A DNA stretch of 64,000 nt from Halorubrum sodomense (GTDB lineage Archaea > Halobacteriota > Halobacteria > Halobacteriales > Haloferacaceae): contig NZ_FOYN01000005.1 in assembly GCF_900111935.1 (NCBI RefSeq), positions 1 through 64,000 of the forward strand, given 5' to 3'. The notes beneath the pieces are model-generated. The model saw nothing but the letters and a program-made list of their open reading frames with translations. It ran no database searches and was not told the DNA's origin. Numbering within the stretch: the first letter of the stretch is position 1; each line of letters opens with the position of its first letter. The translations under genes and the position numbers were made by a program. Of the stretch, positions 1 through 64,000 are shown in pieces.

Positions 1-1
1 G

Positions 2-544
2 GCGCTGCTGCGCGTTTCCGCGCAGCAGCACCCGCAGTCCGGACACGCTGCGCTCGACAGCACGTTCTTCGACCGGCGACGTGCCTCCTCGTACTTTCGC
101 CAGCGGGCAGGACGGACGATACAGACGCTGAAAGTGACGACATTGACTGATGTGGAATCACTAGCTGTTCTCGACGTTCACATCACAGCGCGGTGGAAGC
201 ATGACACGAAGACGGGACCGCAGGTCGTCCGCCGAAACGCGGACGACCTGCAGTCCGTCGCCGCCGACAACGGCTTCCAAGACTGGCACACCGAGTACGA
301 AATCGCCGCACACGACATCGATTACCTCGTTCATTATCGCGGCTCGTCAGCGAACGCAGCCGCGAAAAACGCTCTGAACCGGGCAAAGGGCTACTCTCAG
401 CGGTGGATGGCCGAAACATCCTACTCGACAACCAAGCGCTCGCTCGGCGATGCCGTGCGAGCGCTTGGCTGGTATCGGCAGTTCCGTGAAATCGTCTTGA
501 TGTTCGCCATTACCAACATAGAACCACTGTGTGAGCCGCTGTAA
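2..544 (+). CDS. IS5-type transposase, C-terminal part, cut by window edge
   Basis: The frame is open from the first bases of the window to a TAA at 542-544, so the gene starts upstream of the window. A GTG at 134 would be only an internal start. The translation carries a DDE-like trio: ALDSTFF near the left edge, AADNGFQ in the middle and MAETSYS near the C terminus, which fits transposases of haloarchaeal IS5-family elements. It would act as the cut-and-paste enzyme of an insertion sequence. The right end of the element should lie just after the stop, around 550-577, where the neighbouring restriction-like gene is interrupted. The N-terminus is invisible, so whether the gene is intact is unknown. 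Family assignment is by motif pattern only. Confidence 0.8.
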   Translation, partial: ALLRVSAQQHPQSGHAALDSTFFDRRRASSYFRQRAGRTIQTLKVTTLTDVESLAVLDVHITARWKHDTKTGPQVVRRNADDLQSVAADNGFQDWHTEYEIAAHDIDYLVHYRGSSANAAAKNALNRAKGYSQRWMAETSYSTTKRSLGDAVRALGWYRQFREIVLMFAITNIEPLCEPL

Positions 545-562
545 CCGTGACTCAGCATCTAT

Positions 563-1000
563 TCAACACAGCACTGTATCTACCTCTGCTATATCGGAAA
601 CATCAAACCCATCAACTTTGCGTATCGTTCTGTCGTCATTGAGATATTCGTAGAGTTGGAAGGTATGGCCGTTCGTCAGAATTCCGTAATCTGCGCTCCC
701 TACACCAACTAAATATCCCTCTAATTGGTCTCGATCGGCGAGTTCAAGCTCGTGAGACGGTCGTTTCGTCTCACAAACGATGACAGGGAACGGTGGTTCA
801 CTATCATCAAAGCAGAGTAAATCCTTCTGGTCATCTTCGAAATTGACGTGACCCTCTCCTACGGTTCTAGACCACCCAAGGGCGTCCGTGAAGAGATGGT
901 CTACGAGACTATACCGAAAATCAAACTCACTTCCTTCCTGCCGGATTTCTTCGTATACTTTGATGAAGGCTTGGTGGAGGTCTCCAACTGAGGCTGGCAT
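563..1000 (-). pseudogene. HsdR-N-like PD-(D/E)XK nuclease fragment, truncated
   Basis: About 145 codons resemble the N-terminal nuclease domain found in type I restriction HsdR subunits and in Eco57I-type fused methylases. A DSEPPFPVIVCETKRPS segment supplies the acidic residue plus ExK, and a following DQLEGYL resembles the Q-x3-Y motif of this nuclease group. Full proteins are several hundred residues or more, so this is only a domain. The frame stops 19 bp from the end of the transposase gene, and the last codons are probably insertion-sequence DNA, so the gene looks cut by the insertion. ATG at 1000 is preferred over the TTG at 1021 because a TATA-like box at 1027-1033 fits a leaderless start there. 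It is much less GC-rich than the rest of the window, consistent with recent acquisition. Confidence 0.6.
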
Positions 1001-1026
1001 TAATCCACTGTTGATATCCAACTGGT

Positions 1027-1033
1027 TATAATT
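1027..1033 (-). promoter_or_regulatory. TATA-like box for the nuclease fragment
   Basis: On the minus strand this reads AATTATA, centred 30 bp before the ATG at 1000. That matches the usual archaeal TATA-to-start spacing for a leaderless transcript and supports ATG 1000 over TTG 1021. Confidence 0.4.
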
Positions 1034-1096
1034 TGTTTGACTCCTATGAGGCTAGGGGTGCTTATTATCCGACTTCACGGACACAGAGGCACGGGG

Positions 1097-1137
1097 TTAG
1101 TATTAGACCACATTCAGACGATATCATGTGGTACTAA
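1097..1137. repeat. Interrupted inverted repeat in the accessory gap
   Basis: TTAGTA (1097-1102) and CCACAT (1108-1113) are mirrored by ATGTGG (1126-1131) and TACTAA (1132-1137). The right arms are contiguous; the left arms are separated by 5 bp. It could be an operator for the neighbouring gene, a recombinase arm site near the tRNA, or an insertion-sequence relic. The rest of 1001-1213 has no credible gene. Confidence 0.45.
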
Positions 1138-1153
1138 TCATGAATTGCTGCGA

Positions 1154-1175
1154 CGGGTACGGTGGAATTCGAACC
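1154..1175 (-). repeat. Degenerate copy of the tRNA-Arg 3' end (att-like)
   Basis: These 22 bp match the 3' end of the adjacent tRNA-Arg gene (1214-1235) at 19 of 22 positions. They cover the discriminator base, the acceptor 3' strand and the start of the T arm, in the same orientation. Tyrosine-recombinase elements that integrate into tRNA 3' ends leave such duplications as attL/attR. No integrase is visible in the window, so this is read as a relic of integration next to the tRNA. Confidence 0.5.
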
Positions 1176-1213
1176 AAAATCAGACGCACTCGCTCGCTTC
1201 GCTCCTCGCTGTA

Positions 1214-1288
1214 CGGGCACAGTGGGATTCGAACCCACGACCGTCGGATTAGAAGTCCGACGCTCTATCCGGGCTGAGCTATGTGCCC
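1214..1288 (-). tRNA. tRNA-Arg (anticodon UCU)
   Basis: On the minus strand the gene starts GGGCACA and ends TGTGCCC plus discriminator G. The acceptor arms pair perfectly. The anticodon stem TCGGA/TCCGA encloses the loop CTTCTAA, giving anticodon TCT (arginine AGA codons). The T arm contains GGTTCGAATCC. No CCA is encoded, as is usual in archaea. It marks the boundary between the AT-richer accessory scar on the left and the core-like genes on the right. Confidence 0.95.
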
Positions 1289-1388
1289 TCATCAACTCCT
1301 GATCCCCCGAGTCTAAAAAACGCCCGCGGTTCGCGCCGCCCGCGGGCCAACAGCAGACCTAAGTCCGCGAGCGGAGTATCCGCCGGTA

Positions 1389-2033
1389 ATGAACGTTATC
1401 GGAACCGTCGGCCTCCCCGGCAGCGGGAAGGGGGAGGCGGCGAACGTGGCCGAGGCGGCGGACATCCCCGTCGTCGTCATGGGCGACGTGATCCGCGCCG
1501 AGTGCCGCCGCCGCGACCTCGACCCCGCCGAGCATCACGGCCGGATCGCGCAGGCGCTCCGCGAGGAGGAGGGCGACGACGCCATCGCCGCCCGGACGCT
1601 CCCCCGGATTCGGGAGGCCGCGACCGAGAGCGACCGCGGCGACACCGTCCTCGTGGACGGCCTCCGCTCGACCGTCGAACTCGACCGCTTCCGCGAGGCG
1701 TTCGGCGACGACTTCACGCTCGTCGCGATCCGGGCGCCGTTCGAGCTCCGGGCCGAGCGACTGGGCGAGCGCGGCCGCGACGACTCCGACTCCGACCTGG
1801 AGGCGCTCCGCGAGCGCGACGAGCGCGAGATCGACCTCGGCCTCGGCGAGACCTTAGAGCGGGCCGACGTCGAGATCGACAACACCGACAGCCTCGCGGC
1901 GTTCCGCGAGCGCGTCCGCCAGGTGCTGGGCGTCGACGACGAGGGGGCGGAGCCGGACCGCTCCGACGACGAGGCCGCCGAGACGCCTGCCGCCGACGCC
2001 GAGGCGCCCGAGGCCGGAGGTGACGGCGCGTGA
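1389..2033 (+). CDS. UPF0200 family P-loop nucleoside kinase-like protein
   Basis: A 214-residue protein begins with MNVIGTVGLPGSGKGE, a P-loop at residues 8-16 typical of the archaeal UPF0200 family, which is related to dephospho-CoA kinase and adenylate kinase. The exact substrate is not established. The family core is about 180 residues; here it is followed by an Asp/Glu/Ala-rich tail from about residue 178. Its stop overlaps the GTG start of the UPF0201 gene, so the two are probably translationally coupled. This pairing is common in archaea. ATG 1389 is the first start in frame after the tRNA region. Confidence 0.85.
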   Translation: MNVIGTVGLPGSGKGEAANVAEAADIPVVVMGDVIRAECRRRDLDPAEHHGRIAQALREEEGDDAIAARTLPRIREAATESDRGDTVLVDGLRSTVELDRFREAFGDDFTLVAIRAPFELRAERLGERGRDDSDSDLEALRERDEREIDLGLGETLERADVEIDNTDSLAAFRERVRQVLGVDDEGAEPDRSDDEAAETPAADAEAPEAGGDGA

Positions 2034-2482
2034 TATACAGCGTCGACGTCCGGATCGAGACGCCGGTTCACGACACCGAGGTGACCGACCGAGTCACCGA
2101 CGCGGTGGCGAACGTCTTCCCCGACGCCGAGCCGGTCCACGAGGACGGGCGACTCGTCTCCGAGACCCACAGCCTCGACGCCTTCTCCGACGTGCTCCAC
2201 GAACAGGAGATACTCGACACCGCCCGGCGCGTCTTCCTGCAGAACCGCACCGACGAGGGGTTCGCCTTCTCGCTGAAGAAGCAGGCGGCGCTCGAGGGCG
2301 TCGTCAACTTCGCGGTCGGCGAGCCCGACGAGCTGGGCGAGATCGACGTCGAGGTGCGCGTCCGAGAGCCGGACGTCGAGTCGTTCATCGACTACGTCGC
2401 GCCCGAGACGGACGAGGGCCAGCCGGTCGACCCCGTTCGCGAGTACGGCGACCGGTTCGACCCCGAGGACGAGGCGCACTGA
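2030..2482 (+). CDS. UPF0201 family RNA-binding-like protein
   Basis: A 150-residue protein of the archaeal UPF0201 family (COG1325), whose fold resembles RNA-binding proteins. Its biochemical role is not proven. Recognisable features are the N-terminal strand MIYSVDVRIETPVHDTE and the segment LQNRTDEGFAFSLKKQAA around the middle. It starts with GTG overlapping the TGA of the preceding UPF0200 gene by 4 bp, indicating one transcript. It ends convergently with the membrane protein gene, 38 bp away. Confidence 0.85.
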   Translation: MIYSVDVRIETPVHDTEVTDRVTDAVANVFPDAEPVHEDGRLVSETHSLDAFSDVLHEQEILDTARRVFLQNRTDEGFAFSLKKQAALEGVVNFAVGEPDELGEIDVEVRVREPDVESFIDYVAPETDEGQPVDPVREYGDRFDPEDEAH

Positions 2483-2520
2483 GGCGTCGAACGGCGCGCG
2501 AACGCGTCCGGTTTTCCGAT

Positions 2521-3123
2521 TCAGTCACCCAACAGCGACGAGCCCGCACCGCCTATCGCGCCGAAGGCGGCCGGGTAGACGGCGCCGGCGAGGAGGACGG
2601 CGGTGACGACGTCGGGGGCCACGCTCCCGTCGCCGACCGCGTACCGGAACAGGAACGCGCCGACGAGCGCGAGCGGGAGGTAGCCGGCGGCGACGAGCGC
2701 GCCCGAGCGGACGCCGTCGAGCGGGGCGTCCGCGCCGGCGACCCGCCCCGCGACGAGGCCGGCGACGAGCAGCAGGAGCGGCGGGACTACGAGCAGGAAC
2801 CCCGCGCCCTCGGCCTCCATGAGGATGTTCCGCGAGGACGTGCCCCCGAACAGCGCGGGGAACACGGTCTCGACGAAGTGAGCGTTGTAGAACATCCAGC
2901 CGGACACCTGCCACGCCGAGATGGGGTCGCCGCCGAACAGCTCGGCGAGGAAGTTGAGCCCGGACAGCCCCTCCTCGATCCGGCCGCTCTGCGTGACGTA
3001 GACGGACAGGTAGCCGAGGAGGTAGGCGGCGGCGCCGGCGACCGCGCCGCCGAGCGCCTCTCGCGCGATGTTCCGATTCGAACCCGTCGTCGCGGTCGTT
3101 CCACCTGTCGGTGACGAGGACAT
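2521..3123 (-). CDS. Haloarchaeal multi-pass membrane protein, unknown function
   Basis: About 200 residues with roughly four to five hydrophobic segments: one near residues 20-45 (GGAVAGAAAYLLGYLSVYV), then a central amphipathic region with WQVSGWMFYNAHFVETV, then three strongly hydrophobic stretches to the C-terminus. The N-terminus is Ser/Thr/Gly-rich and probably cytoplasmic. I chose the ATG at 3123 because the upstream extension to 3186 is not hydrophobic and has atypical codon use. It resembles small membrane proteins widespread in Halobacteria for which no function is known to me. Transcribed alone, convergent to UPF0201. Confidence 0.7.
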   Translation of the reverse strand: MSSSPTGGTTATTGSNRNIAREALGGAVAGAAAYLLGYLSVYVTQSGRIEEGLSGLNFLAELFGGDPISAWQVSGWMFYNAHFVETVFPALFGGTSSRNILMEAEGAGFLLVVPPLLLLVAGLVAGRVAGADAPLDGVRSGALVAAGYLPLALVGAFLFRYAVGDGSVAPDVVTAVLLAGAVYPAAFGAIGGAGSSLLGD

Positions 3124-3234
3124 GCGCCCGGGATCGTTTCGGACGCGGTAAGTGTTTGTTGGGTCGCAGTCACGCCGGTAATTCAACTGAAACGGCCGGT
3201 GAAACCTCCGCAGACGGCGAAAATCCCGCGCCGA

Positions 3235-3828
3235 TCACGCGGTCGCCGCTCGCCACTCGTCCTGCGAGATCGTGTACCGGACCTCGTCGTGGACGCTCCC
3301 GTCGGCGAAGGTCAACTGATTCCGGAGCCGCCCCTCGCGCCGGCCGCCGAACCGGTCGACGTACTTCTCGATCGCGCGCCGCGACTGCTCGTTGTCGGGG
3401 TGGTGGCTCACCGCGACGACGTCTAAGTCGAGGTCGTCGAACGCGACCTCGACGAGCGCGGCGGCGCGCTCGCCGGAGTAGCCGCGCCCCCAGAACCGCT
3501 TCCGGAGCCACGTGCCGAGGACCGCCGTGCGCCGCTCCCAGTCGACCTCGAAGCCGCCGAAACCGGCGATCTCTCCCGCGCCGTCTTCCCCCCCGCGGGG
3601 CCGGATCACGTAGCTCGCCGCCTCGCCGTCCTCGAAGCGCTCGCGGCCGCGTTCGAGGAACTCCAGCGTCTCCTGCTTCGTCTCGTGGGGGTCCCACGTG
3701 ACGTACTCGGTCACCGCCTCGATCCCGGGGTCCGACGAGCAGATCCGGTAGCACGTGTCGAGGTCGACGTTCTCGGGTCCCCGCGCCTCCAGCCGGAGCC
3801 GGTCGGTCTCGATCGTCTCGGGGAACAC
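3235..3828 (-). CDS. GNAT N-acetyltransferase, RimJ/RimL-like
   Basis: A 197-residue protein of the RimJ/RimL branch of GNAT acetyltransferases, which move acetyl from acetyl-CoA to an amine. It opens with the typical ETIETDRLRLEA strand and contains a FWGRGYSGERAAAL segment (about residues 131-144), the Q/RxxGxG/A-type acetyl-CoA pyrophosphate loop, followed by a late NEQSRRAIEK helix also typical of the group. The substrate cannot be read from sequence; ribosomal proteins, metabolites and drugs are all acetylated by relatives. It stands alone between two minus-strand genes. Confidence 0.8.
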   Translation of the reverse strand: MFPETIETDRLRLEARGPENVDLDTCYRICSSDPGIEAVTEYVTWDPHETKQETLEFLERGRERFEDGEAASYVIRPRGGEDGAGEIAGFGGFEVDWERRTAVLGTWLRKRFWGRGYSGERAAALVEVAFDDLDLDVVAVSHHPDNEQSRRAIEKYVDRFGGRREGRLRNQLTFADGSVHDEVRYTISQDEWRAATA

Positions 3829-3903
3829 ACCGGTGCCGACGGCGGCGGACGGATAAACTCTACCGGCGGTCTGGGATCCGTTTCCACGGTCCGACCGGCG
3901 CGT

Positions 3904-4836
3904 TCAGCCGTCGAGCGCGTCGGCGAGGTCGGCGCCCACGTCCGCGATCGCGTCGCGGGCGCGGTCGACCTCTCGCATCGTCATGAACCCGTGGACCATC
4001 GCGGGGTAGTTCTCGTAGCGCGTCGCGACGCCGTCCGCGACCAGCCGCTCCGCGTATGCCGTCCCGCCGTCCCTGAGCGGATCGAAGCCGGCGGTGACGA
4101 CCGTCGCGGGCGCGACGCCGGAGAGGTCGCCGGCGTTGATCGGGTCGGCGTACGGGTTCCGGCGGTGGATATCGTTCCGGTAGTAGCAGTCGGAGAACCA
4201 CTCGATGTCCTCGCGCGAGAGGACGACCCCGGCGTGTTCGCGCACCGACTCCTGCTCGGGGTCGACGCCGATTCCCGGGTAGAGAAGCGCCTGGTGGGCG
4301 ACGTCGGGGCCGTCGCGCTCGGCGGCCATGAGCGCCGCCACGGCGGCGAGGTTGCCGCCGGCGGAGTCGCCCGCGACCGCGACCTCCCCGGTGCCGCGGA
4401 GCCGCTCCGTCGACGCCGCCGCCCACTCGACGGCGGCGTACGCGTCCTCGACCGCGGCGGGGAACGGGTGCTCCGGCGCGAGGCGGTACTCGACGGAGAG
4501 CACCGCACAGCCGCTCTCGCGCGTCAGGTGCCGGCAGAGCCAGTCGTGCGTCTCGACGCTCCCGAGGACGAACCCGCCGCCGTGGAAGAAGACGACGGTC
4601 GGATAGGGCGGGTCGCCGTCCGGGAGGTACAGGCGCGCGTCCAACTCGCCCGCGGGCCCCGGAACCGTCACCGACTCGATCGCCCCGATGCTCGGCGGAT
4701 TCCGGTTCTGAAGCCGCGACAGGGGACCGGTCAGGAGCCGGAGCAGTTTCAGCTTGTAGCGGCCGTGCGGCAGCGGGATCCGCGACTGGCGGGCGGCTGC
4801 GCGCTTCGCCTGCGGATCGATCTGGTCGGCGCTCAC
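3904..4836 (-). CDS. Alpha/beta hydrolase, hormone-sensitive-lipase type esterase
   Basis: A 310-residue esterase/lipase of the HSL group. The oxyanion-hole motif HGGG is at residues 85-88, the nucleophile elbow GDSAGG has Ser158, the acid is probably in GFDPLRDGG near residue 253, and the His is in MVHGFM near 283. Such enzymes hydrolyse short-chain carboxylic esters in the cytoplasm. No signal peptide is seen. A second enzyme of the same family lies at 59514-60461, sharing VEYRLAPEHPFP-type and VTAGFDPLRD segments. Length is standard for the family. ATG at 4836 gives a short charged N-terminus before the cap helices. Confidence 0.88.
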   Translation of the reverse strand: MSADQIDPQAKRAAARQSRIPLPHGRYKLKLLRLLTGPLSRLQNRNPPSIGAIESVTVPGPAGELDARLYLPDGDPPYPTVVFFHGGGFVLGSVETHDWLCRHLTRESGCAVLSVEYRLAPEHPFPAAVEDAYAAVEWAAASTERLRGTGEVAVAGDSAGGNLAAVAALMAAERDGPDVAHQALLYPGIGVDPEQESVREHAGVVLSREDIEWFSDCYYRNDIHRRNPYADPINAGDLSGVAPATVVTAGFDPLRDGGTAYAERLVADGVATRYENYPAMVHGFMTMREVDRARDAIADVGADLADALDG

Positions 4837-4915
4837 GTCGTGGGAGTCGTCGGGCCGCCGACAAGACGGTTGCGGCGGGACGCCGGCGGGCGGCGATCGG
4901 TCGCAGCCGCGACGC

Positions 4916-5836
4916 TCACCGCACCAGCTCGGCCGCTCGCAGTTCTTCCCGGATCGCGTCGCGTTTCACCAGGGCGAAGCCGACGCAGATGATCAGGAAG
5001 CCGGCGACCGTCGTGGGGGTGATCCCCTCATCGAGGACGAGCCAGCCGACGACGGCCGCGAACACCGGCGCGACGTAGGAGACGAGGTTGATCTCTATCG
5101 GGCCGAGCCGGTCGAGCAGGTCGAAGTAGATGAGGAACCCGATCCCGCTCGCGACGATCGAGAGGTAGCCCAAGGCGAGCAGCGACTCGGCGTTCCAGGC
5201 CGCGTCGGCGACCGACTCGCCGAGCGCGAGCGAGATCAGGTGCGTGAGTCCGGCGCCGAGCAGCATCGCCCACGCCTCCATCGTCTCGATGGCGATATCG
5301 GCCTCGGAGGCCCGAGAGAGCACGGACCCGAGCGCGAACGACGCCGCCGCGAGCAACACGAGGAGCTTCGAGACGGTGCCGCCGCCGGCGAGGTTCGCGG
5401 GGTCCGGGTTCGCGAGGACGACCGCGCCGACGAGTCCGATACCGAGACCGAGCGCGCCGACGGCGGTCAGGCGCTCCGCGGGGAGGAAGGCCCGCGCGAA
5501 GACGGTGGTCAAAAGCGGCGAGAGGCTGACGATGACGGCCGCGACCGCGCTGGTCACCGCGGGGTCGGTCTCACCGATGAACAGGAACGAGTGGTAGGCG
5601 GCGATGATGAACACGGCCCCGGAAGCGACCTCCAGCCACTGGTCGCGCCCGCGGGGGATCGGGTCGTCGACGGCGTACGCCGCGTACGCGAGCATTACCA
5701 GACCGGCCACGTCGTACCGGAACGCCGCGAACAGCACCGGCGGGAAGTACGCCAGCCCCGCCTTGATCGCGACGAACGCGGAGCCCCACGCGGCGGCGAG
5801 GACGAGAAACAGCGAGAGGTTTCTGAGACGGCTCAC
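4916..5836 (-). CDS. EamA/DMT-family transporter
   Basis: About 306 residues with ten hydrophobic helices in two halves, the arrangement of drug/metabolite transporters with tandem EamA domains. The first helix (LSLFLVLAAAWGSAFVAIKAG) has the typical W-x-x-x-F-x-x-x-K pattern and the second half repeats it. Substrates range from amino acids to nucleotide precursors and cannot be assigned. A longer frame to a TTG at 5863 exists, but GTG at 5836 (MSRLRNLSLF) gives a normal short N-terminus. It lies downstream of the HTH regulator at 6000-6659, separated by a tandem repeat. Confidence 0.83.
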   Translation of the reverse strand: MSRLRNLSLFLVLAAAWGSAFVAIKAGLAYFPPVLFAAFRYDVAGLVMLAYAAYAVDDPIPRGRDQWLEVASGAVFIIAAYHSFLFIGETDPAVTSAVAAVIVSLSPLLTTVFARAFLPAERLTAVGALGLGIGLVGAVVLANPDPANLAGGGTVSKLLVLLAAASFALGSVLSRASEADIAIETMEAWAMLLGAGLTHLISLALGESVADAAWNAESLLALGYLSIVASGIGFLIYFDLLDRLGPIEINLVSYVAPVFAAVVGWLVLDEGITPTTVAGFLIICVGFALVKRDAIREELRAAELVR

Positions 5837-5923
5837 GTCCGCCCTCGTCCGGCGCCGAGCCAAAAGCTTCCGGAAACGGCCGCGGTCGCTGGATCGGCTC
5901 GGCGCCGGGCGCGCAGTGCGACG

Positions 5924-5991
5924 GACGCCCGGGGAGCGTGACAGTCCGGGGAGCGTGACAGCCCGGGCAGCGTGACAGCCCGGGCAGCGTG
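5924..5991. repeat. 17-bp tandem repeat, four units
   Basis: Four head-to-tail 17-bp units run from 5924 to 5991. The last two (5958-5974 and 5975-5991) are identical (ACAGCCCGGGCAGCGTG), the first two are variants ending GGGGAGCGTG, and a partial fifth unit follows. The identical units contain the palindrome GCCCGGGC. The array fills the gap between the regulator stop (6000-6002) and the transporter start. It may be a slippage product or a multi-site operator. Confidence 0.85.
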
Positions 5992-5999
5992 ACGGGCCG

Positions 6000-6659
6000 T
6001 TAGCGGACCTGATACCCGTCGGCGTCGCGGGCGACGACGCCCACGTCGGAGAGCCGACGGAGCGCGCCCTCGACCGTCGACTCCCGTGCGCCGACCTCGT
6101 CGGCGACCGCGGCGGGCGTGCCGTCGGTCTCGACCACCGCGGCGATGACGGCCGCGAAAAAGCGGCTGTCTGCCTGCCCGCCGAGTCGATCGTCGATCTC
6201 GGCGAGGGTGTCCTCGACGCGACCCTGAACCCACCGCTGGGCGAGCGAGAGCTCGCGGTCGAGGTCCTGGAGGCGCGTGAACTCCTCCGCGAGTTCCGCG
6301 AGGCCGCCGGTCGCGCCCGATCCGTCCGGTGCCTCGATCGAGAGGTGGGGACACCGTCCGGACATGTCGAGGCTGTTCTTCGCCGGGTACGCGCTCTTCG
6401 CGCCGAAGCCGTACGGCGAGACGCTGACCTCCAGCCGGAGGCTGCGCGCGATCCGGAAGTACTTCCGCCGCTGGTCGTCCGTCGTCGACTCGACGAGACC
6501 GGCCTCCTCCAGCTTCCGCAGGTGGTCGATCACCGCCTTCGGGCTCACGTCGAGGTACTCCGAGATCTCCGTGACGTAGCACGGCTTGGTAGCGAGAAGC
6601 CGGAGGATGCGTCGCCGGTTCTCGTTGCCGAGGAGATCGAGCAGTACCGCGGAGTCCAT
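6000..6659 (-). CDS. ArsR-type winged-helix transcriptional regulator
   Basis: A 219-residue regulator. The N-terminal winged helix has LLGNENRRRILRLL and then YVTEISEYLDVSPKAVIDHLRKLEEAGLVES, the helix-turn-helix and wing of ArsR/TrmB-like archaeal regulators. A middle segment with FGAKSAYPAKNSLDM is followed by a coiled helix and a second small winged-helix-like domain at the C-terminus (about residues 150-219). ATG at 6659 is supported by a TATA-like box 27 bp upstream; the frame continues far upstream only by chance. It is divergent from gpmI, so either gpmI or the downstream transporter could be a target. No effector-binding motif is recognised. Confidence 0.85.
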   Translation of the reverse strand: MDSAVLLDLLGNENRRRILRLLATKPCYVTEISEYLDVSPKAVIDHLRKLEEAGLVESTTDDQRRKYFRIARSLRLEVSVSPYGFGAKSAYPAKNSLDMSGRCPHLSIEAPDGSGATGGLAELAEEFTRLQDLDRELSLAQRWVQGRVEDTLAEIDDRLGGQADSRFFAAVIAAVVETDGTPAAVADEVGARESTVEGALRRLSDVGVVARDADGYQVR

Positions 6660-6683
6660 TAACGTGTGGTTAGCGTTCAGCGG

Positions 6684-6689
6684 ATAAAA
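6684..6689 (-). promoter_or_regulatory. TATA-like box of the ArsR-type regulator
   Basis: Minus strand TTTTAT, centred about 27 bp before the ATG at 6659, implying a leaderless transcript. Confidence 0.5.
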
Positions 6690-6795
6690 GGTTGGCTTCC
6701 GGCGACGACGGTCGGCCGAGCGAGTGGGGCCGCCGGGAGAGCGGCGAGACGGCACCCACCGAAGGGTAGTTACCCCCCGGGCGGCACGCTGGGGT

Positions 6796-8313
<1,518 letters not shown>

Positions 8314-8383
8314 CCCGGCGGCGCCCGCGACCGCAGCCGAATAAACGATAAACTCGGGATAGATTCCCGCCCGTTCCACGGCG

Positions 8384-8391
8384 TTTTAATA
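8384..8391 (+). promoter_or_regulatory. TATA-like box of the thiolase gene
   Basis: TTTTAATA centred 27 bp before the ATG at 8415; predicts a leaderless transcript separate from gpmI. Confidence 0.55.
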
Positions 8392-8414
8392 CGCGGTCCC
8401 GTCTGTGATCGTTC

Positions 8415-9557
8415 ATGACAGACGAGACCACGCCGGTGATCGCGGCCGCCTACCGAACGCCGCAGGGGAAAGACGGCGGCGTCTACGCGGACGTTCGCAG
8501 CGAGGACCTCTCGACGACGCTCATCGACCACGCGCTCGACGAGACGGGGCTGTCGAGCGACGACGTCGACGACCTGATGTGGGGCGTCGCGCAGCAGCGC
8601 ACCGAGCAGGACAACAACGTCGCGCGCGTTATCGCCCTCCTGTCGGAGCTGGGCGAGTCGGTGCCCGCCACCACGATCAACCGCTGGTGCGCCTCCTCGA
8701 TGCAGGCGGTCATCTCGGCGTCGGACGCGATCGCCGCGGGGAACCGCGACTGTATCATCGCGGGCGGCGTCGAGAACATGAGCCGCGTCCCGATGGACGG
8801 CGACTCCTACCAGCACCTCCACCCCGAGCTCTCGGAGACGTACAACGTCTTCCAGCTGCAGATGGGGATGACCGCCGAGAAGGTGGCCGAGGAGTACGAC
8901 GTGAGCCGCGAGGCGCAAGACGAGTACGCCGCCCGGAGCCACCGGCGCGCGGCCGAGGCGACCGAGTCGGGCCGGTTCGACGACGAGATCGTCCCCGTCG
9001 AGACCGACGACGGCCTGGTCGAGGAAGACGAGGGGATCCGCCCGGACACGACCGCCGAGAAGCTCGCCGGCCTCTCGCCCGCGTTCACCGGCGACGGCAC
9101 TGTCACCGCCGGGAACTCCTCGCAGATCTCCGACGGCGCGTCGCTGACGGTCGTGACGAGCAAGGCGTTCGCCGACGAACACGGGCTCGACGTGCTCGCG
9201 GAGGTCGGCACGAACGCGGTCGCCGGCGTCGACCCCACGGTGATGGGGATCGGCCCGGTGCCCGCCACCCGCGGCCTCCTCGACCGCGCCGGCACCGAGA
9301 TCGACGACTACGACCTCGTCGAGCTGAACGAGGCGTTCGCCTCCCAGTGCGAGTACGCGCGGCGCGAACTCGGCGTCGACGAGGAGATCTACAACGTCAA
9401 CGGCGGCGCCATCGCGCTCGGTCACCCGCTCGGCGCCTCCGGCGCGCGCCTCCCCGTCACGCTCCTCCACGAGATGCAGAAGCGCGACGCCGAGCGCGGC
9501 CTCGCGACGCTCTGCGTCGGCTTCGGCCAGGGCGCCGCGATCGAGTTCCTGCGATAG
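8415..9557 (+). CDS. Thiolase (acetyl-CoA C-acyltransferase)
   Basis: 380 residues of the degradative/biosynthetic thiolase family, which cleaves or forms 3-ketoacyl-CoA. The nucleophile is Cys92 in NRWCASSMQA. The C-terminal half has NEAFAS, then GHPLGASGAR with the catalytic His, then LCVGFGQGAA with the second Cys. All three signature regions are present and the length is normal. Haloarchaea use several paralogues in fatty-acid oxidation and polyhydroxyalkanoate or mevalonate precursor formation, so the exact pathway is open. No partner beta-oxidation genes lie next to it. Structured repeat copy A follows 26 bp after the stop. Confidence 0.9.
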   Translation: MTDETTPVIAAAYRTPQGKDGGVYADVRSEDLSTTLIDHALDETGLSSDDVDDLMWGVAQQRTEQDNNVARVIALLSELGESVPATTINRWCASSMQAVISASDAIAAGNRDCIIAGGVENMSRVPMDGDSYQHLHPELSETYNVFQLQMGMTAEKVAEEYDVSREAQDEYAARSHRRAAEATESGRFDDEIVPVETDDGLVEEDEGIRPDTTAEKLAGLSPAFTGDGTVTAGNSSQISDGASLTVVTSKAFADEHGLDVLAEVGTNAVAGVDPTVMGIGPVPATRGLLDRAGTEIDDYDLVELNEAFASQCEYARRELGVDEEIYNVNGGAIALGHPLGASGARLPVTLLHEMQKRDAERGLATLCVGFGQGAAIEFLR

Positions 9558-9583
9558 ACAGCCGCGAGACGGATTTTCGCCGC

Positions 9584-9839
9584 GGCGCGCCTGCGAGCGG
9601 CCGCCCCCGGCGGCCGCGAGCCAGCCCGCGAGGGAGTCAGTCGCCGGAGCGAAGCGACGGCGACTGACGAGGCTGGGGAGGCGTGAGGTGCGTGGCTGTG
9701 CGGGGCGGGGCGGGACTCGAAGGGGCGGCCGGGAGGCGGGCGCAGGCGACGCAAGGACCGCAAGGAACGAGCGGAGCGAGTGACTGAGGACCGCAGCGAG
9801 CGTGCGCCCGCCTCCCGGCCGGGGCTTCGGCGGTGTTCG
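9584..9839 (+). repeat. Dispersed three-hairpin element, copy A
   Basis: Copy A (about 256 bp) of an element also found at 17263-17514 and 24416-24662. Hairpin I: 9597-9604 with 9610-9617 (8 bp, 5-nt loop). Hairpin II: 9636-9646 with 9658-9668 (11 bp). Hairpin III: 9727-9744 with 9803-9820 (18 bp perfect, 58-nt loop). A conserved TGGGGAGGCGTGAGG lies between II and III, and the end is GGGCTTCGGCGGTGTTC. It fills the convergent gap between the thiolase and thiL genes. Open frames across it do not stay in register between copies, so it is not coding. Confidence 0.9.
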
Positions 9840-9867
9840 TGTCCATCGCGTTGCCGTCGTCGATCGC

Positions 9868-10779
9868 TTACTCGTCGCCGTGCGTGAAGCCGCGGTCGGG
9901 GAGCGGGTCGCCGTCGGCGACGACGCGCGACGACTCCTCCTCGGGCGCTTCGGTTACCGTCCCGATCTGGGTCAAGCCGGCCGGACACGCCGCTTCGACC
10001 TCATCAACCTCGTCTTCCGGCACCGCACAGACCAACTCGAAGTCCTCGCCGAAGTGCGCCGCGAGCTCGAACCGCTCCGCCGACCCCTCCGCGACCTCCT
10101 CGACTGCGGGATGGGCCGGAACCGCGTCCCGCTCCAGCTCGATCCCGACCGCGCTCGCCTCGGCGAGCTGGTGACACGACCGCGCCAGCCCGTCCGAGGA
10201 GTCCATCATTGCGGTCGCCGTCCCCGCCAGCGCCAGCCCGTCGGCCACGCGCGGCGTGAACCGGAACAGCTCGTTGGCGCGCTCGACCGCCTCGTCGTCG
10301 CCGCGCTCGAACAGCCGCAGCGCCGCCGCCGACCGCCCCCACTCGCCGGTCACGCAGAGCGCGTCGCCCGGCCGCGCCCCGTCGCGGGTGACGCTCCCGG
10401 CCTCAGTCACGTCCCCGACGGCGGTGGTCGCGGTCGTGAACTCCACGTGTTCGTCGAGGTCGCCGCCGACGTACTCGGCGCCGACCGCCTCGCAGACGTC
10501 GACCGCGCCCGCGACGAACGCGTCGAGCTCGTCCGGGTCGAACGCCTCGTCGGCGTAGACGGCGACCGCCGCGCGCGCCGTCGCACCCATGGCGGCCACG
10601 TCCGACAGCGAGGCGCCGACCGCGCGCCAGCCGGCGGTGTACCGCGTCGTCCCGGGCGGGAAGTCGGTCCGCTCGTGGAGCATGTCCGTCGTGATGACCG
10701 TCCCGTCGACGACGGCGGCGTCGTCGCCCGCGTGCGGGAGGTCGGCCGCGATGGCCCGGAGCGCGTCGCGTTCGTTCAC
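9868..10779 (-). CDS. thiL: Thiamine-monophosphate kinase
   Basis: 303 residues; phosphorylates thiamine monophosphate to thiamine diphosphate with ATP, the last step of cofactor synthesis. It belongs to the PurM/ThiL fold. HAGDDAAVVDG near the N-terminus and GDLDEHVEFTTATTAVGD in the middle hold the metal-binding acids, and MMDSSDGLARSCHQLA is the ThiL signature. The frame runs upstream to 10929, but the GTG at 10779 (MNERDALRAI) gives the normal N-terminus. It is convergent with the thiolase gene across repeat copy A, and divergent from the aceA operon. Confidence 0.92.
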   Translation of the reverse strand: MNERDALRAIAADLPHAGDDAAVVDGTVITTDMLHERTDFPPGTTRYTAGWRAVGASLSDVAAMGATARAAVAVYADEAFDPDELDAFVAGAVDVCEAVGAEYVGGDLDEHVEFTTATTAVGDVTEAGSVTRDGARPGDALCVTGEWGRSAAALRLFERGDDEAVERANELFRFTPRVADGLALAGTATAMMDSSDGLARSCHQLAEASAVGIELERDAVPAHPAVEEVAEGSAERFELAAHFGEDFELVCAVPEDEVDEVEAACPAGLTQIGTVTEAPEEESSRVVADGDPLPDRGFTHGDE

Positions 10780-10835
10780 TACCCCACGCTCCGCGCGGCG
10801 AGGCCAATAAGCGATCGGTCCGGGCGGGCGAGGCC

Positions 10836-10875
10836 GGGTCGCCTCGGAGTTAGCGGGGTCACCTCGGAGTTGCGC
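10836..10875. repeat. 20-bp tandem duplication upstream of thiL
   Basis: Two adjacent 20-bp units share GGGTC(G/A)CCTCGGAGTT and then diverge. They lie 57-96 bp upstream of the thiL start, in a gap with no gene. The rest of 10780-11011 holds only the AT-rich promoter region of the aceA operon. Confidence 0.55.
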
Positions 10876-10978
10876 CCGGGTCGCGTCCTCCGATTCGTCC
10901 GTTCCGTGTCGCGTGTTGTCATGGAACATTTAAACGGGTAAAACAACATAACGAATATTATCATTATCAATCATTATG

Positions 10979-10985
10979 TTTATTA
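10979..10985 (+). promoter_or_regulatory. TATA-like box of the aceA operon
   Basis: TTTATTA inside an AT-rich patch (about 10920-10990), centred near 10982. A start about 27 bp downstream falls at 11009, just before the ATG at 11012 of the first tiny ORF. This puts the tiny ORFs at the 5' end of the isocitrate lyase transcript. Confidence 0.5.
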
Positions 10986-11011
10986 CTACCCGCCGAATCG
11001 TCCCAGTCGCA

Positions 11012-11110
11012 ATGGCAGTATCCGTACACGGACACGCAGCGACCCGACGCACGGACTCGATCACCAGACGACCGCCGCAACCGCCCACACGACCCGATGA
11101 CGACACCTAA
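11012..11110 (+). CDS. Tiny leader ORF 1 of the aceA operon (32 aa)
   Basis: MAVSVHGHAATRRTDS begins a 32-codon frame whose ATG is 30 bp after the TATA-box centre, the position expected for a leaderless start. It is basic and rich in Pro/Thr/Arg and overlaps the next ORF by 14 bp. There is no recognisable domain. It may be a regulatory leader peptide or a chance frame; the promoter spacing and the chain of overlaps argue for translation. Confidence 0.35.
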   Translation: MAVSVHGHAATRRTDSITRRPPQPPTRPDDDT

Positions 11111-11411
11111 CGACACGAGCGAAGACACGACCCGACGCACCGACAGCACGACCGACCGACGCACGGAGTCGGACACGACGACTTCTCCCGAACGGATCCC
11201 CGGCCGCATCCCGCCCACCGAGGAGGCGGGCGCGCCGCTGGTTCCGCCGATCGCCACCCGCCGAGCCGCGGGGACGCGGTCGCCCGGCTCGTCACCGCGG
11301 ACCGAGACCCGCTCCCGAACGCGCCCGCCGACGGACGGCGAGCGCGACGCGCCGCTCGTCCCCGACATGCGTCCCGCCTCGCGGACGCGGACGGACGGGG
11401 GGTCGCGATGA
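11097..11411 (+). CDS. Small Thr/Arg-rich ORF 2 upstream of aceA (104 aa)
   Basis: A 104-residue frame rich in Thr, Arg, Pro and Asp, with no hydrophobic core and two similar segments, EAGAPLVPPIATRRA and RDAPLVPDMRPASR, suggesting an internal repeat. It is predicted to be disordered. Its TGA overlaps the ATG of ORF 3 (ATGA junction), as in translationally coupled genes. I recognise no family. Codon use is GC-rich like the neighbours, so the frame could be either real or a consequence of base composition. Confidence 0.4.
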   Translation: MTTPNDTSEDTTRRTDSTTDRRTESDTTTSPERIPGRIPPTEEAGAPLVPPIATRRAAGTRSPGSSPRTETRSRTRPPTDGERDAPLVPDMRPASRTRTDGGSR

Positions 11412-11584
11412 GTTCGTTCCGCCGCGCCGTCCCGCTGGCGCCGGCCGGCGACGGCCCGCGACCGGACGCCACGGCGTTCGCGCCGACGAGGCGCACCACC
11501 GCGTCGAACCGGACCGCGCCGGAACAGACTGCGCCGAACCGGACCGCGCCCAACCAGACCGCAGACGACGCCGCCACGCAGTAA
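11408..11584 (+). CDS. Small Ala/Pro/Thr-rich ORF 3 upstream of aceA (58 aa)
   Basis: 58 codons beginning [16 protein letters not shown], with a repeated TAPxQ/NRTAP pattern near the C-terminus ([19 protein letters not shown]). It has no domain. The ATG overlaps the stop of ORF 2 by 4 bp, and its stop lies 4 bp before the isocitrate lyase ATG. The tight spacing suggests coupling to aceA translation; function unknown. Confidence 0.4.
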
Positions 11585-11588
11585 CCCG

Positions 11589-12629
11589 ATGAATCCCAAC
11601 GAACTCGACGACGACGTCTTCGACAGAGACATCGACAACCCGGCCGGCCGGCGGCTCCGCGAGCTGTTCGACGAGCAGGAGTACACGTTCGCGCCGGGGA
11701 TCTACCACGCGCTCGACGCCCGCCTCGCGGAGATGGCCGGCCTCGACGCGGCCTACATGAGCGGCTACTCGACCGTCCTCGGCCAGTTCGGCTTCCCCGA
11801 CCTGGAGATGGTGACGATGAGCGAGATGGTCGAGAACGCGAAGCGCATGGTCGAGGCGACGAACCTCCCCGTCATCGCGGACTGCGACACCGGCTACGGC
11901 GGCGTCCACAACGTCCGCCGCGCGGTCCGCGAGTACGAGAAGGCCGGCGTCGCCGCCGTCCACATCGAGGACCAGACCTCGCCGAAGCGCTGCGGCCACA
12001 TCGCGGGCAAACAGATCGTCTCCCGCGAGCAGGCGCGGTCGCGCTTCGAGGCCGCGGTCGACGCCAAGCAGAGCGAGGACACGGTGATCATCGCCCGCAC
12101 CGACGCGTACGGCTCCGCCAACGGCGACTGGGAGGAGCACCTCGAACGCGGCCGGATCTACGCCGACGCCGGGGTCGACCTCGTCTGGCCGGAGATGCCC
12201 GACCCGTCTCGCGAGGACGCGGTCGAGTACGCCGAGACGATCCACGAGACGCACCCCGACCTCGACTTAGCCTTCAACTACTCCTCCTCGTTCGAGTGGG
12301 GCGCCCAGGAGGACCCGCTCACCTTCGAGGAGCTGGGCGACCTGGGCTACCAGTACATCTTCATCACGCTGTACGGGCTCCACTCGGGCGCGCACGCCGT
12401 CTACGAGGACCTCTCGAACATCGCCGAGAACGACGAACAGGCGCAGTTCGACCTCGAGGAGCGGTACATCGGCCACGAGACCGAGAGCCACCACGAGCTC
12501 TCCTTCGTCCCGCGCTACCAGGAGGTCGAGGCAGAGTTCGACCCCGAGGCGCGCAAGCGGCAGGAGGAGTCGGCCGGCTTCACCGAGGAGGAGAACGACC
12601 CGATCACGGCCTCGGAGGGCGACGACTGA
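11589..12629 (+). CDS. aceA: Isocitrate lyase (ICL/PEP-mutase superfamily)
   Basis: 346 residues; expected to split isocitrate into glyoxylate and succinate in the glyoxylate shunt. The catalytic loop KRCGH is at 133-137. The metal-site region ADCDTGYGG is at about 98-106, and HIEDQ is at 125-129. The protein is short, like haloarchaeal ICLs, and lacks the insert of E. coli AceA. 2-methylisocitrate lyase shares KRCGH, so substrate is inferred from context: its stop overlaps by one base the start of a malyl-CoA-lyase-type gene, and a CoA transferase lies beyond. The three tiny ORFs 5' of it share its promoter. Confidence 0.87.
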
Positions 12630-13549
12630 TGGGCGGACCGGACGACGTCACGCTCCGACGGAGCCAGCTCGCGACGCCGGGATCCGACCCGGAGATGATC
12701 GAACGAGCGCCCGACTCCGGGGCCGACGAGGCGTTCCTCGACCTGGAGGACTCCGTCGCGCCCGCGGCGAAGGTCGACGCCCGCGAGAACGTCATCGAGG
12801 GGCTGATCGAGTACGACTGGTCCGACACCCGGCCGTGCTACCGGATGAACGGCGTCGACACCCGGTGGTTCTACGACGACGTGATCGAGGTCGTCGGGCG
12901 CGCCGGCGAGCACCTCGACACGATCATGGTGCCGATGGCGAACAATCCGGAGACGGTCGCGACCGTCGACAACCTCCTGACGCAGGTCGAGGCGAACAAC
13001 GACCTCCCGATCGGAGGCATCGGCCTCCAGGCGCAGATCGAGTCGCCCGAGGCGATGACGAAGGTCGCCGACATCGCCCGCGCGAGCGACCGCCTGGAGT
13101 CGCTCGTGTTCGGTCCCGGCGACTACACCGCGAACGTCGGCGCCGCGGGGCTCACCATCGGCTCCGGCGGCGGCTACCCCGGCCACTACTGGCACTACCA
13201 GCTCGCGCGCATCGCGCACGCGGCGAAGGCGCAGGGGCTACAGGTGATCGACGGCCCGTACGCCGAGATCGAGGACGCGGCGGGGTTCCGCGACTCCTGT
13301 CGGTGGGCGAGCCAGCTGGGCTGTGACGGCAAGTGGGCGATCCACCCGAGCCAGATCGAGCCCGCCAACGAGACGTTCGCGCCCTCGCCCGAGGAGGCCG
13401 AGAAGGCCCGTCGGATCGTCGACGCCTACGCGGAGGCGAAAGAGCAGGGCAAGGGCGCCGTCTCGGTCGACGGCGAGATGGTCGACGAGGCGACAGACAA
13501 GATGGCCCGCGGCATCGTCGCGCGCGCCGAGCAGGCGGGGATCCTGTAA
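12629..13549 (+). CDS. CitE/HpcH-HpaI family lyase, probable malyl-CoA lyase or malate synthase partner
   Basis: 306 residues of the CitE-like C-C lyase family. DEAFLDLEDSVAP (about 31-43) holds a conserved acidic cluster, IGLQAQIESPEAM the metal-binding Glu region, and LVFGPGDYTANVG the second acidic ligand. IHPSQIEPANETF is the C-terminal family motif. In Halobacteria, members act on malyl-CoA or beta-methylmalyl-CoA, joining glyoxylate to acetyl- or propionyl-CoA. Directly after isocitrate lyase with a 1-base stop/start overlap, it most likely consumes the glyoxylate made there. It is shorter than the 430-residue haloarchaeal malate synthase AceB, so I do not call it malate synthase. Confidence 0.8.
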   Translation: MGGPDDVTLRRSQLATPGSDPEMIERAPDSGADEAFLDLEDSVAPAAKVDARENVIEGLIEYDWSDTRPCYRMNGVDTRWFYDDVIEVVGRAGEHLDTIMVPMANNPETVATVDNLLTQVEANNDLPIGGIGLQAQIESPEAMTKVADIARASDRLESLVFGPGDYTANVGAAGLTIGSGGGYPGHYWHYQLARIAHAAKAQGLQVIDGPYAEIEDAAGFRDSCRWASQLGCDGKWAIHPSQIEPANETFAPSPEEAEKARRIVDAYAEAKEQGKGAVSVDGEMVDEATDKMARGIVARAEQAGIL

Positions 13550-13613
13550 GGTCACCTCGCGCCGCCCCGCGCTCGATTCCCTGTGGGCATCTCCTTTTAT
13601 TTCGTGCCCGGTT

Positions 13614-14900
13614 CTACTCCGAGATCGCGCCGCGTTCACGGAGTTCGTCGATGTCGTCGTCGCCGTAGCCGTACTCGCGGAGGACCGACTCCGTGTGTTC
13701 GCCGAGCGCGGGCGGGTGACGGCGGACCGTCGTCGGCGTCCGCGAGAGGTGCATCGGGGAGCCGGGGAACCGTACCGTGCCGGCGGTCGGGTGCTCGGCC
13801 GCTTCGAGCATCCCGCGCGCCTCGATCTGGGGGTCGGCGAACACCTCGCTCACGTCGCGGACGCGGCTCGCGGGGACGTCATGGTCCGCCAGCCGCTCGA
13901 CCGCCTCGTCGGTCGTCATCGCGGCGAAGGTCTCCTCGAGCTCGCGGTCCAGCTCCTCCCGGTTCCGGACGCGCCCCTCGTTCTCCTCGAACCGTTCGTC
14001 CGCGAGCAGGTCCGGACGGTCGAGCGCCTCGCACAGCGGGGGCCAGAACCGGTCGGACGAGCAGGCGACGACGACGTAGTCGTCCGCCGTCTCGAACGCG
14101 CGGTAGGGGACGATGTTCGGGTGCTTGCTCCCCATCCGCCCCGGCGGCTCGCCGCTGGCGAAGTAGTTCGTCGCCATGTAGCTGGTCCAGGCGGCCTGGC
14201 CGTCGAGCAGGCTCACGTCGACCTTCTGGCCGCGGCCGTCGCCGAGCTCGCGTTCGAGCAGCGCCGCGAGGATCGCCTGCGTCGCGTACATCCCGGCGCC
14301 GATGTCGGCGAGCGCGACGCCGATCCGGACCGGCGGGCCGCCTTCGACCCCCGTGAACGACATGAACCCGCCCCGGGCCTGCATCGTGATGTCGTAGGCC
14401 GGCTCGTCGCGGTCGGGTCCCCACTCGCCGTAGCCGGAGATGGCGCAGTAAACGAGCCCCGGGTTCTCGTCCGCGAGGTCGCCGTAGCCGAGGCCCCACT
14501 CCTCCGTCTTGCCGACCCGGAAGTTCTCGACGAGCACGTCGGCCTCGCGGGCGAGGTCGCGGGCGACCGCGCGGCCCGCCTCGGTCGTCAGGTCCAGCTG
14601 GATCGAGCGCTTGTTGCGGTTGACGCTCACGTAGTAGGCGCTCTCCGCGCCGTCGTCGCTCTCCGCGCCCTCGTCGTCGCTCCCGCCGCCCTCGCCGCCG
14701 TCACCCCTGCTGAACGCCGGCGGGACCCACGTCCGGGTCTGGTCGCCCGGACCGGGCCGTTCGACCTTGATCACCGCCGCGCCGAGGTCGCCCAGCTGCA
14801 TCGTACAGAACGGCCCGACGAGCACCCGAGAGAGGTCCAGCACCGTGAGCCCGTCCAGCGGCCCCACGTCGCCCTCGGGATCGCGCGCTTCACCGACCAC
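13614..14900 (-). CDS. CaiB/BaiF family CoA transferase (class III)
   Basis: 428 residues; class III transferases move CoA between carboxylates through an aspartyl intermediate. The catalytic Asp170 is in EPAYDITMQARGG. The N-terminal LDGLTVLDLSRVLVGPF and VLVENFRVG are family signatures. An acidic Gly/Asp/Glu/Ser insert (about residues 65-87) interrupts the region before YYVSVNRNKRS, probably a surface loop typical of halophiles. Candidate substrates are mesaconate/methylmalate, malate or succinate CoA esters, suggested by its convergent neighbour of the malyl-CoA-lyase type. The start is GTG at 14900. Confidence 0.85.
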   Translation of the reverse strand: MVGEARDPEGDVGPLDGLTVLDLSRVLVGPFCTMQLGDLGAAVIKVERPGPGDQTRTWVPPAFSRGDGGEGGGSDDEGAESDDGAESAYYVSVNRNKRSIQLDLTTEAGRAVARDLAREADVLVENFRVGKTEEWGLGYGDLADENPGLVYCAISGYGEWGPDRDEPAYDITMQARGGFMSFTGVEGGPPVRIGVALADIGAGMYATQAILAALLERELGDGRGQKVDVSLLDGQAAWTSYMATNYFASGEPPGRMGSKHPNIVPYRAFETADDYVVVACSSDRFWPPLCEALDRPDLLADERFEENEGRVRNREELDRELEETFAAMTTDEAVERLADHDVPASRVRDVSEVFADPQIEARGMLEAAEHPTAGTVRFPGSPMHLSRTPTTVRRHPPALGEHTESVLREYGYGDDDIDELRERGAISE

Positions 14901-15011
14901 GCGAGATCGCCTCCGCGGACCGTCGCCGTGTCCGGTTCATGCGATCCGGCTCAGCCGCCGGGCTACTGAGTGTTGCGGCGCCGTGGCCGCCGAGAGAGAA
15001 GGAGCGTCGGC

Positions 15012-15176
15012 TCAGGCCGAGAGGGTGTCGATACCGTTGATTTCGACGTAGCCGTAGCCGCAGTCGGGGCAGCGCCACTTCGTCTTCTCGCCGAGGTGGA
15101 GGGTCATCGCCGCGGTCCGGTAGAACGAGCGGGTCTCGCCGCACGCGGGACAGTCCACGTCCTTTTCGAGCGCCAT
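15012..15176 (-). CDS. Small zinc beta-ribbon protein (54 aa)
   Basis: 54 codons from the ATG at 15176: MALEKDVDCPACGETRSF, then a strand, then WRCPDCGYGYVEI. Two CPxC knuckles 29 residues apart define a rubredoxin-like zinc ribbon. Such tiny ribbon proteins are common in Halobacteria with unknown partners, possibly nucleic acid or protein binding. It is preceded on the same strand by the membrane gate gene, 54 bp upstream, and may be cotranscribed with it. 14901-15011 holds no gene. Confidence 0.8.
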   Translation of the reverse strand: MALEKDVDCPACGETRSFYRTAAMTLHLGEKTKWRCPDCGYGYVEINGIDTLSA

Positions 15177-15230
15177 GTGCCCCGGTCGGTCCGGGGCGGT
15201 GTTGAACCTACTGATTCGGGTACGGGAAAC

Positions 15231-16241
15231 TCACCACACCGGTGCGAGCAGCAGCGCGACCGTCGCGGAGATGAAGGCGAGCTTCAGCGCGGTGTTGACG
15301 ACGATCACCTTCGTGCCGAACGACGCGCCCCAGATCCCGTACTGGAAGGGGATCGAGCGCCGGAACGTCGAGACGGCGAACGAGAGGATGCTCCCGATGA
15401 GCAGCGACGCGACCGCGGTGCGGGCGGTGAAGGTGCCGGCTTCGGTCCCGGCCAGCGTCGCCGCGCCCGCGGTCGTGTCGAGCGTGAACACCGCGATGAC
15501 GGGTACCGCTTCGCCGGGGAGCCCGAGCACGCTCGTGATCGGCTCCGCGACGTCCGTCAGCGCCGCCACGTCGTAGGTCGTGACGAGCCAGATGACGAGC
15601 GTGTACACGACCGCGAGCCGCGGGACGATCCGGCGGAGCGTCCCCCACGACTTCTCGGCTGCGTCGCGGACGCGCTCCCGGTCGGTGCGGTCGTCGTCTT
15701 CGGGCCCGGTCGCGTCGACGTCGTCGAGCGCGGACCGGTCGACGTTCGACTCGGAGAGGAGCAGTCCGCCGGCGACGACGCCCGTGACCGTGATCAGCAG
15801 CGCGATGCCGGCGCGCGCGCCGACGTAGACGGCGCCGGTGGTGACCCCGAGGATCGGGATCAACACCGGGACGTAGTAGGTGAACACGTGCTGGACGAAG
15901 CCGAAGAACGTGTTCATCACCACCGCGACGAGCGTCGCGCGGTCGTCGAGCAGCCCGGCCTCGCGGTACTCCGCGAGCGTCGCGTAGCCCGCGGTCGTCG
16001 ACGCCGCGGTCGTGAGGATCGCCGTGCCGACCTCGTCCGGGAGGTTCGCCGGCCGCGTGAGCCATCCCGCGACTCCGGCGACGTACCGGACCAATCCGAA
16101 CGCGACGGCGACGTTGGCGACGAAGACGCCGCCCGCGATGAACGCCGTGATCCGAGCCAGCCGGGGGACCACGTCCGCGAGCAGCGCCGCGAGGTCGGCG
16201 GCGACCGATTGCACGAACCGACGTACGCGAGGGGCGCTCAA
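15231..16241 (-). CDS. Membrane protein with nucleoside-recognition/Gate domains
   Basis: About 336 residues with eight or more hydrophobic helices in two homologous halves. The segments AILTTAASTTAGYATLAEY and VFTLDTTAGAATLAGT are the paired loops of 'Gate'/nucleoside-recognition proteins related to SpmA/SpmB and the FeoB membrane core. A charged Asp-rich cytoplasmic linker (around SNVDRSALDDVDATGPEDDD) joins the halves. A transport or gating role is inferred only from the family. The long frame reaches 16379, but that would overlap the start region of the divergent gene. TTG at 16241 or GTG at 16214 are the likely starts. Confidence 0.75.
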   Translation of the reverse strand: MSAPRVRRFVQSVAADLAALLADVVPRLARITAFIAGGVFVANVAVAFGLVRYVAGVAGWLTRPANLPDEVGTAILTTAASTTAGYATLAEYREAGLLDDRATLVAVVMNTFFGFVQHVFTYYVPVLIPILGVTTGAVYVGARAGIALLITVTGVVAGGLLLSESNVDRSALDDVDATGPEDDDRTDRERVRDAAEKSWGTLRRIVPRLAVVYTLVIWLVTTYDVAALTDVAEPITSVLGLPGEAVPVIAVFTLDTTAGAATLAGTEAGTFTARTAVASLLIGSILSFAVSTFRRSIPFQYGIWGASFGTKVIVVNTALKLAFISATVALLLAPVW

Positions 16242-16311
16242 ATGGCCGTCGGAACGCGCGCCCGTTCCAGGCGCCCGGGGCTTATGTCGCCCCGCGGAGA
16301 ACGCCCGCTCG

Positions 16312-17220
16312 ATGGCTCCCGCCGAGGACGACATCTCGATAGACGAAAAGCGCGTGTACGCGGGCAGCGCCGGCCGCACCGACGCCTACGTCGCGACGGG
16401 GGCCGGAGTCGTCCGCGTCTCGCTGTCGGCCGACAAGGTCGGCGCGTTCGACATGGTCGCCCGCGACCCCGCCCGCGACGTCGCGGTCCTCTCGCGCGGC
16501 GACGGGGCCGCCGACCTCGTCGCCGCGGCCACGCCCGACGGACTCGCCGTCGCCGCGGTCGGGGACGACCCGGAGTTCGCGCTCGTCGACGACTGTCCGG
16601 CGGTCGCGGTGGGCGCGACGGGGACGCGTGACGGGTCGCTCCTCGTCGCCCGCGAAGACGGCGCGGTCGGGCGCGTCGAGTTACAGGGGGGCGAGGAGGG
16701 CGGCCCGTCGGCAGCGCCGTCGACGACGCGCCTCGGATCCGTCGCGGAGCCCCGCGCGGTCGACGGCGCGCTCGTCGCGGGCGCGGAGGGGGTGTACCGG
16801 GTGGGCGAGGACGGACTCACGGACGTCGGCCTCGACGACGCGCGCGACGCGGCCGGGTCCGGGACGCCCCTCGCGGCGACCGGTGCGGGGCTCTACTGGC
16901 TCGGCAACGGCTGGATGACGGCTCGCGAGGGCGCCGCGGACGCGGTCGCGGCCGACGGCGACGGTCACGCGATGGCGGTCGTCGACGGCGATCTGTTGGT
17001 TCACTCGGGTGCGGGCGAGTGGGACGACGAGACGTGGGCGGTCGCGGACCTGCCCGTGGACGAGACGGTCGTCGCGCTCGGGTACGGCCCCGGCGTGTCC
17101 GTGGTGGTTACGGGGGTCGGGACGCTCTGCGTGGATGCGGGAGACGGCTGGCGCCACCAGGTGGTCGGCGTCCGCGAGGTGGCAGGCGTGGCGCTCGCGG
17201 ACGTGGAAGAAGACGAGTGA
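16312..17220 (+). CDS. HVO_0234-type beta-propeller protein
   Basis: 302 residues made of repeating short beta-strand units such as VYAGSAGRTDAYVATGAG, VYRVGEDGLTDVGLDD and LYWLGNGWMTAREG, characteristic of the haloarchaeal HVO_0234 family of predicted beta-propellers. No enzyme motif or signal peptide is visible, so it is probably a cytoplasmic binding or scaffold protein. ATG 16312 is chosen because the upstream frame to 16012 overlaps the divergent membrane gene and lacks propeller pattern. Repeat copy B lies 42 bp after its stop. Confidence 0.8.
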   Translation: MAPAEDDISIDEKRVYAGSAGRTDAYVATGAGVVRVSLSADKVGAFDMVARDPARDVAVLSRGDGAADLVAAATPDGLAVAAVGDDPEFALVDDCPAVAVGATGTRDGSLLVAREDGAVGRVELQGGEEGGPSAAPSTTRLGSVAEPRAVDGALVAGAEGVYRVGEDGLTDVGLDDARDAAGSGTPLAATGAGLYWLGNGWMTAREGAADAVAADGDGHAMAVVDGDLLVHSGAGEWDDETWAVADLPVDETVVALGYGPGVSVVVTGVGTLCVDAGDGWRHQVVGVREVAGVALADVEEDE

Positions 17221-17262
17221 GACGCGGGATCGCTCGGCGTCTCTCCGTTGCTGCCGGCGCGG

Positions 17263-17514
17263 CGAACACCGCCGAAGCCCCGGCCGCGAGGCGGGCGCAC
17301 GCTCGCTGCGGTCCTCGGTCGCTCGCACTGCTCGCTCCCTGCGGTCCTTACGTCGCCTGCGCCCGCCTCGCGGCCGCCCCTTCGAGTCCCACCCCGCACC
17401 GCTCCGCACAGCTCCTCACGCCTCCCCACCCTCGTCGCTCGCTTCGCTCGCGACTCCCTCGCGCGTGCTGACTCGCGGCCTCCGCTTCGCTCCGGCCGCT
17501 CGCCGGCACGCGCC
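17263..17514 (-). repeat. Dispersed three-hairpin element, copy B (inverted)
   Basis: Copy B (about 252 bp) in opposite orientation to A and C. Hairpin III: 17282-17299 with 17358-17375 (18 bp perfect, 58-nt loop). Its variable base pair (arm position 6) is C-G where A has G-C and C has T-A. Hairpin II is reduced to 5 bp (17434-17438 with 17450-17454). Hairpin I: 17475-17480 with 17494-17499. It fills the convergent gap between the beta-propeller and aminopeptidase genes. A T-rich tract on the minus strand (17534-17542) lies just outside its left end and could be a terminator or a TATA-like box. Confidence 0.9.
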
Positions 17515-17565
17515 ACCGCCTCGTTCATTTGTAAATAAAAAGGTCGATATCCGCTCTAGCCGTTC

Positions 17566-18516
17566 CTACGCGCTCGGTAGGTCGACCGGCTCGCCGTCGG
17601 CGTAGACGGTCGGGTTCCGGACGATGCCGTCGAGGTGGAGCGGCGCGTCGGTCTCGCCGCCGATCCCGGCGTTGTCGCCGATCGCGATGTGAACGGTGCC
17701 GCCGGCCTTCTCGTCTAAGAGGACCGAGCCGACCAGTTCCTCGACGCCGCCGTTGGTGCCGATGCCGAGCTCCGCGAGGTTGTAGGCGGCGTCGCCGACC
17801 GCCTCGGCGGCGGCCTCCACGTCGGCGCGGATCTCCTCGTCGCCGATCTCGGTCACGAACCCGTCCTCGACCTCGAACGCGAGCGTCTGCCCCTCGTCGA
17901 GCAGGCCGTGAGGCATCATCGTCCCGTCGACGACGAACGTCCCGGTCGCGGTCTCGGGCGCGACGAACACCTCGCCCGCGGGGAGGTTCGAGAAGTCGCC
18001 CGGCTCCCGGACCATCCCCGTGTCGGCGAGCCACTCGCGGTCGCCGATCCCGAACGTGATGTCGGTGCCGGCGGGCGCGGTGACCCGGACCTCCTCCGCC
18101 TCCCCGACCTGCGCGAGCACGCCGTCGCAGGCGGCGTCGATGGCGGCGTAGTCGGCGTCGAGCCCGGTCGTGAACACGTCCTCGGTGATCCCCGGGAGGG
18201 TCGCGCCGCGCGCGCCGGCGTCGCAGGCGGCGCCGCGAGCGCGGGTGTGACTCAGGCTCTTCGTCGTCGGCGCGAGGAAGACGTCGGCCTCTCGCATCGC
18301 GGCCGCGACCGGCTCCGGGGGTTCCGTCCCGTGCTGGTCCGCCGGCGGATATCGCAGGACCGTCGCGTCGTCGGTGACGTCACTCGCGGCCGCGTAGAGC
18401 GCCTCGCCGATCGGCTCGCGCTCGTCGTCGGTAACCACGACGACCGACTCGTCGGGCGCGACGTTCAGACACTGTTCGACCGCGGTCGACGCGGCGTCGG
18501 AGAGGTCGGTTGCCAT
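17566..18516 (-). CDS. M29-type aminopeptidase
   Basis: 316 residues resembling the thermophilic metallo-aminopeptidase (M29) family, which trims N-terminal residues using two metals. N-terminal GEALYAAASDVTDDATVLRY and FLAPTTKSLSHTRAR are the substrate-domain signatures. In the C-terminal part LPAGEVFVAPE, NLAELGIGTNG and HIAIGDNAGIGGETDAPLH contain the Glu/His/Asp metal ligands. It is a little shorter than bacterial enzymes (about 410). ATG at 18516 is preferred over 18567. Transcribed divergently from the GAPDH gene, from an AT-rich region. Confidence 0.85.
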   Translation of the reverse strand: MATDLSDAASTAVEQCLNVAPDESVVVVTDDEREPIGEALYAAASDVTDDATVLRYPPADQHGTEPPEPVAAAMREADVFLAPTTKSLSHTRARGAACDAGARGATLPGITEDVFTTGLDADYAAIDAACDGVLAQVGEAEEVRVTAPAGTDITFGIGDREWLADTGMVREPGDFSNLPAGEVFVAPETATGTFVVDGTMMPHGLLDEGQTLAFEVEDGFVTEIGDEEIRADVEAAAEAVGDAAYNLAELGIGTNGGVEELVGSVLLDEKAGGTVHIAIGDNAGIGGETDAPLHLDGIVRNPTVYADGEPVDLPSA

Positions 18517-18642
18517 ACCCGCGTCTCCGTCCGGCCGGGCGTTAGGCCTTGCCATCGACGACTTCACTCTATTCCGTAACCGAATTATTTACGTCCGGTG
18601 CCGATCGCCGTCGAATTAACCGACCGCTTACTCGTGGGGTAG

Positions 18643-18649
18643 TTAATTT
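18643..18649 (+). promoter_or_regulatory. TATA-like box of the GAPDH gene
   Basis: TTAATTT centred at 18646 within an AT-rich patch. A start about 27 bp downstream falls at the ATG at 18674, 27 bp before the family-consensus start at 18701. Confidence 0.5.
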
Positions 18650-18700
18650 CATTTTGCTGTTCTCGAAAACATTATGTCGGTCCCCGAGCGACGGACAGGC

Positions 18701-19768
18701 ATGATACGCGTGGGCGTCAACGGGTACGGCACGATCGGGAAGCGGGTCGCGGACGCCGTCGCGGCTCAGCCCGACATGGAGCTCGCCGGCGTGACGAAGG
18801 CGTCGCCCGACTACGGGGTCGAGGCCGCTGCTCGCCGCGACTACGCCCTGTACGCGGCCGTCGAGGACCGCGCCGACGAGTTCGCGGCCGCCGGCGTCGA
18901 CCTGGCCGGAACCCTCGGCGACCTGCTCGACGCCGTCGATGTCGTCGTCGACTGCGCGCCCTCCGGCGTCGGGGAGCGCAACGCGCCCGTCTACGAGGCC
19001 CACGACACCCCGGCGATCTTTCAGGGCGGCGAGGACGTCGCCGTCGCAGACGCCTCGTTCAACGCCCGCGGCCGGTTCGAGGCGGCGCGGGGCGCCGACT
19101 CCGTCCGGGTCGTCTCCTGTAACACCACCGCGCTCTCGCGGCTGCTCGCGCCCCTCGACGAGACGTACGGCGTCGAGAAGGCGCGCGTCACCCTCGTGCG
19201 CCGCGGCGGCGACCCGAGCGAGACCGACCGCGGTCCGATAAACGACATCGTCCCCGACCCGGCGACGGTCCCCTCTCACCACGGCCCGGACGTGAACGAG
19301 ATACTTCCCGACCTCGCGGTCGACACCGCGGCGCTGCGGGCGCCGGTCACGGCGATGCACACACACAGCGTCAACGTCACCCTCGAGACCGACCCCGACT
19401 CGCAGGCCGTCCGCGACCTGCTCGCCGGCGAGAGCCGCATCTTCCTCGTCCCCGAGGCGGCCGACGTCGACGGCGCCGGCGCCCTGAAGGAGTACGCGGC
19501 CGACGCGGGCCGCCCCCGCGGTGACCTCTGGGAGAACTGCGTCTGGGAGGAGTCGATAAGCGTCGCGGGACGGGACCTCTACCTCTTCCAGAACGTCCAC
19601 CAGGAGGCGGACGTCGTCCCGGAGAACGTCGACGCGATCCGCGCGATGGCGACCGACGTCGACGCGGCCGAGTCGATCGCGCGCACGAACGAGACGCTCG
19701 GCGTGGGCCTCGACAGCCGACTCGGGGGCGGCGACGCGGCGCACACGGAGCTGACGGCCGACGACTGA
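18701..19768 (+). CDS. gap: Type II glyceraldehyde-3-phosphate dehydrogenase
   Basis: 355 residues of the archaeal (type II) phosphorylating GAPDH, converting glyceraldehyde-3-phosphate and 1,3-bisphosphoglycerate, used mainly in gluconeogenesis in Halobacteria. [20 protein letters not shown] is the nucleotide-binding start. The catalytic Cys is in [10 protein letters not shown] and [10 protein letters not shown] follows the family pattern. MIRVG at 18701 is the conserved start, but promoter spacing fits an ATG at 18674 that would add nine residues (MSVPERRTG), so the true start is unsettled. It follows gpmI by only 10 kb, both in lower glycolysis/gluconeogenesis. Confidence 0.93.
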
Positions 19769-19814
19769 CGGCCGCTACCAGTTCTCTCCCCTCGTCGCTG
19801 CCCGGCGGCAGCGG

Positions 19815-19991
19815 TCACTCGCTCGGTCGCGTGACGAGGAACGTCCGCCCGCCGCGGCGTTCGAGGTGGACCTCGCTGCCGTCGACGCGGTTCGCCCGGA
19901 CCCGTTCCGGGAGGCGGTCGGTTCGACACTCGGTGACGTCCACGCGCGTCGGCGTCGCGTACCGCGGTCGGTCGGCGGTGACTGCGCTCAT
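19815..19991 (-). CDS. Small haloarchaeal protein (58 aa), unknown
   Basis: 58 residues from the ATG at 19991: MSAVTADRPRYATPTRV leading to a C-terminal HLERRGGRTFLVTRPSE. It looks like a compact, mixed-charge beta-rich protein with no cysteines and no membrane segment. The frame continues upstream for over 1 kb only by composition. The unusually regular strand-like ending and a start with an A-rich upstream make it plausible. No family recognised. Confidence 0.5.
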   Translation of the reverse strand: MSAVTADRPRYATPTRVDVTECRTDRLPERVRANRVDGSEVHLERRGGRTFLVTRPSE

Positions 19992-20122
19992 ACGTCTCGG
20001 TCGAGCCGGAACGCACCTATAACCGAGCCGTCCGCGGAGTGAAAGTGAAAGTGGAGGGTTCCGGCTCGCCGGCGGCCGGCTCGAGACCTCGACCGGGCGG
20101 AGACTCCCGCTTCGGTTCCCGC

Positions 20123-20422
20123 TTAACGACGGAGGTCGGTCGCCTCGTCGTCCTCGACGAACCGCACCGTGAAGTAGTCGTAGCCGCCGTAGGCGGCGTC
20201 GAGCGCGCCCATCCACCAGTTCCACCGTTCGACCAGCGAGGAGCCGTCCGGCGCGTCCTCCAGGTGGCCGATCACTCCCGCCACGGTCAGTCCGTGGCCG
20301 CGGTCCTCGGAGGGTCGTTCGGAGTCGACGAGGTCGCGGGCCGCCCGCGAGACGGCGCGCCGTTCGGCCTCGCTCCCGCCGAACTCGTCTTCGAGCGCAC
20401 TCTCCAGGCGCTGTCTGTCCAT
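20123..20422 (-). CDS. Conserved-looking haloarchaeal protein (99 aa), unknown
   Basis: 99 residues beginning MDRQRLESALEDEFGGSEAE, with a helical N-terminal half and an aromatic C-terminal half (VERWNWWMGALDAAYGGYDYFTVRF). The Trp/Tyr-rich stretch is unlikely to arise by chance from GC bias, which supports a real gene. It is soluble, acidic and lacks cysteines. Function unknown. ATG at 20422 is preferred over the upstream start at 20473, whose extra residues are of atypical composition. Confidence 0.65.
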   Translation of the reverse strand: MDRQRLESALEDEFGGSEAERRAVSRAARDLVDSERPSEDRGHGLTVAGVIGHLEDAPDGSSLVERWNWWMGALDAAYGGYDYFTVRFVEDDEATDLRR

Positions 20423-20515
20423 ACCCGTGTTTAGGGGTTGCGGGTATATGAGTCGCGTGGTAGGGGGTGGCACGTCCGGTGTGCCGGCGGGCCGGGGTCC
20501 GACCGCGTCCCCGGC

Positions 20516-21520
20516 TCACAGCCGTGCCGCGAGCGCGAGAAACAGCAGCGAGAACGGCGCCGTGAGCAGCGCCAGCGCCAGTCCGCCCGCCCCCTCGCCG
20601 GCCGCGACGGCCATGAGGAGGCCGACGACGAGCGAGAACGACCCCAACACGGCGAGCGTGAGCCGTTCCGGGACGCTCGCGCGGTCCGGGCCGTCGCTCG
20701 CGGAGAGCACCGCGTCGAGCGCCGACTCGACCGCGTCGGCGCGGTCGGTCGGAACGAACAGCCACGGCGTCGACCGGAACCACGCGTTCCCGCGGTACGC
20801 GAGCAGGAACAGCGTCGTCCACCGGAGGTCGATCCGCCGCGTCCGCACGACCGACCCGAGGTCGTCGCTCCGGGTTCGGTCGTAGCTCGGGTCGGTCCGC
20901 TCGACCGTCGCTTCGGCCGGATCGAGCCGGACGACCTTCCCCGACGACTGGGCGACGGCCGGCACGAACCAGACGAGCCAGAACAGCGGCCAGAAGGCGG
21001 GGAGAAAATCCGTCGGGAGCGCCATCGCCGCGGCGACGACCGCGCCGAGCCCGGCGAGCGTCCACCCGGGACTGAGCGCGCCCGCGGCCTCGCGCAGCCG
21101 GGAGACCGTCAGCTCGCTGACGGGGGTCTCGCGGTACCAGACGTACAGCGAGGGGAGGGTGGCGACCGCGAGCGCGAACAGGAACCCGACGGCGACGGCG
21201 GCCTCGGCGAGGCCGACGGCCGGCGGCTCGAACCCGCCGGCCCCACTGAGCGCGGCGACGGCGACGGCGCCGATTCCGACGAGGACCGCGCCGACGATCC
21301 CGCCCGTCGCGCCGGCGGCGAGCGAGCGGAGCCGGTCGTGGCGGACCGGTCCCCACTCGATCGCCCCGGGTCCGGGACCGCGACCCCCGTCGACGCCGGC
21401 GGCGGTCCCCGAGTCGTCGCGCTCGCTCGGCTCCTCGCGCTCGGCGTCCTCGACCGATTCGGGGGGGTCGACGGCGTCGACCGCGTCGGCCGCGGCCGCG
21501 GGTCCGCGCTCGGAGGGCAT
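20516..21520 (-). CDS. Membrane protein with predicted PH-like domain, unknown
   Basis: 334 residues: an acidic disordered N-terminus to about residue 60, then paired helices (SLAAGATGGIVGAVLVGIGA and AVAVGFLFALAVATLPSLYV), a third and fourth helix around 150-185, a soluble central domain, and two C-terminal helices. The central domain (VVRLDPAEATVERT... IDLRWTTLFLLAYRGNAWF) resembles a bacterial-PH-type small beta domain. No enzyme motif is seen. It stands between an unknown small gene and the P-type ATPase, all on the minus strand, and may share their transcription. Confidence 0.65.
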   Translation of the reverse strand: MPSERGPAAAADAVDAVDPPESVEDAEREEPSERDDSGTAAGVDGGRGPGPGAIEWGPVRHDRLRSLAAGATGGIVGAVLVGIGAVAVAALSGAGGFEPPAVGLAEAAVAVGFLFALAVATLPSLYVWYRETPVSELTVSRLREAAGALSPGWTLAGLGAVVAAAMALPTDFLPAFWPLFWLVWFVPAVAQSSGKVVRLDPAEATVERTDPSYDRTRSDDLGSVVRTRRIDLRWTTLFLLAYRGNAWFRSTPWLFVPTDRADAVESALDAVLSASDGPDRASVPERLTLAVLGSFSLVVGLLMAVAAGEGAGGLALALLTAPFSLLFLALAARL

Positions 21521-21597
21521 ACGCGCGAATTACCGCGGGCCAGATAAAAATCGTGAGGGCGGTTCCGCCGGCTTCCGCCGAAAGACGGCGCGCTCCG

Positions 21598-24033
21598 CTA
21601 CGCGCCGGACTCGTCGGGGTCCGCGTCCGCCGCCGGCGGCTCGGCGGGCTCGACGTTGCCGAGGCGGAGCGCGTTGCCGGTGACGCCGAGGCTCATCCCC
21701 ATGTCGCCGACGACGACGGCCATCGCGACGCTCACGTAGCCGAGCGGTGCGCCCGCGGCGAGCAGCGCCTTGACGGCGAGCGAGGCCCCGATGTTCGTCC
21801 GGATCGTCGAACTCGCGCGCGAGGAGAGGTCGATCACGTACGGGAGCCGCGTCAGGTCGTCGGCCATCAGCGCCACGTCCGCGGTCTCGATGGCGGTGTC
21901 GGTGCCGGCGGCGCCCATCGCGATACCCACGTCTGCGGCCGCCAGCGCGGGCGCGTCGTTGATCCCGTCCCCGATCATCGCGACGCCGCCGTCGGTCTCG
22001 GCCGCGAGTTCCCGCACGGCCGCGACCTTCTCGTCCGGGAGCAGCTCCGCGCGCACCTCGTCGACGCCGACGCGCTCGCCGATCGCCCGGGCGGTCCGCT
22101 CGTTGTCGCCGGTGAGCATCGCGACGCGGTCGACCCCGAGGCCGTGGAGCCGGTCGACGACCCACGCCGCCTCCGGGCGGACGGTGTCCGCGACCGCGAT
22201 GACGCCCTCCAGCTCCGCCTCGGTCCCCACGAGGACGACCGTCTTCCCCTCGGCCTGGAGCCGGGGGATCGTCTCGCTCGCCAGGTCGAGGTACCGGCCG
22301 TGGTCGCAGGGCTCGGGTTCGGTGACGCTTGCGCTCGCGTCGTCGTGGGCGTCGCCGTCCGCGTCGCGCTCCCGAATCACGCCGCCGTCCGAGCGGACGT
22401 GCGCGTGGCTCAGGTCGAAGCCCAGCTCCTCGAACAGCGAGGGCTTGCCGGCGTAGTGGGTCTCGCCGTCGAGGTCGGCGCGGACGCCCTCGCCGGTCAG
22501 CGCCTCGAAGTCGGTGACGTCGGTCTCGGCCGTCGATCCGTCGACGGCGGCCGCCTCGCCACCCGTCTCGGCGCCGTGCGCGACGATCGCCGCCGCGACC
22601 GGGTGCTCGCTCCGACGCTCGATGGCGGTCGCGCACGCGAGGACGTCGTCGGCGTCGCGGTCGCCCAGCGGGACGATGTCGGTCACCGACAGTTCGCCGC
22701 GCGTGAGCGTCCCGGTCTTGTCGAGCGCGACGGCGTCGACGTCGCCGGCGGCCTCCAGGTGCTCGCCGCCCTTGATGAGGACTCCGTTGCGAGCGGCCGC
22801 CGTGACGCCGGAGACGACGCTGACGGGGGTCGAGATGACGAACGCGCACGGACACGCGACCACGAGCAGCGTGAGCCCGCGGACGAACCACGTCTCCGCG
22901 CCGCCGCCGACGAGGACCGGGCCGAGCGTCGCGGTGGCGATCGCGCCGACCACGACGATCGGGGTGTAGACGCTCGCGAACCGGTCGACGAACCGCTCGG
23001 CGCGGGTCTCCTCGCCGTTGGCGGCCTCGACGAGCTCGACGACCTTCGCGATCGTCGACTCCTCCGCGGGCGCGGTCGCCTCGATCTCGAGGTAGCCGGC
23101 CTCGTTGATCGAGCCGGCGTACACCTCGTCTCCGAGCGCCTTCTCCGCGGGGACCGACTCGCCGGTGATCGGCGACTCGTCGACGGCGCCGGAGCCCTCG
23201 CGGACGACCCCGTCGAGGGGGACGCGCTCGCCGGGGCGCACCGCCAGCCGCTCGCCCGTGGCGACGCTCTCGGCGGGCACCGTCACCTCCTCGCCGTCGC
23301 GGATCACGACCGCCTCGTCGGGCGACAGCTCCATCAGCTCGCGGAGGGAGGTGCGCGCCCGGTCGATCGAGTAGCGTTCGAGCAGCTCGGCGACCGAGAA
23401 CAGCACCGCGAGCGTCGCCGCCTCGAACGGGAGGTCCACGAGCAGCGCGGCGACGACGCCCACGCTCATCAGGAGGTCGATGTCGAGGCTCAGGCCGCGA
23501 AGCGAGTAGAAGCCGTTCCGGAAGATCGGCGGGCCGGCGACGGCGACGGCCAGCAGGTACGCGACCGACGCGCCGGTGACGGCCCACGGTCCGAGGAAGC
23601 CGACGCCGCCGATAGTGGCGAACGTCGGGTCGAGGCCCGGGAGCAGCCACTCCAGGACGAGCCCGACCGCGAGGAAGGCGCCGCCGACCGCGGTCGCGAC
23701 CGCACGGGGGCTCGTGAACAGGTCGTCGGCGACGCCGTCGGACTCGGCGTCCGCGACCGCGTAGCCGGCGCGCTCGACGGCGGCCGTCAGCGCCTCGGCG
23801 TCGGTCCGGTCGGGGTCGTACGCGAGGACGACGACGCCCGTCGTCGGGCGGGTGTCGACCGAGAGGACGCCCTCGCGGTCCAGCGCCCCCTCGACTTTCC
23901 CGGCGCACGACGCGCAGTCCATGTCTGGCACCGCGAGCCGGAGTTGCGCCCCGTCGGGGCGATCGGTCGCCTCGCCGGGCCGTCGATCGGTCGACCCCGC
24001 GTCGGGGCCGTTCGATTCGCGTGTGTCACTCAT
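21598..24033 (-). CDS. Heavy-metal P1B-type ATPase (Zn/Cd/Cu exporter)
   Basis: 811 residues. An N-terminal metal-binding domain has MDCASC (Cys40, Cys43). The membrane core carries CPC at 394-396 followed by AFVISTPVSVVSG, the context of Zn/Cd/Pb-type pumps. The actuator TGES is at 290-293, the phosphorylation site DKTGTLT begins at 438, and GDGINDAPAL is near 655. It pumps metal out of the cytoplasm. The nucleotide domain contains an acidic insert rich in Asp/His with CDHGRY (about 565-600), possibly an extra regulatory metal site or a halophilic loop. A TATA-like box 28 bp upstream supports ATG 24033. Confidence 0.93.
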   Translation of the reverse strand: MSDTRESNGPDAGSTDRRPGEATDRPDGAQLRLAVPDMDCASCAGKVEGALDREGVLSVDTRPTTGVVVLAYDPDRTDAEALTAAVERAGYAVADAESDGVADDLFTSPRAVATAVGGAFLAVGLVLEWLLPGLDPTFATIGGVGFLGPWAVTGASVAYLLAVAVAGPPIFRNGFYSLRGLSLDIDLLMSVGVVAALLVDLPFEAATLAVLFSVAELLERYSIDRARTSLRELMELSPDEAVVIRDGEEVTVPAESVATGERLAVRPGERVPLDGVVREGSGAVDESPITGESVPAEKALGDEVYAGSINEAGYLEIEATAPAEESTIAKVVELVEAANGEETRAERFVDRFASVYTPIVVVGAIATATLGPVLVGGGAETWFVRGLTLLVVACPCAFVISTPVSVVSGVTAAARNGVLIKGGEHLEAAGDVDAVALDKTGTLTRGELSVTDIVPLGDRDADDVLACATAIERRSEHPVAAAIVAHGAETGGEAAAVDGSTAETDVTDFEALTGEGVRADLDGETHYAGKPSLFEELGFDLSHAHVRSDGGVIRERDADGDAHDDASASVTEPEPCDHGRYLDLASETIPRLQAEGKTVVLVGTEAELEGVIAVADTVRPEAAWVVDRLHGLGVDRVAMLTGDNERTARAIGERVGVDEVRAELLPDEKVAAVRELAAETDGGVAMIGDGINDAPALAAADVGIAMGAAGTDTAIETADVALMADDLTRLPYVIDLSSRASSTIRTNIGASLAVKALLAAGAPLGYVSVAMAVVVGDMGMSLGVTGNALRLGNVEPAEPPAADADPDESGA

Positions 24034-24057
24034 TGGGTCCCCCTATCCGCCGCAGCG

Positions 24058-24064
24058 TTATTAA
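24058..24064 (-). promoter_or_regulatory. TATA-like box of the P-type ATPase gene
   Basis: Minus strand TTAATAA centred 28 bp before the ATG at 24033, in an AT-rich divergent region (24055-24150). A metal-responsive regulator site would be expected here, but none is recognised. Confidence 0.5.
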
Positions 24065-24142
24065 TTCGGCTGCCATTCCTGCGGGTTATTTTATGAAATA
24101 TTATTAAAATAGTACTTAGAGATAGTAAAACGTCCGCGAGTG

Positions 24143-24147
24143 TTTAT
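24143..24147 (+). promoter_or_regulatory. TATA-like box of the small membrane protein gene
   Basis: TTTAT centred 29 bp before the GTG at 24174; supports that GTG as a leaderless start. Confidence 0.4.
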
Positions 24148-24173
24148 CGGTCTATGGGCTACTCGCGGGGTCG

Positions 24174-24356
24174 GTGAGTGGGATCGTCGTCACCTTCGCG
24201 CTCGCCGCGTTCGGGAGCCTCGTCGGGCTGGTCGGCGGGCCGCTCGGGAGCCTGCTCGCCGTCGCCGGCGTCCTCGCGGTCGGGCTGTTCCTCACGTTCC
24301 TGTTCGCGGTCGACTCGGCGCTCGCGGGCGCCATCGGCGGCGGCGTCGGAGAATAG
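24174..24356 (+). CDS. Small two-helix membrane protein (60 aa)
   Basis: 60 residues from a GTG. Nearly the whole chain is hydrophobic, with two helices (about 3-20 and 25-46) joined by a Gly/Pro-containing turn (LVGGPLGSLL). It resembles the many short haloarchaeal membrane proteins without known function. It is divergent from the metal ATPase and precedes repeat copy C. It lacks metal-binding residues, so a role in metal transport is not supported. Confidence 0.6.
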   Translation: MSGIVVTFALAAFGSLVGLVGGPLGSLLAVAGVLAVGLFLTFLFAVDSALAGAIGGGVGE

Positions 24357-24415
24357 CCGCTGTTTTCGCGAGAGTACCATTTTTAAGCGAGTCAGAAGGG
24401 GCAGCCTTCCACACT

Positions 24416-24662
24416 GGCGCGCGCCTCCGAGCGGGCCTGTGGCCCGCGAGGAGCGCGTGCGAGGGAGTCGGTCGCCGAGCGAAGCGACGGCGACCGACGA
24501 GGATGGGGAGGCGTGAGGTGCGGTTGCTGTGCGGGGCGGGACTCAAAGGGGCAGCCGTGAGGCGGGCGCAGGCGACGTAAGCACCGTAGGAACGAGCGAA
24601 GCGAGTGACGAGGAGCGCAACGAGCGTGCGCCCGCCTCACGGCTGGGGCTTTGGAGGTTTTC
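24416..24662 (+). repeat. Dispersed three-hairpin element, copy C
   Basis: Copy C (about 247 bp), same orientation as A. Hairpin I: 24431-24437 with 24441-24447 (7 bp, TGT loop). Hairpin II: 24467-24477 with 24488-24498 (11 bp), with a G-C pair where copy A has A-T. Hairpin III: 24553-24570 with 24627-24644 (18 bp perfect, 56-nt loop), with A-T and T-A pairs where A has G-C and G-C. It lies in the convergent gap before the peroxiredoxin gene. A T-rich tract (about 24379-24385) precedes the left end. Confidence 0.9.
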
Positions 24663-24697
24663 ACCGCGGATCCGCCAGCATCCATTTATAAATGATC

Positions 24698-24722
24698 GGC
24701 TGGGGCTCCGGAAGGATTCGCC
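24698..24722 (+). repeat. Partial duplicate of the right end of copy C
   Basis: GGCTGGGGCT followed by CCGGAAGGATTCG repeats, with a few changes, the terminal GGCTGGGGCTTTGGAGGTTTTC of copy C (24641-24662). Between the two lies a perfect 12-bp palindrome CATTTATAAATG (24683-24694). This looks like a remnant of a second, tandemly placed copy. The remaining stretch 24663-24799 otherwise holds only a TATA-like box and no gene. Confidence 0.6.
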
Positions 24723-24742
24723 ACTACGGGCACCGCGATACC

Positions 24743-24750
24743 TTATAAAA
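24743..24750. promoter_or_regulatory. Isolated strong TATA-like sequence near repeat C
   Basis: TTATAAAA has no gene start at the right distance on the plus strand. On the minus strand a start would fall near 24720, reading into the tail of copy C from the right. It could also act as the T-rich terminator of the peroxiredoxin gene, which ends at 24800. Confidence 0.3.
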
Positions 24751-24799
24751 AGATGATCGGAACAGCAACGGAACCGACTACTCCACGATCAGCTACTTA

Positions 24800-25273
24800 T
24801 TACGCGCTCTCGACGGCGTCGAGGACCGCGTCGTAGTCGGGTTCGTTCGTCGGGTCGTCGGCGACCCAGTCGTAGACGACCTGGCCGTCGTCGTCGATCA
24901 CGAACACGGCGCGGTTCGCGATCCCGTGGAGCCCGAGCTCGGCGATGTCGATCTCGAGGTCGTACGCCCTGATCGCGTCGCCGGCCATGTCGCTCACGAG
25001 GTCGAACTCGATGCCGTGTTCCTCGCGGAACGCGCCCTGCGAGAACGGCGAGTCGGCGCTGATCCCGAGCAGGGTGGCGCCGGCCCCCTCGAACGCGTCG
25101 GCGCGTTCCTGGAACGCGATCATCTCGTTCGTACACGGCGGCGTGAACGCGCCGGGGAAGAACGCGAGCACGACCGGCCCGTCGCCGACGTGGTCGTCGA
25201 GGTCGAACGGCTCGTGGTCGCTCGTCCCGATCGTCGCGGTGAACGTGGGTGCGGCGTCGCCTGTGGATACCAT
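24800..25273 (-). CDS. 1-Cys peroxiredoxin (AhpE/BCP-like redoxin)
   Basis: 157 residues of the thioredoxin-fold peroxiredoxin family, which reduces peroxides. FFPGAFTPPCTNEM places the peroxidatic Cys47 with the conserved T-x-x-C pattern. The only cysteine in the protein is this one, so it must be recycled by an external thiol. GLHGIANRAVFVIDDDG is the typical C-terminal strand region. ATG at 25273 (MVSTGDAAPTF) is used; the longer frame to 25297 adds eight residues of unlikely sequence. Likely cytoplasmic oxidant defence in a light-exposed halophile. Confidence 0.9.
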   Translation of the reverse strand: MVSTGDAAPTFTATIGTSDHEPFDLDDHVGDGPVVLAFFPGAFTPPCTNEMIAFQERADAFEGAGATLLGISADSPFSQGAFREEHGIEFDLVSDMAGDAIRAYDLEIDIAELGLHGIANRAVFVIDDDGQVVYDWVADDPTNEPDYDAVLDAVESA

Positions 25274-25364
25274 CGTCACGTCGTACGGTCGATTCACGCA
25301 AAAGGCTTGTCGCGACCCCGTTCGGTGCCGGTATCGGCGCGGGAGGGGTCGGACCGCGTCGGGG

Positions 25365-25868
25365 CTACTCGCGGTCGAGGTACTCCTGCTGGACCGCGAC
25401 GATCTCCGACGAGTCCTCGCAGTCGGCGTACCGCCGGAGCGGCTCCGCGTTGAGTTCGAGGAACGTCTCGCCCCACGTGAACTTCGCGAGGACGCGCTCC
25501 GCGTGGTCGCGCTCGCCGAGGATTATCAGCGCGGCCGCGAACGCCTCGACGGTGGTGAGCCGCATCGGCCGCCCGAAGTTCACGGGGTTCGCGGCGACGA
25601 GGTACGGCAGCGCGCGGTGTTCGCCCGGGAGCGTGAACTGCTTCTCGCCGGCCGACTCCCACGAGCAGTCGAGCGCGACGAGCGCGTTCTCGCGAGCCAT
25701 CTCGGCGTCCGCGGGCGAGAGCGCCCGCTCCGCGTGGGGGTTAAGGACGACTCCGTACGGCGTGGCCCGGTCCGAGCGGTGAAGCTCCGCGAGGTCGAAG
25801 CGCGAGAGCTTCCGGGCCGTACACTTCTCGGGGTCGTCGTCGCCCTCGTACCGGACGTGGAGGTCCAC
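25365..25868 (-). CDS. tsr3: Tsr3-type rRNA aminocarboxypropyltransferase (DUF367)
   Basis: 167 residues of the Tsr3 family, which transfers the aminocarboxypropyl group of SAM to a hypermodified uridine of small-subunit rRNA. The N-terminal [18 protein letters not shown] and [10 protein letters not shown], and the later [30 protein letters not shown] and [11 protein letters not shown], are all family signatures. The length fits archaeal members. It starts with GTG at 25868. The neighbouring genes are unrelated. 25869-26298 upstream has no well-supported gene. Confidence 0.9.
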
Positions 25869-25949
25869 ACCTCGGGTTCGGCGGAGCGGATTATAAGCCG
25901 TGCGGACCGGGGAAGCGCAAAAATAGGCGGAGCCGTCGCCCGCCGCCGG

Positions 25950-26171
25950 TCACGGGGCGCGGGTCGTCGTCGCGATCGGGTCGTCGTCGTTCTCTGGCGG
26001 GACGCGCGTCCGCGTCCCGACGGGCGCCGATTCGTTTTCCGTTGCTGGTTCGCACATCGCGGGCGACGGTCGCCCGTCGTCGCACAAAACTATTCGGCTG
26101 AATGACTCGTTATCTCTGCTATCTCCTAATACGCGTTTAATCGACACCGCTATTCGACACATATCACGCAT
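25950..26171 (-). CDS. Possible small protein (73 aa), weak
   Basis: A 73-codon frame from the ATG at 26171 (MRDMCRIAVSIKRVLGDSRD) ending in an acidic Pro/Thr-rich tail. Its first half uses AT-ending codons unlike neighbouring genes, so this half may be only the AT-rich promoter region of the gap 25869-26298. A shorter start at 26057 (MCEPATENES) uses normal codons but leaves 35 residues. No family recognised. The rest of the gap is AT-rich promoter-like DNA before cofE. Confidence 0.25.
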   Translation of the reverse strand: MRDMCRIAVSIKRVLGDSRDNESFSRIVLCDDGRPSPAMCEPATENESAPVGTRTRVPPENDDDPIATTTRAP

Positions 26172-26298
26172 ATGAATCGAGTGTCGGTCGACGATCGCAG
26201 ACGGTGGCCGGTGGCCCTCGTCCCACGCAACGCCCGGGATACCGTCAAACCGGCCCGGTACCGGCGGGGTTTTTCCTCGTCGCCGCGCAGGTACATGT

Positions 26299-27054
26299 AT
26301 GGAGCTGTTCGCGGTCCCGGACCTCCCGGAGATCCGGGCGGGAGACGACCTCGCGGCCATGATCGACGAGCGCGTCGACCTCCGCGAGGACGACGTCGTC
26401 GTCGTCGCCAGCACGGTCGTCTCGAAGGCCGAGGGGCGCGTCTTCGACCTCGCTGACTTCCCGGCGAGCCCGCGAGCGGAGGCGGTCGCCGACCGCCTCG
26501 CCGAAATCGCGGGCGAGGAGAAGGACCCGCGCTTCGCGCAGGCCGTCATCGAGGAGTCGACGGAGCTGATCACCGAAGCGCCGTTCCTCCTCACCGCGAC
26601 CCGCTTCGGGCATATCGGCGTCAACGCGGGCATCGACCGCTCGAACGTCCCCGACGGCGACCTGCTGCTGCTCCCGGAACGGCCCTCCGAGAGCGCCGAG
26701 CGGATCCGCGAGGGGATCGCGGCCGACCGCGTCGTCGTCAGCGACACCTGCGGCCGCCCCTTCAGACACGGCCAGCGCGGGGTCGCGATCGGGTGGGCGG
26801 GAATGCCCGCGAGCCGCGACTGGCGCGGCGAACGCGACCGCGACGGCCGCGAGATGGGCGTTACCGTCCAGAACGTGGTCGACGAGCTCGCCGCCGCCGC
26901 CAACCTCGTCGCCGGCGAGGGCGACGGGGGCACCCCGGTCGTCGTCGTCCGCGACTGGGCGTTCGGCGACCACGACGGCTCGGACGAACACTTCCGCGAG
27001 GTCGAGGGCGACTTCGTCCGGCAGGCGCTGCGCGACTGGAGCTACGAGGAGTAA
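26299..27054 (+). CDS. cofE: Coenzyme F420-0:L-glutamate ligase
   Basis: 251 residues; adds glutamates in gamma linkage to F420-0 with GTP, forming the tail of coenzyme F420. The N-terminal VPDLPEIRAGDDLAAMI, then VVVASTVVSKAEGR, HIGVNAGIDRSNV, VVVSDTCGRPFRHGQRGVAIGWAG are all CofE signatures including the metal/GTP-binding acids. It ends 2 bp before the ATG of mer, so the two form an operon. In Haloferax the same pair is adjacent, as I recall (HVO_1936/HVO_1937). ATG 26299 gives the family N-terminus. Confidence 0.93.
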   Translation: MELFAVPDLPEIRAGDDLAAMIDERVDLREDDVVVVASTVVSKAEGRVFDLADFPASPRAEAVADRLAEIAGEEKDPRFAQAVIEESTELITEAPFLLTATRFGHIGVNAGIDRSNVPDGDLLLLPERPSESAERIREGIAADRVVVSDTCGRPFRHGQRGVAIGWAGMPASRDWRGERDRDGREMGVTVQNVVDELAAAANLVAGEGDGGTPVVVVRDWAFGDHDGSDEHFREVEGDFVRQALRDWSYEE

Positions 27055-27056
27055 CT

Positions 27057-28040
27057 ATGCTCGGCATCGAACTCACCCCCGAACACGAGTTGTCCCGCCT
27101 CGTCGACCTCGGCGTCCGCGCCGAGGACGCCGGCTACGACGCCGTCTACTCGACGTGTCACTACAACAACCGCGACCCGTGGGCGTTCCTCTCGCGGCTC
27201 GCGGCCGCCACCGACTCGGTCCGGCTCGGCCCGGGCGTCGCGAACCCCTCCGAGACCCACCCCGTGACGCTCGCCTCGAAGGTCGCCACCCTCGACGAGC
27301 TGTCGGAGGGGCGCGCCGTCCTCGGTATCGGCCCCGGCGACCCCTCGACGCTCAAAAACCTCGGACTCGAAGACGAGCGCGGACTCCGTCCCGTGCTGGA
27401 GGCGTTCAAGACCGCACAGAAGCTGTGGGCCGGCGAGCGCGTCGACCACGAGGGGACCTTCGACGCCGCGGACGCGGGGCTCAACTACGAGCCTCCGCAG
27501 GGCGCCGACGTCCCGGTTCACGTCGGCGGCGAGGGGCCGCACATGTGCCGGATGGCAGCGAAACACGCCGACGGACTGCTGTACAACGGCTCGCATCCGA
27601 AGGACCTCGCGTGGGCCCGCGAGCAGGTCGACGACGGCCTCGCGGATCGCCCCGACCGCCGGGGCGAGTTCGACCTGATCGCCTACGCCGCGGTGTCGGT
27701 CGCCGAGAGCGAGGCCGCCGCCCGCGAGGCCGCCCGCCCGCCGGTCGCGTTCATCGCCGCGGGTGCGGCCCCCCCCGTCCTGAAGCGCCACGGGATCGAC
27801 TCGGACGCGGCGAGCGAGATCGGCGAGCGCGTCTCCGCCGGCGAGTTCTCGGCCGCGTTCGAGCGCGTGACGCCCGCGATGGTCGACGCGTTCTGCATGG
27901 CCGGCACCCCCGAGACCGTCCGCGAGCGCGCCGCCGCCGTCGCCGAACACGCCGACGGGCTCGTGGTCGGGTCGCCGCTCGGACCCGACTTGGAGAGCGC
28001 CGTCGATCTCGCGGCCGAGGCGGTCGACGGACTGTTCTGA
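27057..28040 (+). CDS. mer: Mer-like F420-dependent methylenetetrahydromethanopterin reductase family
   Basis: 327 residues of the bacterial-luciferase-like TIM-barrel family. LGIELTPEHELSRLVDLGV begins the barrel, followed by AVYSTCHYNNRDPW, LGPGVANPSETHPVTLASK and AVLGIGPGDPSTLK, which match methanogen Mer including its F420-binding residues. In methanogens it reduces methylene-H4MPT with F420H2; Halobacteria are not methanogens, so the pterin substrate here is probably a methylenetetrahydrofolate-like C1 carrier. The gene directly follows cofE, linking F420 synthesis to an F420 user. ATG 27057 is chosen; the frame extends upstream inside cofE. Confidence 0.88.
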   Translation: MLGIELTPEHELSRLVDLGVRAEDAGYDAVYSTCHYNNRDPWAFLSRLAAATDSVRLGPGVANPSETHPVTLASKVATLDELSEGRAVLGIGPGDPSTLKNLGLEDERGLRPVLEAFKTAQKLWAGERVDHEGTFDAADAGLNYEPPQGADVPVHVGGEGPHMCRMAAKHADGLLYNGSHPKDLAWAREQVDDGLADRPDRRGEFDLIAYAAVSVAESEAAAREAARPPVAFIAAGAAPPVLKRHGIDSDAASEIGERVSAGEFSAAFERVTPAMVDAFCMAGTPETVRERAAAVAEHADGLVVGSPLGPDLESAVDLAAEAVDGLF

Positions 28041-28181
28041 GGCGCCGCGACGCCGTGACCGCCCGCCGCCCGTTCCCGGTCGCCCCCTCACGGGCGGCGG
28101 ATTCTCACCCCCTGACAATCGGGAATCGGTCGTGATAACCTCGGCGGGAGGTTCATAACCCGCTCTCGTCGAGGTCCGAAC

Positions 28182-29906
28182 ATGTCCACGACACGACGGC
28201 GCCGCCCCGGGATACGCGGGCGGTACGAGGCCCTCCTGTGGCGGACGATGGACGCGCTCGGCGTCTCCGAGTCGATAGAGCGCAAGGTCGCCACGGCGGT
28301 CGGCATCCAGTTCCTCGTCACCGTCGGCATCTTCCTCACGCAGTTCGTCGTCTCCGGGACCGCCGCGTACGTCGCCTCCGGGGCGCTGTTCCTCGGGGCC
28401 GTCGTCGCAATCTACAACACGCTGCTCATCGTCCGGCGCGACTTCGCCGCCCCGATCCGCGCGCTCGAACGCGAGGCGGAGGCGATCGCCGCGGGGGAGC
28501 TCGACGGGAGAGACGGAGGGACCGCCGAGGCCCTCGATCCGACCCAGCCCGACGAGATCGGGAACCTCGTCGGCGCGTTCGACGAGGTCCACCGATACCT
28601 CACGACCGTCTCCGCGCAGGCGGAGGCGCTCGCGGCCCAGGAGTTCGACGACCCGGCGCTCGACGAGGCGGTCCCCGGCTCCTTCGGCGCGTCGCTCGAC
28701 GAGATGGCCGGGAACCTCGCCGCGTACACCACCGAGATGGAGGCGCTCGTCGACGCCTTCGGCGACGCCGCGGAGCGCGCGCAGGACGGCGACCTGACGG
28801 CGACGATCGACGACGAGGCGCTGGCGACCGACGAGGACCGCTACGCCGAACTCGTCGACAACTACAACCGGCTCGTCGCGACGCTGGGCGAGACGCTCGG
28901 CGACGTCGGCGCGTTCACGGCGGACGTGGCCGGCACCGCGGACGAGGTGCGCGCGAGCATGGACGAGGTCGACGACGCGAGCGGCGAGGTGGCCGGCTCG
29001 GTCCAGGAGATCTCAGACGGCGCGGCCGAACAGACCGACGAGCTGGAGGCGATCGCCGCCGAGATGAACACGCTGTCAGCGACCGTCGAGGAGATCGCGG
29101 CGAGCGCGGACGACGCCGCAGAGACCGCCCGCGACGCGGCCGAGCGGGGTCGGTCCGGCCGCGAGGAGGCCGCCGAGGCGATCGCGGAGCTGGAGGCGCT
29201 CGAATCCCGGATCGGCGAGACGGCGGCCGCGGTCACCGACCTCGCAGATCGGGTCGGCGAGATCGACGAGATCGCGGCCGTGATCGACGAGATCGCGGAG
29301 GAGACCAACCTGCTCGCGCTGAACGCCTCCATCGAGGCGGCGCGCGCCGACGGCTCCGGCGACGGGTTCGCGGTCGTCGCGGACGAGGTAAAGTCGCTCG
29401 CGGAGGAGACGCGCGAGTCCGCGGCGGAGATATCCGGGCGCATCGAGGCGGTTCAGGAGGCGTCGGCGGAGACCGCGGCCGACGCCGAGGCGATGGAGGC
29501 GCAGGTCGCGGACGGCGTCGAGACGATCGAGTCGACGCTGCGGGAGTTCGAGGGGGTCGTCGAGGAGGTGACGACCGTCGACGAGACCGTCCAGGAGATC
29601 AGCGACGCGACCGACGACCAGGCGCGCACGACCCAGGAGGTCGTCGACATGGTCGACGGGGTCGCCTCCGTGAGCGGACAGACCGCGACCGAGGCGGAGA
29701 CCGTCGCGGCCGCGGCCGAGCAGCAGACCGCGACCGTCTCCGAGGTGACCGAGCGTGTCCACGCCCTCTCGGACCAGTCCGACCGGCTGCTGGCGCGGCT
29801 GAACGAGTTCGAGGTCCCGGACGGAACGGGCGGAGCCGCGGGTTCGATCGGCGGTCCGGAGCGCCGCGTCGGGACCCCGCGGGCCGCCGGCGTCGACGAC
29901 GACTGA
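28182..29906 (+). CDS. Methyl-accepting chemotaxis-type transducer (HAMP + MCP)
   Basis: 574 residues. Two adjacent membrane helices (about 37-80, [20 protein letters not shown] and [17 protein letters not shown]) form a short membrane anchor without a large external domain. A HAMP-like region follows ([24 protein letters not shown]), then a second helical repeat, then a long coiled MCP signalling domain whose hairpin tip contains [19 protein letters not shown]. It would signal to CheA/CheW for taxis. The missing extracellular sensor suggests sensing of membrane state or intracellular cues. No che genes lie nearby. Confidence 0.88.
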
Positions 29907-29943
29907 GGAGACGGACGGGGGCCCGGACCGCGATCCCGGGGCG

Positions 29944-30183
29944 CTACTCCGAGCGCCCGCGCCCGCCGAGCGAGGGGAGGTCCACGCCGATTTCGCCGAG
30001 CAGCGCGCCGACCGCCGCGTACCCGAGCACGCCGACGGACGCGACGAGCAGGACCTGTCCGACGACGACGAGCAGCGCCGAGAGCGGGTCGCCCGCGCCG
30101 AGGATCAGGTCGTTGAGGAAGATGTCGACGAACCGCCCGATGTCGCCGACCAGCCGGGAGACGAAGTCGATGAGCGCCATCAT
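29944..30183 (-). CDS. Small membrane protein (79 aa), unknown
   Basis: 79 residues with an amphipathic N-terminal helix (MMALIDFVSRLVGDIGRFVD) and a hydrophobic helix ALLVVVGQVLLVASVGVLGYAAV (about 40-62), ending in charged residues. A single-pass or re-entrant membrane protein; no family known to me. It converges with the transducer gene, 37 bp apart. Confidence 0.55.
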   Translation of the reverse strand: MMALIDFVSRLVGDIGRFVDIFLNDLILGAGDPLSALLVVVGQVLLVASVGVLGYAAVGALLGEIGVDLPSLGGRGRSE

Positions 30184-30247
30184 GGGCCACGGTTGGAACG
30201 GGGGGTACTTGGGTGTTGAGTTCGCGGCCGCGCCGCGGGCGTCAGCC

Positions 30248-30718
30248 TCACGCCTCCGCCGCCGTCGACTCCGCCTCGTCGGCGCGCGCGTACCGCAGCG
30301 CCCAGCCGATCAGGACCGCCTGGAACGGGAGGCGGACCCACGCCGCGAGCCGCGCCGGGCCGGCGAGCCGGTCCGGGACGAGGTCCTCGATGACGTCGCC
30401 GCGAGCGAGGTGGACGTTGGCCGGGAACACCGCGACGAGGAGGGCGACGATCCCCCACGCCGACGGGCGCCGCGTCCGAGGCCACGCGACCCCGATCCCG
30501 AGGAGGATCTCGGCGATCCCGGAGAGGTACACCAGCCCGACCGGCCGCGGGAACGACGGCGGAACCGCCTCCGCGAAGCGCTCGGGGATCAGAAAGTGCG
30601 CGACCCCGGCAGTGACGTACGTCGCGCCCATCAGCGGCGCGAACGACCGCTCGGGGCCGTCGGGGTCGCCGGAATCGTCCGCGGGCTCCTCCGTACGGGT
30701 TCGGTCCGCGTCGGTCAT
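30248..30718 (-). CDS. DoxX-like four-helix membrane protein
   Basis: 156 residues: an acidic N-terminal tail (to about 25) and then four membrane helices. FAPLMGATYVTAGVAHFLIP, LVYLSGIAEILLGIGVAWP and WGIVALLVAVFPANVHLA are the typical DoxX/DUF4267-like pattern, with the conserved G-x-x-H and E-x-x-x-G residues in membrane helices. Such proteins are linked to quinone or redox functions, but the role here is not established. The ATG at 30718 is used. It is divergent from the site-2 protease gene. Confidence 0.75.
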   Translation of the reverse strand: MTDADRTRTEEPADDSGDPDGPERSFAPLMGATYVTAGVAHFLIPERFAEAVPPSFPRPVGLVYLSGIAEILLGIGVAWPRTRRPSAWGIVALLVAVFPANVHLARGDVIEDLVPDRLAGPARLAAWVRLPFQAVLIGWALRYARADEAESTAAEA

Positions 30719-30828
30719 ACGTCGCCACACGAGCGGGAGGCGTATCAGTCCTCGCCGCCCGCGACGGCGACCCGCCGGGATTCCGGGAACCGAACGTCTT
30801 AGGGACGGCCGAACCTAACCCGCTCGTA

Positions 30829-32730
30829 ATGAACACGCTGTTCTGGGTGCTGACGGGGATCCTCGCGTACTCCGCGGTCGCGATGTGGCTGCGGAACCGG
30901 GGGGTCCTCCCGGACGCGTTCAGGGTCTCCGGCCCCGTGTTGACCCTCCGGACGCTCCGCGGGCGCGCCTTCCTCGGCCGACTCGCGGCCCCGAAGCGGT
31001 TCTGGCGCGCGGTCGCCAACCTCGGGCTCGGGGGGGCCTTGGTGGCGATGGTGGCGTCGTTCGCGCTCATCCTCTCGTCGGCGCGGTCGGCGTTCACGAA
31101 CGCGCAGCCCGCCGCGATCCAGCAGCCGCAGAACTTCCTCATCATCCCCGGCGTCAACGACTTCCTCCCGCTGTCGGTCGCCCCCGAGATCGTCGCCGGG
31201 CTCGCCGGCGCGATGGTGATCCACGAGGGGGCCCACGGCCTCCTCTGCCGGGTCGAGGACATCGACATCGACTCGATGGGACTCGTCTTCTTCGCGCTGC
31301 TCCCGGTGGGCGCGTTCGTCGAACCCGACGAGGAGGCGACCCAGGAGGCCTCCCGCGGCGCCCGCGCCCGGATGTTCGCGGCCGGCGTCACCGCGAACAC
31401 GGTGCTGACGATCGTCGTCTTCGCGCTCCTCTTCGGCCCCGTCGTCGGCGCCATCTCGCCCGCGGCGGGCTACGCGGTCGGGGAGGTGAACCCCGGCTCC
31501 CCGGCGGCCGCTGCGGACCTCTCGCAGGGCGACCGGATCGTCGAGGTCGCGGGAACCCCGATCGAGACGAGCGCCGAGTTCGAGGCCGCGATCGCCGACG
31601 CCGGGGAGTCGGTCGCGCTCACCGTCGACGGCGGCGAGACCCGCGAGACGGTGACGGTCGACCGCGAGCTACAGGTTGTCGGCTCCGCCGGCGGCAACCC
31701 CCTCGGGGTCATGATCGCGGAATCGCCCGTGACCATCGCGGCCGTGAACGGCGAGCCCGTCGCCACCGAGTCGGCGTTCTTCGCCGCGGTCGGCGACGCC
31801 GAGCGCGTGTCGCTGACGGTGACCGGGAACTCGACCATCCTCGAACAGGTCCGCGACGCGCCCGGCGCCGAGAACGCGTCGGGGGTCGAAACGGCTGACG
31901 GCGAGGCCGCGGTCACCGTCTCTGACGTGCCGATCGGCGCGTACGTCCTCGGCGTTCAGGAGGGGGGCCCGATCCACGACGAGGGCGCTCCACTCGGCGA
32001 GCCGCTGACGATCGTCTCGGTCGACGGCGAGCGCGTCGTCGACAACGAGGCGCTCTCGGCCGTTCTCGTCGACCGCGATCCGGGCGAGACCGTCCCCGTC
32101 ACGGTGTACGACGCCGACGGCGAGCGCGAGACGTACGACGTGGAACTCGCCGCGCACCCGAACCGCGGCGGCGGGTTCATCGGGGTCAGCGTCTTCCCCG
32201 GGACGAGCGGGCTCGCGCTCGACGACGTGGGCGTCTCCGAGTACCCCGCGGGCGCGTACCTCGAACTCCTCGGCGGCGACGGCGGCGCGGAGGCCGCGGA
32301 CGGGATCCCGCTCGGCGGGGTCACCGAGTCGCCGCTCGGCCTCGTGTTCGTCGCGCTCATCCTCCCGCTCGGCAGCCTGTTCGGGCTCCCGTTCAACTTC
32401 GCGGGGTTCACGGGCGAGGTGACCAACTTCTTCGTGGTCGAGGGGCCGCTCGCGGCGCTCGGCGGCGGGACCTTCCTGCTCGCGAACCTCCTCTTCTGGT
32501 CGGGGTGGATCAACATCCAGCTGGCGCTTTTCAACTGCCTGCCGGCGTTCCCCCTCGACGGCGGCCGCATCCTCCGGATGGTCGCCGAGGCGGTGATCAG
32601 CCGGGTGCCGATCAGCGACCGACACGCCGCGGTACGGACGATCACGGTCTCGTCCGGGCTCGTGATGCTGGCCGGGCTGATCGCGATGATCTTCGGCAAC
32701 CAGATCCTCACCGCGCTGGGGCTGATCTGA
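30829..32730 (+). CDS. Site-2 protease family membrane metalloprotease with PDZ domains
   Basis: 633 residues. The active-site HEGAH is at 132-136 inside a membrane helix (GAMVIHEGAHGLLCRVED), and the second metal motif FPLDGGRILRM lies near the C-terminus (about residue 575). Two PDZ-like domains sit between them (around 205-290 and 350-450, each with a GDRIVEVAGTPI-type or EPLTIVSVDGERV-type core). The family cuts membrane-anchored substrates such as regulators or signal-peptide remnants. Length and domain order match archaeal members. The target is unknown; the divergent DoxX gene gives no clue. Confidence 0.9.
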   Translation: MNTLFWVLTGILAYSAVAMWLRNRGVLPDAFRVSGPVLTLRTLRGRAFLGRLAAPKRFWRAVANLGLGGALVAMVASFALILSSARSAFTNAQPAAIQQPQNFLIIPGVNDFLPLSVAPEIVAGLAGAMVIHEGAHGLLCRVEDIDIDSMGLVFFALLPVGAFVEPDEEATQEASRGARARMFAAGVTANTVLTIVVFALLFGPVVGAISPAAGYAVGEVNPGSPAAAADLSQGDRIVEVAGTPIETSAEFEAAIADAGESVALTVDGGETRETVTVDRELQVVGSAGGNPLGVMIAESPVTIAAVNGEPVATESAFFAAVGDAERVSLTVTGNSTILEQVRDAPGAENASGVETADGEAAVTVSDVPIGAYVLGVQEGGPIHDEGAPLGEPLTIVSVDGERVVDNEALSAVLVDRDPGETVPVTVYDADGERETYDVELAAHPNRGGGFIGVSVFPGTSGLALDDVGVSEYPAGAYLELLGGDGGAEAADGIPLGGVTESPLGLVFVALILPLGSLFGLPFNFAGFTGEVTNFFVVEGPLAALGGGTFLLANLLFWSGWINIQLALFNCLPAFPLDGGRILRMVAEAVISRVPISDRHAAVRTITVSSGLVMLAGLIAMIFGNQILTALGLI

Positions 32731-32820
32731 GGCGGCCGGCCGACTACCGCCGCGGTCGCCGGCGGCGGTCCCCTCTCGGCCGAGGGAAACCGGTTTCCCG
32801 GGCGGGCGCGACGCCTCCGT

Positions 32821-34107
32821 ATGACCCACTCGCGGACCGTCGAACTCGAGGGCCACATCATCGACAGCGGCACGATGCAGCGCTGCTTCGGCGCGGTGAT
32901 GGACCTCGGCGGCTCGTTCGACGTCGAGCGGTTCGACGTCGGGAAACACGAGACCGAGGAGTCGTACTGCCGGCTGACCGTCTCCGCGGACGACCCCGAG
33001 ACGCTGCGGGACATCCTCCACGAGCTCCACCAGAACGGCGCGGTGCTCGAGGACCCCTCCGAGGTGGACCTCGTCGCGGCGCCCGCGGACAGGGTGGTCC
33101 CGCCGGACTTCTACTCGACGACGAACCACCCGACCGAGGTGCTGTACGACGGCGAGTGGATCGCGGTCGAGCGGATCGAGATGGACTGCGCGCTGGTGGT
33201 GGACCCCGACCCGGCAGCGGACGCCGGCGAGGGGAACCGAGCGGACGCCTCGCGAGGCGAGGACGGCTCTCCGCGAGCCTACACGAAGACCCTCAACGCG
33301 GTCGAGGAGGGCGACCTCGTCGCCACCGACCAGTCGGGGATCCGGGTGAACCCCCCCGAGCGCCCGCGGAGCGGCGGCGGCGCGTTCGGCTTCATGCAGG
33401 GCGGCGTCTCCGCCGAGCGCCCCTCGGAGTCGACTATCCGCGAGGTCGCCGAGGAGCTGCGCGCGGTGAAAGACGAGGGCGGCAACGTGATGGTCGTCGC
33501 CGGCCCCGCGGTGATCCACTCGGGGGCCGGCGACGCGCTCGCGGACCTGGTCGCCGCGGGCTACGTCGACGCGCTCTCCGCGGGCAACGGGTTCGCCACC
33601 CACGACCTGGAGCGCTCCATCTACGGCACGTCGCTCGGGATGAACGTCGAGACGCTCGAACACCCGCGGAAGGGTCACAAACACCACATCTGGACCATCT
33701 CGGAGATCATCCGCGCGGGCGGGATCGAGGCCGCCGTCGAGGACGGCGTCGTCACCGAGGGGGTGATGTACGAGTGCGTGCGAAACGACGTCGACACCGT
33801 GCTGGCGGGGTCGATCCGCGACGACGGCCCGCTGCCGGACACGATCACCGACGCGGTGGAGGCGCAGGACGCGATCCGCGAGCAGGCCCACGAGGCCGAC
33901 ATCGTGATCATGCTCGCGACGCTGCTCCACTCGGTCGCGGTCGGGAACTGCCTCCCGTCGACGACGAAGACCGTCTGCGTCGACATCAACCCCGCCACCG
34001 TCACCCAGCTGCTCGACCGCGGCTCGGCGCAGGCGATCGGGATGGTCACGGACATCGGGACCTTCGTGCCGACGCTCGCGGAGTTCGTGCTGGGTGACGA
34101 CGCGTGA
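32821..34107 (+). CDS. TIGR00300 family protein (LOR/SDH type, ornithine cyclodeaminase-like)
   Basis: 428 residues of the archaeal TIGR00300 family. The N-terminal LOR/SDH domain (to about 115, MTHSRTVELEGHIIDSGTMQ ...) shares its fold with the regulatory part of lysine-ketoglutarate reductase/saccharopine dehydrogenase. The C-terminal part contains an NAD-binding region with CVDINPATVTQLLDRGS. A methanogen member, as I recall, acts as an ornithine cyclodeaminase making proline; this activity is not shown for haloarchaea. A loop rich in Asp/Glu around residues 128-155 looks like a lineage-specific insert. The stop overlaps the GNAT gene by 4 bp, indicating an operon. Confidence 0.8.
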   Translation: MTHSRTVELEGHIIDSGTMQRCFGAVMDLGGSFDVERFDVGKHETEESYCRLTVSADDPETLRDILHELHQNGAVLEDPSEVDLVAAPADRVVPPDFYSTTNHPTEVLYDGEWIAVERIEMDCALVVDPDPAADAGEGNRADASRGEDGSPRAYTKTLNAVEEGDLVATDQSGIRVNPPERPRSGGGAFGFMQGGVSAERPSESTIREVAEELRAVKDEGGNVMVVAGPAVIHSGAGDALADLVAAGYVDALSAGNGFATHDLERSIYGTSLGMNVETLEHPRKGHKHHIWTISEIIRAGGIEAAVEDGVVTEGVMYECVRNDVDTVLAGSIRDDGPLPDTITDAVEAQDAIREQAHEADIVIMLATLLHSVAVGNCLPSTTKTVCVDINPATVTQLLDRGSAQAIGMVTDIGTFVPTLAEFVLGDDA

Positions 34108-34625
34108 GCCCCGAAATCCGCCCCTACGACCGCGAGCGCGACGCGGACGGCCTCTACGAGCTGAAGCGCGCCTTCGAGCGCGGCCTCGGCGCGACCACCG
34201 GCGGCGACGAGAAGGCGGCCGCCTACGAGGGGAAGCTCACCGACGCGTACCGCGACCGCTGGCTCGACTGGGTCGACCGCTGCGTCGATGACGACGATCC
34301 GCGATGCGTGACCGTCGCGGTGGAGGAGACCGAGGACTCCGGGAGCGAGGTCGTCGGCTACGTCTTCGTCCTCCCCCAGCGCATGTCGATGATCTGGGAC
34401 GCGGCGGTGCTGAACGAGATATTCGTCGCCTCCGAGTATCGGGAGACCGGCGTCGCCGACGACCTGATGGACGCCGCGCTCGCGCTCGCGGCCGATCAGG
34501 ACCTCCCGCTCGACCGTATGGTTCTCGACGTCGACCCCGCGAACGAGCGCGCGAAGGGGTTCTACGACCGCCACGGCTTCGAGCCGTGGGGCGAGATGGT
34601 CGCGCGGCCGCTCGACGAGTCCTGA
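34104..34625 (+). CDS. GNAT N-acetyltransferase
   Basis: 173 residues; acetyl-CoA-dependent N-acetylation of an unknown amine. The acetyl-CoA site is in VLNEIFVASEYRETGVADDL (a conserved V-x-x-x-Y-R-x-x-G-x-A/G loop), and DVDPANERAKGFYDRHGFEP is the typical last strand-helix-strand. It starts with GTG and overlaps the stop of the TIGR00300 gene by 4 bp. If that neighbour really acts on ornithine/arginine-like compounds, acetylation of a related amine is conceivable, but that is inference only. Confidence 0.8.
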   Translation: MSPEIRPYDRERDADGLYELKRAFERGLGATTGGDEKAAAYEGKLTDAYRDRWLDWVDRCVDDDDPRCVTVAVEETEDSGSEVVGYVFVLPQRMSMIWDAAVLNEIFVASEYRETGVADDLMDAALALAADQDLPLDRMVLDVDPANERAKGFYDRHGFEPWGEMVARPLDES

Positions 34626-34705
34626 GGGGCGACCCAGTCCGCGACCGGTCCCGCGACGGTTCCGACTCCCGAAGCTACAAGCGCGCTCGCCCGTTCTCGA
34701 CGGCC

Positions 34706-35695
34706 GTGATACAGATCGGGATCGTCGGCTGCGGCGTCATCGGGAACCGCCTCGCCGCCGCGATAGACGACCACGACCGGTACGAACTGGCCGCCGCCTG
34801 CGACCTCGACGCGGACCGCGCGGCGTCGCTCGCGACCGACCACGGCACCGACCGCACCGCGACGACGACCGACCACGCCTCGCTCGTCGAGCGCGACGGC
34901 CTCGACGCGGTGTACGTCGGCGTGCCGCCGCTCGCCCACCGCGAGGTGGTGGCCGACGCGCTCGCGGCCGACAAGCACGTCATCTGCGAGAAGCCGATCG
35001 CGGCGGACGCGGAGACGGGACGGGAACTCGTCGCGCTCGCGGAGGAGACCGACCGGATCACGGCCGTGAACCTCCCGTTCCGCTACACGCCGGGGTTCGT
35101 CCGCCTCCGCGAGGCGGTCGCCGCGGGCGAGATCGGCGCTCCGCGCCGGGTCGAGCTCCGGTTCCGGTTCCCGGAGTGGCCCCGCGAGTGGCAGGACGTG
35201 GCGTGGCTGGAGTCGCGCGAGCAGGGCGGCCCGCTCCGCGAGGTCGGGACGCACTTCCTGTTCGGCGTTCAGGAGCTGTTCGGGCCGATCGAGGCCGTTT
35301 CGGCGGACGTCGGCTACTCGGGACCGGACGCCTACGAGGCCGACGTGGTCGGGACGTTCCGGGCCGACGGGGTCCGGGGAACGATCGACCTGCTGTGCGA
35401 CCACGCGGGCGAGGAGGAGAACTCGATCACGGTCGTCGGCGACGAGGCGTCGCTGTCGCTGACGGCGTGGTACCGGCTCGTCCGGAACCGCGGGCGCGAC
35501 GACGAGGAACCACTCGTCGACGAGCGCGGCGACACCGTGAGCGCGCTCCTGACCGAGTTCGCGGCCGCCGTCGACGACGACGGCGGCGACCTCGTCTCCT
35601 TCGCGGAGGCGACGCGCGTTCAGGCGGTGCTCGACGCGATCCACGCCTCCGAGGGCGACCGCGTTCGTCCCGGGATCGACGCCGGCGGAGAGTGA
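34706..35695 (+). CDS. Gfo/Idh/MocA family NAD(P)-dependent oxidoreductase
   Basis: 329 residues. The N-terminal Rossmann fold begins IQIGIVGCGVIGNR (residues 2-15). YVGVPPLAHREVVADAL and then CEKPIAADAETGRELV carry the catalytic Lys of the E-K-P motif. The C-terminal domain has GGPLREVGTHFLFG with a conserved His. Family members oxidise or reduce sugars, inositols and related polyols; the substrate cannot be told. GTG at 34706 is chosen. It follows the GNAT gene by 80 bp on the same strand. Confidence 0.86.
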   Translation: MIQIGIVGCGVIGNRLAAAIDDHDRYELAAACDLDADRAASLATDHGTDRTATTTDHASLVERDGLDAVYVGVPPLAHREVVADALAADKHVICEKPIAADAETGRELVALAEETDRITAVNLPFRYTPGFVRLREAVAAGEIGAPRRVELRFRFPEWPREWQDVAWLESREQGGPLREVGTHFLFGVQELFGPIEAVSADVGYSGPDAYEADVVGTFRADGVRGTIDLLCDHAGEEENSITVVGDEASLSLTAWYRLVRNRGRDDEEPLVDERGDTVSALLTEFAAAVDDDGGDLVSFAEATRVQAVLDAIHASEGDRVRPGIDAGGE

Positions 35696-35764
35696 ATCGG
35701 CCGCGAACTCGCCGGCCGGGAACGCCCGACAGGAATTATGTGTCTCTCGGACCCATCTCCGCGT

Positions 35765-36187
35765 ATGAGTTACCTCGTTGCGACCGACGGATCGGCGGAG
35801 AGCGACGAAGCCGTTCGGTACGCGGCGCGACAGGCGGTCGCGTTCTACGAGACGCTCGAGATCGCCCACGTGTTGACGCCTGACTCGGAGCTGGTCGACG
35901 GGACGATCGTCCTCCCGGGCGAGGAGGCCGCCGTCGAGGCCGGAGAGGGCGTCTTGGAGGGGGCTCGCAGCATCGCAGAGGCGGCGGTCGACGAGCCGAT
36001 CACCGTGGAGACCCAACTGCTCACCGGACGTCCGGCCGACGCGATCGCCGAGTACGCGGCCGAGGAGGGCGTCGATGCCATCTACGTCGGCCACCGGGGG
36101 CTCTCGGAGGAGCGCGAGCAGGTCGTCGGCAGCGTCGCGAAGAGCGTCGTCGACAAGGCCGACGTCCCGGTGACGGTGATCCGCTAG
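35765..36187 (+). CDS. Universal stress protein (UspA family)
   Basis: 140 residues. MSYLVATDGSAESDEAVRY opens with the UspA strand-loop, and the ATP-loop pattern is VGHRGLSEEREQVVGSVAKS near the C-terminus, close to the G-x2-G-x9-G-S/T consensus. The protein would bind ATP and act in stress response; partners unknown. ATG 35765 is used rather than the upstream ATG at 35738. It is the first of three UspA genes in the window. Confidence 0.87.
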   Translation: MSYLVATDGSAESDEAVRYAARQAVAFYETLEIAHVLTPDSELVDGTIVLPGEEAAVEAGEGVLEGARSIAEAAVDEPITVETQLLTGRPADAIAEYAAEEGVDAIYVGHRGLSEEREQVVGSVAKSVVDKADVPVTVIR

Positions 36188-36322
36188 GCGATGGCGGACG
36201 CCCGGAGAGGGGTCGGCGGACCCCGCGGCGAGGCCGGTCGCGAGCCGCGGCGGCGTCAGAGACGCTGGCAAGGACCTCCGTTATCCGGTCTTCAAAAGTA
36301 GTTGGGCACGTAAGATGAAGTG

Positions 36323-37195
36323 ATGTCTGAAGACGTACTCGTCACGGCGGACTGGGTCGAAGAGCGACTCGACACGTTCCAAGACGACGACTCCGATCAT
36401 CGGCTCGTCGAGATCAACAACCCGACCGTCACCGACGAGTCGGAGTACACGCCCTACGAGGAGGGCCACATCCCCGGCGCGCTGAACTTCGAGTGGGACG
36501 CCGTGTTCACCGACGAGACGGAGCGCGACATCGTCTCGAAGGAGGACTTCGCGGCCCGGAACGGCGAGGGCGGCATCGACGCCGACACGACGGTCGTCGT
36601 CTACGGCGGCGGGCGCGTCCCGAACTGGTTCGCGCTGTTCGGCTACTGGATCTACAAGTACTACGGTCACGACGACATCCGCGTGATCGACGGCGGGAAG
36701 GGGTACTGGGTCGAGAACGACTACCCGCTCTCGACCGAGGAGCCCGAGTTCACGCCCCGCGACTACGAGGCCCGCGGTCCCTTCGAGAGCGTCCGCGCGT
36801 ACAAGGACGACATCGACAAGGCGATCGAGGAGGGGATTCCGATGGTCGACGTCCGCTCGCCCGAGGAGTTCTCCGGCGAGGTCATCGCGCCCGAGGGGCT
36901 CAACGAGACCGCCCAGCGCGGCGGTCACATCCCCGGCGCGAGCAACGTACCCATCGGCACCACGCTGAACGAGGACGGGACGTTCAAGAGCGCCGACGAG
37001 CTCCGCGAGCTGTACGGCGACGCCGGCGTCGACGGCGACGAGTCGACGATCACCTACTGCCGCGTCGGCGAGCGCTCGTCGATCGAGTGGTTCCTGCTCC
37101 ACGAGCTGCTCGGCTACGACGACGTCCGTAACTACGACGGCTCGTGGACCGAGTGGGGGAACCTCGTCGGCGCGCCGATCGAGACGGGCGAGTAA
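36323..37195 (+). CDS. tssA: Thiosulfate sulfurtransferase, two rhodanese domains
   Basis: 290 residues in two tandem rhodanese domains (about 1-140 and 150-290). The C-terminal catalytic loop TYCRVGERSS holds the active Cys. The first domain lacks the Cys in the equivalent VVVYGGGRVPN loop, as in normal two-domain rhodaneses. DVRSPEEFSGE and GHIPGASNVPIG are family motifs. It transfers sulfane sulfur from thiosulfate to cyanide or thiol acceptors. ATG 36323 is preferred; a GTG lies immediately upstream at 36320. Transcribed alone, convergent to a GNAT gene. Confidence 0.9.
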   Translation: MSEDVLVTADWVEERLDTFQDDDSDHRLVEINNPTVTDESEYTPYEEGHIPGALNFEWDAVFTDETERDIVSKEDFAARNGEGGIDADTTVVVYGGGRVPNWFALFGYWIYKYYGHDDIRVIDGGKGYWVENDYPLSTEEPEFTPRDYEARGPFESVRAYKDDIDKAIEEGIPMVDVRSPEEFSGEVIAPEGLNETAQRGGHIPGASNVPIGTTLNEDGTFKSADELRELYGDAGVDGDESTITYCRVGERSSIEWFLLHELLGYDDVRNYDGSWTEWGNLVGAPIETGE

Positions 37196-37237
37196 GCGCC
37201 GCTCCGCCGCACCGTTCCGACCAGCAACGCAGCCGGT

Positions 37238-37747
37238 TTACAACTTCTTTCGCATCTCGACGACCCGTCCGGTCACGCCCGTCCCTTCTTGACTAGAGAA
37301 CTCGTGGTCGCGTTCGGCGACCCGGTCGTACCCGTGCGCCTCGTAGAACGGAACCGCCGGCAGGGACGCCGTCAGGCCCACGGCCTCGACGCCGTGCTCG
37401 CGGGCGCGGCGCTCCAGCTCCTCGTAGAGGCGCGACCCGACGCCCTCGCGGGCGACCGCCGGAAGCACGTAGACGGCGGTCACCTCCGCGTCGGGGTCGG
37501 CCTCGTAGCCGTCGGGAGGGTCGGCGGTCAGCGTCCCGAACCCCACGACGACGCCGTCGCGCTCGGCGACGACGCACTCCGCGTCCTCGGCGTCGATCCC
37601 GTCGGCGTAGTCCGCGTCGCCGCACCCGGCGGCCCACGCTCGGACCTGCCGCTCGTCGTATCCCTCCGGGCCGAGCCCGACGATCGACGCGTAGTGGACG
37701 GTCCGGGCGGCCTCGGCGTCCCTCGGCGTCGCGTCGCGTACCTCCAT
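37238..37747 (-). CDS. GNAT N-acetyltransferase
   Basis: 169 residues. VTAVYVLPAVAREGVGSRLYEEL is the acetyl-CoA binding motif region, followed by GLTASLPAVPFYEAHGYDRV, the typical last part of the fold. An N-terminal segment RTVHYASIVGLGPEGYDERQ is seen in GNATs that act on small molecules. ATG at 37747 is used; the frame continues upstream inside the peptidase gene only by composition. Its start is 26 bp after the stop of the S9 peptidase gene, so the two may be cotranscribed. Confidence 0.82.
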   Translation of the reverse strand: MEVRDATPRDAEAARTVHYASIVGLGPEGYDERQVRAWAAGCGDADYADGIDAEDAECVVAERDGVVVGFGTLTADPPDGYEADPDAEVTAVYVLPAVAREGVGSRLYEELERRAREHGVEAVGLTASLPAVPFYEAHGYDRVAERDHEFSSQEGTGVTGRVVEMRKKL

Positions 37748-37773
37748 TCCGAGTCGGGAGTCCCGCCGCGCGA

Positions 37774-39681
37774 TCAGTCGTCCAGCGACGCGACCGCGGT
37801 CCGCTCCGCGCCGATCCGGCGGTCGAGGAAGTCGTCGAGCAGCTCCAGCGAGCGGATCTTCTGGTCGATGTCGCCGGAGCCGTGGCCCTCCTCGCCGAGC
37901 TCCTCGTACTCGTACTCGTCGCCCGCCTCGAAGCCGGCGTCGTCGAGCGCGTCGCGGAGGATCCGCGCCTGCGAGACGGGCACCCGCGGGTCGTTGACGC
38001 CGTGGACGATCAGGAGCGGCGCGTCGACGTTCTCGACGTAGTTCACGGGGCTGCGCTCGCGGTAGATCGCCTCGTTCTCCTCCGGCTCGCCGAGGTTCTT
38101 CACCATGAGCTCCGTCCGGAAGTGCGGCATGGTGTTCTCGTACATGTCGAACAGGTCGCTCACGCCGACCCACGTGATCCCGGCGGCGTACAGGTCCGGG
38201 TACTGGACCATCTGCCAGTTCGCGGAGTAGCCGCCGTAGGAGCCGCCGTACACGACGACGCGGTCCTCGTCCAGCCAGTCGTGCTCGTCGAGGACGTGCT
38301 CGGCGCCGGTCGCCACGTCGCCCTGCTCGGCGCCGCCCCAGTCGTCGTACAGCTCCTGGACGAACTCCCGGCCGCGTCCCGTGGAGCCGCGGTAGTTCAC
38401 CTGGAGGACGGAGTACCCGCGCGAGAGCAGGAACTGGACGCGGTAGCTGAACCGTCGGGCGTCGTGGTGCCGCGGGCCGCCGTGGGGGTTGACGATCAGC
38501 GGCGAGGGCCGTCGCCCGGAGTCGAACAGCAGCCCCTCGATCTCGAACGCCTCGTAGGGGTCGTGGTCGACCGCCCGCGCCGGCGTCTCGGGGACGCCGT
38601 CGGAGACGAACGAGACCGTCTCGGGCTCGACGAAGTCGTCCGGATCGAACGGGCCGTACTCGGCCTCGAACACCGTCTCGGCCGCGTCGGCGTCGAGGTC
38701 GTACGCGACCAGCTCCGGCCGCCGGCTCGACGTGGTCCGGTACGCGAGCAGGCGGTCGTCGGCCAGCCGCCCCTCCGTCACGTTGGCGACGCCGGCCGGG
38801 AAGTCGAGCTCGCGACCCTCGCCGGTGTCTGCGTCGTAGACGACCGGGACCGTCACGGCGCCGCGCGTCCGGCTCGCGACGAACCGGTCGCCGCCGTCCA
38901 GGAAGTGGCTCGGCGACTCCTCGAACTCGTCGCCGCCGAACCAGGTCACGTCGACGTCGCCCTCCCCGCCGACCCCGCCCGAGAGGTCGACGATCCCGCT
39001 CCGACCGAGGTCGGTCGTGTTGTCGACGACGAGCAGGCGGTCGCCGTCGGGGCTCCAGTCGATCGGCGCGGCCTCCGCGCCCACGTCACCGATCTCGAGG
39101 TTCCGCGCGTTCGAGCCGTCCGCGTCTGCGACGTAGACGTCGCTGTTCTCGTAGGCGTCCGTCTCGTTGGTCGCGTACGCGATCCGGTCGCCGTCGGGCG
39201 ACAGCTCGCCGGCGGCGACCGCTCGCTCGTAGTCGGTGAGCTTCGTCGTCTCGCCGCTCGGTACGTCGTGGCGGTAGAGGTTCATCTGCCCGTCGCGGCT
39301 GGAGCCGAGCAGGAGCGTCCCGCCGTCCTCGCCCACGTCGTGGAGGCGGGTCTGGCCGTCCATCTCGACGACGGGTTCGCTCTCGCCGTCGAGCGACATC
39401 GCCCACACGTCGTGCTGCTCGTTCCCGCCCTCGTCGCGGTGGTAGAAGAGGCGGTCGCCGCTCGGGTCCCACTCGAAGCCCGCCCGCACGGAGCGCGGGA
39501 CGTCGCCGTCGCTCAGTCGGGTCAGCGACCCGTCGGACGGGTCGAGGAGGTGGAGTTCGTTGCGGCCGGTCACGTCGTAGTAGAGCGCGACCGTCTCGCC
39601 GTCGGGCGACACTCGGGGACTGGAAAACGTCGGGAGCTCCGCGAGTTCGCGGAGTACGTCGGATTCCTCGGTCTCAGACAT
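37774..39681 (-). CDS. S9 family prolyl oligopeptidase-type serine peptidase
   Basis: 635 residues. The N-terminal 360 form a beta-propeller with repeated DWSPDGDRLLVVD-type blades. The C-terminal hydrolase domain has NPHGGPRHHD, then VVVYGGSYGGYSAN with Ser481, NDPRVP with Asp564, and GHGSG with His600. These form the catalytic triad of acylaminoacyl-peptidase/dipeptidyl-peptidase-like enzymes cleaving short peptides. There is no signal peptide, so it is cytoplasmic. ATG at 39681 starts the family N-terminus (MSETEESDVLRELAELP). The photolyase gene diverges from it. Confidence 0.92.
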   Translation of the reverse strand: MSETEESDVLRELAELPTFSSPRVSPDGETVALYYDVTGRNELHLLDPSDGSLTRLSDGDVPRSVRAGFEWDPSGDRLFYHRDEGGNEQHDVWAMSLDGESEPVVEMDGQTRLHDVGEDGGTLLLGSSRDGQMNLYRHDVPSGETTKLTDYERAVAAGELSPDGDRIAYATNETDAYENSDVYVADADGSNARNLEIGDVGAEAAPIDWSPDGDRLLVVDNTTDLGRSGIVDLSGGVGGEGDVDVTWFGGDEFEESPSHFLDGGDRFVASRTRGAVTVPVVYDADTGEGRELDFPAGVANVTEGRLADDRLLAYRTTSSRRPELVAYDLDADAAETVFEAEYGPFDPDDFVEPETVSFVSDGVPETPARAVDHDPYEAFEIEGLLFDSGRRPSPLIVNPHGGPRHHDARRFSYRVQFLLSRGYSVLQVNYRGSTGRGREFVQELYDDWGGAEQGDVATGAEHVLDEHDWLDEDRVVVYGGSYGGYSANWQMVQYPDLYAAGITWVGVSDLFDMYENTMPHFRTELMVKNLGEPEENEAIYRERSPVNYVENVDAPLLIVHGVNDPRVPVSQARILRDALDDAGFEAGDEYEYEELGEEGHGSGDIDQKIRSLELLDDFLDRRIGAERTAVASLDD

Positions 39682-39792
39682 CCGATTGTAACGGGCGTCG
39701 GAACCGCCTTGAACGTTTCCCGGGGACCCGGCCGAGCACGACTCGACGACCCCGACAGACCCTTGTCCGGACGCGCCGAACCTCACGACGAG

Positions 39793-41397
39793 ATGGGTTC
39801 GTCCGACGACGCCCCGCTTCCGACCGCGCCGGAGCCCGCGAGGGTTCGGGCCGCGGTCGAATCGGAGCCGCCGGGCACCGTCGTCTGGCACCGCGCAGAC
39901 CTGCGAATCTCGGACCATCCGGCGCTCGCGGCGGCCGCGGCGGAGTCGGAGCGGATCCTCCCGCTGTTCGTCTTCGACCCGGCCTTCTACGACGAGCGCG
40001 GCGCGGCCTGCGACGCCCGGATCGAGTTCCTCCACGACTGCCTTCGCGACCTCGACCGGCAGTACCGCGACGTCGACGGTGCGGGGCTGACGTACGCCCA
40101 CGGCGATCCGCTGGACGTCCTCGGGCGGTTCGACGACGCCGGCTGGGACGTCGTCGCGGCCGCGACCCCGACGGGTCGGTACGGGCGACGCCGGGACGAG
40201 CGGGCCCGGGAGCGGCTCGGCGTCCGGTTCGTCGAGGGCGACGGCTTGGTCCGGGACGCGGACCGTCCCCGCGACGGCTGGAGCGATCACGTCGAATCGT
40301 GGCTCGCGGCCGACCCGTTCGACTGGGACCCCCGGTCGGTCGGGGTCGAAGGCGTCGAGACGGGCGTCGACCCGGACCGCGCGAGCGACGCCTACGGCGT
40401 CGATCCGACGAAGACGCGCGTTCCGACCGGCGGGCGGGGACCGGCGCGCGATCGGCTCCGCGCGTTCACGGAGCGGATTGCGGAGTACCCCGGCTCTATC
40501 TCCTCACCGGTCGACGCCCGCGACGGGACGAGCGGGCTCTCCCCGTACCTCCGATTCGGCTGTCTCTCCGTCCGCGAGGTCCACCGGCACGTCGACGAGC
40601 GCGCGCCGGACGGGCGCGGGAAGTCGATGTTCGTCTCCCGGCTCTTCTGGAACCGTCACTACGCCCAGAAGCTGCTCGACTGGCCCGGGTGGCTCGACCG
40701 GGCGGTGAACCCGGTGTACGAGGGGTTCAATCGCGACCGTCACGACCCCGACCTCGTCGCGGCGTGGAAGCGCGGCGAGACGGGGTTCCCCATGGTCGAC
40801 GCGAGCATGCGCTGCCTGCGCGAGACCGGCTGGCTCAACTTCCGGATGCGGGCGCTGTGCGCCTCCGTCTACTTCCACGTCCTCCAGCAGCCGTGGCGGA
40901 TCGGCGCCGACCACTTCCACGAACACCTGATCGACGGCGACCCCGCGATCAACTACACCCAGTGGCAGTCGCAGTGCGGGCTGGTCGGCCGCCCCGGGCT
41001 GCGATTGTACGATCCACGCAAGCAGGTTCGCGACCAGGATCCGGGCGGTGAGTTCGTCACGCGGTGGGTTCCCGAGCTCGCACCGCTGCCCGCCGCGCAC
41101 CTCGACGCCCCCGAGAAGACGCCGCTCGCGGTCCAGCGCGACGTAGGCGTCGAAATCGGTGCGGACTACCCGTACCCCGTCGTCGACTACGAGGCGGCCC
41201 GCAGCGAGTTCCGCGAGCGCTACGGGGCCGTCCACGGTGCGGCGGCGGCGCGCCTCGGCGACGAGGCGATCGCCCGCCGCGCGTCGCTGTCGGGCGGGAT
41301 AGCGGGCGCGCGGTCGATCGCGGCCGACCACGGCGAGCCGACGGGAACGGGAGCGGGCGACGGGCCCGCACAGACCGGTCTCGACGACTTCGGATGA
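39793..41397 (+). CDS. phr: Cryptochrome/photolyase family, probable class I CPD photolyase
   Basis: 534 residues. The N-terminal antenna domain begins VVWHRADLRISDHPAL. The C-terminal FAD domain has DGTSGLSPYLRFGCLSVREVH, SRLFWNRHYAQKLL, GFPMVDASMRCLRETGWLNFRMRALCAS split over the flavin-contacting helices, and PAINYTQWQSQ with the class I pattern. Repairs cyclobutane pyrimidine dimers with blue light, consistent with a sun-exposed halophile. It is longer than typical (about 470) because of an acidic N-terminal start and a Gly/Ala-rich C-terminal tail. ATG 39793 begins after a short gap from the divergent peptidase. Confidence 0.9.
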   Translation: MGSSDDAPLPTAPEPARVRAAVESEPPGTVVWHRADLRISDHPALAAAAAESERILPLFVFDPAFYDERGAACDARIEFLHDCLRDLDRQYRDVDGAGLTYAHGDPLDVLGRFDDAGWDVVAAATPTGRYGRRRDERARERLGVRFVEGDGLVRDADRPRDGWSDHVESWLAADPFDWDPRSVGVEGVETGVDPDRASDAYGVDPTKTRVPTGGRGPARDRLRAFTERIAEYPGSISSPVDARDGTSGLSPYLRFGCLSVREVHRHVDERAPDGRGKSMFVSRLFWNRHYAQKLLDWPGWLDRAVNPVYEGFNRDRHDPDLVAAWKRGETGFPMVDASMRCLRETGWLNFRMRALCASVYFHVLQQPWRIGADHFHEHLIDGDPAINYTQWQSQCGLVGRPGLRLYDPRKQVRDQDPGGEFVTRWVPELAPLPAAHLDAPEKTPLAVQRDVGVEIGADYPYPVVDYEAARSEFRERYGAVHGAAAARLGDEAIARRASLSGGIAGARSIAADHGEPTGTGAGDGPAQTGLDDFG

Positions 41398-41479
41398 CCG
41401 AAGCGACCCGCTCGCGTGAGCGGGAGTGCGACCCGCCGCGGTAGAAAGCTTCATACGGTTGTGGTTAGTATTGTATTTT

Positions 41480-41713
41480 ATGGACCAAAACGTCGGTGCG
41501 ACGGACAAGCGCGTCAGGACCGCGGTCGGCGCCGTCGCCGGCCTCGCCTCGATAGCGACCCTCGCGAACGCCGCGCCGCTCCCGGCCCTCGCGGCACCGG
41601 TCTTGGGCGTCGTCGCGCTCGCGATGCTCGCGACCGCCGCGACCGGTACCTGCGGCCTGTACGCTCTGTTCGGCGTCGACACCTGTCCCGCGGACGCCGG
41701 TGGGTCGCGCTGA
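41480..41713 (+). CDS. DUF2892-like small membrane protein
   Basis: 77 residues: MDQNVGATDKRVRTAVGAV begins with the charged loop typical of DUF2892, then two hydrophobic helices (AVAGLASIATLANAAPLPAL and PVLGVVALAMLATAATGTC), then CGLYALFGVDTCP with two cysteines near the C-terminus. The family is often fused to or next to rhodaneses; the rhodanese here is 4 kb away. A redox or sulfur role is only a guess. The ATG at 41480 is used rather than the start at 41426. Confidence 0.72.
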   Translation: MDQNVGATDKRVRTAVGAVAGLASIATLANAAPLPALAAPVLGVVALAMLATAATGTCGLYALFGVDTCPADAGGSR

Positions 41714-41891
41714 AAATCGCTCCGAAAGCGTCGAATTATAGCGTCAAGACGGGTTTAAACCATATTTTCGCTTCGGACCGACGGTGCCCTCAAGTGGCCC
41801 GAGTGCGTACCGATCACATGTTCGACTGCGACCCGAATCGACGGGGTATCGGGACGGACGGCGGCGCCGGCTCGCCCGGGGTGAGCGCCGC

Positions 41892-43124
41892 GTGAGCGAC
41901 GACCCGACCGTCCTCGTGATCGGCGGCGGCGCGACGGGCACCGGGATCGCTCGGGACCTCGCCGCCCGCGGGGTCGACGCGACGCTCGTCGACCGCGGCG
42001 GGCTCGGGAGCGGGACCTCCGGCCGCTCCCACGGCCTCCTCCACAGCGGGGCCCGGTACGCGGAGGCCGACGCCGAGGGCGCCCGCGAGTGTATCGCGGA
42101 GAACCGGACGCTCAGGTCGATCGCCGGGGCCTGCGTGCGCGACACCGGCGGACTCTTCGTCCGCCTCGCCGGCGACGACCCGGAGTACCTCGAGGAGAAG
42201 GTCGCCGCCTGCGAGGCGATCGGCATCGAGACGGAGCGGCTCGACGCAGACGCCGCCCGGGAGGCGGTGCCGGGGCTCGCGGACGACGTGGCGGCGGCGT
42301 TTCGGGTCCCGGACGGCGTCATCTACCCGTCGCGGCTGGTCGCCGCAAACGCCGCTGACGCCGAGCGCCGCGGGGCGACCGTCCGCCCGCACGCGCCCGT
42401 CGAGGACGTGACCGTCCGCGACGGCGCGGTCGAGTCGGTCCGGGTGGGCGGCGACGTCGACGGGACGCTCTCGCCCGAGGTCGTCGTCAACGCCACCGGC
42501 GCGTGGGCGGACTCGATCGCCGAGATGGCGGGCGTCGAAGTCGGGATGGCGCCGAGCCGGGGCGTGATGGTCTCGGTGGAGTACGACGGGCTCGGCCCGG
42601 TGTTGAACCGGTGTCGCGACCCGGACGACGGCGACATCGTCGTCCCCCACGACGGCGAGGTCGTGCTCGGCACGACGAGCGTCCCGGTCTCCGACCCCGA
42701 CGACTACGAGACGGCCGACTGGGAGGTCGAGCGCTCCGTCGAGGAGTGCGCCGCGATGCTCCCCGCGGTCGCCGACGCGCCGACGGTCCGGACGTGGTGG
42801 GGCGTCCGGCCCCTCTACGAGCCCGACGAGGCGGGGCAGGACCGCCGGGGCATCTCCCGCGGGTTCACGCTGCTCGACCACGAGCGCGACGGCGCCGCCG
42901 GCCTCTACAGCGTCGTGGGCGGGAAGCTGACTACCTACCGCCAGATGGCCGAGACGACCGTCGACCGCGTCTGCGACCGGCTGGGGGTCGACGCCGCCTG
43001 CGAGACCGCGGCCGAACCGCTCGCACACGCCGACGAGCCCGATCGGCTGGACGAACTCGTCGTCGAGTACGGCGGGGCGAACCCCACGGACGCCGACGTG
43101 GTCGGCGCGCGAGCGGGCGACTGA
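41892..43124 (+). CDS. GlpA-like FAD-dependent dehydrogenase
   Basis: 410 residues resembling the FAD domain of glycerol-3-phosphate dehydrogenase subunit A. TVLVIGGGATGTGIARDLA is the dinucleotide-binding fold (residues 5-23), SGRSHGLLHSGARYA follows, and GGKLTTYRQMAE (about 354-365) is the GlpA/GlpD signature. The usual haloarchaeal GlpA is above 550 residues with a C-terminal Fer2-BFD domain, which is absent here, and glpB/glpC are not present. It may therefore use glycerol-3-phosphate with other electron acceptors or be a paralogue with a different hydroxyacid substrate. GTG 41892 is chosen. Confidence 0.8.
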   Translation: MSDDPTVLVIGGGATGTGIARDLAARGVDATLVDRGGLGSGTSGRSHGLLHSGARYAEADAEGARECIAENRTLRSIAGACVRDTGGLFVRLAGDDPEYLEEKVAACEAIGIETERLDADAAREAVPGLADDVAAAFRVPDGVIYPSRLVAANAADAERRGATVRPHAPVEDVTVRDGAVESVRVGGDVDGTLSPEVVVNATGAWADSIAEMAGVEVGMAPSRGVMVSVEYDGLGPVLNRCRDPDDGDIVVPHDGEVVLGTTSVPVSDPDDYETADWEVERSVEECAAMLPAVADAPTVRTWWGVRPLYEPDEAGQDRRGISRGFTLLDHERDGAAGLYSVVGGKLTTYRQMAETTVDRVCDRLGVDAACETAAEPLAHADEPDRLDELVVEYGGANPTDADVVGARAGD

Positions 43125-43202
43125 CCCGGCCGGTCGGCGACTCCGCGGCGGGGAGCCCGCGCCGGCACGCACACTCAAATCCCTTCCGGGCGACGGCGTC
43201 GT

Positions 43203-44573
43203 ATGGACACCGCGAACTTCCTCTTCGTCTCGGCCGACGCGGCGCTCATCACGGACCTGGCGTGGCAGGTCCGCCGCGAGGGCCACGACGTGAAGTACTA
43301 CATCGAGGCCGAAAGCGATCAGGAGATCGGCGACGGGTTCGTCCCGAAGACGGACGACTGGCGCGCCGAGGTCGACTGGGCCGACGTGATAATCTTCGAC
43401 GACATCTGGGTCACGGGACCCGACCAGCGGGAGGGTCCCGGAACGAACGAGCGGGGTGACACCCCGCGAGTCGGATCGGATGTCGGCACCGGTGAACTCG
43501 CACGGGAACTCCGCGAGGACGGGCACGCGGTCGTCGGCGGGACGCCGAACACCGACCGGCTCGAGGAGGACCGCGGCTACGCGATGGAGGTCCTCGAAGC
43601 GCACGGCGTCAACACGGTCGAACACCACGTCTTCCACGAGTTCGACGCCGGCATCCGGCACGTCCAGGAGAACCCCGCGCCGTACGTGATCAAGCCGCTC
43701 GGGGAGGTCCAGAACGTCAAGCGCCTGCTGTACGTCGGCAACGAGGACGACGGCAGCGACGTGGTCGACGTGCTTCGGGCGTACGAGAAGGCGTGGGGGC
43801 ACCGGATGAAGGGCTTCCAGCTCCAGCGGAAAGTCGAGGGCGTCGAGGTCGCGGTCTGCGGCTTCTTCGACGGGAACGAGTTCGTCGATCGGGTGAACTT
43901 CAACTTCGAGCATAAGAAGCTGTTCCCGGGGAACATCGGCCCGTCGACCGGAGAGATGGGGACCTCGATGTTCTGGGCGGGAAAGAACAGGCTGTTCCAG
44001 GAGACGTTCGGCAAGATCGAGGGGTGGCTCGCCGACGAGGGGTACGTCGGGAGCATCGACATCAACTGTATCGTCAACGAGACCGGCATCTACCCGCTGG
44101 AGTTCACGCCGCGGTTCGGCTACCCGACCATCGCCCTCCAGGAGGAGTCGATCGAGTCGTCGACGGCCGAGTTCTTCTACGACCTCGCGCATGGGGACAA
44201 GCCCGAGCCGGACCTCCACGGCGGCTACCAGATCGCCGTGCGGGTCGTCCTGCCGCCGTTCCCGTTCGACGACGAGAAGACGTACGACGAGAACTCGCGG
44301 AACGCGGCGGTCGTCTTCCAGACCGACGACCGCGAGGGAATCCACCTGGAGGACACGAAGCAGGTCGACGGGCAGTGGCGCGTCGCCGGCGAGAGCGGGA
44401 TGCCGATCGTCGTCACCGGGAAGGGGGAGACGATGGGCGCGGCGCGCGAGCAGGCGTACGACCGGATCGACGACGTGGTCATGCCGAACCTGTACTACCG
44501 CGACGACATCGGCGAGCGCTGGGTCGACGGCGACGGCGACCGCCTCCAGGCGTGGGGGTACCTCGGACCGTGA
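43203..44573 (+). CDS. PurD-like ATP-grasp ligase paralogue
   Basis: 456 residues of the ATP-grasp superfamily, related to phosphoribosylamine-glycine ligase. The first 110 residues form a Rossmann-like start (FLFVSADAALITDLAWQVR). The ATP-grasp core runs about 120-330, with APYVIKPLGEVQNVKR as the ATP-binding strand and GSIDINCIVNETGIYPLEF as the metal ligand region. A C-terminal domain follows. It lacks the compact N-terminal pattern of true PurD and is not in a purine cluster, so a different amine-carboxylate ligation is likely. An acidic/Gly insert (about 75-95) is present. Probably not PurD itself. Confidence 0.72.
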   Translation: MDTANFLFVSADAALITDLAWQVRREGHDVKYYIEAESDQEIGDGFVPKTDDWRAEVDWADVIIFDDIWVTGPDQREGPGTNERGDTPRVGSDVGTGELARELREDGHAVVGGTPNTDRLEEDRGYAMEVLEAHGVNTVEHHVFHEFDAGIRHVQENPAPYVIKPLGEVQNVKRLLYVGNEDDGSDVVDVLRAYEKAWGHRMKGFQLQRKVEGVEVAVCGFFDGNEFVDRVNFNFEHKKLFPGNIGPSTGEMGTSMFWAGKNRLFQETFGKIEGWLADEGYVGSIDINCIVNETGIYPLEFTPRFGYPTIALQEESIESSTAEFFYDLAHGDKPEPDLHGGYQIAVRVVLPPFPFDDEKTYDENSRNAAVVFQTDDREGIHLEDTKQVDGQWRVAGESGMPIVVTGKGETMGAAREQAYDRIDDVVMPNLYYRDDIGERWVDGDGDRLQAWGYLGP

Positions 44574-44643
44574 CCGCCGGCCCGAGCGACGACTCCCGAC
44601 CCGCGTCGCCGGCCCGTCGGTGACGGACCTCGCCCTCCACGAC

Positions 44644-44650
44644 TTTTTAA
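44644..44650 (+). promoter_or_regulatory. TATA-like box of the aMBF1 gene
   Basis: TTTTTAA centred about 28 bp before the ATG at 44675. Confidence 0.45.
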
Positions 44651-44674
44651 CGACCCGGCCCCACTACTCGTGGT

Positions 44675-45232
44675 ATGCCGAAGTACTCGACGGGCGGCGG
44701 CGGCGGCGGCGACGACGGCGACGCGTGCGAGCTCTGTGGCCGCGAGACCACGGACCTCCGGAAGGCGACGGTCGCCGGCGCGAAGCTGCTCGTGTGTTCG
44801 AACTGCCGCCCCCACGACGACGCCGGCAACGCGCCGAGCGGCGGCGGCGGGTCGCGCGGCGGGAGCTCCGGTGGCAGCCCCGGCGGTGCCGGCGGCTCCG
44901 GCTCGGAGGCGACAGAGAGCCGGAACAAGGAGCTCGCCCGCAAGCAGGCGAAGATGTACGACTCCGCGACGGGGGACTCGAAGCGCTGGGAGGAGGAGGG
45001 AACGAGCTACGAGGCCGACCGGCTCCCGTACCTCGTCTCCGGCTACGGCGACGTCGTCACCGAGGCGCGACGGGACGCCGGGCTGACTATCGAGGAGGTC
45101 GCCGCCGAGCTGGAGGTCGACGAGGACGACCTGCTCGCGGTCGAGGACGGGCGCGCCGCGACCGCCAACGTGGGCGGGTCGGTCGTGCGAGCGCTCGAAG
45201 AGCGGTTCGGGATCGACGTCGTCGACGAGTGA
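44675..45232 (+). CDS. mbf1: Multiprotein bridging factor aMBF1 (TIGR00270)
   Basis: 185 residues. The N-terminal zinc ribbon has CELCGRET and then CSNCRPH. A long Gly/Ser-rich linker (about 55-85) joins it to a helix and the C-terminal Cro-type HTH (about 125-185, VTEARRDAGLTIEEVAAELE). aMBF1 bridges basal transcription machinery and the ribosome in archaea. The Gly-rich N-terminus (STGGGGGGDDGD) is unusual but consistent with composition drift. ATG 44675 is chosen with a TATA-like box at 44644-44650. Confidence 0.92.
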   Translation: MPKYSTGGGGGGDDGDACELCGRETTDLRKATVAGAKLLVCSNCRPHDDAGNAPSGGGGSRGGSSGGSPGGAGGSGSEATESRNKELARKQAKMYDSATGDSKRWEEEGTSYEADRLPYLVSGYGDVVTEARRDAGLTIEEVAAELEVDEDDLLAVEDGRAATANVGGSVVRALEERFGIDVVDE

Positions 45233-45296
45233 CCCGCGCCGTTTCCCCCGTCGCCGCGTCCAGTCCGCGGACCGAGCGGGACCTCCGGTGCCGGCG

Positions 45297-46499
45297 ATGA
45301 AGGCGATCAAGGACAGCGTCCACGGCCACGTCCGGCTCGGCGACGTCGCCGCCGAGCTGGTCGACACGCCGGCGTTCCAGCGGCTGCGACACATCAAGCA
45401 GCTGTCGACGGTCCGGCTCGTCTACCCCTCCGCGAACCACACGCGGTTCGAGCACAGCCTCGGCGTCTACCACCTCGCGGGCCGCGCGGTCGAGGGCCTC
45501 GGCGTCGACGACGACACCGCGGCGCACGTGCGCGCCGCGGCGATGCTCCACGACGTCGGCCACGGCCCGTACGGCCACCAGACCGAGGGGATCATCCGGC
45601 GCGCGACCGGGCGCGACCACGACGACGTGGGGTGGCTCCTCACCGACGCGGACCGCGAGGCCTGTCAGGTCCTCGAACGCAACGGCCTCGACCCCGAGCG
45701 CGTCGCCGGCCTCATCGACGGCGAGGGCGCGTTCGGCCCCCTCGTCTCGGGCGAGCTCGACGTCGACCGCATGGACTACCTCGTGCGCGACGCCCACCAC
45801 ACCGGCGTCCCGTACGGCACGGTCGACACCGGCCGGCTCGTCACCGAACTCCGACTGGTCGGCGGCGACGAGACGGGAGCCCCCGCCGATCTCGTCTTAG
45901 ACGAGGGGAACGTCGCCACCGCGGAGAGCCTGCTCGTCGCGCGGTCGCTGATGAACGCCGTCGTCTACCGTCACCACGTCTCCCGGGTCGCGGGCGCGAT
46001 GCTGGAGCGTGCCTGCGAGCGGTACCTCGACCGCACGGAGACCGACGTGGCGACGTTCCGCCGGATGGCGGACCACGACCTCCTCGTCGAGCTCCGGGAC
46101 CGCGTCCCGGCGCTCGGCGAGCGCATCGAGCGGCGCGACCTCTACAAGCGCGCCGTCTGGGCCGGGATCGACGAGGTGCCGGCCGGCACGGTCGACGCCG
46201 GACGCCCGGAGGAGCGGGCCGCCGAACGCGAGATCGCGGACGCGGCGGGGATCGACCGCGACGCGGTCCTCGTGGACATCCCCTCGCGTCCGGCGCTCAA
46301 GGAGTCCGGCTCCGCCGTCGTCGTCGACGGCGTCCCCCAGCGCCTGGAGGACGCCTCGGAGCTCGTGACCGGGCTCCGGGCCGCCGAGCGACGCCGCTGG
46401 ACGCTCGGGGTCTACTGCCCGGCCGAACACGTCGACGCCGTCGCGGGCGCGGCGCGGGAGGTCTTGGGGCTGCGCGCGACGGGGCGACTCTCTGTCTGA
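45297..46499 (+). CDS. HD-domain phosphohydrolase, paralogue 1
   Basis: 400 residues of the HD superfamily, dGTPase/YpgQ-like. SVHGHVRLGDVAAELVDTPAFQRLRHIK opens with the family start; HTRFEHSLGVYHLA carries the first His, and MLHDVGHGPYGHQTEG has the HD pair with metal ligands. A later Asp is in LDVDRMDYLVRDAHHTG. Such proteins hydrolyse nucleotides or phosphoesters; the substrate is unknown. ATG 45297 is preferred to GTG 45288. It is closely similar to the gene at 47109-48407, so the two are paralogues separated by a UspA gene. Confidence 0.85.
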   Translation: MKAIKDSVHGHVRLGDVAAELVDTPAFQRLRHIKQLSTVRLVYPSANHTRFEHSLGVYHLAGRAVEGLGVDDDTAAHVRAAAMLHDVGHGPYGHQTEGIIRRATGRDHDDVGWLLTDADREACQVLERNGLDPERVAGLIDGEGAFGPLVSGELDVDRMDYLVRDAHHTGVPYGTVDTGRLVTELRLVGGDETGAPADLVLDEGNVATAESLLVARSLMNAVVYRHHVSRVAGAMLERACERYLDRTETDVATFRRMADHDLLVELRDRVPALGERIERRDLYKRAVWAGIDEVPAGTVDAGRPEERAAEREIADAAGIDRDAVLVDIPSRPALKESGSAVVVDGVPQRLEDASELVTGLRAAERRRWTLGVYCPAEHVDAVAGAAREVLGLRATGRLSV

Positions 46500-46504
46500 G
46501 CACC

Positions 46505-46566
46505 GCGGTCGGTTTTTCACCAACCGTCGCACGTTGCGGTCGGCTTTTCACCGAGCGTCGCGCGTC
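46505..46566. repeat. 31-bp tandem duplication at a convergent gene end
   Basis: Two 31-bp units (46505-46535 and 46536-46566) match at 26 of 31 positions. Each contains GCGGTCGG, a T-rich run and TTTCACC, with weak hairpin potential. They fill the gap between the HD gene stop (46499) and the UspA stop (46573). The T-runs could terminate the HD transcript; the duplication suggests slippage. Confidence 0.75.
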
Positions 46567-46572
46567 GCCGCC

Positions 46573-46977
46573 TTACTCTCCGTCCGGCCCCGGAACCGCC
46601 AACACCGGGCGGTCCGCGTTCAACACGACCGTCTGCGTGGTGCTGCCGAAGACGGCCTTCCCCGCCGGGCTCCGCTTGCGACCCGAGACGCAGATGAGGT
46701 CGGCGTCGACCTCGTCCGCGGCCGCGATCAGCTCCTCGCCCGGATCGCCGCTGGCCTCGTAGTGAACGCAGTTCACGCCGGCCTCCTCCAGAATCTCGCG
46801 GGCGCGTCGGACGGTCCCGAGCTGGTGGACCGACGCCCCCTCCGGATTGTCCTGGAAGACGTGACAGAGGTGCGCAGTCACCTCGTTCGGCGCGTCCGGG
46901 AGGTCGGCGACGACCTCGGCCTGTGCGACCGCCCGCTTCTCGTCGTCGAGCCCGATACCGAGTAACACGTCGTACAT
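46573..46977 (-). CDS. Universal stress protein (UspA family)
   Basis: 134 residues, MYDVLLGIGLDDEKRAVAQ at the start. The C-terminal ATP-binding signature is SGRKRSPAGKAVFGSTTQT, close to the consensus G-x2-G-x9-G-S/T. It sits between two HD paralogues and is divergent from the second. The ATG at 46977 is preferred over 47004. Nucleotide binding by UspA next to HD nucleotide-type hydrolases may be a functional theme, but this is inference. Confidence 0.87.
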   Translation of the reverse strand: MYDVLLGIGLDDEKRAVAQAEVVADLPDAPNEVTAHLCHVFQDNPEGASVHQLGTVRRAREILEEAGVNCVHYEASGDPGEELIAAADEVDADLICVSGRKRSPAGKAVFGSTTQTVVLNADRPVLAVPGPDGE

Positions 46978-47080
46978 ACCCGGCGCTTCGGCGAGCCGGA
47001 ACATAAATCACCCCGCGAATTCACGGTCGGCGGAACCGGGTCGCGGCGGAGTCGACCTGCCGCGGTCGACACTCCCAGCC

Positions 47081-47086
47081 TTTTAT
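47081..47086 (+). promoter_or_regulatory. TATA-like box of HD paralogue 2
   Basis: TTTTAT centred about 25 bp before the ATG at 47109; predicts a leaderless transcript. Confidence 0.45.
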
Positions 47087-47108
47087 CGGTTGCCGCCGAA
47101 GGCGACGT

Positions 47109-48407
47109 ATGATCACGGTCAAGGACACCGTCCACGACCACATCGAGATCGACGGTGTCGCCGCGGACCTCGTCGACACCCCCGCCGTCCAGCGGCTCCG
47201 CCACGTCAAACAGCTCGGCACGGTCCAGCTCGTCTACCCCTCCGCGAACCACACGCGGTTCGAGCACAGCCTCGGCGTCTACCACCTCGCGAGCCGCGCG
47301 CTCGATCACCTCGGAATCGAGGGGAAACGCGCCGACCGTATCGAGGCCGCGGCGATGCTCCACGACGTCGGTCACGGCCCGTTCAGCCACAACCTCGAGT
47401 CGCTCACCCACCGGCGAACCGGGAAGTACCACGACGACGTCGACGAGTTACTCGCGACCGGCGCGGTCGGGGAGGTGCTTCGCGATCACGACCTCGATCC
47501 GGACCGGATCGCCGGGGTAGTCGCCGGCGAGGGCCCCTACGCCGGGCTCGTCTCGGGCGAGCTCGACGTCGACCGCATGGACTACCTCGTGCGCGACGCC
47601 TACCACACCGGCGTCCCGTACGGCACCATCGACACCGAGCGGTTCGTCCGCGAGCTGACGTTCGTCGAGCGCGACGCGGTCGCGGACGGCGACGGGGTCG
47701 GTGCGGACCGCGACGCTGCCGACGACGACTGGACCGGCCGCCACGGCCCGGAGCTCGTCTTGGACGAGGGGAACGTCCAGACCGCCGAGAGCCTGCTGCT
47801 CGCGCGCGCGCTAATGAACCCGGTCGTCTACACCCACCACGTCGCGCGCATCTCGAAGGCGATGCTGCGTCGGGCCGCGAGCGAGCTGCTCGACGCGACC
47901 GCGACGACGGCCGCCGACCTCCGCCGGATGGACGACCACGACTTCCTGGCCGCGATCCGCGACTGCCGGGCGACCGCCGAGCTCTCCCGCCGCTACGACC
48001 AGCGCGACCTCTACAAGCTGGCGGTGTGGGCCGAGTACGACGACGTCCCCGAGCGCGTCCACGAGGCGGACCACGCGGCCGAGACGGCGCTCGAACGCGA
48101 GATAGCGGCGGAGGCGGGCGTCGCCCGCGACCACGTGATCCTCGACGTGCCGGCCGAACCGACGATGCGCGAGTCGACGGCACGCGTCACCGTCAACGGC
48201 GAGATACGGCGCCTGGAGCGACAGTCCCCGCTCGTCTCGGCGCTCCGGACCGCCCAGCGAGACCAGTGGCGCCTCGGCGTGTACGCCCCGGCGCCCGCGA
48301 CCGAGCGAGTCGGGCGCGCCGCCGCCGACGTGCTCGGACTCGACCCCGACGGGCTCGTCAGCGAGGCCCGGAAGGCGATGCCGACGACGCTCGACGAGTT
48401 CGAGTAG
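47109..48407 (+). CDS. HD-domain phosphohydrolase, paralogue 2
   Basis: 432 residues, paralogous to the gene at 45297-46499. HTRFEHSLGVYHLA is shared exactly and the HD motif is MLHDVGHGPFSHNLE. LDVDRMDYLVRDAYHTGVPY also aligns. It carries an extra acidic segment (about residues 187-208) between the metal region and the C-terminal helical domain and a longer C-terminal tail (SEARKAMPTTLDEFE). Together the two probably arose by duplication and may differ in substrate. A TATA-like box at 47081-47086 supports ATG 47109. Confidence 0.86.
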   Translation: MITVKDTVHDHIEIDGVAADLVDTPAVQRLRHVKQLGTVQLVYPSANHTRFEHSLGVYHLASRALDHLGIEGKRADRIEAAAMLHDVGHGPFSHNLESLTHRRTGKYHDDVDELLATGAVGEVLRDHDLDPDRIAGVVAGEGPYAGLVSGELDVDRMDYLVRDAYHTGVPYGTIDTERFVRELTFVERDAVADGDGVGADRDAADDDWTGRHGPELVLDEGNVQTAESLLLARALMNPVVYTHHVARISKAMLRRAASELLDATATTAADLRRMDDHDFLAAIRDCRATAELSRRYDQRDLYKLAVWAEYDDVPERVHEADHAAETALEREIAAEAGVARDHVILDVPAEPTMRESTARVTVNGEIRRLERQSPLVSALRTAQRDQWRLGVYAPAPATERVGRAAADVLGLDPDGLVSEARKAMPTTLDEFE

Positions 48408-48445
48408 CGAACTCCGCGGCGCTCCACCGGCCCCTTCCCGTGACG

Positions 48446-48451
48446 TTTTAA
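48446..48451 (+). promoter_or_regulatory. TATA-like box of the amidohydrolase gene
   Basis: TTTTAA centred about 26 bp before the ATG at 48475. Confidence 0.45.
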
Positions 48452-48474
48452 CCCCGCGCTGGCGAGCCATCGGC

Positions 48475-49539
48475 ATGCATCTCGAGGGGACGGTTCTGGT
48501 CGGTCCCGACTTCGAGCCGGTCGAGGGCCGGGTCGTCGTCGCGGACGGCGAGATCGTCCGGATCGAAGAGACGGGGGTCGAGAGCGACGCGGTGATCCTC
48601 CCGGCGTTCGTCAACGCGCACACCCACATCGGCGACTCGATCGCCAAGGAGGCGGGCGAGGGGCTCTCGCTCGACGAGCTCGTCGCGCCGCCGGACGGGC
48701 TGAAACACCGCCTCCTCCGGGACGCGGACCGCGAGGAGAAGGTGGCCGCGATGGCGCGCACGCTGCGGTTCATGGAGGCGACGGGGACGGGCACCTTCTT
48801 GGAGTTCCGCGAGGGCGGCGTCGAGGGCGTCGCCGCGCTCCGCGACGCGCTCGCGGGCGAGGGGGTCGCGTTCGGCGAACGCGCGATCGAGTCGGTCGTC
48901 TTCGGCCGCGACGACCCCGACGTGCTCTCGGTCGCCGACGGGTACGGCGCCTCCGGCGCGCGCGACGCCGACTTCGGCGCGGTCCGGGCGGCGGCGCGCG
49001 CCGCCGACAAGCCCTTCGGGATCCACGCGGGCGAGCGCGACGCCGCCGACATCAATCCCGCGATGGACTTAGAGCCGGACTTCCTCGTCCACATGGTCCA
49101 CGCGGAGGGGATCCACCTCGAACGGCTCGAAGACCGCGGCACGCCCGTCGTCGTCTGCCCGCGTTCGAACCTCGTGACGAACGTCGGCGTGCCTCCGGTC
49201 CGCCGGCTGACCGAGCGGACGACCGTCGCGCTCGGCACCGACAACGTGATGACCGACTCGCCGTCGATGTTCCGCGAGATGGAGTTCGCGGCGAAGCTCT
49301 CCGACCTCCCGGCCCGAGAGATCCTGCGGATGGCGACGGTCAACGGGGCCGAGATCGCCGGGCTGAACCGCGGCGTGGTGCGGAAGGGGGCCGACGCCGA
49401 CCTGCTCGTCCTCGACGGCGACTCCGATAACCTCGCCGGCGCGCGCGACCTCGTCCGCGCGGTCGTCAGGCGCGCCGGCCACGCCGACGTCTCGCGGGTC
49501 GTGATCGGCGGCGAGCCCGTCGTCCCCCGCGACGGCTGA
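48475..49539 (+). CDS. Metal-dependent amidohydrolase (cytosine deaminase-like)
   Basis: 354 residues of the amidohydrolase superfamily. The first metal motif HTHIGD is in PAFVNAHTHIGDSIAKEAGE. A second His is in FGIHAGERD, the third region in MVHAEGIHLER and the catalytic Asp in ALGTDNVMTD. This fits deaminases/imidazolonepropionase-like enzymes acting on ring C-N bonds; substrate unknown. Length is normal. There is no nearby pathway gene to guide function. A TATA-like box at 48446-48451 fits a leaderless ATG. Confidence 0.83.
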   Translation: MHLEGTVLVGPDFEPVEGRVVVADGEIVRIEETGVESDAVILPAFVNAHTHIGDSIAKEAGEGLSLDELVAPPDGLKHRLLRDADREEKVAAMARTLRFMEATGTGTFLEFREGGVEGVAALRDALAGEGVAFGERAIESVVFGRDDPDVLSVADGYGASGARDADFGAVRAAARAADKPFGIHAGERDAADINPAMDLEPDFLVHMVHAEGIHLERLEDRGTPVVVCPRSNLVTNVGVPPVRRLTERTTVALGTDNVMTDSPSMFREMEFAAKLSDLPAREILRMATVNGAEIAGLNRGVVRKGADADLLVLDGDSDNLAGARDLVRAVVRRAGHADVSRVVIGGEPVVPRDG

Positions 49540-49617
49540 CGCCCGGCCGGTCCGGCGTCTCCGGGCGGGGGCTCCCCCGCCGACGGAGTGAAACGGCTCC
49601 CGCCCGTGTCCCTCCCT

Positions 49618-50073
49618 ATGACGACGCTCTCGCTGCTCGCCGGCCTCGCGTTGGGGCCGGTCGTCGGACTCGTCGCGACGCTCGCGATGGACGTGGTGAT
49701 GGCCCGGCTCCCGGAGGGAACGACCGCGCCGAAGGTGGCCGCCGGCGTGCTCACCGACACGCCCGTCGACGACGCGCCCGAGCGGCTGGCGACGTGGGTC
49801 CACTACGTCGCCGGCGGCGGCTCGGGGCTGCTGTTCGTCGGCCTCGTCGCAGCGACCGGGCGGGTCCTCGGGGCCGGGACCGCCGTCACGGTCGCCGTCG
49901 CCGGCGTCGCGCTGTTCGCGCTGATGGTCGGCTTCTTCGCGCTCGTCCCGCTGCCGCGCGCGTCCGGACTCCCGCGCCAGCGGCTCGGCCCGATACGGCG
50001 CGACTGGGCCGCGTCCGCGGCGGCGTACGTCGTCGTCGCCGCGGTCGTCGTCGCGGTCGCGACCGGGATCTGA
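49618..50073 (+). CDS. Four-helix membrane protein (151 aa), unknown
   Basis: 151 residues with about four hydrophobic helices: LSLLAGLALGPVVGLVATLA at the start, VHYVAGGGSGLLFVGLVAA in the middle, an AVAGVALFALMVGFFALVP helix and a C-terminal AAYVVVAAVVVAVATGI. The Gly/Ala-rich composition and short loops suggest a compact membrane protein with no transporter signature. ATG 49618 is chosen over 49588. Function unknown; the next gene is thymidine kinase, 82 bp downstream. Confidence 0.65.
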   Translation: MTTLSLLAGLALGPVVGLVATLAMDVVMARLPEGTTAPKVAAGVLTDTPVDDAPERLATWVHYVAGGGSGLLFVGLVAATGRVLGAGTAVTVAVAGVALFALMVGFFALVPLPRASGLPRQRLGPIRRDWAASAAAYVVVAAVVVAVATGI

Positions 50074-50155
50074 CGCGGCGCCGGCGGGCTCGACATCGCG
50101 CCCGTCGCGCCCCGGGAGAGAAACGGTTTAGTCGCTGGCTCCGGCCCGATACGGT

Positions 50156-50797
50156 ATGCATGCCATCACTCGATCCGGGTGGATCGAGGTCATTTCCGGG
50201 TCGATGTTCTCGGGCAAGACGGAGGAGCTCCTCCGCCGGCTCCGGCGCTCGGAGATCGCCGGCCAGTCGGTCGCCGTCTACACGCCCGCGATCGACGACC
50301 GCTACGGCGAGGCGACCATCGGGAGCCACGCCGGGCGGCAGTGGGAGGCGACCGTCGTCGACAACGAGGGCGACGGCCCCCTCGAGATCCTCGACGACGA
50401 CCCGGCCGAGGTCGTCGCCATCGACGAGGCGAACTTCTTCTCGGACGCCCTCATCGAGGTCTGTAACGCCCTCGCGGACCGCGGCAGCCGCGTGATCGTC
50501 TCTGGCACCGACCAGACGTTCCGCGGCGATCCGTTCGAGCCGCTCCCACAGCTCATGGCGACCGCCGAGTACGTCGACAAGCTCCAGGCCATCTGTTCGG
50601 TCTGCGGCGAGCCCGCCTCGCGGAACCAGCGGCTCATCGAGGGCGAGCCGGCTCACGTCGACGACCCGACGATCCTCGTCGGCGCCGAGGAGTCCTACGA
50701 GGCTCGCTGTCGCGACTGCCACGTCCTCCTGACCGGCGACCGCCCCGAGGGGGAGCGACCCTTCGAGAGCGCCGAGGCCGACTCCGCGAACGACTGA
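50156..50797 (+). CDS. tdk: Thymidine kinase (type II)
   Basis: 213 residues; phosphorylates thymidine with ATP in nucleotide salvage. The P-loop GSMFSGKTEELLRRLRR is at 15-31, DEANFF supplies the catalytic acid, and zinc is held by CSVCGEPAS and CRDCHVLL. The C-terminus is an acidic extension after residue 195. All family motifs are present. The gene is followed convergently by the REC-PAS regulator. Confidence 0.93.
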   Translation: MHAITRSGWIEVISGSMFSGKTEELLRRLRRSEIAGQSVAVYTPAIDDRYGEATIGSHAGRQWEATVVDNEGDGPLEILDDDPAEVVAIDEANFFSDALIEVCNALADRGSRVIVSGTDQTFRGDPFEPLPQLMATAEYVDKLQAICSVCGEPASRNQRLIEGEPAHVDDPTILVGAEESYEARCRDCHVLLTGDRPEGERPFESAEADSAND

Positions 50798-50857
50798 GCC
50801 GACCCCCGGGGGCGGCCGACCCGTCGGGAGTCGGCGGCGCCGTCGCGGGCCCCCGGC

Positions 50858-52039
50858 TCAGTCGGTCGAACGCGCCCGCCGGTAGGCCCACAGGTGACCC
50901 TCTCCGTCCGGCAGGTCGATCGGTCGGTACGTCAGGATAAGCGTTCCTCCGTTCGCGAGCGCGATCCGCTCGCCGTCGACCGGGCGTCGCCCCTCGACTA
51001 CCGCTTCGATCCGCTCGACGAACGCCTCGGGATCAGCGAACGACGCGCTCAGTTCGGCGGCGAGCGCCTCGCAGTCGCGGCCGGCGGCGGTCTCCGGGTC
51101 CCCCTCGACGTCGAACAGCTCGTACAGCCGCTCGTTCACCTGGAGGACCCGTCGGTCCGCGTCCTCGACGAGCATCCCCACCGGCAGCGCGTCGAGCGCG
51201 GTGGACAACACGGCGTTCGTCCGCTCGATCTCGCGTTTGCGCGCCGTCGCCTCAGTGACGTCTTCGAACTGCGAGAACACGCCGATCACCGCCCCGTCGG
51301 CGTCGGTCACGACCTGGTTGTGCCACGCGCAGCGGATCCGCTCGCCGTCGCTCCGGACGTTCTCGTTGACGCTCTGGAACCCGCCCCTGTTCGAGAGCAG
51401 GTCGCGTTCGAGCGCAGCGACGTGACGGCGCTCCGGCTCGGGGACGAACGGGAGCCACGTCCCGCTGAGCAGCTCCGACTCGGCGTACCCGAGGATCTCC
51501 TCGGCGGCCGGGTTCACCCGGACGATCCGGAACGCGTCGTCGTACTCGATCGTCCCCAGCGGCGACTGGTCGATGAACCGCGAGAGCCGCTCCTCGCTCT
51601 CGGCCAGCGCGACCCGCGACCGGTGCCGATCGACGGCGTTTCGCACTCGGTTCGCCAGCACCTCGTACTGGTCGTTACGGCCGCGCTTCTGGATGTAATC
51701 CGTCGCGCCCGCCGAGATGGCCTCGCTCGCGATCTCTTCGCTCCCCTTTCCGGTGAACAGCACGAAGGGGACCTCGATCCCCCGGTCGCGGACCCGCTGG
51801 AGGAGCGTCAGCCCGTCGGTCTCGCGCATCTCGTAGTCCGAGACGACGCAGTCGATCGGCCCCGTCTCCAGCGCGTCGAGCGCGGCGTCGACGTCCGTCT
51901 CGGACGTCACCTCGAACGCCTCGTCGATCCGTTCGAGGTAGGTCGCGGTCAGATCGAGGTAGGCGGGGTCGTCGTCGACGTGGAGGACGCGAACCGTCGA
52001 CGCGCCCTCCGACCTGTGGTCTGCGGGAGGCCCCGGCAT
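50858..52039 (-). CDS. Response regulator with two PAS domains, no kinase
   Basis: 393 residues. A receiver domain (about 15-130) has VLHVDDDPAYLDL, phospho-acceptor Asp in CVVSDYEMRETDG and Lys in FTGKGSEEI. Two PAS domains follow: one from about 150-270 with LGTIEYDDAFRIVRVN, the second from about 280-390 with DALPVGMLVEDADRR. It then stops, with no HisKA/HATPase part, although haloarchaeal REC-PAS proteins are often kinases. It may pass signals by protein contacts. ATG at 52039 is used. Confidence 0.88.
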   Translation of the reverse strand: MPGPPADHRSEGASTVRVLHVDDDPAYLDLTATYLERIDEAFEVTSETDVDAALDALETGPIDCVVSDYEMRETDGLTLLQRVRDRGIEVPFVLFTGKGSEEIASEAISAGATDYIQKRGRNDQYEVLANRVRNAVDRHRSRVALAESEERLSRFIDQSPLGTIEYDDAFRIVRVNPAAEEILGYAESELLSGTWLPFVPEPERRHVAALERDLLSNRGGFQSVNENVRSDGERIRCAWHNQVVTDADGAVIGVFSQFEDVTEATARKREIERTNAVLSTALDALPVGMLVEDADRRVLQVNERLYELFDVEGDPETAAGRDCEALAAELSASFADPEAFVERIEAVVEGRRPVDGERIALANGGTLILTYRPIDLPDGEGHLWAYRRARSTD

Positions 52040-52111
52040 GCGAACTCGTACCGGGACCCGTCGGATATACGTTCGGATCAGTCGGCTCGGCGGCGCGGGC
52101 GGGCTATCGGT

Positions 52112-52348
52112 TCACTCCGCGGCCGACGCGGCGTCGTCGTCCGCGGTCGCGAGCCGGAACAGGCCCACGAGCGCGCCGGCCGCCACCAGCGCTCCCTCGG
52201 CCTTCGCGGCCGCGTACGTCCACTCGCGCGGCTCCGCCTCGCCGGCGTTCCGGTAGAGCGCGCGCGTCCAGAGCGCGACGGCGCGCCGCGGCGCGACGGC
52301 TTCGAGCAGTCCCCCGATTCCGGCCACCAACAGCAGGAGCGCCTTCAT
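52112..52348 (-). CDS. Small membrane-associated protein (78 aa), unknown
   Basis: 78 residues: hydrophobic start MKALLLLVAGIGGLLEAVAP, a basic/aromatic middle (RRAVALWTRALYRNAGE), then AEGALVAAGALVGLFRLATA as a second hydrophobic helix and an acidic end. Both termini could insert in the membrane. Similar small proteins occur in Halobacteria with no known function. It precedes the regulator gene on the same strand, 72 bp upstream. Confidence 0.6.
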   Translation of the reverse strand: MKALLLLVAGIGGLLEAVAPRRAVALWTRALYRNAGEAEPREWTYAAAKAEGALVAAGALVGLFRLATADDDAASAAE

Positions 52349-52417
52349 ACGCCTCCTTCGCCGGCGACCCTCAAAAGGGAACGGGGGATCGTCGCGTCCG
52401 ACCGAATTCGGGTCCGC

Positions 52418-53023
52418 TCAGGCGCCGGTCACCCGTTCGGCGGCGTCGAGGTAGCGCCGACAGGTCGCGGCCGCCCACTCGCGGACCGACGGGTCGTCCG
52501 TCCACAGGAGGGCGGCCACCCCGTCTCCGTCCGTCAGCCCGACGACCGCGCGGTCGTCGACGAGGGCTACCGTCACCGGCGACTCCCCCTCGTGACGGTA
52601 CGCGTCGACGCCGCGGTCGACGAGCGCACGCCGGACGATCGACCCCGCCGCCCCGGAGAGGCGGTCGGCCGCGGACCCGGTGAACGCGACGCGGACCGCC
52701 CGCGGCGCGCTCGCCCGGAACTCCTGGTCGCTCTCCCCGTCCGTCTCGTCGCCTCCGGCCGCCGGCGACGCGTTCAGCCGTCGGGCGAGGTCGGCGTCGA
52801 ACCGCGGGACGACGGCGACGACGCTGTCGGCCTCGCCGACGAGTTCGGCCAGTCGTCCGGCCGGAGTCGCGGCGGCGTCCCCGGCCGCGTCGACGGCCTC
52901 CGACCCGCTCCCGCGCTCGACGACCTCGATTCGACCGGCGAGGTCCGCGGGGTCGGCGTCGACCGCGCGCGACACGAACGACCGGAGGACCGCCGCGGGC
53001 GACCCGGAGTCGTCGTCGCTCAC
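52418..53023 (-). CDS. Haloarchaeal protein of unknown function (201 aa)
   Basis: 201 residues, acidic and Ala-rich, with RLAELVGEADSVVAVVPRFDADL in the middle and GVDAYRHEGESPVTVALVDDRAV leading to LLWTDDPSVREWAAATCRRYLDAAERV. The pattern recalls C-terminal sensor-like domains of haloarchaeal regulators (helix, strand, W-T-D-D, C-terminal helix), but no HTH is present at the N-terminus. It overlaps the methyltransferase gene upstream by 4 bp, so the two are coupled. No function is assigned. Confidence 0.6.
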   Translation of the reverse strand: MSDDDSGSPAAVLRSFVSRAVDADPADLAGRIEVVERGSGSEAVDAAGDAAATPAGRLAELVGEADSVVAVVPRFDADLARRLNASPAAGGDETDGESDQEFRASAPRAVRVAFTGSAADRLSGAAGSIVRRALVDRGVDAYRHEGESPVTVALVDDRAVVGLTDGDGVAALLWTDDPSVREWAAATCRRYLDAAERVTGA

Positions 53024-53691
53024 GCGTCCCGCCCGTCCGCGTCGGTCGAGTCGTGTCCCTCACTCGGCCACCGGTCCGGCGCCTCCGGGCGCGTCGGGTA
53101 CGACTGCCGGCCGCCCGTCGCCTTCCGTGCGAGCAGTCGAGCCGTCGCGCGGCGGCGGTCGCCCGGGCGCTCCGTGGTCGTCTCGTCGTAGTAACGCACG
53201 CTCAGCCCGAGCCCGGCGCGGAGCAGCTCGTTCGCCGCGAAGCGGTAGCGGTCGCCGCTCGGTCCCGACGGGGACGGCTCCGCCGACCGGAGGTGGCCCT
53301 CAACGAAGAGGTACCCGCCGGGCGCGAGCGACTCGACGAGGTCCGCGAACCGATCGAGCGTGTGGAAGTAGCTCATCGCGATCACGTCGTACGTCTCGGT
53401 CGGGAACTCGTACGTCGACACGTCGGCCCGAATCGTCTCGATCCGGCCGCCGATCCCGCGCTCCGCGGCGCGCTCGCGGACGATACCGAGTCCCTCCGCC
53501 GAGGCGTCGAGCGCGTCGACGTCGCGGCCGCGGTCCGCGAGGAACACCGCGTTGCGCCCGGTCCCGGCGGCCACGTCGAGCGCGCGGCCCTCGGGAAAAG
53601 ACGGCTCGTACGCGCGGAGCACGGGGGACGGCTCGGGGGCGCGCGGGTACTCGCCCGACGCGAAGCGCTCGTCCCAGTCGGTGTCGGTCAC
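53020..53691 (-). CDS. SAM-dependent methyltransferase, TehB-like
   Basis: 223 residues of class I methyltransferases. RALDVAAGTGRNAVFLADRG is the SAM-binding motif I (about 36-55). VDALDASAEGLGIVRERA is the motif-II region and YDVIAMSYFHTLDR motif III. The start TDWDERFASGEYP resembles TehB/thiopurine-type enzymes. The C-terminal region is Arg/Gly-rich and non-conserved. Substrate unknown. It overlaps the downstream unknown gene by 4 bp, so function may be linked to that protein. ATG at 53691. Confidence 0.85.
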   Translation of the reverse strand: MTDTDWDERFASGEYPRAPEPSPVLRAYEPSFPEGRALDVAAGTGRNAVFLADRGRDVDALDASAEGLGIVRERAAERGIGGRIETIRADVSTYEFPTETYDVIAMSYFHTLDRFADLVESLAPGGYLFVEGHLRSAEPSPSGPSGDRYRFAANELLRAGLGLSVRYYDETTTERPGDRRRATARLLARKATGGRQSYPTRPEAPDRWPSEGHDSTDADGRDA

Positions 53692-53750
53692 GGTCGCCCT
53701 TCGGCGCGCCGGGGCGTAAACCTCAGGGGCGCCTCGCTCGGAACGGGGGT

Positions 53751-54263
53751 ATGGAGGACGCGACGGATCCCGCCGAACGCCTGAACGCGATCCTCGGCGA
53801 CCGCGACGAGACGCTGGCGACCGCGGAGTCGCTCACGGGCGGGCTGGTCGGGTCGCGGGTGACCGACGTGCCGGGCGCGAGCGACTACTTCGACCGCGGA
53901 TTCGTGACCTACTCGTACGACGCCAAGCGCGAACTACTCGGGGTCTCCCGCGAGTCGCTCGACGCGAGCGGCGCCGTGAGCGACCCGGTCGTCAGCGAGA
54001 TGGCGGCCGGCGCGCGCGACCGAGCGAACGCGGACTGGGCGGTCGCGACGACCGGTATCGCGGGGCCGACGGGCGGGACCGACGAGAAGCCGGTCGGACT
54101 CGTCTACGTCGGCGTCGCGTACGCCGCCCCGTGGGGCACCGAGGCGTCGTTCGTTCGCACCGAGCGGGCGGTCCTCGACGGCGACCGCGACGCGGTGAAG
54201 CGATCCGCGGCCGAGCGCGCGCTCGACGCGCTCGTCCGGGCGATCGAAGATGTCGACGGCTGA
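53751..54263 (+). CDS. Standalone CinA C-terminal domain protein (nicotinamide-nucleotide amidase)
   Basis: 170 residues equal to the C-terminal domain of CinA. ETLATAESLTGGLVGSRVTD carries the catalytic Ser of the NMN deamidase family, and TTGIAGPTGGTDEKPVGLVY is the second signature. The N-terminal MoCF-like domain of full CinA is absent, as in stand-alone PncC. Expected reaction: nicotinamide mononucleotide to nicotinic acid mononucleotide, recycling NAD. Length fits PncC. ATG 53751 is used; the frame extends upstream only by composition. Confidence 0.88.
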   Translation: MEDATDPAERLNAILGDRDETLATAESLTGGLVGSRVTDVPGASDYFDRGFVTYSYDAKRELLGVSRESLDASGAVSDPVVSEMAAGARDRANADWAVATTGIAGPTGGTDEKPVGLVYVGVAYAAPWGTEASFVRTERAVLDGDRDAVKRSAAERALDALVRAIEDVDG

Positions 54264-54361
54264 GACGCGACCCTCGACCGACACGCGTCCGCGAGGCGTC
54301 CGACACCGACATCAGCAGGCAGTCACGCGGCGGGGAGTCACGCGGGGCGCCGCGCTCGTCG

Positions 54362-54565
54362 TCACTCGATGTAGGCGTTACCGACGACCGCGACGAGCAG
54401 CGCGGCGATCACGATCCAGGTGAGCGGTTCGACGGCGAGGAGGCGGAGCGGCCGTGTGACCGACCCGTCGAAGCCGAAGAGCGCGCCGGCGGCGAACGCG
54501 ATCGCCGCCACGAGTGCGCCGACGATTCCGGCCACGCCGAGCAGCGCGCGGTCCGACGGGTCCAT
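54362..54565 (-). CDS. Small two-helix membrane protein (67 aa)
   Basis: 67 residues: LLGVAGIVGALVAAIAFAAG forms a first helix (about 8-27), a short polar turn GFDGSVTRP follows, and LTWIVIAALLVAVVGNAYIE is a second helix reaching the C-terminus. It is a short hairpin membrane protein lacking charged interior residues. No family is known to me. It lies just beyond the tRNA-Thr gene on the same strand. Confidence 0.6.
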   Translation of the reverse strand: MDPSDRALLGVAGIVGALVAAIAFAAGALFGFDGSVTRPLRLLAVEPLTWIVIAALLVAVVGNAYIE

Positions 54566-54641
54566 ACCCGACGTGCGCGTCGCGGGTACTTAAGAAATTT
54601 CCGCGGAAGGAGTCGTGGAGCGGGGCGACCACGCCGTTCGA

Positions 54642-54715
54642 AGCCAGGGCAGGGATTTGAACCCCGGAAGTCTCGATTACAAGTCGAGTGCATGACCCAC
54701 CCATGCTCCCCTGGC
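54642..54715 (-). tRNA. tRNA-Thr (anticodon UGU)
   Basis: On the minus strand the 5' end is GCCAGGG and the 3' end CCCTGGC plus discriminator T. The D stem GCAT/ATGC, anticodon stem CTCGA/TCGAG around CTTGTAA, and T stem CGGGG/CCCTG with loop TTCAAAT (one G-U pair) fold properly, giving anticodon TGT (threonine, ACA). No CCA is encoded. No integrase or att duplication is seen next to it. Confidence 0.95.
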
Positions 54716-54776
54716 GCGTGCGGCCGTACTCGGTCCTCCTATGAGTGCGTGTCGCTTTCCGCGAACCCGGCCGGCG

Positions 54777-55358
54777 TCAGTCGCTTTCGACCGCGGATTC
54801 GGCGTCCTCGTCGCGGCCGTCGCCGCCCTCGGCGTCGTCGCTCTCGTCGCCCGAGTCGTCGGCGTCACCGCCCTCGTCTCCCAGCGACTTCGCCAGTTCG
54901 ACGCGGTGGGGGTCGTAGCCGCGGTCCGCGTAGAACGCTCGGGCGCGGTCGTTGTCGGCGAGCGCCTCCAGCGCCACTCGCTCGGCGCCCATCTCGTCGA
55001 GCGCGCGCTCGGCCGCGTCGAGCAGCGCCGCGCCGACCCCCTCGCCGCGTCGCTCCGGCACCACGAAGAGGTTGCTGACGGTGCCGCGGACGGCGTCGCG
55101 CTCGTAGTCCCCGCGTTCGAGCGAGAAGCCGACGAAGCCGACGACGGCGGACCCGTCCGGTTTCGAGTCCCGAGCGACGAGCAGGTCGCCCGTGACGACC
55201 GACCCCGCGACCCACTCGCGGACCGTCGCGCGGTTCGCCTCGGCGCGGAGCGTGGCGCCGTACTCGCGCTGGCTCGCCGCGAGCGCCACCCACATGTCGG
55301 TGACGGCGTCGACGTCGTCGGCGGTCGCCGGTTCGATTCGGGCGTCCGTCTCGGCCAT
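54777..55358 (-). CDS. GNAT N-acetyltransferase with acidic tail
   Basis: 193 residues. DDVDAVTDMWVALAASQREYG is the family start, VSNLFVVPERRGEGVGAALLDAAE the acetyl-CoA loop (about 95-116), and DNDRARAFYADRGYDPHRV the last strand-helix. The final 30 residues are almost entirely Asp/Glu/Ser/Gly, a halophilic disordered tail not needed for the fold. Substrate unknown. It lies immediately upstream of the tRNA-Thr gene and is transcribed in the same direction. Confidence 0.82.
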   Translation of the reverse strand: MAETDARIEPATADDVDAVTDMWVALAASQREYGATLRAEANRATVREWVAGSVVTGDLLVARDSKPDGSAVVGFVGFSLERGDYERDAVRGTVSNLFVVPERRGEGVGAALLDAAERALDEMGAERVALEALADNDRARAFYADRGYDPHRVELAKSLGDEGGDADDSGDESDDAEGGDGRDEDAESAVESD

Positions 55359-55444
55359 GCGTTCGGCTTCGGCTCGCGGCGTGTTGAGGCTGCCGCCCGA
55401 GGAATCGACCGCGCCGTCGGCGCGTCGAGCGTCGGGTCAGCGAC

Positions 55445-56173
55445 TCAGATCTCGCGACAGTTCGGACAGACGGCCTGTCCGTTCGCGGTGACGAGGTCGG
55501 GGACGAGCGCGCCGCAGTTCTCGCAGACGCCCTGCGTGGAGGCCCCGATCGACGCTCCCGCGACCGCCTCGGAGCCGTCGGTGTCGGGGGCCCCGCCGCG
55601 CGACGCGGTCCCGTCGCGGCCCGCTACCGCCTCCGGCTCTATCGACGCTCCGGCGCCACGCTCCGCGTCGGAGTCCGCGACGGTCGCCGAGGGCACCGTT
55701 CCGTCCGGCCGGGGCTCGCCGGTCGCGGTCTCCTCGCCGAAGCCGTCGGTCCCGGTCCCCGTTCGCGGAGCGCCGGCGGCGAGCACGTCGCCGTCCGTGA
55801 CGACGCCGACCGCCTCTCCCTCGTCGACGGCGACCACTCGGTCGGCGCCCTCCGCGACGAGGCGCTCCTCGACCGACGCCAGCGAGTCGTCCGGCGACAC
55901 CGCCGGCAGCGGCGGGCCCATCGCGTCGGCAACGGTGCGGTCGGCGGGGTCCGCGGCCCCGTCCGCTCCGCCGCCGACGGCGGTCGCGTCCAGCAGCGCG
56001 TCGAGCGCGTCGCGGGCCTCCAGCCGTCCGACCGGTTCGCCGCCGCGCACGACGACCAGGCAGTTCGTCTCCTCGTCGACCAGCAGCGCGGCCGCTTCCG
56101 GGAGCGAGTCCGACTCGCTGACGCCGAGGAACTCGCGGTGCATCACGTCACGGACCGTGGTGTCTGTTCGCAT
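55445..56173 (-). CDS. CBS-pair protein with C-terminal zinc ribbon
   Basis: 242 residues. Two CBS motifs: VRDVMHREFLGVSESDSLPE (residues 7-26) with its VVVRGGEPVGRLEARDALD core, then VADAMGPPLPAVSPDDSLAS with VVAVDEGEAVGVVTDGDVL. A long disordered acidic linker (about 130-205) leads to a zinc ribbon GVCENCGALVPD ... AVCPNCREI. CBS pairs bind adenosine nucleotides; the ribbon suggests nucleic acid or protein binding. It could be a nucleotide-sensing regulator. ATG at 56173. Confidence 0.86.
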   Translation of the reverse strand: MRTDTTVRDVMHREFLGVSESDSLPEAAALLVDEETNCLVVVRGGEPVGRLEARDALDALLDATAVGGGADGAADPADRTVADAMGPPLPAVSPDDSLASVEERLVAEGADRVVAVDEGEAVGVVTDGDVLAAGAPRTGTGTDGFGEETATGEPRPDGTVPSATVADSDAERGAGASIEPEAVAGRDGTASRGGAPDTDGSEAVAGASIGASTQGVCENCGALVPDLVTANGQAVCPNCREI

Positions 56174-56354
56174 ATGACTCGGATCCGCTCCGACCGGCTA
56201 AAAGGTGCCCCCGGTAGCGTTTTATTCGCGCCGGCCGTACGCATGCGATCGGTTCGCACGCTCGGGCGAGAGACGCCCTGTGCTCGGCGGTGGCGAGAAC
56301 CACGCGCGAGGACAAAAAGGGAGCGTTCAAACCCTCCGACGTTCGAACGTCGGT

Positions 56355-57053
56355 ATGGTCATTCCCTCGTTCGTGATCGGGATCGCGGGGGGGACGGGCG
56401 CCGGGAAGACGACGGTCTCTCGACTCGTCACCCGCGACCTCGGCGACAGCGTCACCCGGATCCCGCTCGACAACTACTACGAGGACCTCTCGCACCTCGC
56501 GTTCGAGGAGCGCCAGGAGGTCAACTACGACCACCCCTCGGCGTTCGAGTGGGACCTGCTCAGGGAACACCTCGAGGCCCTCTTGGAGGGACAGTCCGTC
56601 GAGATGCCGCAGTACGACTTCGAGATCCACAACCGAAAGGACGAGCGCGTCACCGTCGAGCCGACCGACGTGATCGTGTTGGAGGGAATCCTGGCGCTGT
56701 ACGACGAGGAGATAAACGACATGATGGACCTCCGGCTGTTCGTCGAGACGGACGCCGACGTGCGGATCCTGCGGCGGATTCGGCGCGACGTCATCGAGCG
56801 CGGGCGCGACCTGGAGGGCGTCATCGACCAGTACCTCTCGACGGTGAAGCCGATGCACGAGCAGTTCATCGAGCCGTCGAAGAAGCACGCCGACGTGATC
56901 ATCCCGGAGGGCGCCAACAGCGTCGCCGTGAACCTCCTCGAAGAGAAGCTCCGCGCCGAGGTCGAGGGCGACGCGGTCCGCAGCTGGGAGCGCGGCAGCC
57001 TCGAACAGGAGCTCGGCGAGAAGCGCTCGCTCGACGTCGACGGCGACGACTGA
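56355..57053 (+). CDS. udk: Uridine kinase
   Basis: 232 residues; phosphorylates uridine/cytidine in pyrimidine salvage. The P-loop GIAGGTGAGKTTVSR is at 9-23. DNYYEDLSHLAFEERQEVNYDHP carries the conserved uridine-binding Asp/Tyr region, and VLEGILALYDEEIND the family acidic loop. ATG 56355 starts the family N-terminus (MVIPSFVIGIAGG); the upstream frame is not conserved. It complements thymidine kinase at 50156, so both salvage kinases are in the window. Confidence 0.93.
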   Translation: MVIPSFVIGIAGGTGAGKTTVSRLVTRDLGDSVTRIPLDNYYEDLSHLAFEERQEVNYDHPSAFEWDLLREHLEALLEGQSVEMPQYDFEIHNRKDERVTVEPTDVIVLEGILALYDEEINDMMDLRLFVETDADVRILRRIRRDVIERGRDLEGVIDQYLSTVKPMHEQFIEPSKKHADVIIPEGANSVAVNLLEEKLRAEVEGDAVRSWERGSLEQELGEKRSLDVDGDD

Positions 57054-57172
57054 CCCGGCCGGCCTCGCCCGCGCACGGCTCGCCGCCGGACCCGGGGAGA
57101 GACTCCGTGGATACCGGTATCGCGACCCCGTGATCCCCAAACGCTGATAGGAACCGACGCGAATGAGCGGCT

Positions 57173-58066
57173 ATGAGCGAGGGGAGCGGCCGATCCGTCG
57201 ACCCCAACGAGGCGTTCAGTCTGGTCGCCAGCGAGACGCGCTTCGCCGTCCTGCGAGCGCTGTGGGACCTGACGACCGGGACCGGCGAGCGGTCGGCCTC
57301 GTTCGCCGACCTCCGCGAGGCGTCCGGGGTCCGCGATTCGGGGCAGTTCAACTACCACCTCGACCAGCTCACCCCGCAGTTCGTCCGCAAGGCCGACGGC
57401 GAGTACCAGCTGACGGCCGCGGGTCGGCGGGTCGTGGGCGCGGCGTTCTCGGGGGCGTTGACCGACATGGAGACCGCGGTCGATCCGCGCCCGGTCCGAG
57501 ACTGCCCCGAGTGCGGCGGACCCATCTCCCTGCGGTACGAGGGCGGGCAGATGCACGTCGAGTGTCGCGACTGCGGACACCACGAGGCCGACATGCACGC
57601 GCCGCCGGCGCTGGTCGCGGCGGCCGACTCCGACGAGCTCGAAACCCTGCTGGGAAAGCACCTTCTGACCAAGATTCAGCGGCTGAACCGCGGTTTCTGT
57701 CTGTACTGTAGCGGTCCGTTGGAGGCGGAGTTCCACCGCGACGACGACGGGCAGTTACACGAGGACTGGAGCGTCACGTTCTCCTGTGAACTGTGCGGAC
57801 ACGTCGCGTACTCGCTCGTCACCGGCGTCGTGCTCGACCATCCGGCCGTCGTGTCGCTGCTCCACGAAGCGGGGATCGACCTCCGCGAGACGCCGCTCTG
57901 GGAGCTCGACCCCCTGATCGAGGCCACGGAACGGGTCGTCGGGGAGGACCCACTCCGGGTCGAGACGACCGTCGAAACGGCCGACGCCGCGCTGACGCTC
58001 CGCCTGGACGAGTCCCTGTCCGTCGTCGAGTACGAACGTCGCGAGCGCGACCACGCCGTCGAGTGA
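57173..58066 (+). CDS. Winged-helix regulator with two zinc ribbons
   Basis: 297 residues. An ArsR-type winged helix (about 10-85): SLVASETRFAVLRALWDL and QFNYHLDQLTPQFVRKADGEYQL. It is followed by two zinc ribbons: CPECGG ... CRDCGH (about 108-140) and CLYCSG ... CELCGH (about 178-208). The C-terminal domain is strand-rich. Such proteins are common in Halobacteria and presumably bind DNA in response to some signal; target unknown. It is convergent with the helicase gene. Confidence 0.83.
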   Translation: MSEGSGRSVDPNEAFSLVASETRFAVLRALWDLTTGTGERSASFADLREASGVRDSGQFNYHLDQLTPQFVRKADGEYQLTAAGRRVVGAAFSGALTDMETAVDPRPVRDCPECGGPISLRYEGGQMHVECRDCGHHEADMHAPPALVAAADSDELETLLGKHLLTKIQRLNRGFCLYCSGPLEAEFHRDDDGQLHEDWSVTFSCELCGHVAYSLVTGVVLDHPAVVSLLHEAGIDLRETPLWELDPLIEATERVVGEDPLRVETTVETADAALTLRLDESLSVVEYERRERDHAVE

Positions 58067-58081
58067 GATCACAGGGACCGG

Positions 58082-59464
58082 TCAGTGCCGCCGGCTCGCC
58101 ACCCGCTCCTCGGCGGTCTCGGCGCTGACGAGCTCGTAGAGGGTCGCCCGCCCGCCGTCCTCCTTAGGGCGAAGCACGCGGCCGAGCCGCTGGGTGAACT
58201 CGCGCTCGCTGCCCGACCCGGAGAGCAGGACCGCGACGTTGGCGTCGGGAACGTCGACGCCCTCGTCGAGGACGTTTGCGGCGACCACGCGGCCGTAGGT
58301 GCCGTCGCGGAAGCGTTCGAGGATCTCGCGGCGTTCCTTCGCGCCCGTCTCGGCGGTGATCGCGGGCAGCAGGAAGCGCTCGGAGAGCCGGTAGACGAGG
58401 TCGGTGTGGGCCGTGAACACGATCACGCGGTCGTCGCGGTGACGGTCGAGGATCTCCGCGAGCCGGTCGACCTTGCGGTCGGCGTTCATCATGATTTCGC
58501 GGGCGTCCTGCTTCGCGAGGAGGGCCTCCCGGGCCGCCGGGTCGTTGCCGGACCGCTTGACCAGTTCCTGGTAGTCGCTCCCGCTCGAAAACGTGATCCC
58601 CGCGTCGCGCACGTACTCGACGAACGTGCCCTGCCTGTCTTCGTAGCGCTCGCGCTCCGCGTCGGTCAGGTCCACCTCGATCCGCCGGATGTCGTAGGGC
58701 GCGAGGTGGTCGCCCGCGAGGTCGTCGACGCCGAGCGCGTAGACGCGGTCGCCCACCAGCTCCGCGACCGCCTCGTGGGCGCCGTCCGGACGCTCGAAGG
58801 TGGCGGTGAGGCCGAGCCGCGCGGGCGCCGCGAGCAGTCGGGCGGCGTCGCGGTAGCCCTCGCCGCCGAGGTGGTGGGCCTCGTCGAAGACGACGAACCC
58901 GAAGGCGTCGCCCACGCCGTCGGCCTTCAGGTACGCGGAGTCGTACGTCGACACCGTGATCGCCTCCCGGCGCTGCTCGCCGCCGCCGAACCGGCCGATC
59001 GGGAGGTCGAACTCGCGCTCCAGTTCGCGCTGCCACTGGTCGAGCAGGTCCACCGTGGGGACGACGACGAGCGTCGGGACGCCCACCTCGACCATCGCGC
59101 GGATCGCGATGACGGTCTTGCCGGCGCCGGTCGGGAGCTCGATCACCCCCCGCTCGCCGGCGTCGCGCCACGCGTCGAGCGCCTCGCGCTGGTACTCGCG
59201 GAGCTCGTAGTCGGTGAGGAGCGCGTCCGGCAGCCCGGCCGCCTCGGCGGCGCGGTCGCTCGCGTCGAGCACCCGGTCCTCGACGCCGATCCCGGCCACC
59301 CGGAGCGCGCGACGGAGTTCGGCGTAGCGGTACGCGGGCGCGCGGCTCGTCCCGGAACGCGGGTCCGTCTCGACGCCCGGGAGCGGCGGGAGCGCGTCGG
59401 GCGCGAGGTCGGCGTCCGCGTCGACCCGGATCGTCGCGTCCTCGTAGGTCAACCGGACGTCCAT
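58082..59464 (-). CDS. XPB-like DEAD/DEAH-family DNA helicase
   Basis: 460 residues of the XPB-like SF2 helicases, involved in DNA repair or transcription-linked DNA opening. LREYQREALDAWRDAGERGV precedes Walker A PTGAGKTVIAIRA, then DEAH in VFDEAHHLGG (motif II), GLTATFERPD (motif III) and QRLGRVLRPK (motif VI). A thumb-like insert is present between motifs. Size is at the short end for archaeal XPB. ATG at 59464 (MDVRLTYEDATIRV) starts a small DRD-like N-terminal domain. Confidence 0.9.
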   Translation of the reverse strand: MDVRLTYEDATIRVDADADLAPDALPPLPGVETDPRSGTSRAPAYRYAELRRALRVAGIGVEDRVLDASDRAAEAAGLPDALLTDYELREYQREALDAWRDAGERGVIELPTGAGKTVIAIRAMVEVGVPTLVVVPTVDLLDQWQRELEREFDLPIGRFGGGEQRREAITVSTYDSAYLKADGVGDAFGFVVFDEAHHLGGEGYRDAARLLAAPARLGLTATFERPDGAHEAVAELVGDRVYALGVDDLAGDHLAPYDIRRIEVDLTDAERERYEDRQGTFVEYVRDAGITFSSGSDYQELVKRSGNDPAAREALLAKQDAREIMMNADRKVDRLAEILDRHRDDRVIVFTAHTDLVYRLSERFLLPAITAETGAKERREILERFRDGTYGRVVAANVLDEGVDVPDANVAVLLSGSGSEREFTQRLGRVLRPKEDGGRATLYELVSAETAEERVASRRH

Positions 59465-59513
59465 CGCCCGGAGTTGCCGACCGACTTACAAAGTCCCACC
59501 GCCTCGGTCCGCC

Positions 59514-60461
59514 ATGCGCGCGGCCGAACTCGACCCGGACCTCGCCGCGGCGATCGACGAGATCGAGTCGCTGGGACCGCCCGCGTGGAGCGACCTCTCC
59601 GTCGCGGCCGCCCGACGCTTAGAGGACGAGCTGTTCTCCGGTCCGCCCGAGCCGCCCGTGGCTGACGTCCGCGACCTCGCGTTCGACGGGCCCCACGGCG
59701 AGGTACCGGTCCGGACCTATCGTCCCGAGGGCATCGTTGAAGACTCGGCGGAGCCTCGCGTCCTCGTCCACTTCCACGGCGGCGGGTGGACGCTCGGCAC
59801 GCTCGACTCGGTCGACGGGATCTGCCGCGAACTCGCGGTCCGCGCCGACGCGGTCGTGGTCTCAGTCGACTACCGACTCGCCCCCGAACACCCGTTCCCG
59901 GTCGCGGTCGACGAGGCGGCCGCGGCGGTCGCGTGGGTCGCGGAAACCGCGGGCGCGCTCGGCGTCGACGCCGACCGGATCGGCGTGTCGGGGACCAGCG
60001 CCGGCGGCGCGCTCGCGGTCGCGACCGCGCTCCGTGCCCGGGAGTTCGATTCCCTACCGACCCCCGCCGGCCAGTTGCTCCTCTATCCGATCGCCGGCCG
60101 CGACTTCGAGACGGACTCCTACCGGGAGAACGCCGACGGCCCCCTGCTCACTCGGGGGGACATGCGGTGGTTCTACGACCGGTACCTCCGCAGTCCGGTC
60201 GACGCCGCGAACCCCTACGCGGTGCCGCTCCGGGCGACCGACCTGGGTGACCTGCCGCCCGCGACGGTCGTCACCGCCGGGTTCGACCCCCTGCGCGACG
60301 ACGGCGTCGCGCTCGCGGAGCGGTTCGAGGACGAGGGAACCTCGGTCGAACACCGCCACTACCCGGCGATGGCGCACGGGTTCTGTAGCCTCGCGGACCG
60401 GGTCGACGCCGCGGAGGCGGCGCTGGAGGCGGTCGCGAGGGACGCGCGGAGCTATCTGTGA
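59514..60461 (+). CDS. Alpha/beta hydrolase, HSL-type esterase (second copy)
   Basis: 315 residues. HFHGGGWTLGTL is the oxyanion motif. The nucleophile is in IGVSGTSAGGAL (GTSAG, in place of the GDSAG of the other copy), the acid in GFDPLRDDG and His in MAHGFCSL. The GDSAG to GTSAG change replaces the usual Asp before Ser by Thr, a difference from its paralogue at 3904-4836. Expected activity: hydrolysis of short esters. ATG 59514 is chosen; it converges with a UspA gene. Confidence 0.88.
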   Translation: MRAAELDPDLAAAIDEIESLGPPAWSDLSVAAARRLEDELFSGPPEPPVADVRDLAFDGPHGEVPVRTYRPEGIVEDSAEPRVLVHFHGGGWTLGTLDSVDGICRELAVRADAVVVSVDYRLAPEHPFPVAVDEAAAAVAWVAETAGALGVDADRIGVSGTSAGGALAVATALRAREFDSLPTPAGQLLLYPIAGRDFETDSYRENADGPLLTRGDMRWFYDRYLRSPVDAANPYAVPLRATDLGDLPPATVVTAGFDPLRDDGVALAERFEDEGTSVEHRHYPAMAHGFCSLADRVDAAEAALEAVARDARSYL

Positions 60462-60474
60462 CTGTCGCGGGGAC

Positions 60475-60924
60475 TCAGGCGTCGACGGTCGTCTTCACGA
60501 TGCTCACCGGGGCGGGGGACTGCCGGGAGACGCGCTCGGTGACGGAGCCGAGCATCCGGCGGTAGTCGCCGGAACGCGTCTTCGACCCCATCACCGTGAG
60601 GTCGACGTCCGCCTCGTCGACGTACCGGAGGATCTCCTCGTGCGGGACGCCGTACCGCAGGGCGGTGACCGCCTCCACGCCGGCCTCACGGGCGCGTGTC
60701 GCCACCGCGTCGAGCGCCTCGCGTCCGGTCTCTTCGAGCGTCTCCTCGGCGCCCTCGGCGCCGTCGACGAACTCGTCGCCGGAGTAGGCGTTCACCACGT
60801 CGCTGTCGACGACGTAGAGCACGTGGAGCGTCGCGTCGTAGCGCTCGGCGGCGTCGATCGCGTGGTCGGTCGCGCGGTCGACGCCGACGCTTCCGTCGGT
60901 GGGCAGGAGGACATCGTCGTACAT
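60475..60924 (-). CDS. Universal stress protein (UspA family)
   Basis: 149 residues. MYDDVLLPTDGSVGVDRATDH starts the fold, with VMGSKTRSGDYRRMLGSVTERV near the end, matching the UspA ATP-loop. Third UspA gene of the window. Divergent from the amidohydrolase gene at 61029 and convergent with the esterase. Confidence 0.88.
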   Translation of the reverse strand: MYDDVLLPTDGSVGVDRATDHAIDAAERYDATLHVLYVVDSDVVNAYSGDEFVDGAEGAEETLEETGREALDAVATRAREAGVEAVTALRYGVPHEEILRYVDEADVDLTVMGSKTRSGDYRRMLGSVTERVSRQSPAPVSIVKTTVDA

Positions 60925-61028
60925 ACGCGGCGCTTCGTCGGGCGAGCGAATAAATCGGTCGCCGGTTCCCGACCGGCGCGGTCGCCGTTTCCCGAACGGT
61001 TAACACGCTGTGTGCCCCCCGAATTCCC

Positions 61029-62654
61029 ATGACAGAGGCCGCGGACCGGATCTTCGTGAACGGGGAGGTACACACGCTCGCGGACCCGGACGACGGCGAC
61101 GCAGACGACGGCGACGCGGTTCACGAGGCCGTCGCGGTGCGCGACGGCGCAATCGTCCGGACCGGCCGGACGCACGACGTGGAGCTGCTCGCGGGCGTCG
61201 ACACCGACGTGGTCGACCTCGACGGGCGCGTCCTCCTCCCCGGGTTCGTCGACGCGCACACGCACCTGACCACCGTCGGTCGCTACCTCGTCCACGCGGA
61301 CCTCTCGGCCGCCGACTCGCCCGAGGCGGCCGTCGACCTGCTCGCGGAGCGCGCGTCGGAAGTGGAACGCGTGGCGAAAGCGACGGGAGAGGAGGGAGAC
61401 GAGGGGGACGGGACGGACGACTGGGTGCTCGGCTACGGCTACGACGAGTCGACGTGGGCCGACGCTCGCTACCTCACCCGCGCGGACCTCGACCGCGTCT
61501 CGACCGAGCGACCGGTCGCTGCGTTCCGCGAGGACATGCACGTCGCCGCGGTCAACGGCGTCGCGCTCGACCGGTTCGCGGACGACCTCGCGGCCGCCCC
61601 GGACGGGACGGTGCCGACCGACGACGACGACGAGCCGACCGGAGTCCTCCTCGAAGCCGCAATCGACCCGATCTACCGGGCGGTCGAACCGGATCCGTCC
61701 GAGACGCGCGACATCGTCGAGGCCGCGCTCGAAGGCTGCGCCGCCCGCGGGGTCACCGCCTTCCACGACATGGTCCGAGACTCGCACGCCCCCCGCGTCT
61801 ACCGCGATCTCGACGCGGCAGGGGAGCTCACCGCCCGCGTCCGGATCAACTACTGGAGCGACCACCTCGACGCGGTCCGGGAGGTCGGCCTCGCGACGAA
61901 CGCCGGAAGCGAGATGGTCGAGACCGGCGCGATCAAGTCGTACACCGACGGGAGTATCGGCGGCCGGACCGCGCGCCTCTCGGAGCCGTACGCCGACGCG
62001 CCCGACGAGACCGGCCAGTGGGTCGTCGACCCCGAGGAGCTGAACGAGACGGTGGCGGACGCGACCGACGCCGGCTTCCAGTTCACCGCCCACGCCATCG
62101 GCGACGAGGCGGTCGACGCCGTGGTGGACGCCTACGCGGACGCCTCCCGAACCGACGCGGGCGACGCTCGCCACCGGGTCGAACACGTCGAACTGGCCGA
62201 CGACGACGCGATCGGGAGACTCGCGGAGACGGGCGTCGTCGCGAGCGTCCAGCCGAACTTCCTGAAGTGGGCGCGGGAGGGCGGTCTCTACGAGGAGCGA
62301 CTGGGGCCCGAGCGCACCGCGGAGACGAACCGCTACCGCGACATGCTCGACGCCGGCGTCCGACTCGCGTTCGGCTCCGACGGGATGCCGATGGACCCGC
62401 TGTTCGGCGTCCACCACGCCGTCAACGCCCCCGCGGCGGCGCAGCGGCTCACCGTCACCGAGGCGCTGCGCGCGTACACGAGCGGCGCCGCCTACGCCGG
62501 CTTCGACGAGGACCGGCTCGGCACGATCGAACCGGGAAAGCGGGCCGACCTCGTCGCGCTCGACGCGTCGCCGTGGGAGCACGACGACGCGATCGACGAG
62601 GTCGACGTCGCGCTGACGGTCGTCGACGGCGAGGTCGTGTTCGACGGGCGGTGA
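61029..62654 (+). CDS. YtcJ-type amidohydrolase
   Basis: 541 residues of the amidohydrolase superfamily, YtcJ subgroup. LLPGFVDAHTHLTTVGRY holds the first metal His pair. VETGAIKSYTDGSIGGRTA and HAIGDEAVDAVVDAY, then HRVEHVEL supply further ligands, and FGSDGMPMDPLFGVHHAV the last Asp. Acts on amide or ester bonds of unknown compounds; enzymes of this group often cleave N-substituted formamides. It contains a small acidic insert near residues 118-132. The next gene is an unrelated small protein. Confidence 0.86.
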   Translation: MTEAADRIFVNGEVHTLADPDDGDADDGDAVHEAVAVRDGAIVRTGRTHDVELLAGVDTDVVDLDGRVLLPGFVDAHTHLTTVGRYLVHADLSAADSPEAAVDLLAERASEVERVAKATGEEGDEGDGTDDWVLGYGYDESTWADARYLTRADLDRVSTERPVAAFREDMHVAAVNGVALDRFADDLAAAPDGTVPTDDDDEPTGVLLEAAIDPIYRAVEPDPSETRDIVEAALEGCAARGVTAFHDMVRDSHAPRVYRDLDAAGELTARVRINYWSDHLDAVREVGLATNAGSEMVETGAIKSYTDGSIGGRTARLSEPYADAPDETGQWVVDPEELNETVADATDAGFQFTAHAIGDEAVDAVVDAYADASRTDAGDARHRVEHVELADDDAIGRLAETGVVASVQPNFLKWAREGGLYEERLGPERTAETNRYRDMLDAGVRLAFGSDGMPMDPLFGVHHAVNAPAAAQRLTVTEALRAYTSGAAYAGFDEDRLGTIEPGKRADLVALDASPWEHDDAIDEVDVALTVVDGEVVFDGR

Positions 62655-62722
62655 GTCGGCGGGTTCGGGTGGCCCGACGAGGGTCGACGGCGAAACGCGC
62701 AATCGCTGCCAGAAAACAGTAG

Positions 62723-62730
62723 TTATTAAT
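62723..62730 (+). promoter_or_regulatory. TATA-like box of the 62753 gene
   Basis: TTATTAAT centred about 26 bp before the ATG at 62753; predicts a leaderless transcript and supports that ATG over the GTG at 62747. Confidence 0.55.
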
Positions 62731-62752
62731 CGTGTAGTTCCAAGTAGTGCGC

Positions 62753-63004
62753 ATGACAGAGATAGCCATCGAGTACGCCGCGGGGGACCGCCTCCGGTCC
62801 GAGGCGGAGACCGCCCGACGGCTCATCGACGCGTATCTCGGCGACCGCCCCGACGTCGACCGCGTCACGTTGTCTCCCTCCGGCGACTCCGTCTTCTGCG
62901 TCAGCGTCGAAGGGGACCGCATCTGGTGTACCGACCCCCGCGAGTGGATCGACGCGATGGAGGCGGTGACCGCCGCGCGGCGGCGGCTCTCCGAGGTGTC
63001 GTAG
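62753..63004 (+). CDS. Small haloarchaeal protein (83 aa), unknown
   Basis: 83 residues: MTEIAIEYAAGDRLRSEAET, then helix RLIDAYLGDRP and a beta region VTLSPSGDSVFCVSVEGDRI with a single Cys, ending in a helix DAMEAVTAARRRL. No known motif; the chain has the make-up of a compact alpha/beta protein. A TATA-like box at the correct distance supports ATG 62753. It converges with the agmatinase gene. Confidence 0.6.
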   Translation: MTEIAIEYAAGDRLRSEAETARRLIDAYLGDRPDVDRVTLSPSGDSVFCVSVEGDRIWCTDPREWIDAMEAVTAARRRLSEVS

Positions 63005-63030
63005 CGCTCCGTTCCGCCGCGCGGGGGCTC

Positions 63031-63897
63031 TCACCCGGAGCCGTCGTCGCGGGCGCTCGCGTGCGAGTACGCGAACTCCCGCAGCAGTTTGCCCGCCACC
63101 GCCGCCGCCTGTCCGTCGTCGCGATCGTTCACTTCGACGACGTCGAACCCGTCGGCGCGCGGCGCGACCGCCCGGACCAAGTCGCGGACCTCCCGCGGCT
63201 CCAACCCGAACGGCTCCATCGTCCCGGTTCCCGGAGCGTAAGCGGGGTCGAGCGCGTCGACGTCGACCGAGCAGTAGACGGAGTCGTCGGCGTCGAACGG
63301 CGGGTCGTCGGCGTCGAACGGCGGCCCGCCGTCGAGCGCGTCGAGCCACCCGCGGGCGTCCTCCGGCGCGACGACCTCCACGTCGGCGTCGGCCGCGCGG
63401 TCCCACTCCGCCTCGGAGCCGGTCCGGGCGCCGACGATCACCGCGCGGTCGACGCCGAGGTCGTCGAGACACCGACGCGTGACGCAGGCGTGGTTCCACG
63501 GACTTCCGTCGTAGCTCTCGCGCAGGTCGAGGTGGGCGTCGCAGACGACGAGGACCTCGGGGTCGACGGCGTCGACGCCCGCGTAGGTGACCGTGTGTTC
63601 GCCGCCGACGAGGAGGGGGACCGCGTCGTCGTAGGCGACGCTCCGCAGTTCGGCGGCGAGGTGGTCGAGGTACGCCGGCACGTCGTCCCACGGGCGCACG
63701 TCGCCCGCGTCGTGGACGCCCAGCGCGGAGAAGCGACTGTCGGTGCGGCGGTCGTAGTCGTCGCAGCTCTCGGCGAATCGCCGGACTCGGTCCGGTCCGA
63801 ACCGGGTACCCGGCTGAAAAGTGGTCGTGGCGTCGAGCGGAGCGCCGACGACCACGTAGGAAGCAGCTTCGCGGTCGGTCGTCGCCCCGGGGAACAT
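63031..63897 (-). CDS. speB: Agmatinase/ureohydrolase
   Basis: 288 residues of the arginase/agmatinase family. The Mn ligands lie in GGEHTVTYAG, CDAHLDLRES and SVDVDALDPAYAPGTG. The usual DAHxD and DxD motifs are complete. Agmatinase removes urea from agmatine. It starts 5 bp after the stop of the aIF5A gene, so both share one transcript. In Haloferax, as I recall, this pairing goes with deoxyhypusine formation on aIF5A through an agmatine route, which suggests SpeB acts in aIF5A modification here rather than in bulk polyamine synthesis. Confidence 0.9.
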   Translation of the reverse strand: MFPGATTDREAASYVVVGAPLDATTTFQPGTRFGPDRVRRFAESCDDYDRRTDSRFSALGVHDAGDVRPWDDVPAYLDHLAAELRSVAYDDAVPLLVGGEHTVTYAGVDAVDPEVLVVCDAHLDLRESYDGSPWNHACVTRRCLDDLGVDRAVIVGARTGSEAEWDRAADADVEVVAPEDARGWLDALDGGPPFDADDPPFDADDSVYCSVDVDALDPAYAPGTGTMEPFGLEPREVRDLVRAVAPRADGFDVVEVNDRDDGQAAAVAGKLLREFAYSHASARDDGSG

Positions 63898-63902
63898 GCC
63901 GG

Positions 63903-64000
63903 CTACCCGATGATCTTCCGTTGGCCCTCGTAGTCGAGGTACTCGATGTTGTCGTCCGAGGTGAACTCCTCGCCCTCGGGGATGCGCATCGTGAACGTGT
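63903..64000 (-). CDS. Translation factor aIF5A, C-terminal end, cut by window edge
   Basis: The last 31 or so codons of archaeal initiation factor 5A: FTMRIPEGEEFTSDDNIEYL and the family ending EYLDYEGQRKIIG, with TAG at 63903-63905. The rest, including the lysine that is modified to (deoxy)hypusine, is outside the window. Five bases separate it from agmatinase, in the same direction, consistent with the operon in Haloferax-type genomes. Confidence 0.85.
   Translation of the reverse strand, partial: TFTMRIPEGEEFTSDDNIEYLDYEGQRKIIG

Follow-up and report, generated by a model that had tools for sequence, protein, structure and literature searches.

Multivalent disordered enzyme linkers such as EPYC1 and CsoS2 contain multiple binding repeats within one disordered chain. 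In cyanobacteria, CP12 and IF7/IF17 are small proteins (~65–150 aa; CP12 is disordered), each dedicated to one enzyme or complex of central metabolism (reviewed in PMC7760959). Leader peptides and conserved uORFs are short ORFs at the 5' end (peTrpL, PMC7298713; uORF4u, PMC10219788), and MtrR of Methanosarcina mazei is a small archaeal protein that, in the outline of PMC13370731, is reported to modulate a metabolic enzyme complex. Neighbouring genes can further be joined by termination-reinitiation. Of 14 overlapping gene pairs tested in Haloferax and E. coli, 13 showed strictly coupled translation (PMC6728339). A distance of ~20 nt nearly abolishes coupling, and Haloferax pairs spaced by −8 to +10 nt encode complex subunits in 45.2% of cases as compared to 5.6% for pairs spaced by >20 nt, i.e., 8.1 times as often (PMC10666635). 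Haloferax volcanii cannot grow on acetate without the glyoxylate shunt (PMC7746861), and no protein partner of haloarchaeal isocitrate lyase was described in the literature searched.

Here we describe small genes upstream of the isocitrate lyase gene aceA of Halorubrum sodomense that, by analogy, appear most like CP12/IF7-type regulators combined with termination-reinitiation coupling. They are not sequence members of the CP12 or IF7 families: no sequence relation to CP12, IF7 or IF17 was seen, CP12 and IF7 were absent among the Pfam and NCBIfam matches of the small proteins, conserved cysteines as in CP12 are lacking, and inhibition is here only proposed. Unlike the genes of these regulators, the haloarchaeal small genes lie inside the operon of the enzyme itself, with overlapping stop and start codons. 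Nearly all of their junctions are ATGA overlaps or gaps of no more than ~5 nt, as in the Haloferax termination-reinitiation pairs, but here two to four tiny ORFs are chained before the enzyme and a 14-nt overlap is added. The first ORF is short and conserved, lies at the 5' end, contains rare codons and closes with PPxPP, all of which recalls leader peptides and conserved uORFs, whereas no attenuator structure or Rfam match was found here and the second and third ORFs look like real proteins. The likeness to MtrR is one of description, as far as the outline of PMC13370731 goes; enzyme and lineage differ.

The window, i.e., the whole stretch of 64,000 nt analysed (contig NZ_FOYN01000005.1, positions 1 to 64,000), contains three small ORFs that are co-directional with aceA on the forward strand. 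ORF1 (11012–11110) encodes a 32 aa leader peptide (MAVSVHGHAATRRTDSITRRPPQPPTRPDDDT) with a probably leaderless start, frequent A-ending codons and PPQPPTR near its end. It overlaps by 14 nt (11097–11110), the proposed coupling junction, with ORF2 (11097–11411), which encodes a low-complexity, probably disordered protein of 104 aa of the APxVP family. ORF2 in turn shares the 4 nt of an ATGA junction (11408–11411) with ORF3 (11408–11584), a Halorubrum-specific small protein of 58 aa with a variable tail. After a gap of 4 nt follows aceA (11589–12629; isocitrate lyase, 346 aa, Pfam PEP_mutase/ICL), which is near the annotated aceA of Haladaptatus NZ_CP111040, and then a CitE-like (HpcH/HpaI) gene of 306 aa (12629–13549). 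The coordinates, both overlaps and the gap given in the preliminary description of this DNA were confirmed base for base, and the TATA-like box that it placed ~30 bp before ATG 11012 is TTTATT at 10979–10984, 28–33 bp away.

The region has a G+C content of ~74%, at which spurious ORFs are common, and many unrelated ORFs overlap the same stretch. Open frames by themselves are thus weak evidence, and our case was built on comparison of loci, each comprising aceA and the ~1.4–1.5 kb preceding it, taken from genomes across the genus, family and class. Among the loci read, none of the Halorubrum loci that carry the resident aceA type lacked ORF2, and nearly all of these ORF2 sequences had the N-terminus MTT and the two blocks IPGRxPxTEEAGAPLVP and PPTDxERDAPLVPDLRP. 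Altogether, an ORF2 counterpart with E-x-D-APLVP-D/F-L/I lay directly upstream of aceA at 83 of the 108 full-length loci (at least six haloarchaeal families), and the family consensus over all module ORFs was E-x-D/E-A-P-L-V-P-D/F-L/I. ORF2 of the window is such a small same-strand ORF directly upstream of aceA and carries the motif twice; the copy in its second block (RPPTDGERDAPLVPDMRP, 11322–11375) fits the class-wide consensus. Variants in other genera and families were ENMDAPLVPFI together with a helix with heptad spacing, TDAPLVPDL...DPFELALMEDSE, EEDAEAPLVPLI with two copies, and a compact form, ENTGAPAVPDL...SHRI. Two motif copies were found in 50 and one copy in 29 of the 83 module ORFs. 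A P[LIVMAT][VCI]P-type motif was present in 83/83 module ORFs as compared to 2.2 in shuffled sequences, a comparison in which the motif definition derives from the same data set and the motif itself helped to find the ORFs. Composition was of low complexity, with 7–24% VILMFYWC in 12 module sequences. In the H. sodomense genome itself, the DNA pattern for D/E-A-P-L-V-P occurred only at this locus.

The peptides had been called unknown, and they indeed gave no credible match in Pfam, NCBIfam or Rfam. A hypothetical protein encoded on a plasmid of Haladaptatus caseinilyticus (WP_266080981.1) is like ORF2 in lying upstream of aceA, where it ends 4 nt inside aceA, and contains EEEAPIVPIV; it differs from ORF2 of the window in its length of 62 aa and its single motif copy, and is annotated without a function. 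The literature search yielded no paper on HVO_1984/HVO_1985 or on a small protein associated with haloarchaeal isocitrate lyase; the study of the Haloferax ace operon by Serrano and Bonete (2001) lay outside this search and may mention an upstream ORF. The preliminary description was right in outline, but of the repeats that it stressed, TAPNRTAP of ORF3 is not conserved and is confined to the variable tail of this strain, whereas APLVP, which occurs twice in ORF2, is deeply conserved. It overlooked that the conserved parts are not repeats as such but the APLVP blocks of ORF2 and VPMAGTGDGPRPD of ORF3, and likewise the class-wide ORF2 family, the travelling of the module with aceA, and a strongly conserved promoter element.

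Pairwise counts over the Halorubrum loci gave an in-frame pN/pS of 0.58 for ORF2, versus 1.15 and 1.67 in the two other frames. Values were 0.23 in block 1 (IPGRIPPTEEAGAPLVP, 11196–11246) and 0.17 in block 2, as compared to 0.80 in the linkers. For ORF3, pN/pS was 0.73 in frame versus 0.98 and 1.29 in the other frames, with 0.22 in the 17-residue VPMAGTGDGPRPD block (11429–11479; genus consensus VPMAGTGDGPRPDPTTF) and 0.94 in the remainder; aceA had 0.16 in the same counts. Blocks of low pN/pS amid near-neutral linkers resemble short functional motifs in disordered linkers, as judged from these codon counts. ORF2 was intact in all Halorubrum loci read, and in two species in which ORF3 is split (loci L003 and L011) fresh ATGA junctions re-couple the chain, so that the search for frameshifts and stops in relatives, proposed in the preliminary description, came out in favour of its ORFs. 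Its guess of small proteins likewise gains from the codon-level selection apparent in ORF2 and ORF3. Frame-specific pN/pS, conservation of the motif across families, the maintained chain and the co-inheritance with aceA described below all speak against chance ORFs in GC-rich, stop-poor DNA before aceA, an explanation we regard as very improbable; this comparison refutes it for ORF2 and also, as far as Halorubrum is concerned, for ORF3, while the frame test of ORF1 is weak. ORF2 is almost certainly a functional translated protein.

On a tree of 108 full-length AceA proteins, which derive from related species and whose locus counts are not independent events, module presence took 3 changes as compared to a mean of 22.7 after shuffling. 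Eleven Halorubrum genomes without a close aceA also lacked ORF2, and in Halorubrum genome G029, whose AceA clusters with module-free sequences of another family, the module is absent. The module was retained whether aceB, a CitE-like gene or neither follows aceA; the CitE-like gene is thus dispensable for module presence, and aceA rather than aceB is the constant companion. AceB was considered as a partner and judged unlikely, because the module persists where aceB is missing or replaced. Among the other Halorubrum genomes, a full-length AceB match (75% identical) came from a single one and a partial match from G029, and the best AceB match in the H. sodomense genome is the CitE-like gene at 12629–13549 and not the haloarchaeal malate synthase AceB. 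Two aceA genes that group with foreign sequences bear the leader type of the respective group, namely none at locus L061 (G029) and a compact one at L055 (G073), which suggests that leader and aceA were transferred as one unit.

Because ORF2 and its strictly kept motif travel together with aceA, the protein is probably a so far unrecognised partner or regulator of isocitrate lyase. That AceA itself is the binding partner, as linkage, coupling statistics and the form of the motif suggest, is a tentative assignment to which we give a little less than an even chance. Alternatively, ORF2 might act in trans, its APxVP motif contacting a partner other than AceA (the ribosome, a CoA enzyme or a regulator of acetate-regulon transcription, for example), with its expression alone being tied to aceA. 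Such a partner would agree with the 25 of 108 aceA loci without the module, at which AceA evidently can do without it, and with the fact that we only infer the binding of AceA by ORF2. We nevertheless consider it unlikely given the strict positional linkage and co-inheritance with aceA, the absence of ORF2 from the aceA-free Halorubrum genomes, and the coupled-pair statistics, which speak for a complex between the coupled products (PMC10666635).

Chains running from ORF1 through ORF2 (and ORF3) to aceA were unbroken under the chosen distance limits at 62 of 70 loci, as compared to 5.5 expected from first-order Markov shuffles, and broken under the same limits at the other 8 of 70. This supports, as far as gene arrangement can, the earlier suggestion of translational regulation. 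Junctions of −4 were the commonest type (84 cases), −14 occurred at 38 junctions, and other genera mostly had −4 or −1 between ORF1 and ORF2. The ORF2–ORF3 (−4) and ORF3–aceA (+4) junctions of the window lie within the coupling range of −8 to +10 nt, and the 14-nt overlap of ORF1 and ORF2 exceeds it. From these arrangements, translational coupling along the chain appears likely.

The unbroken chain and its re-made ATGA junctions are also in keeping with a leader that acts in cis only, i.e., translation of the chain would set aceA expression by coupling, attenuation or pausing at PPxPP of ORF1, and the released peptides would be functionless. Nucleotide-level conservation of ORF1, its PPQPP end and rare codons (GTA, for instance), and the missing long SD match at most module aceA starts agree with this, but the strong amino-acid selection on the motif blocks of ORF2 and ORF3 (pN/pS 0.17–0.23) between near-neutral linkers does not. 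Nascent-chain arrest calls for a fixed distance from the motif to the regulated start, whereas the last ORF2 motif is 10–81 residues from the ORF2 stop across the family. With this variable distance and, in Halorubrum, with ORF3 intervening between ORF2 and aceA, an arrest peptide in ORF2 acting on aceA is ill-suited. PPxPP of ORF1, the candidate pausing site, lies near the ORF1 stop. Regulation by RNA structure or a riboswitch was rejected: the fold z-score was +1.06, Rfam gave no match, and the leader had no terminator-like site. A scan of the leader for sigma-70 promoters and terminators, with models that are ill-suited to archaea, likewise gave no match. Overall, we rate a purely cis-acting leader as quite unlikely.

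Most aceA loci, with the module present or absent, have a promoter element (AATATTATCATTATNNNTCATNA) and, behind it, a T-rich box in their upstream DNA. The copy in the window (AATATTATCATTATCAATCATTA, 10954–10976) recurs with 0–2 mismatches upstream of most aceA loci of the class, and the position of the TATA box relative to it is conserved. Element-to-aceA distances were 66–223 nt in most module-free loci (two near 360 nt) and 245–755 nt in loci with the module. The 32-nt block 10953–10984 is unique in its own genome with up to three mismatches allowed. Across the class, the ~23-nt element and T-rich box (10954–10984) are nearly unchanged upstream of aceA, and a regulator responding to acetate or the carbon source may act there. 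In all Halorubrum loci 58 nt separate the start of ORF1 from the element, and this fixed spacing marks ATG 11012 as the likely ORF1 start of the window and fits leaderless or nearly leaderless initiation; a second in-frame ATG upstream, at 10976, coincides with the TATA box. Elsewhere the spacing is mostly ~67–68 nt, and several genera with this spacing have SD-like GGTGAGG or GAGGTG before ORF1, which we count as suggestive support for the coupled leader operon.

Across genera and families, 66 of 76 leader ORFs had GTA as codon 3 (11018–11020 in ORF1 of the window), as compared to 5 of 2155 valine codons (~0.2%) in aceA at these loci. The whole-frame test of ORF1 was weak (0.71 versus 0.80 and 0.99), and a nucleotide-level constraint may therefore act on it; its PQPPTR block had a pN of 0.028 and a pS of 0.173. 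By these counts, ORF1 appears to be conserved mostly as nucleotides and its PQPPTR stretch as protein, and ORF1 as a peptide-level feature throughout was set aside because of the weak frame test. Some module-free leaders retain ATGCGTAC near the position of ORF1 codon 3.

Protein-coding selection on ORF2 and ORF3, conservation of the motif, co-inheritance of the module with aceA and maintenance of the chain are strongly supported by the sequence comparisons. From these we infer translation in the cell, coupling, disorder, AceA binding and an effect on activity. In the coupled leader operon that we propose, transcription would begin at the conserved promoter, at or just before ORF1. Ribosomes would translate ORF1 first and then re-initiate at ORF2, ORF3 and aceA by means of the overlapping or nearly touching stop and start codons, so that the small proteins would be made in step with AceA. 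ORF2 would be an intrinsically disordered protein that carries a short linear motif once or twice and, in several other genera, also a short coiled-coil helix. The motif would bind AceA or a complex containing it, and ORF2 could thus act similarly to CP12 or IF7, be it as an inhibitor, an assembly factor or a multivalent linker. Taken as a whole, this coupled leader operon with a disordered ORF2 that binds AceA through its motif stands at about an even chance.

A read-through chain of ORF2 and AceA (TGA read as W), feasible because ORF2 and aceA share a frame and modelled to look for docking of APLVP, was poorly predicted throughout by AlphaFold2 (mean pLDDT 39, 15 close rows). An aceA deletion strain of H. 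volcanii regained growth on acetate when aceA was provided in trans (PMC7746861); coupled synthesis is therefore unlikely to be essential for activity, and tuning, assembly or clustering suits ORF2 better than an essential coupling. It is conceivable, if somewhat doubtful, that a haloarchaeal family of disordered motif proteins, coupled on the same mRNA, assembles, clusters or switches isocitrate lyase. If true, the entry enzyme of the glyoxylate shunt would have a partner protein, and a chain of tiny coupled ORFs would serve one enzyme. The small-protein family, which precedes most of the aceA genes examined, would then be a testable regulator or assembly factor, disordered motif proteins would be held in step with their enzyme through coupled translation, and low-complexity ORFs in GC-rich archaeal leaders would prove to be genuine genes in some cases.

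One locus (L014) carries a partial second copy of the aceA start and an undetermined base just upstream of aceA, and the partial copy is possibly an assembly fault. Two genera (L051 and relatives, g6 and g21) have an extra conserved ORF of 29–42 aa with MTFNPNPxTDLDxIDDRELSLF, which follows ORF1 and precedes the APLVP ORF; at L051 it is situated ~289 to 199 nt upstream of aceA and is coupled by ATGA. It is another lineage-specific small protein of the same leader.
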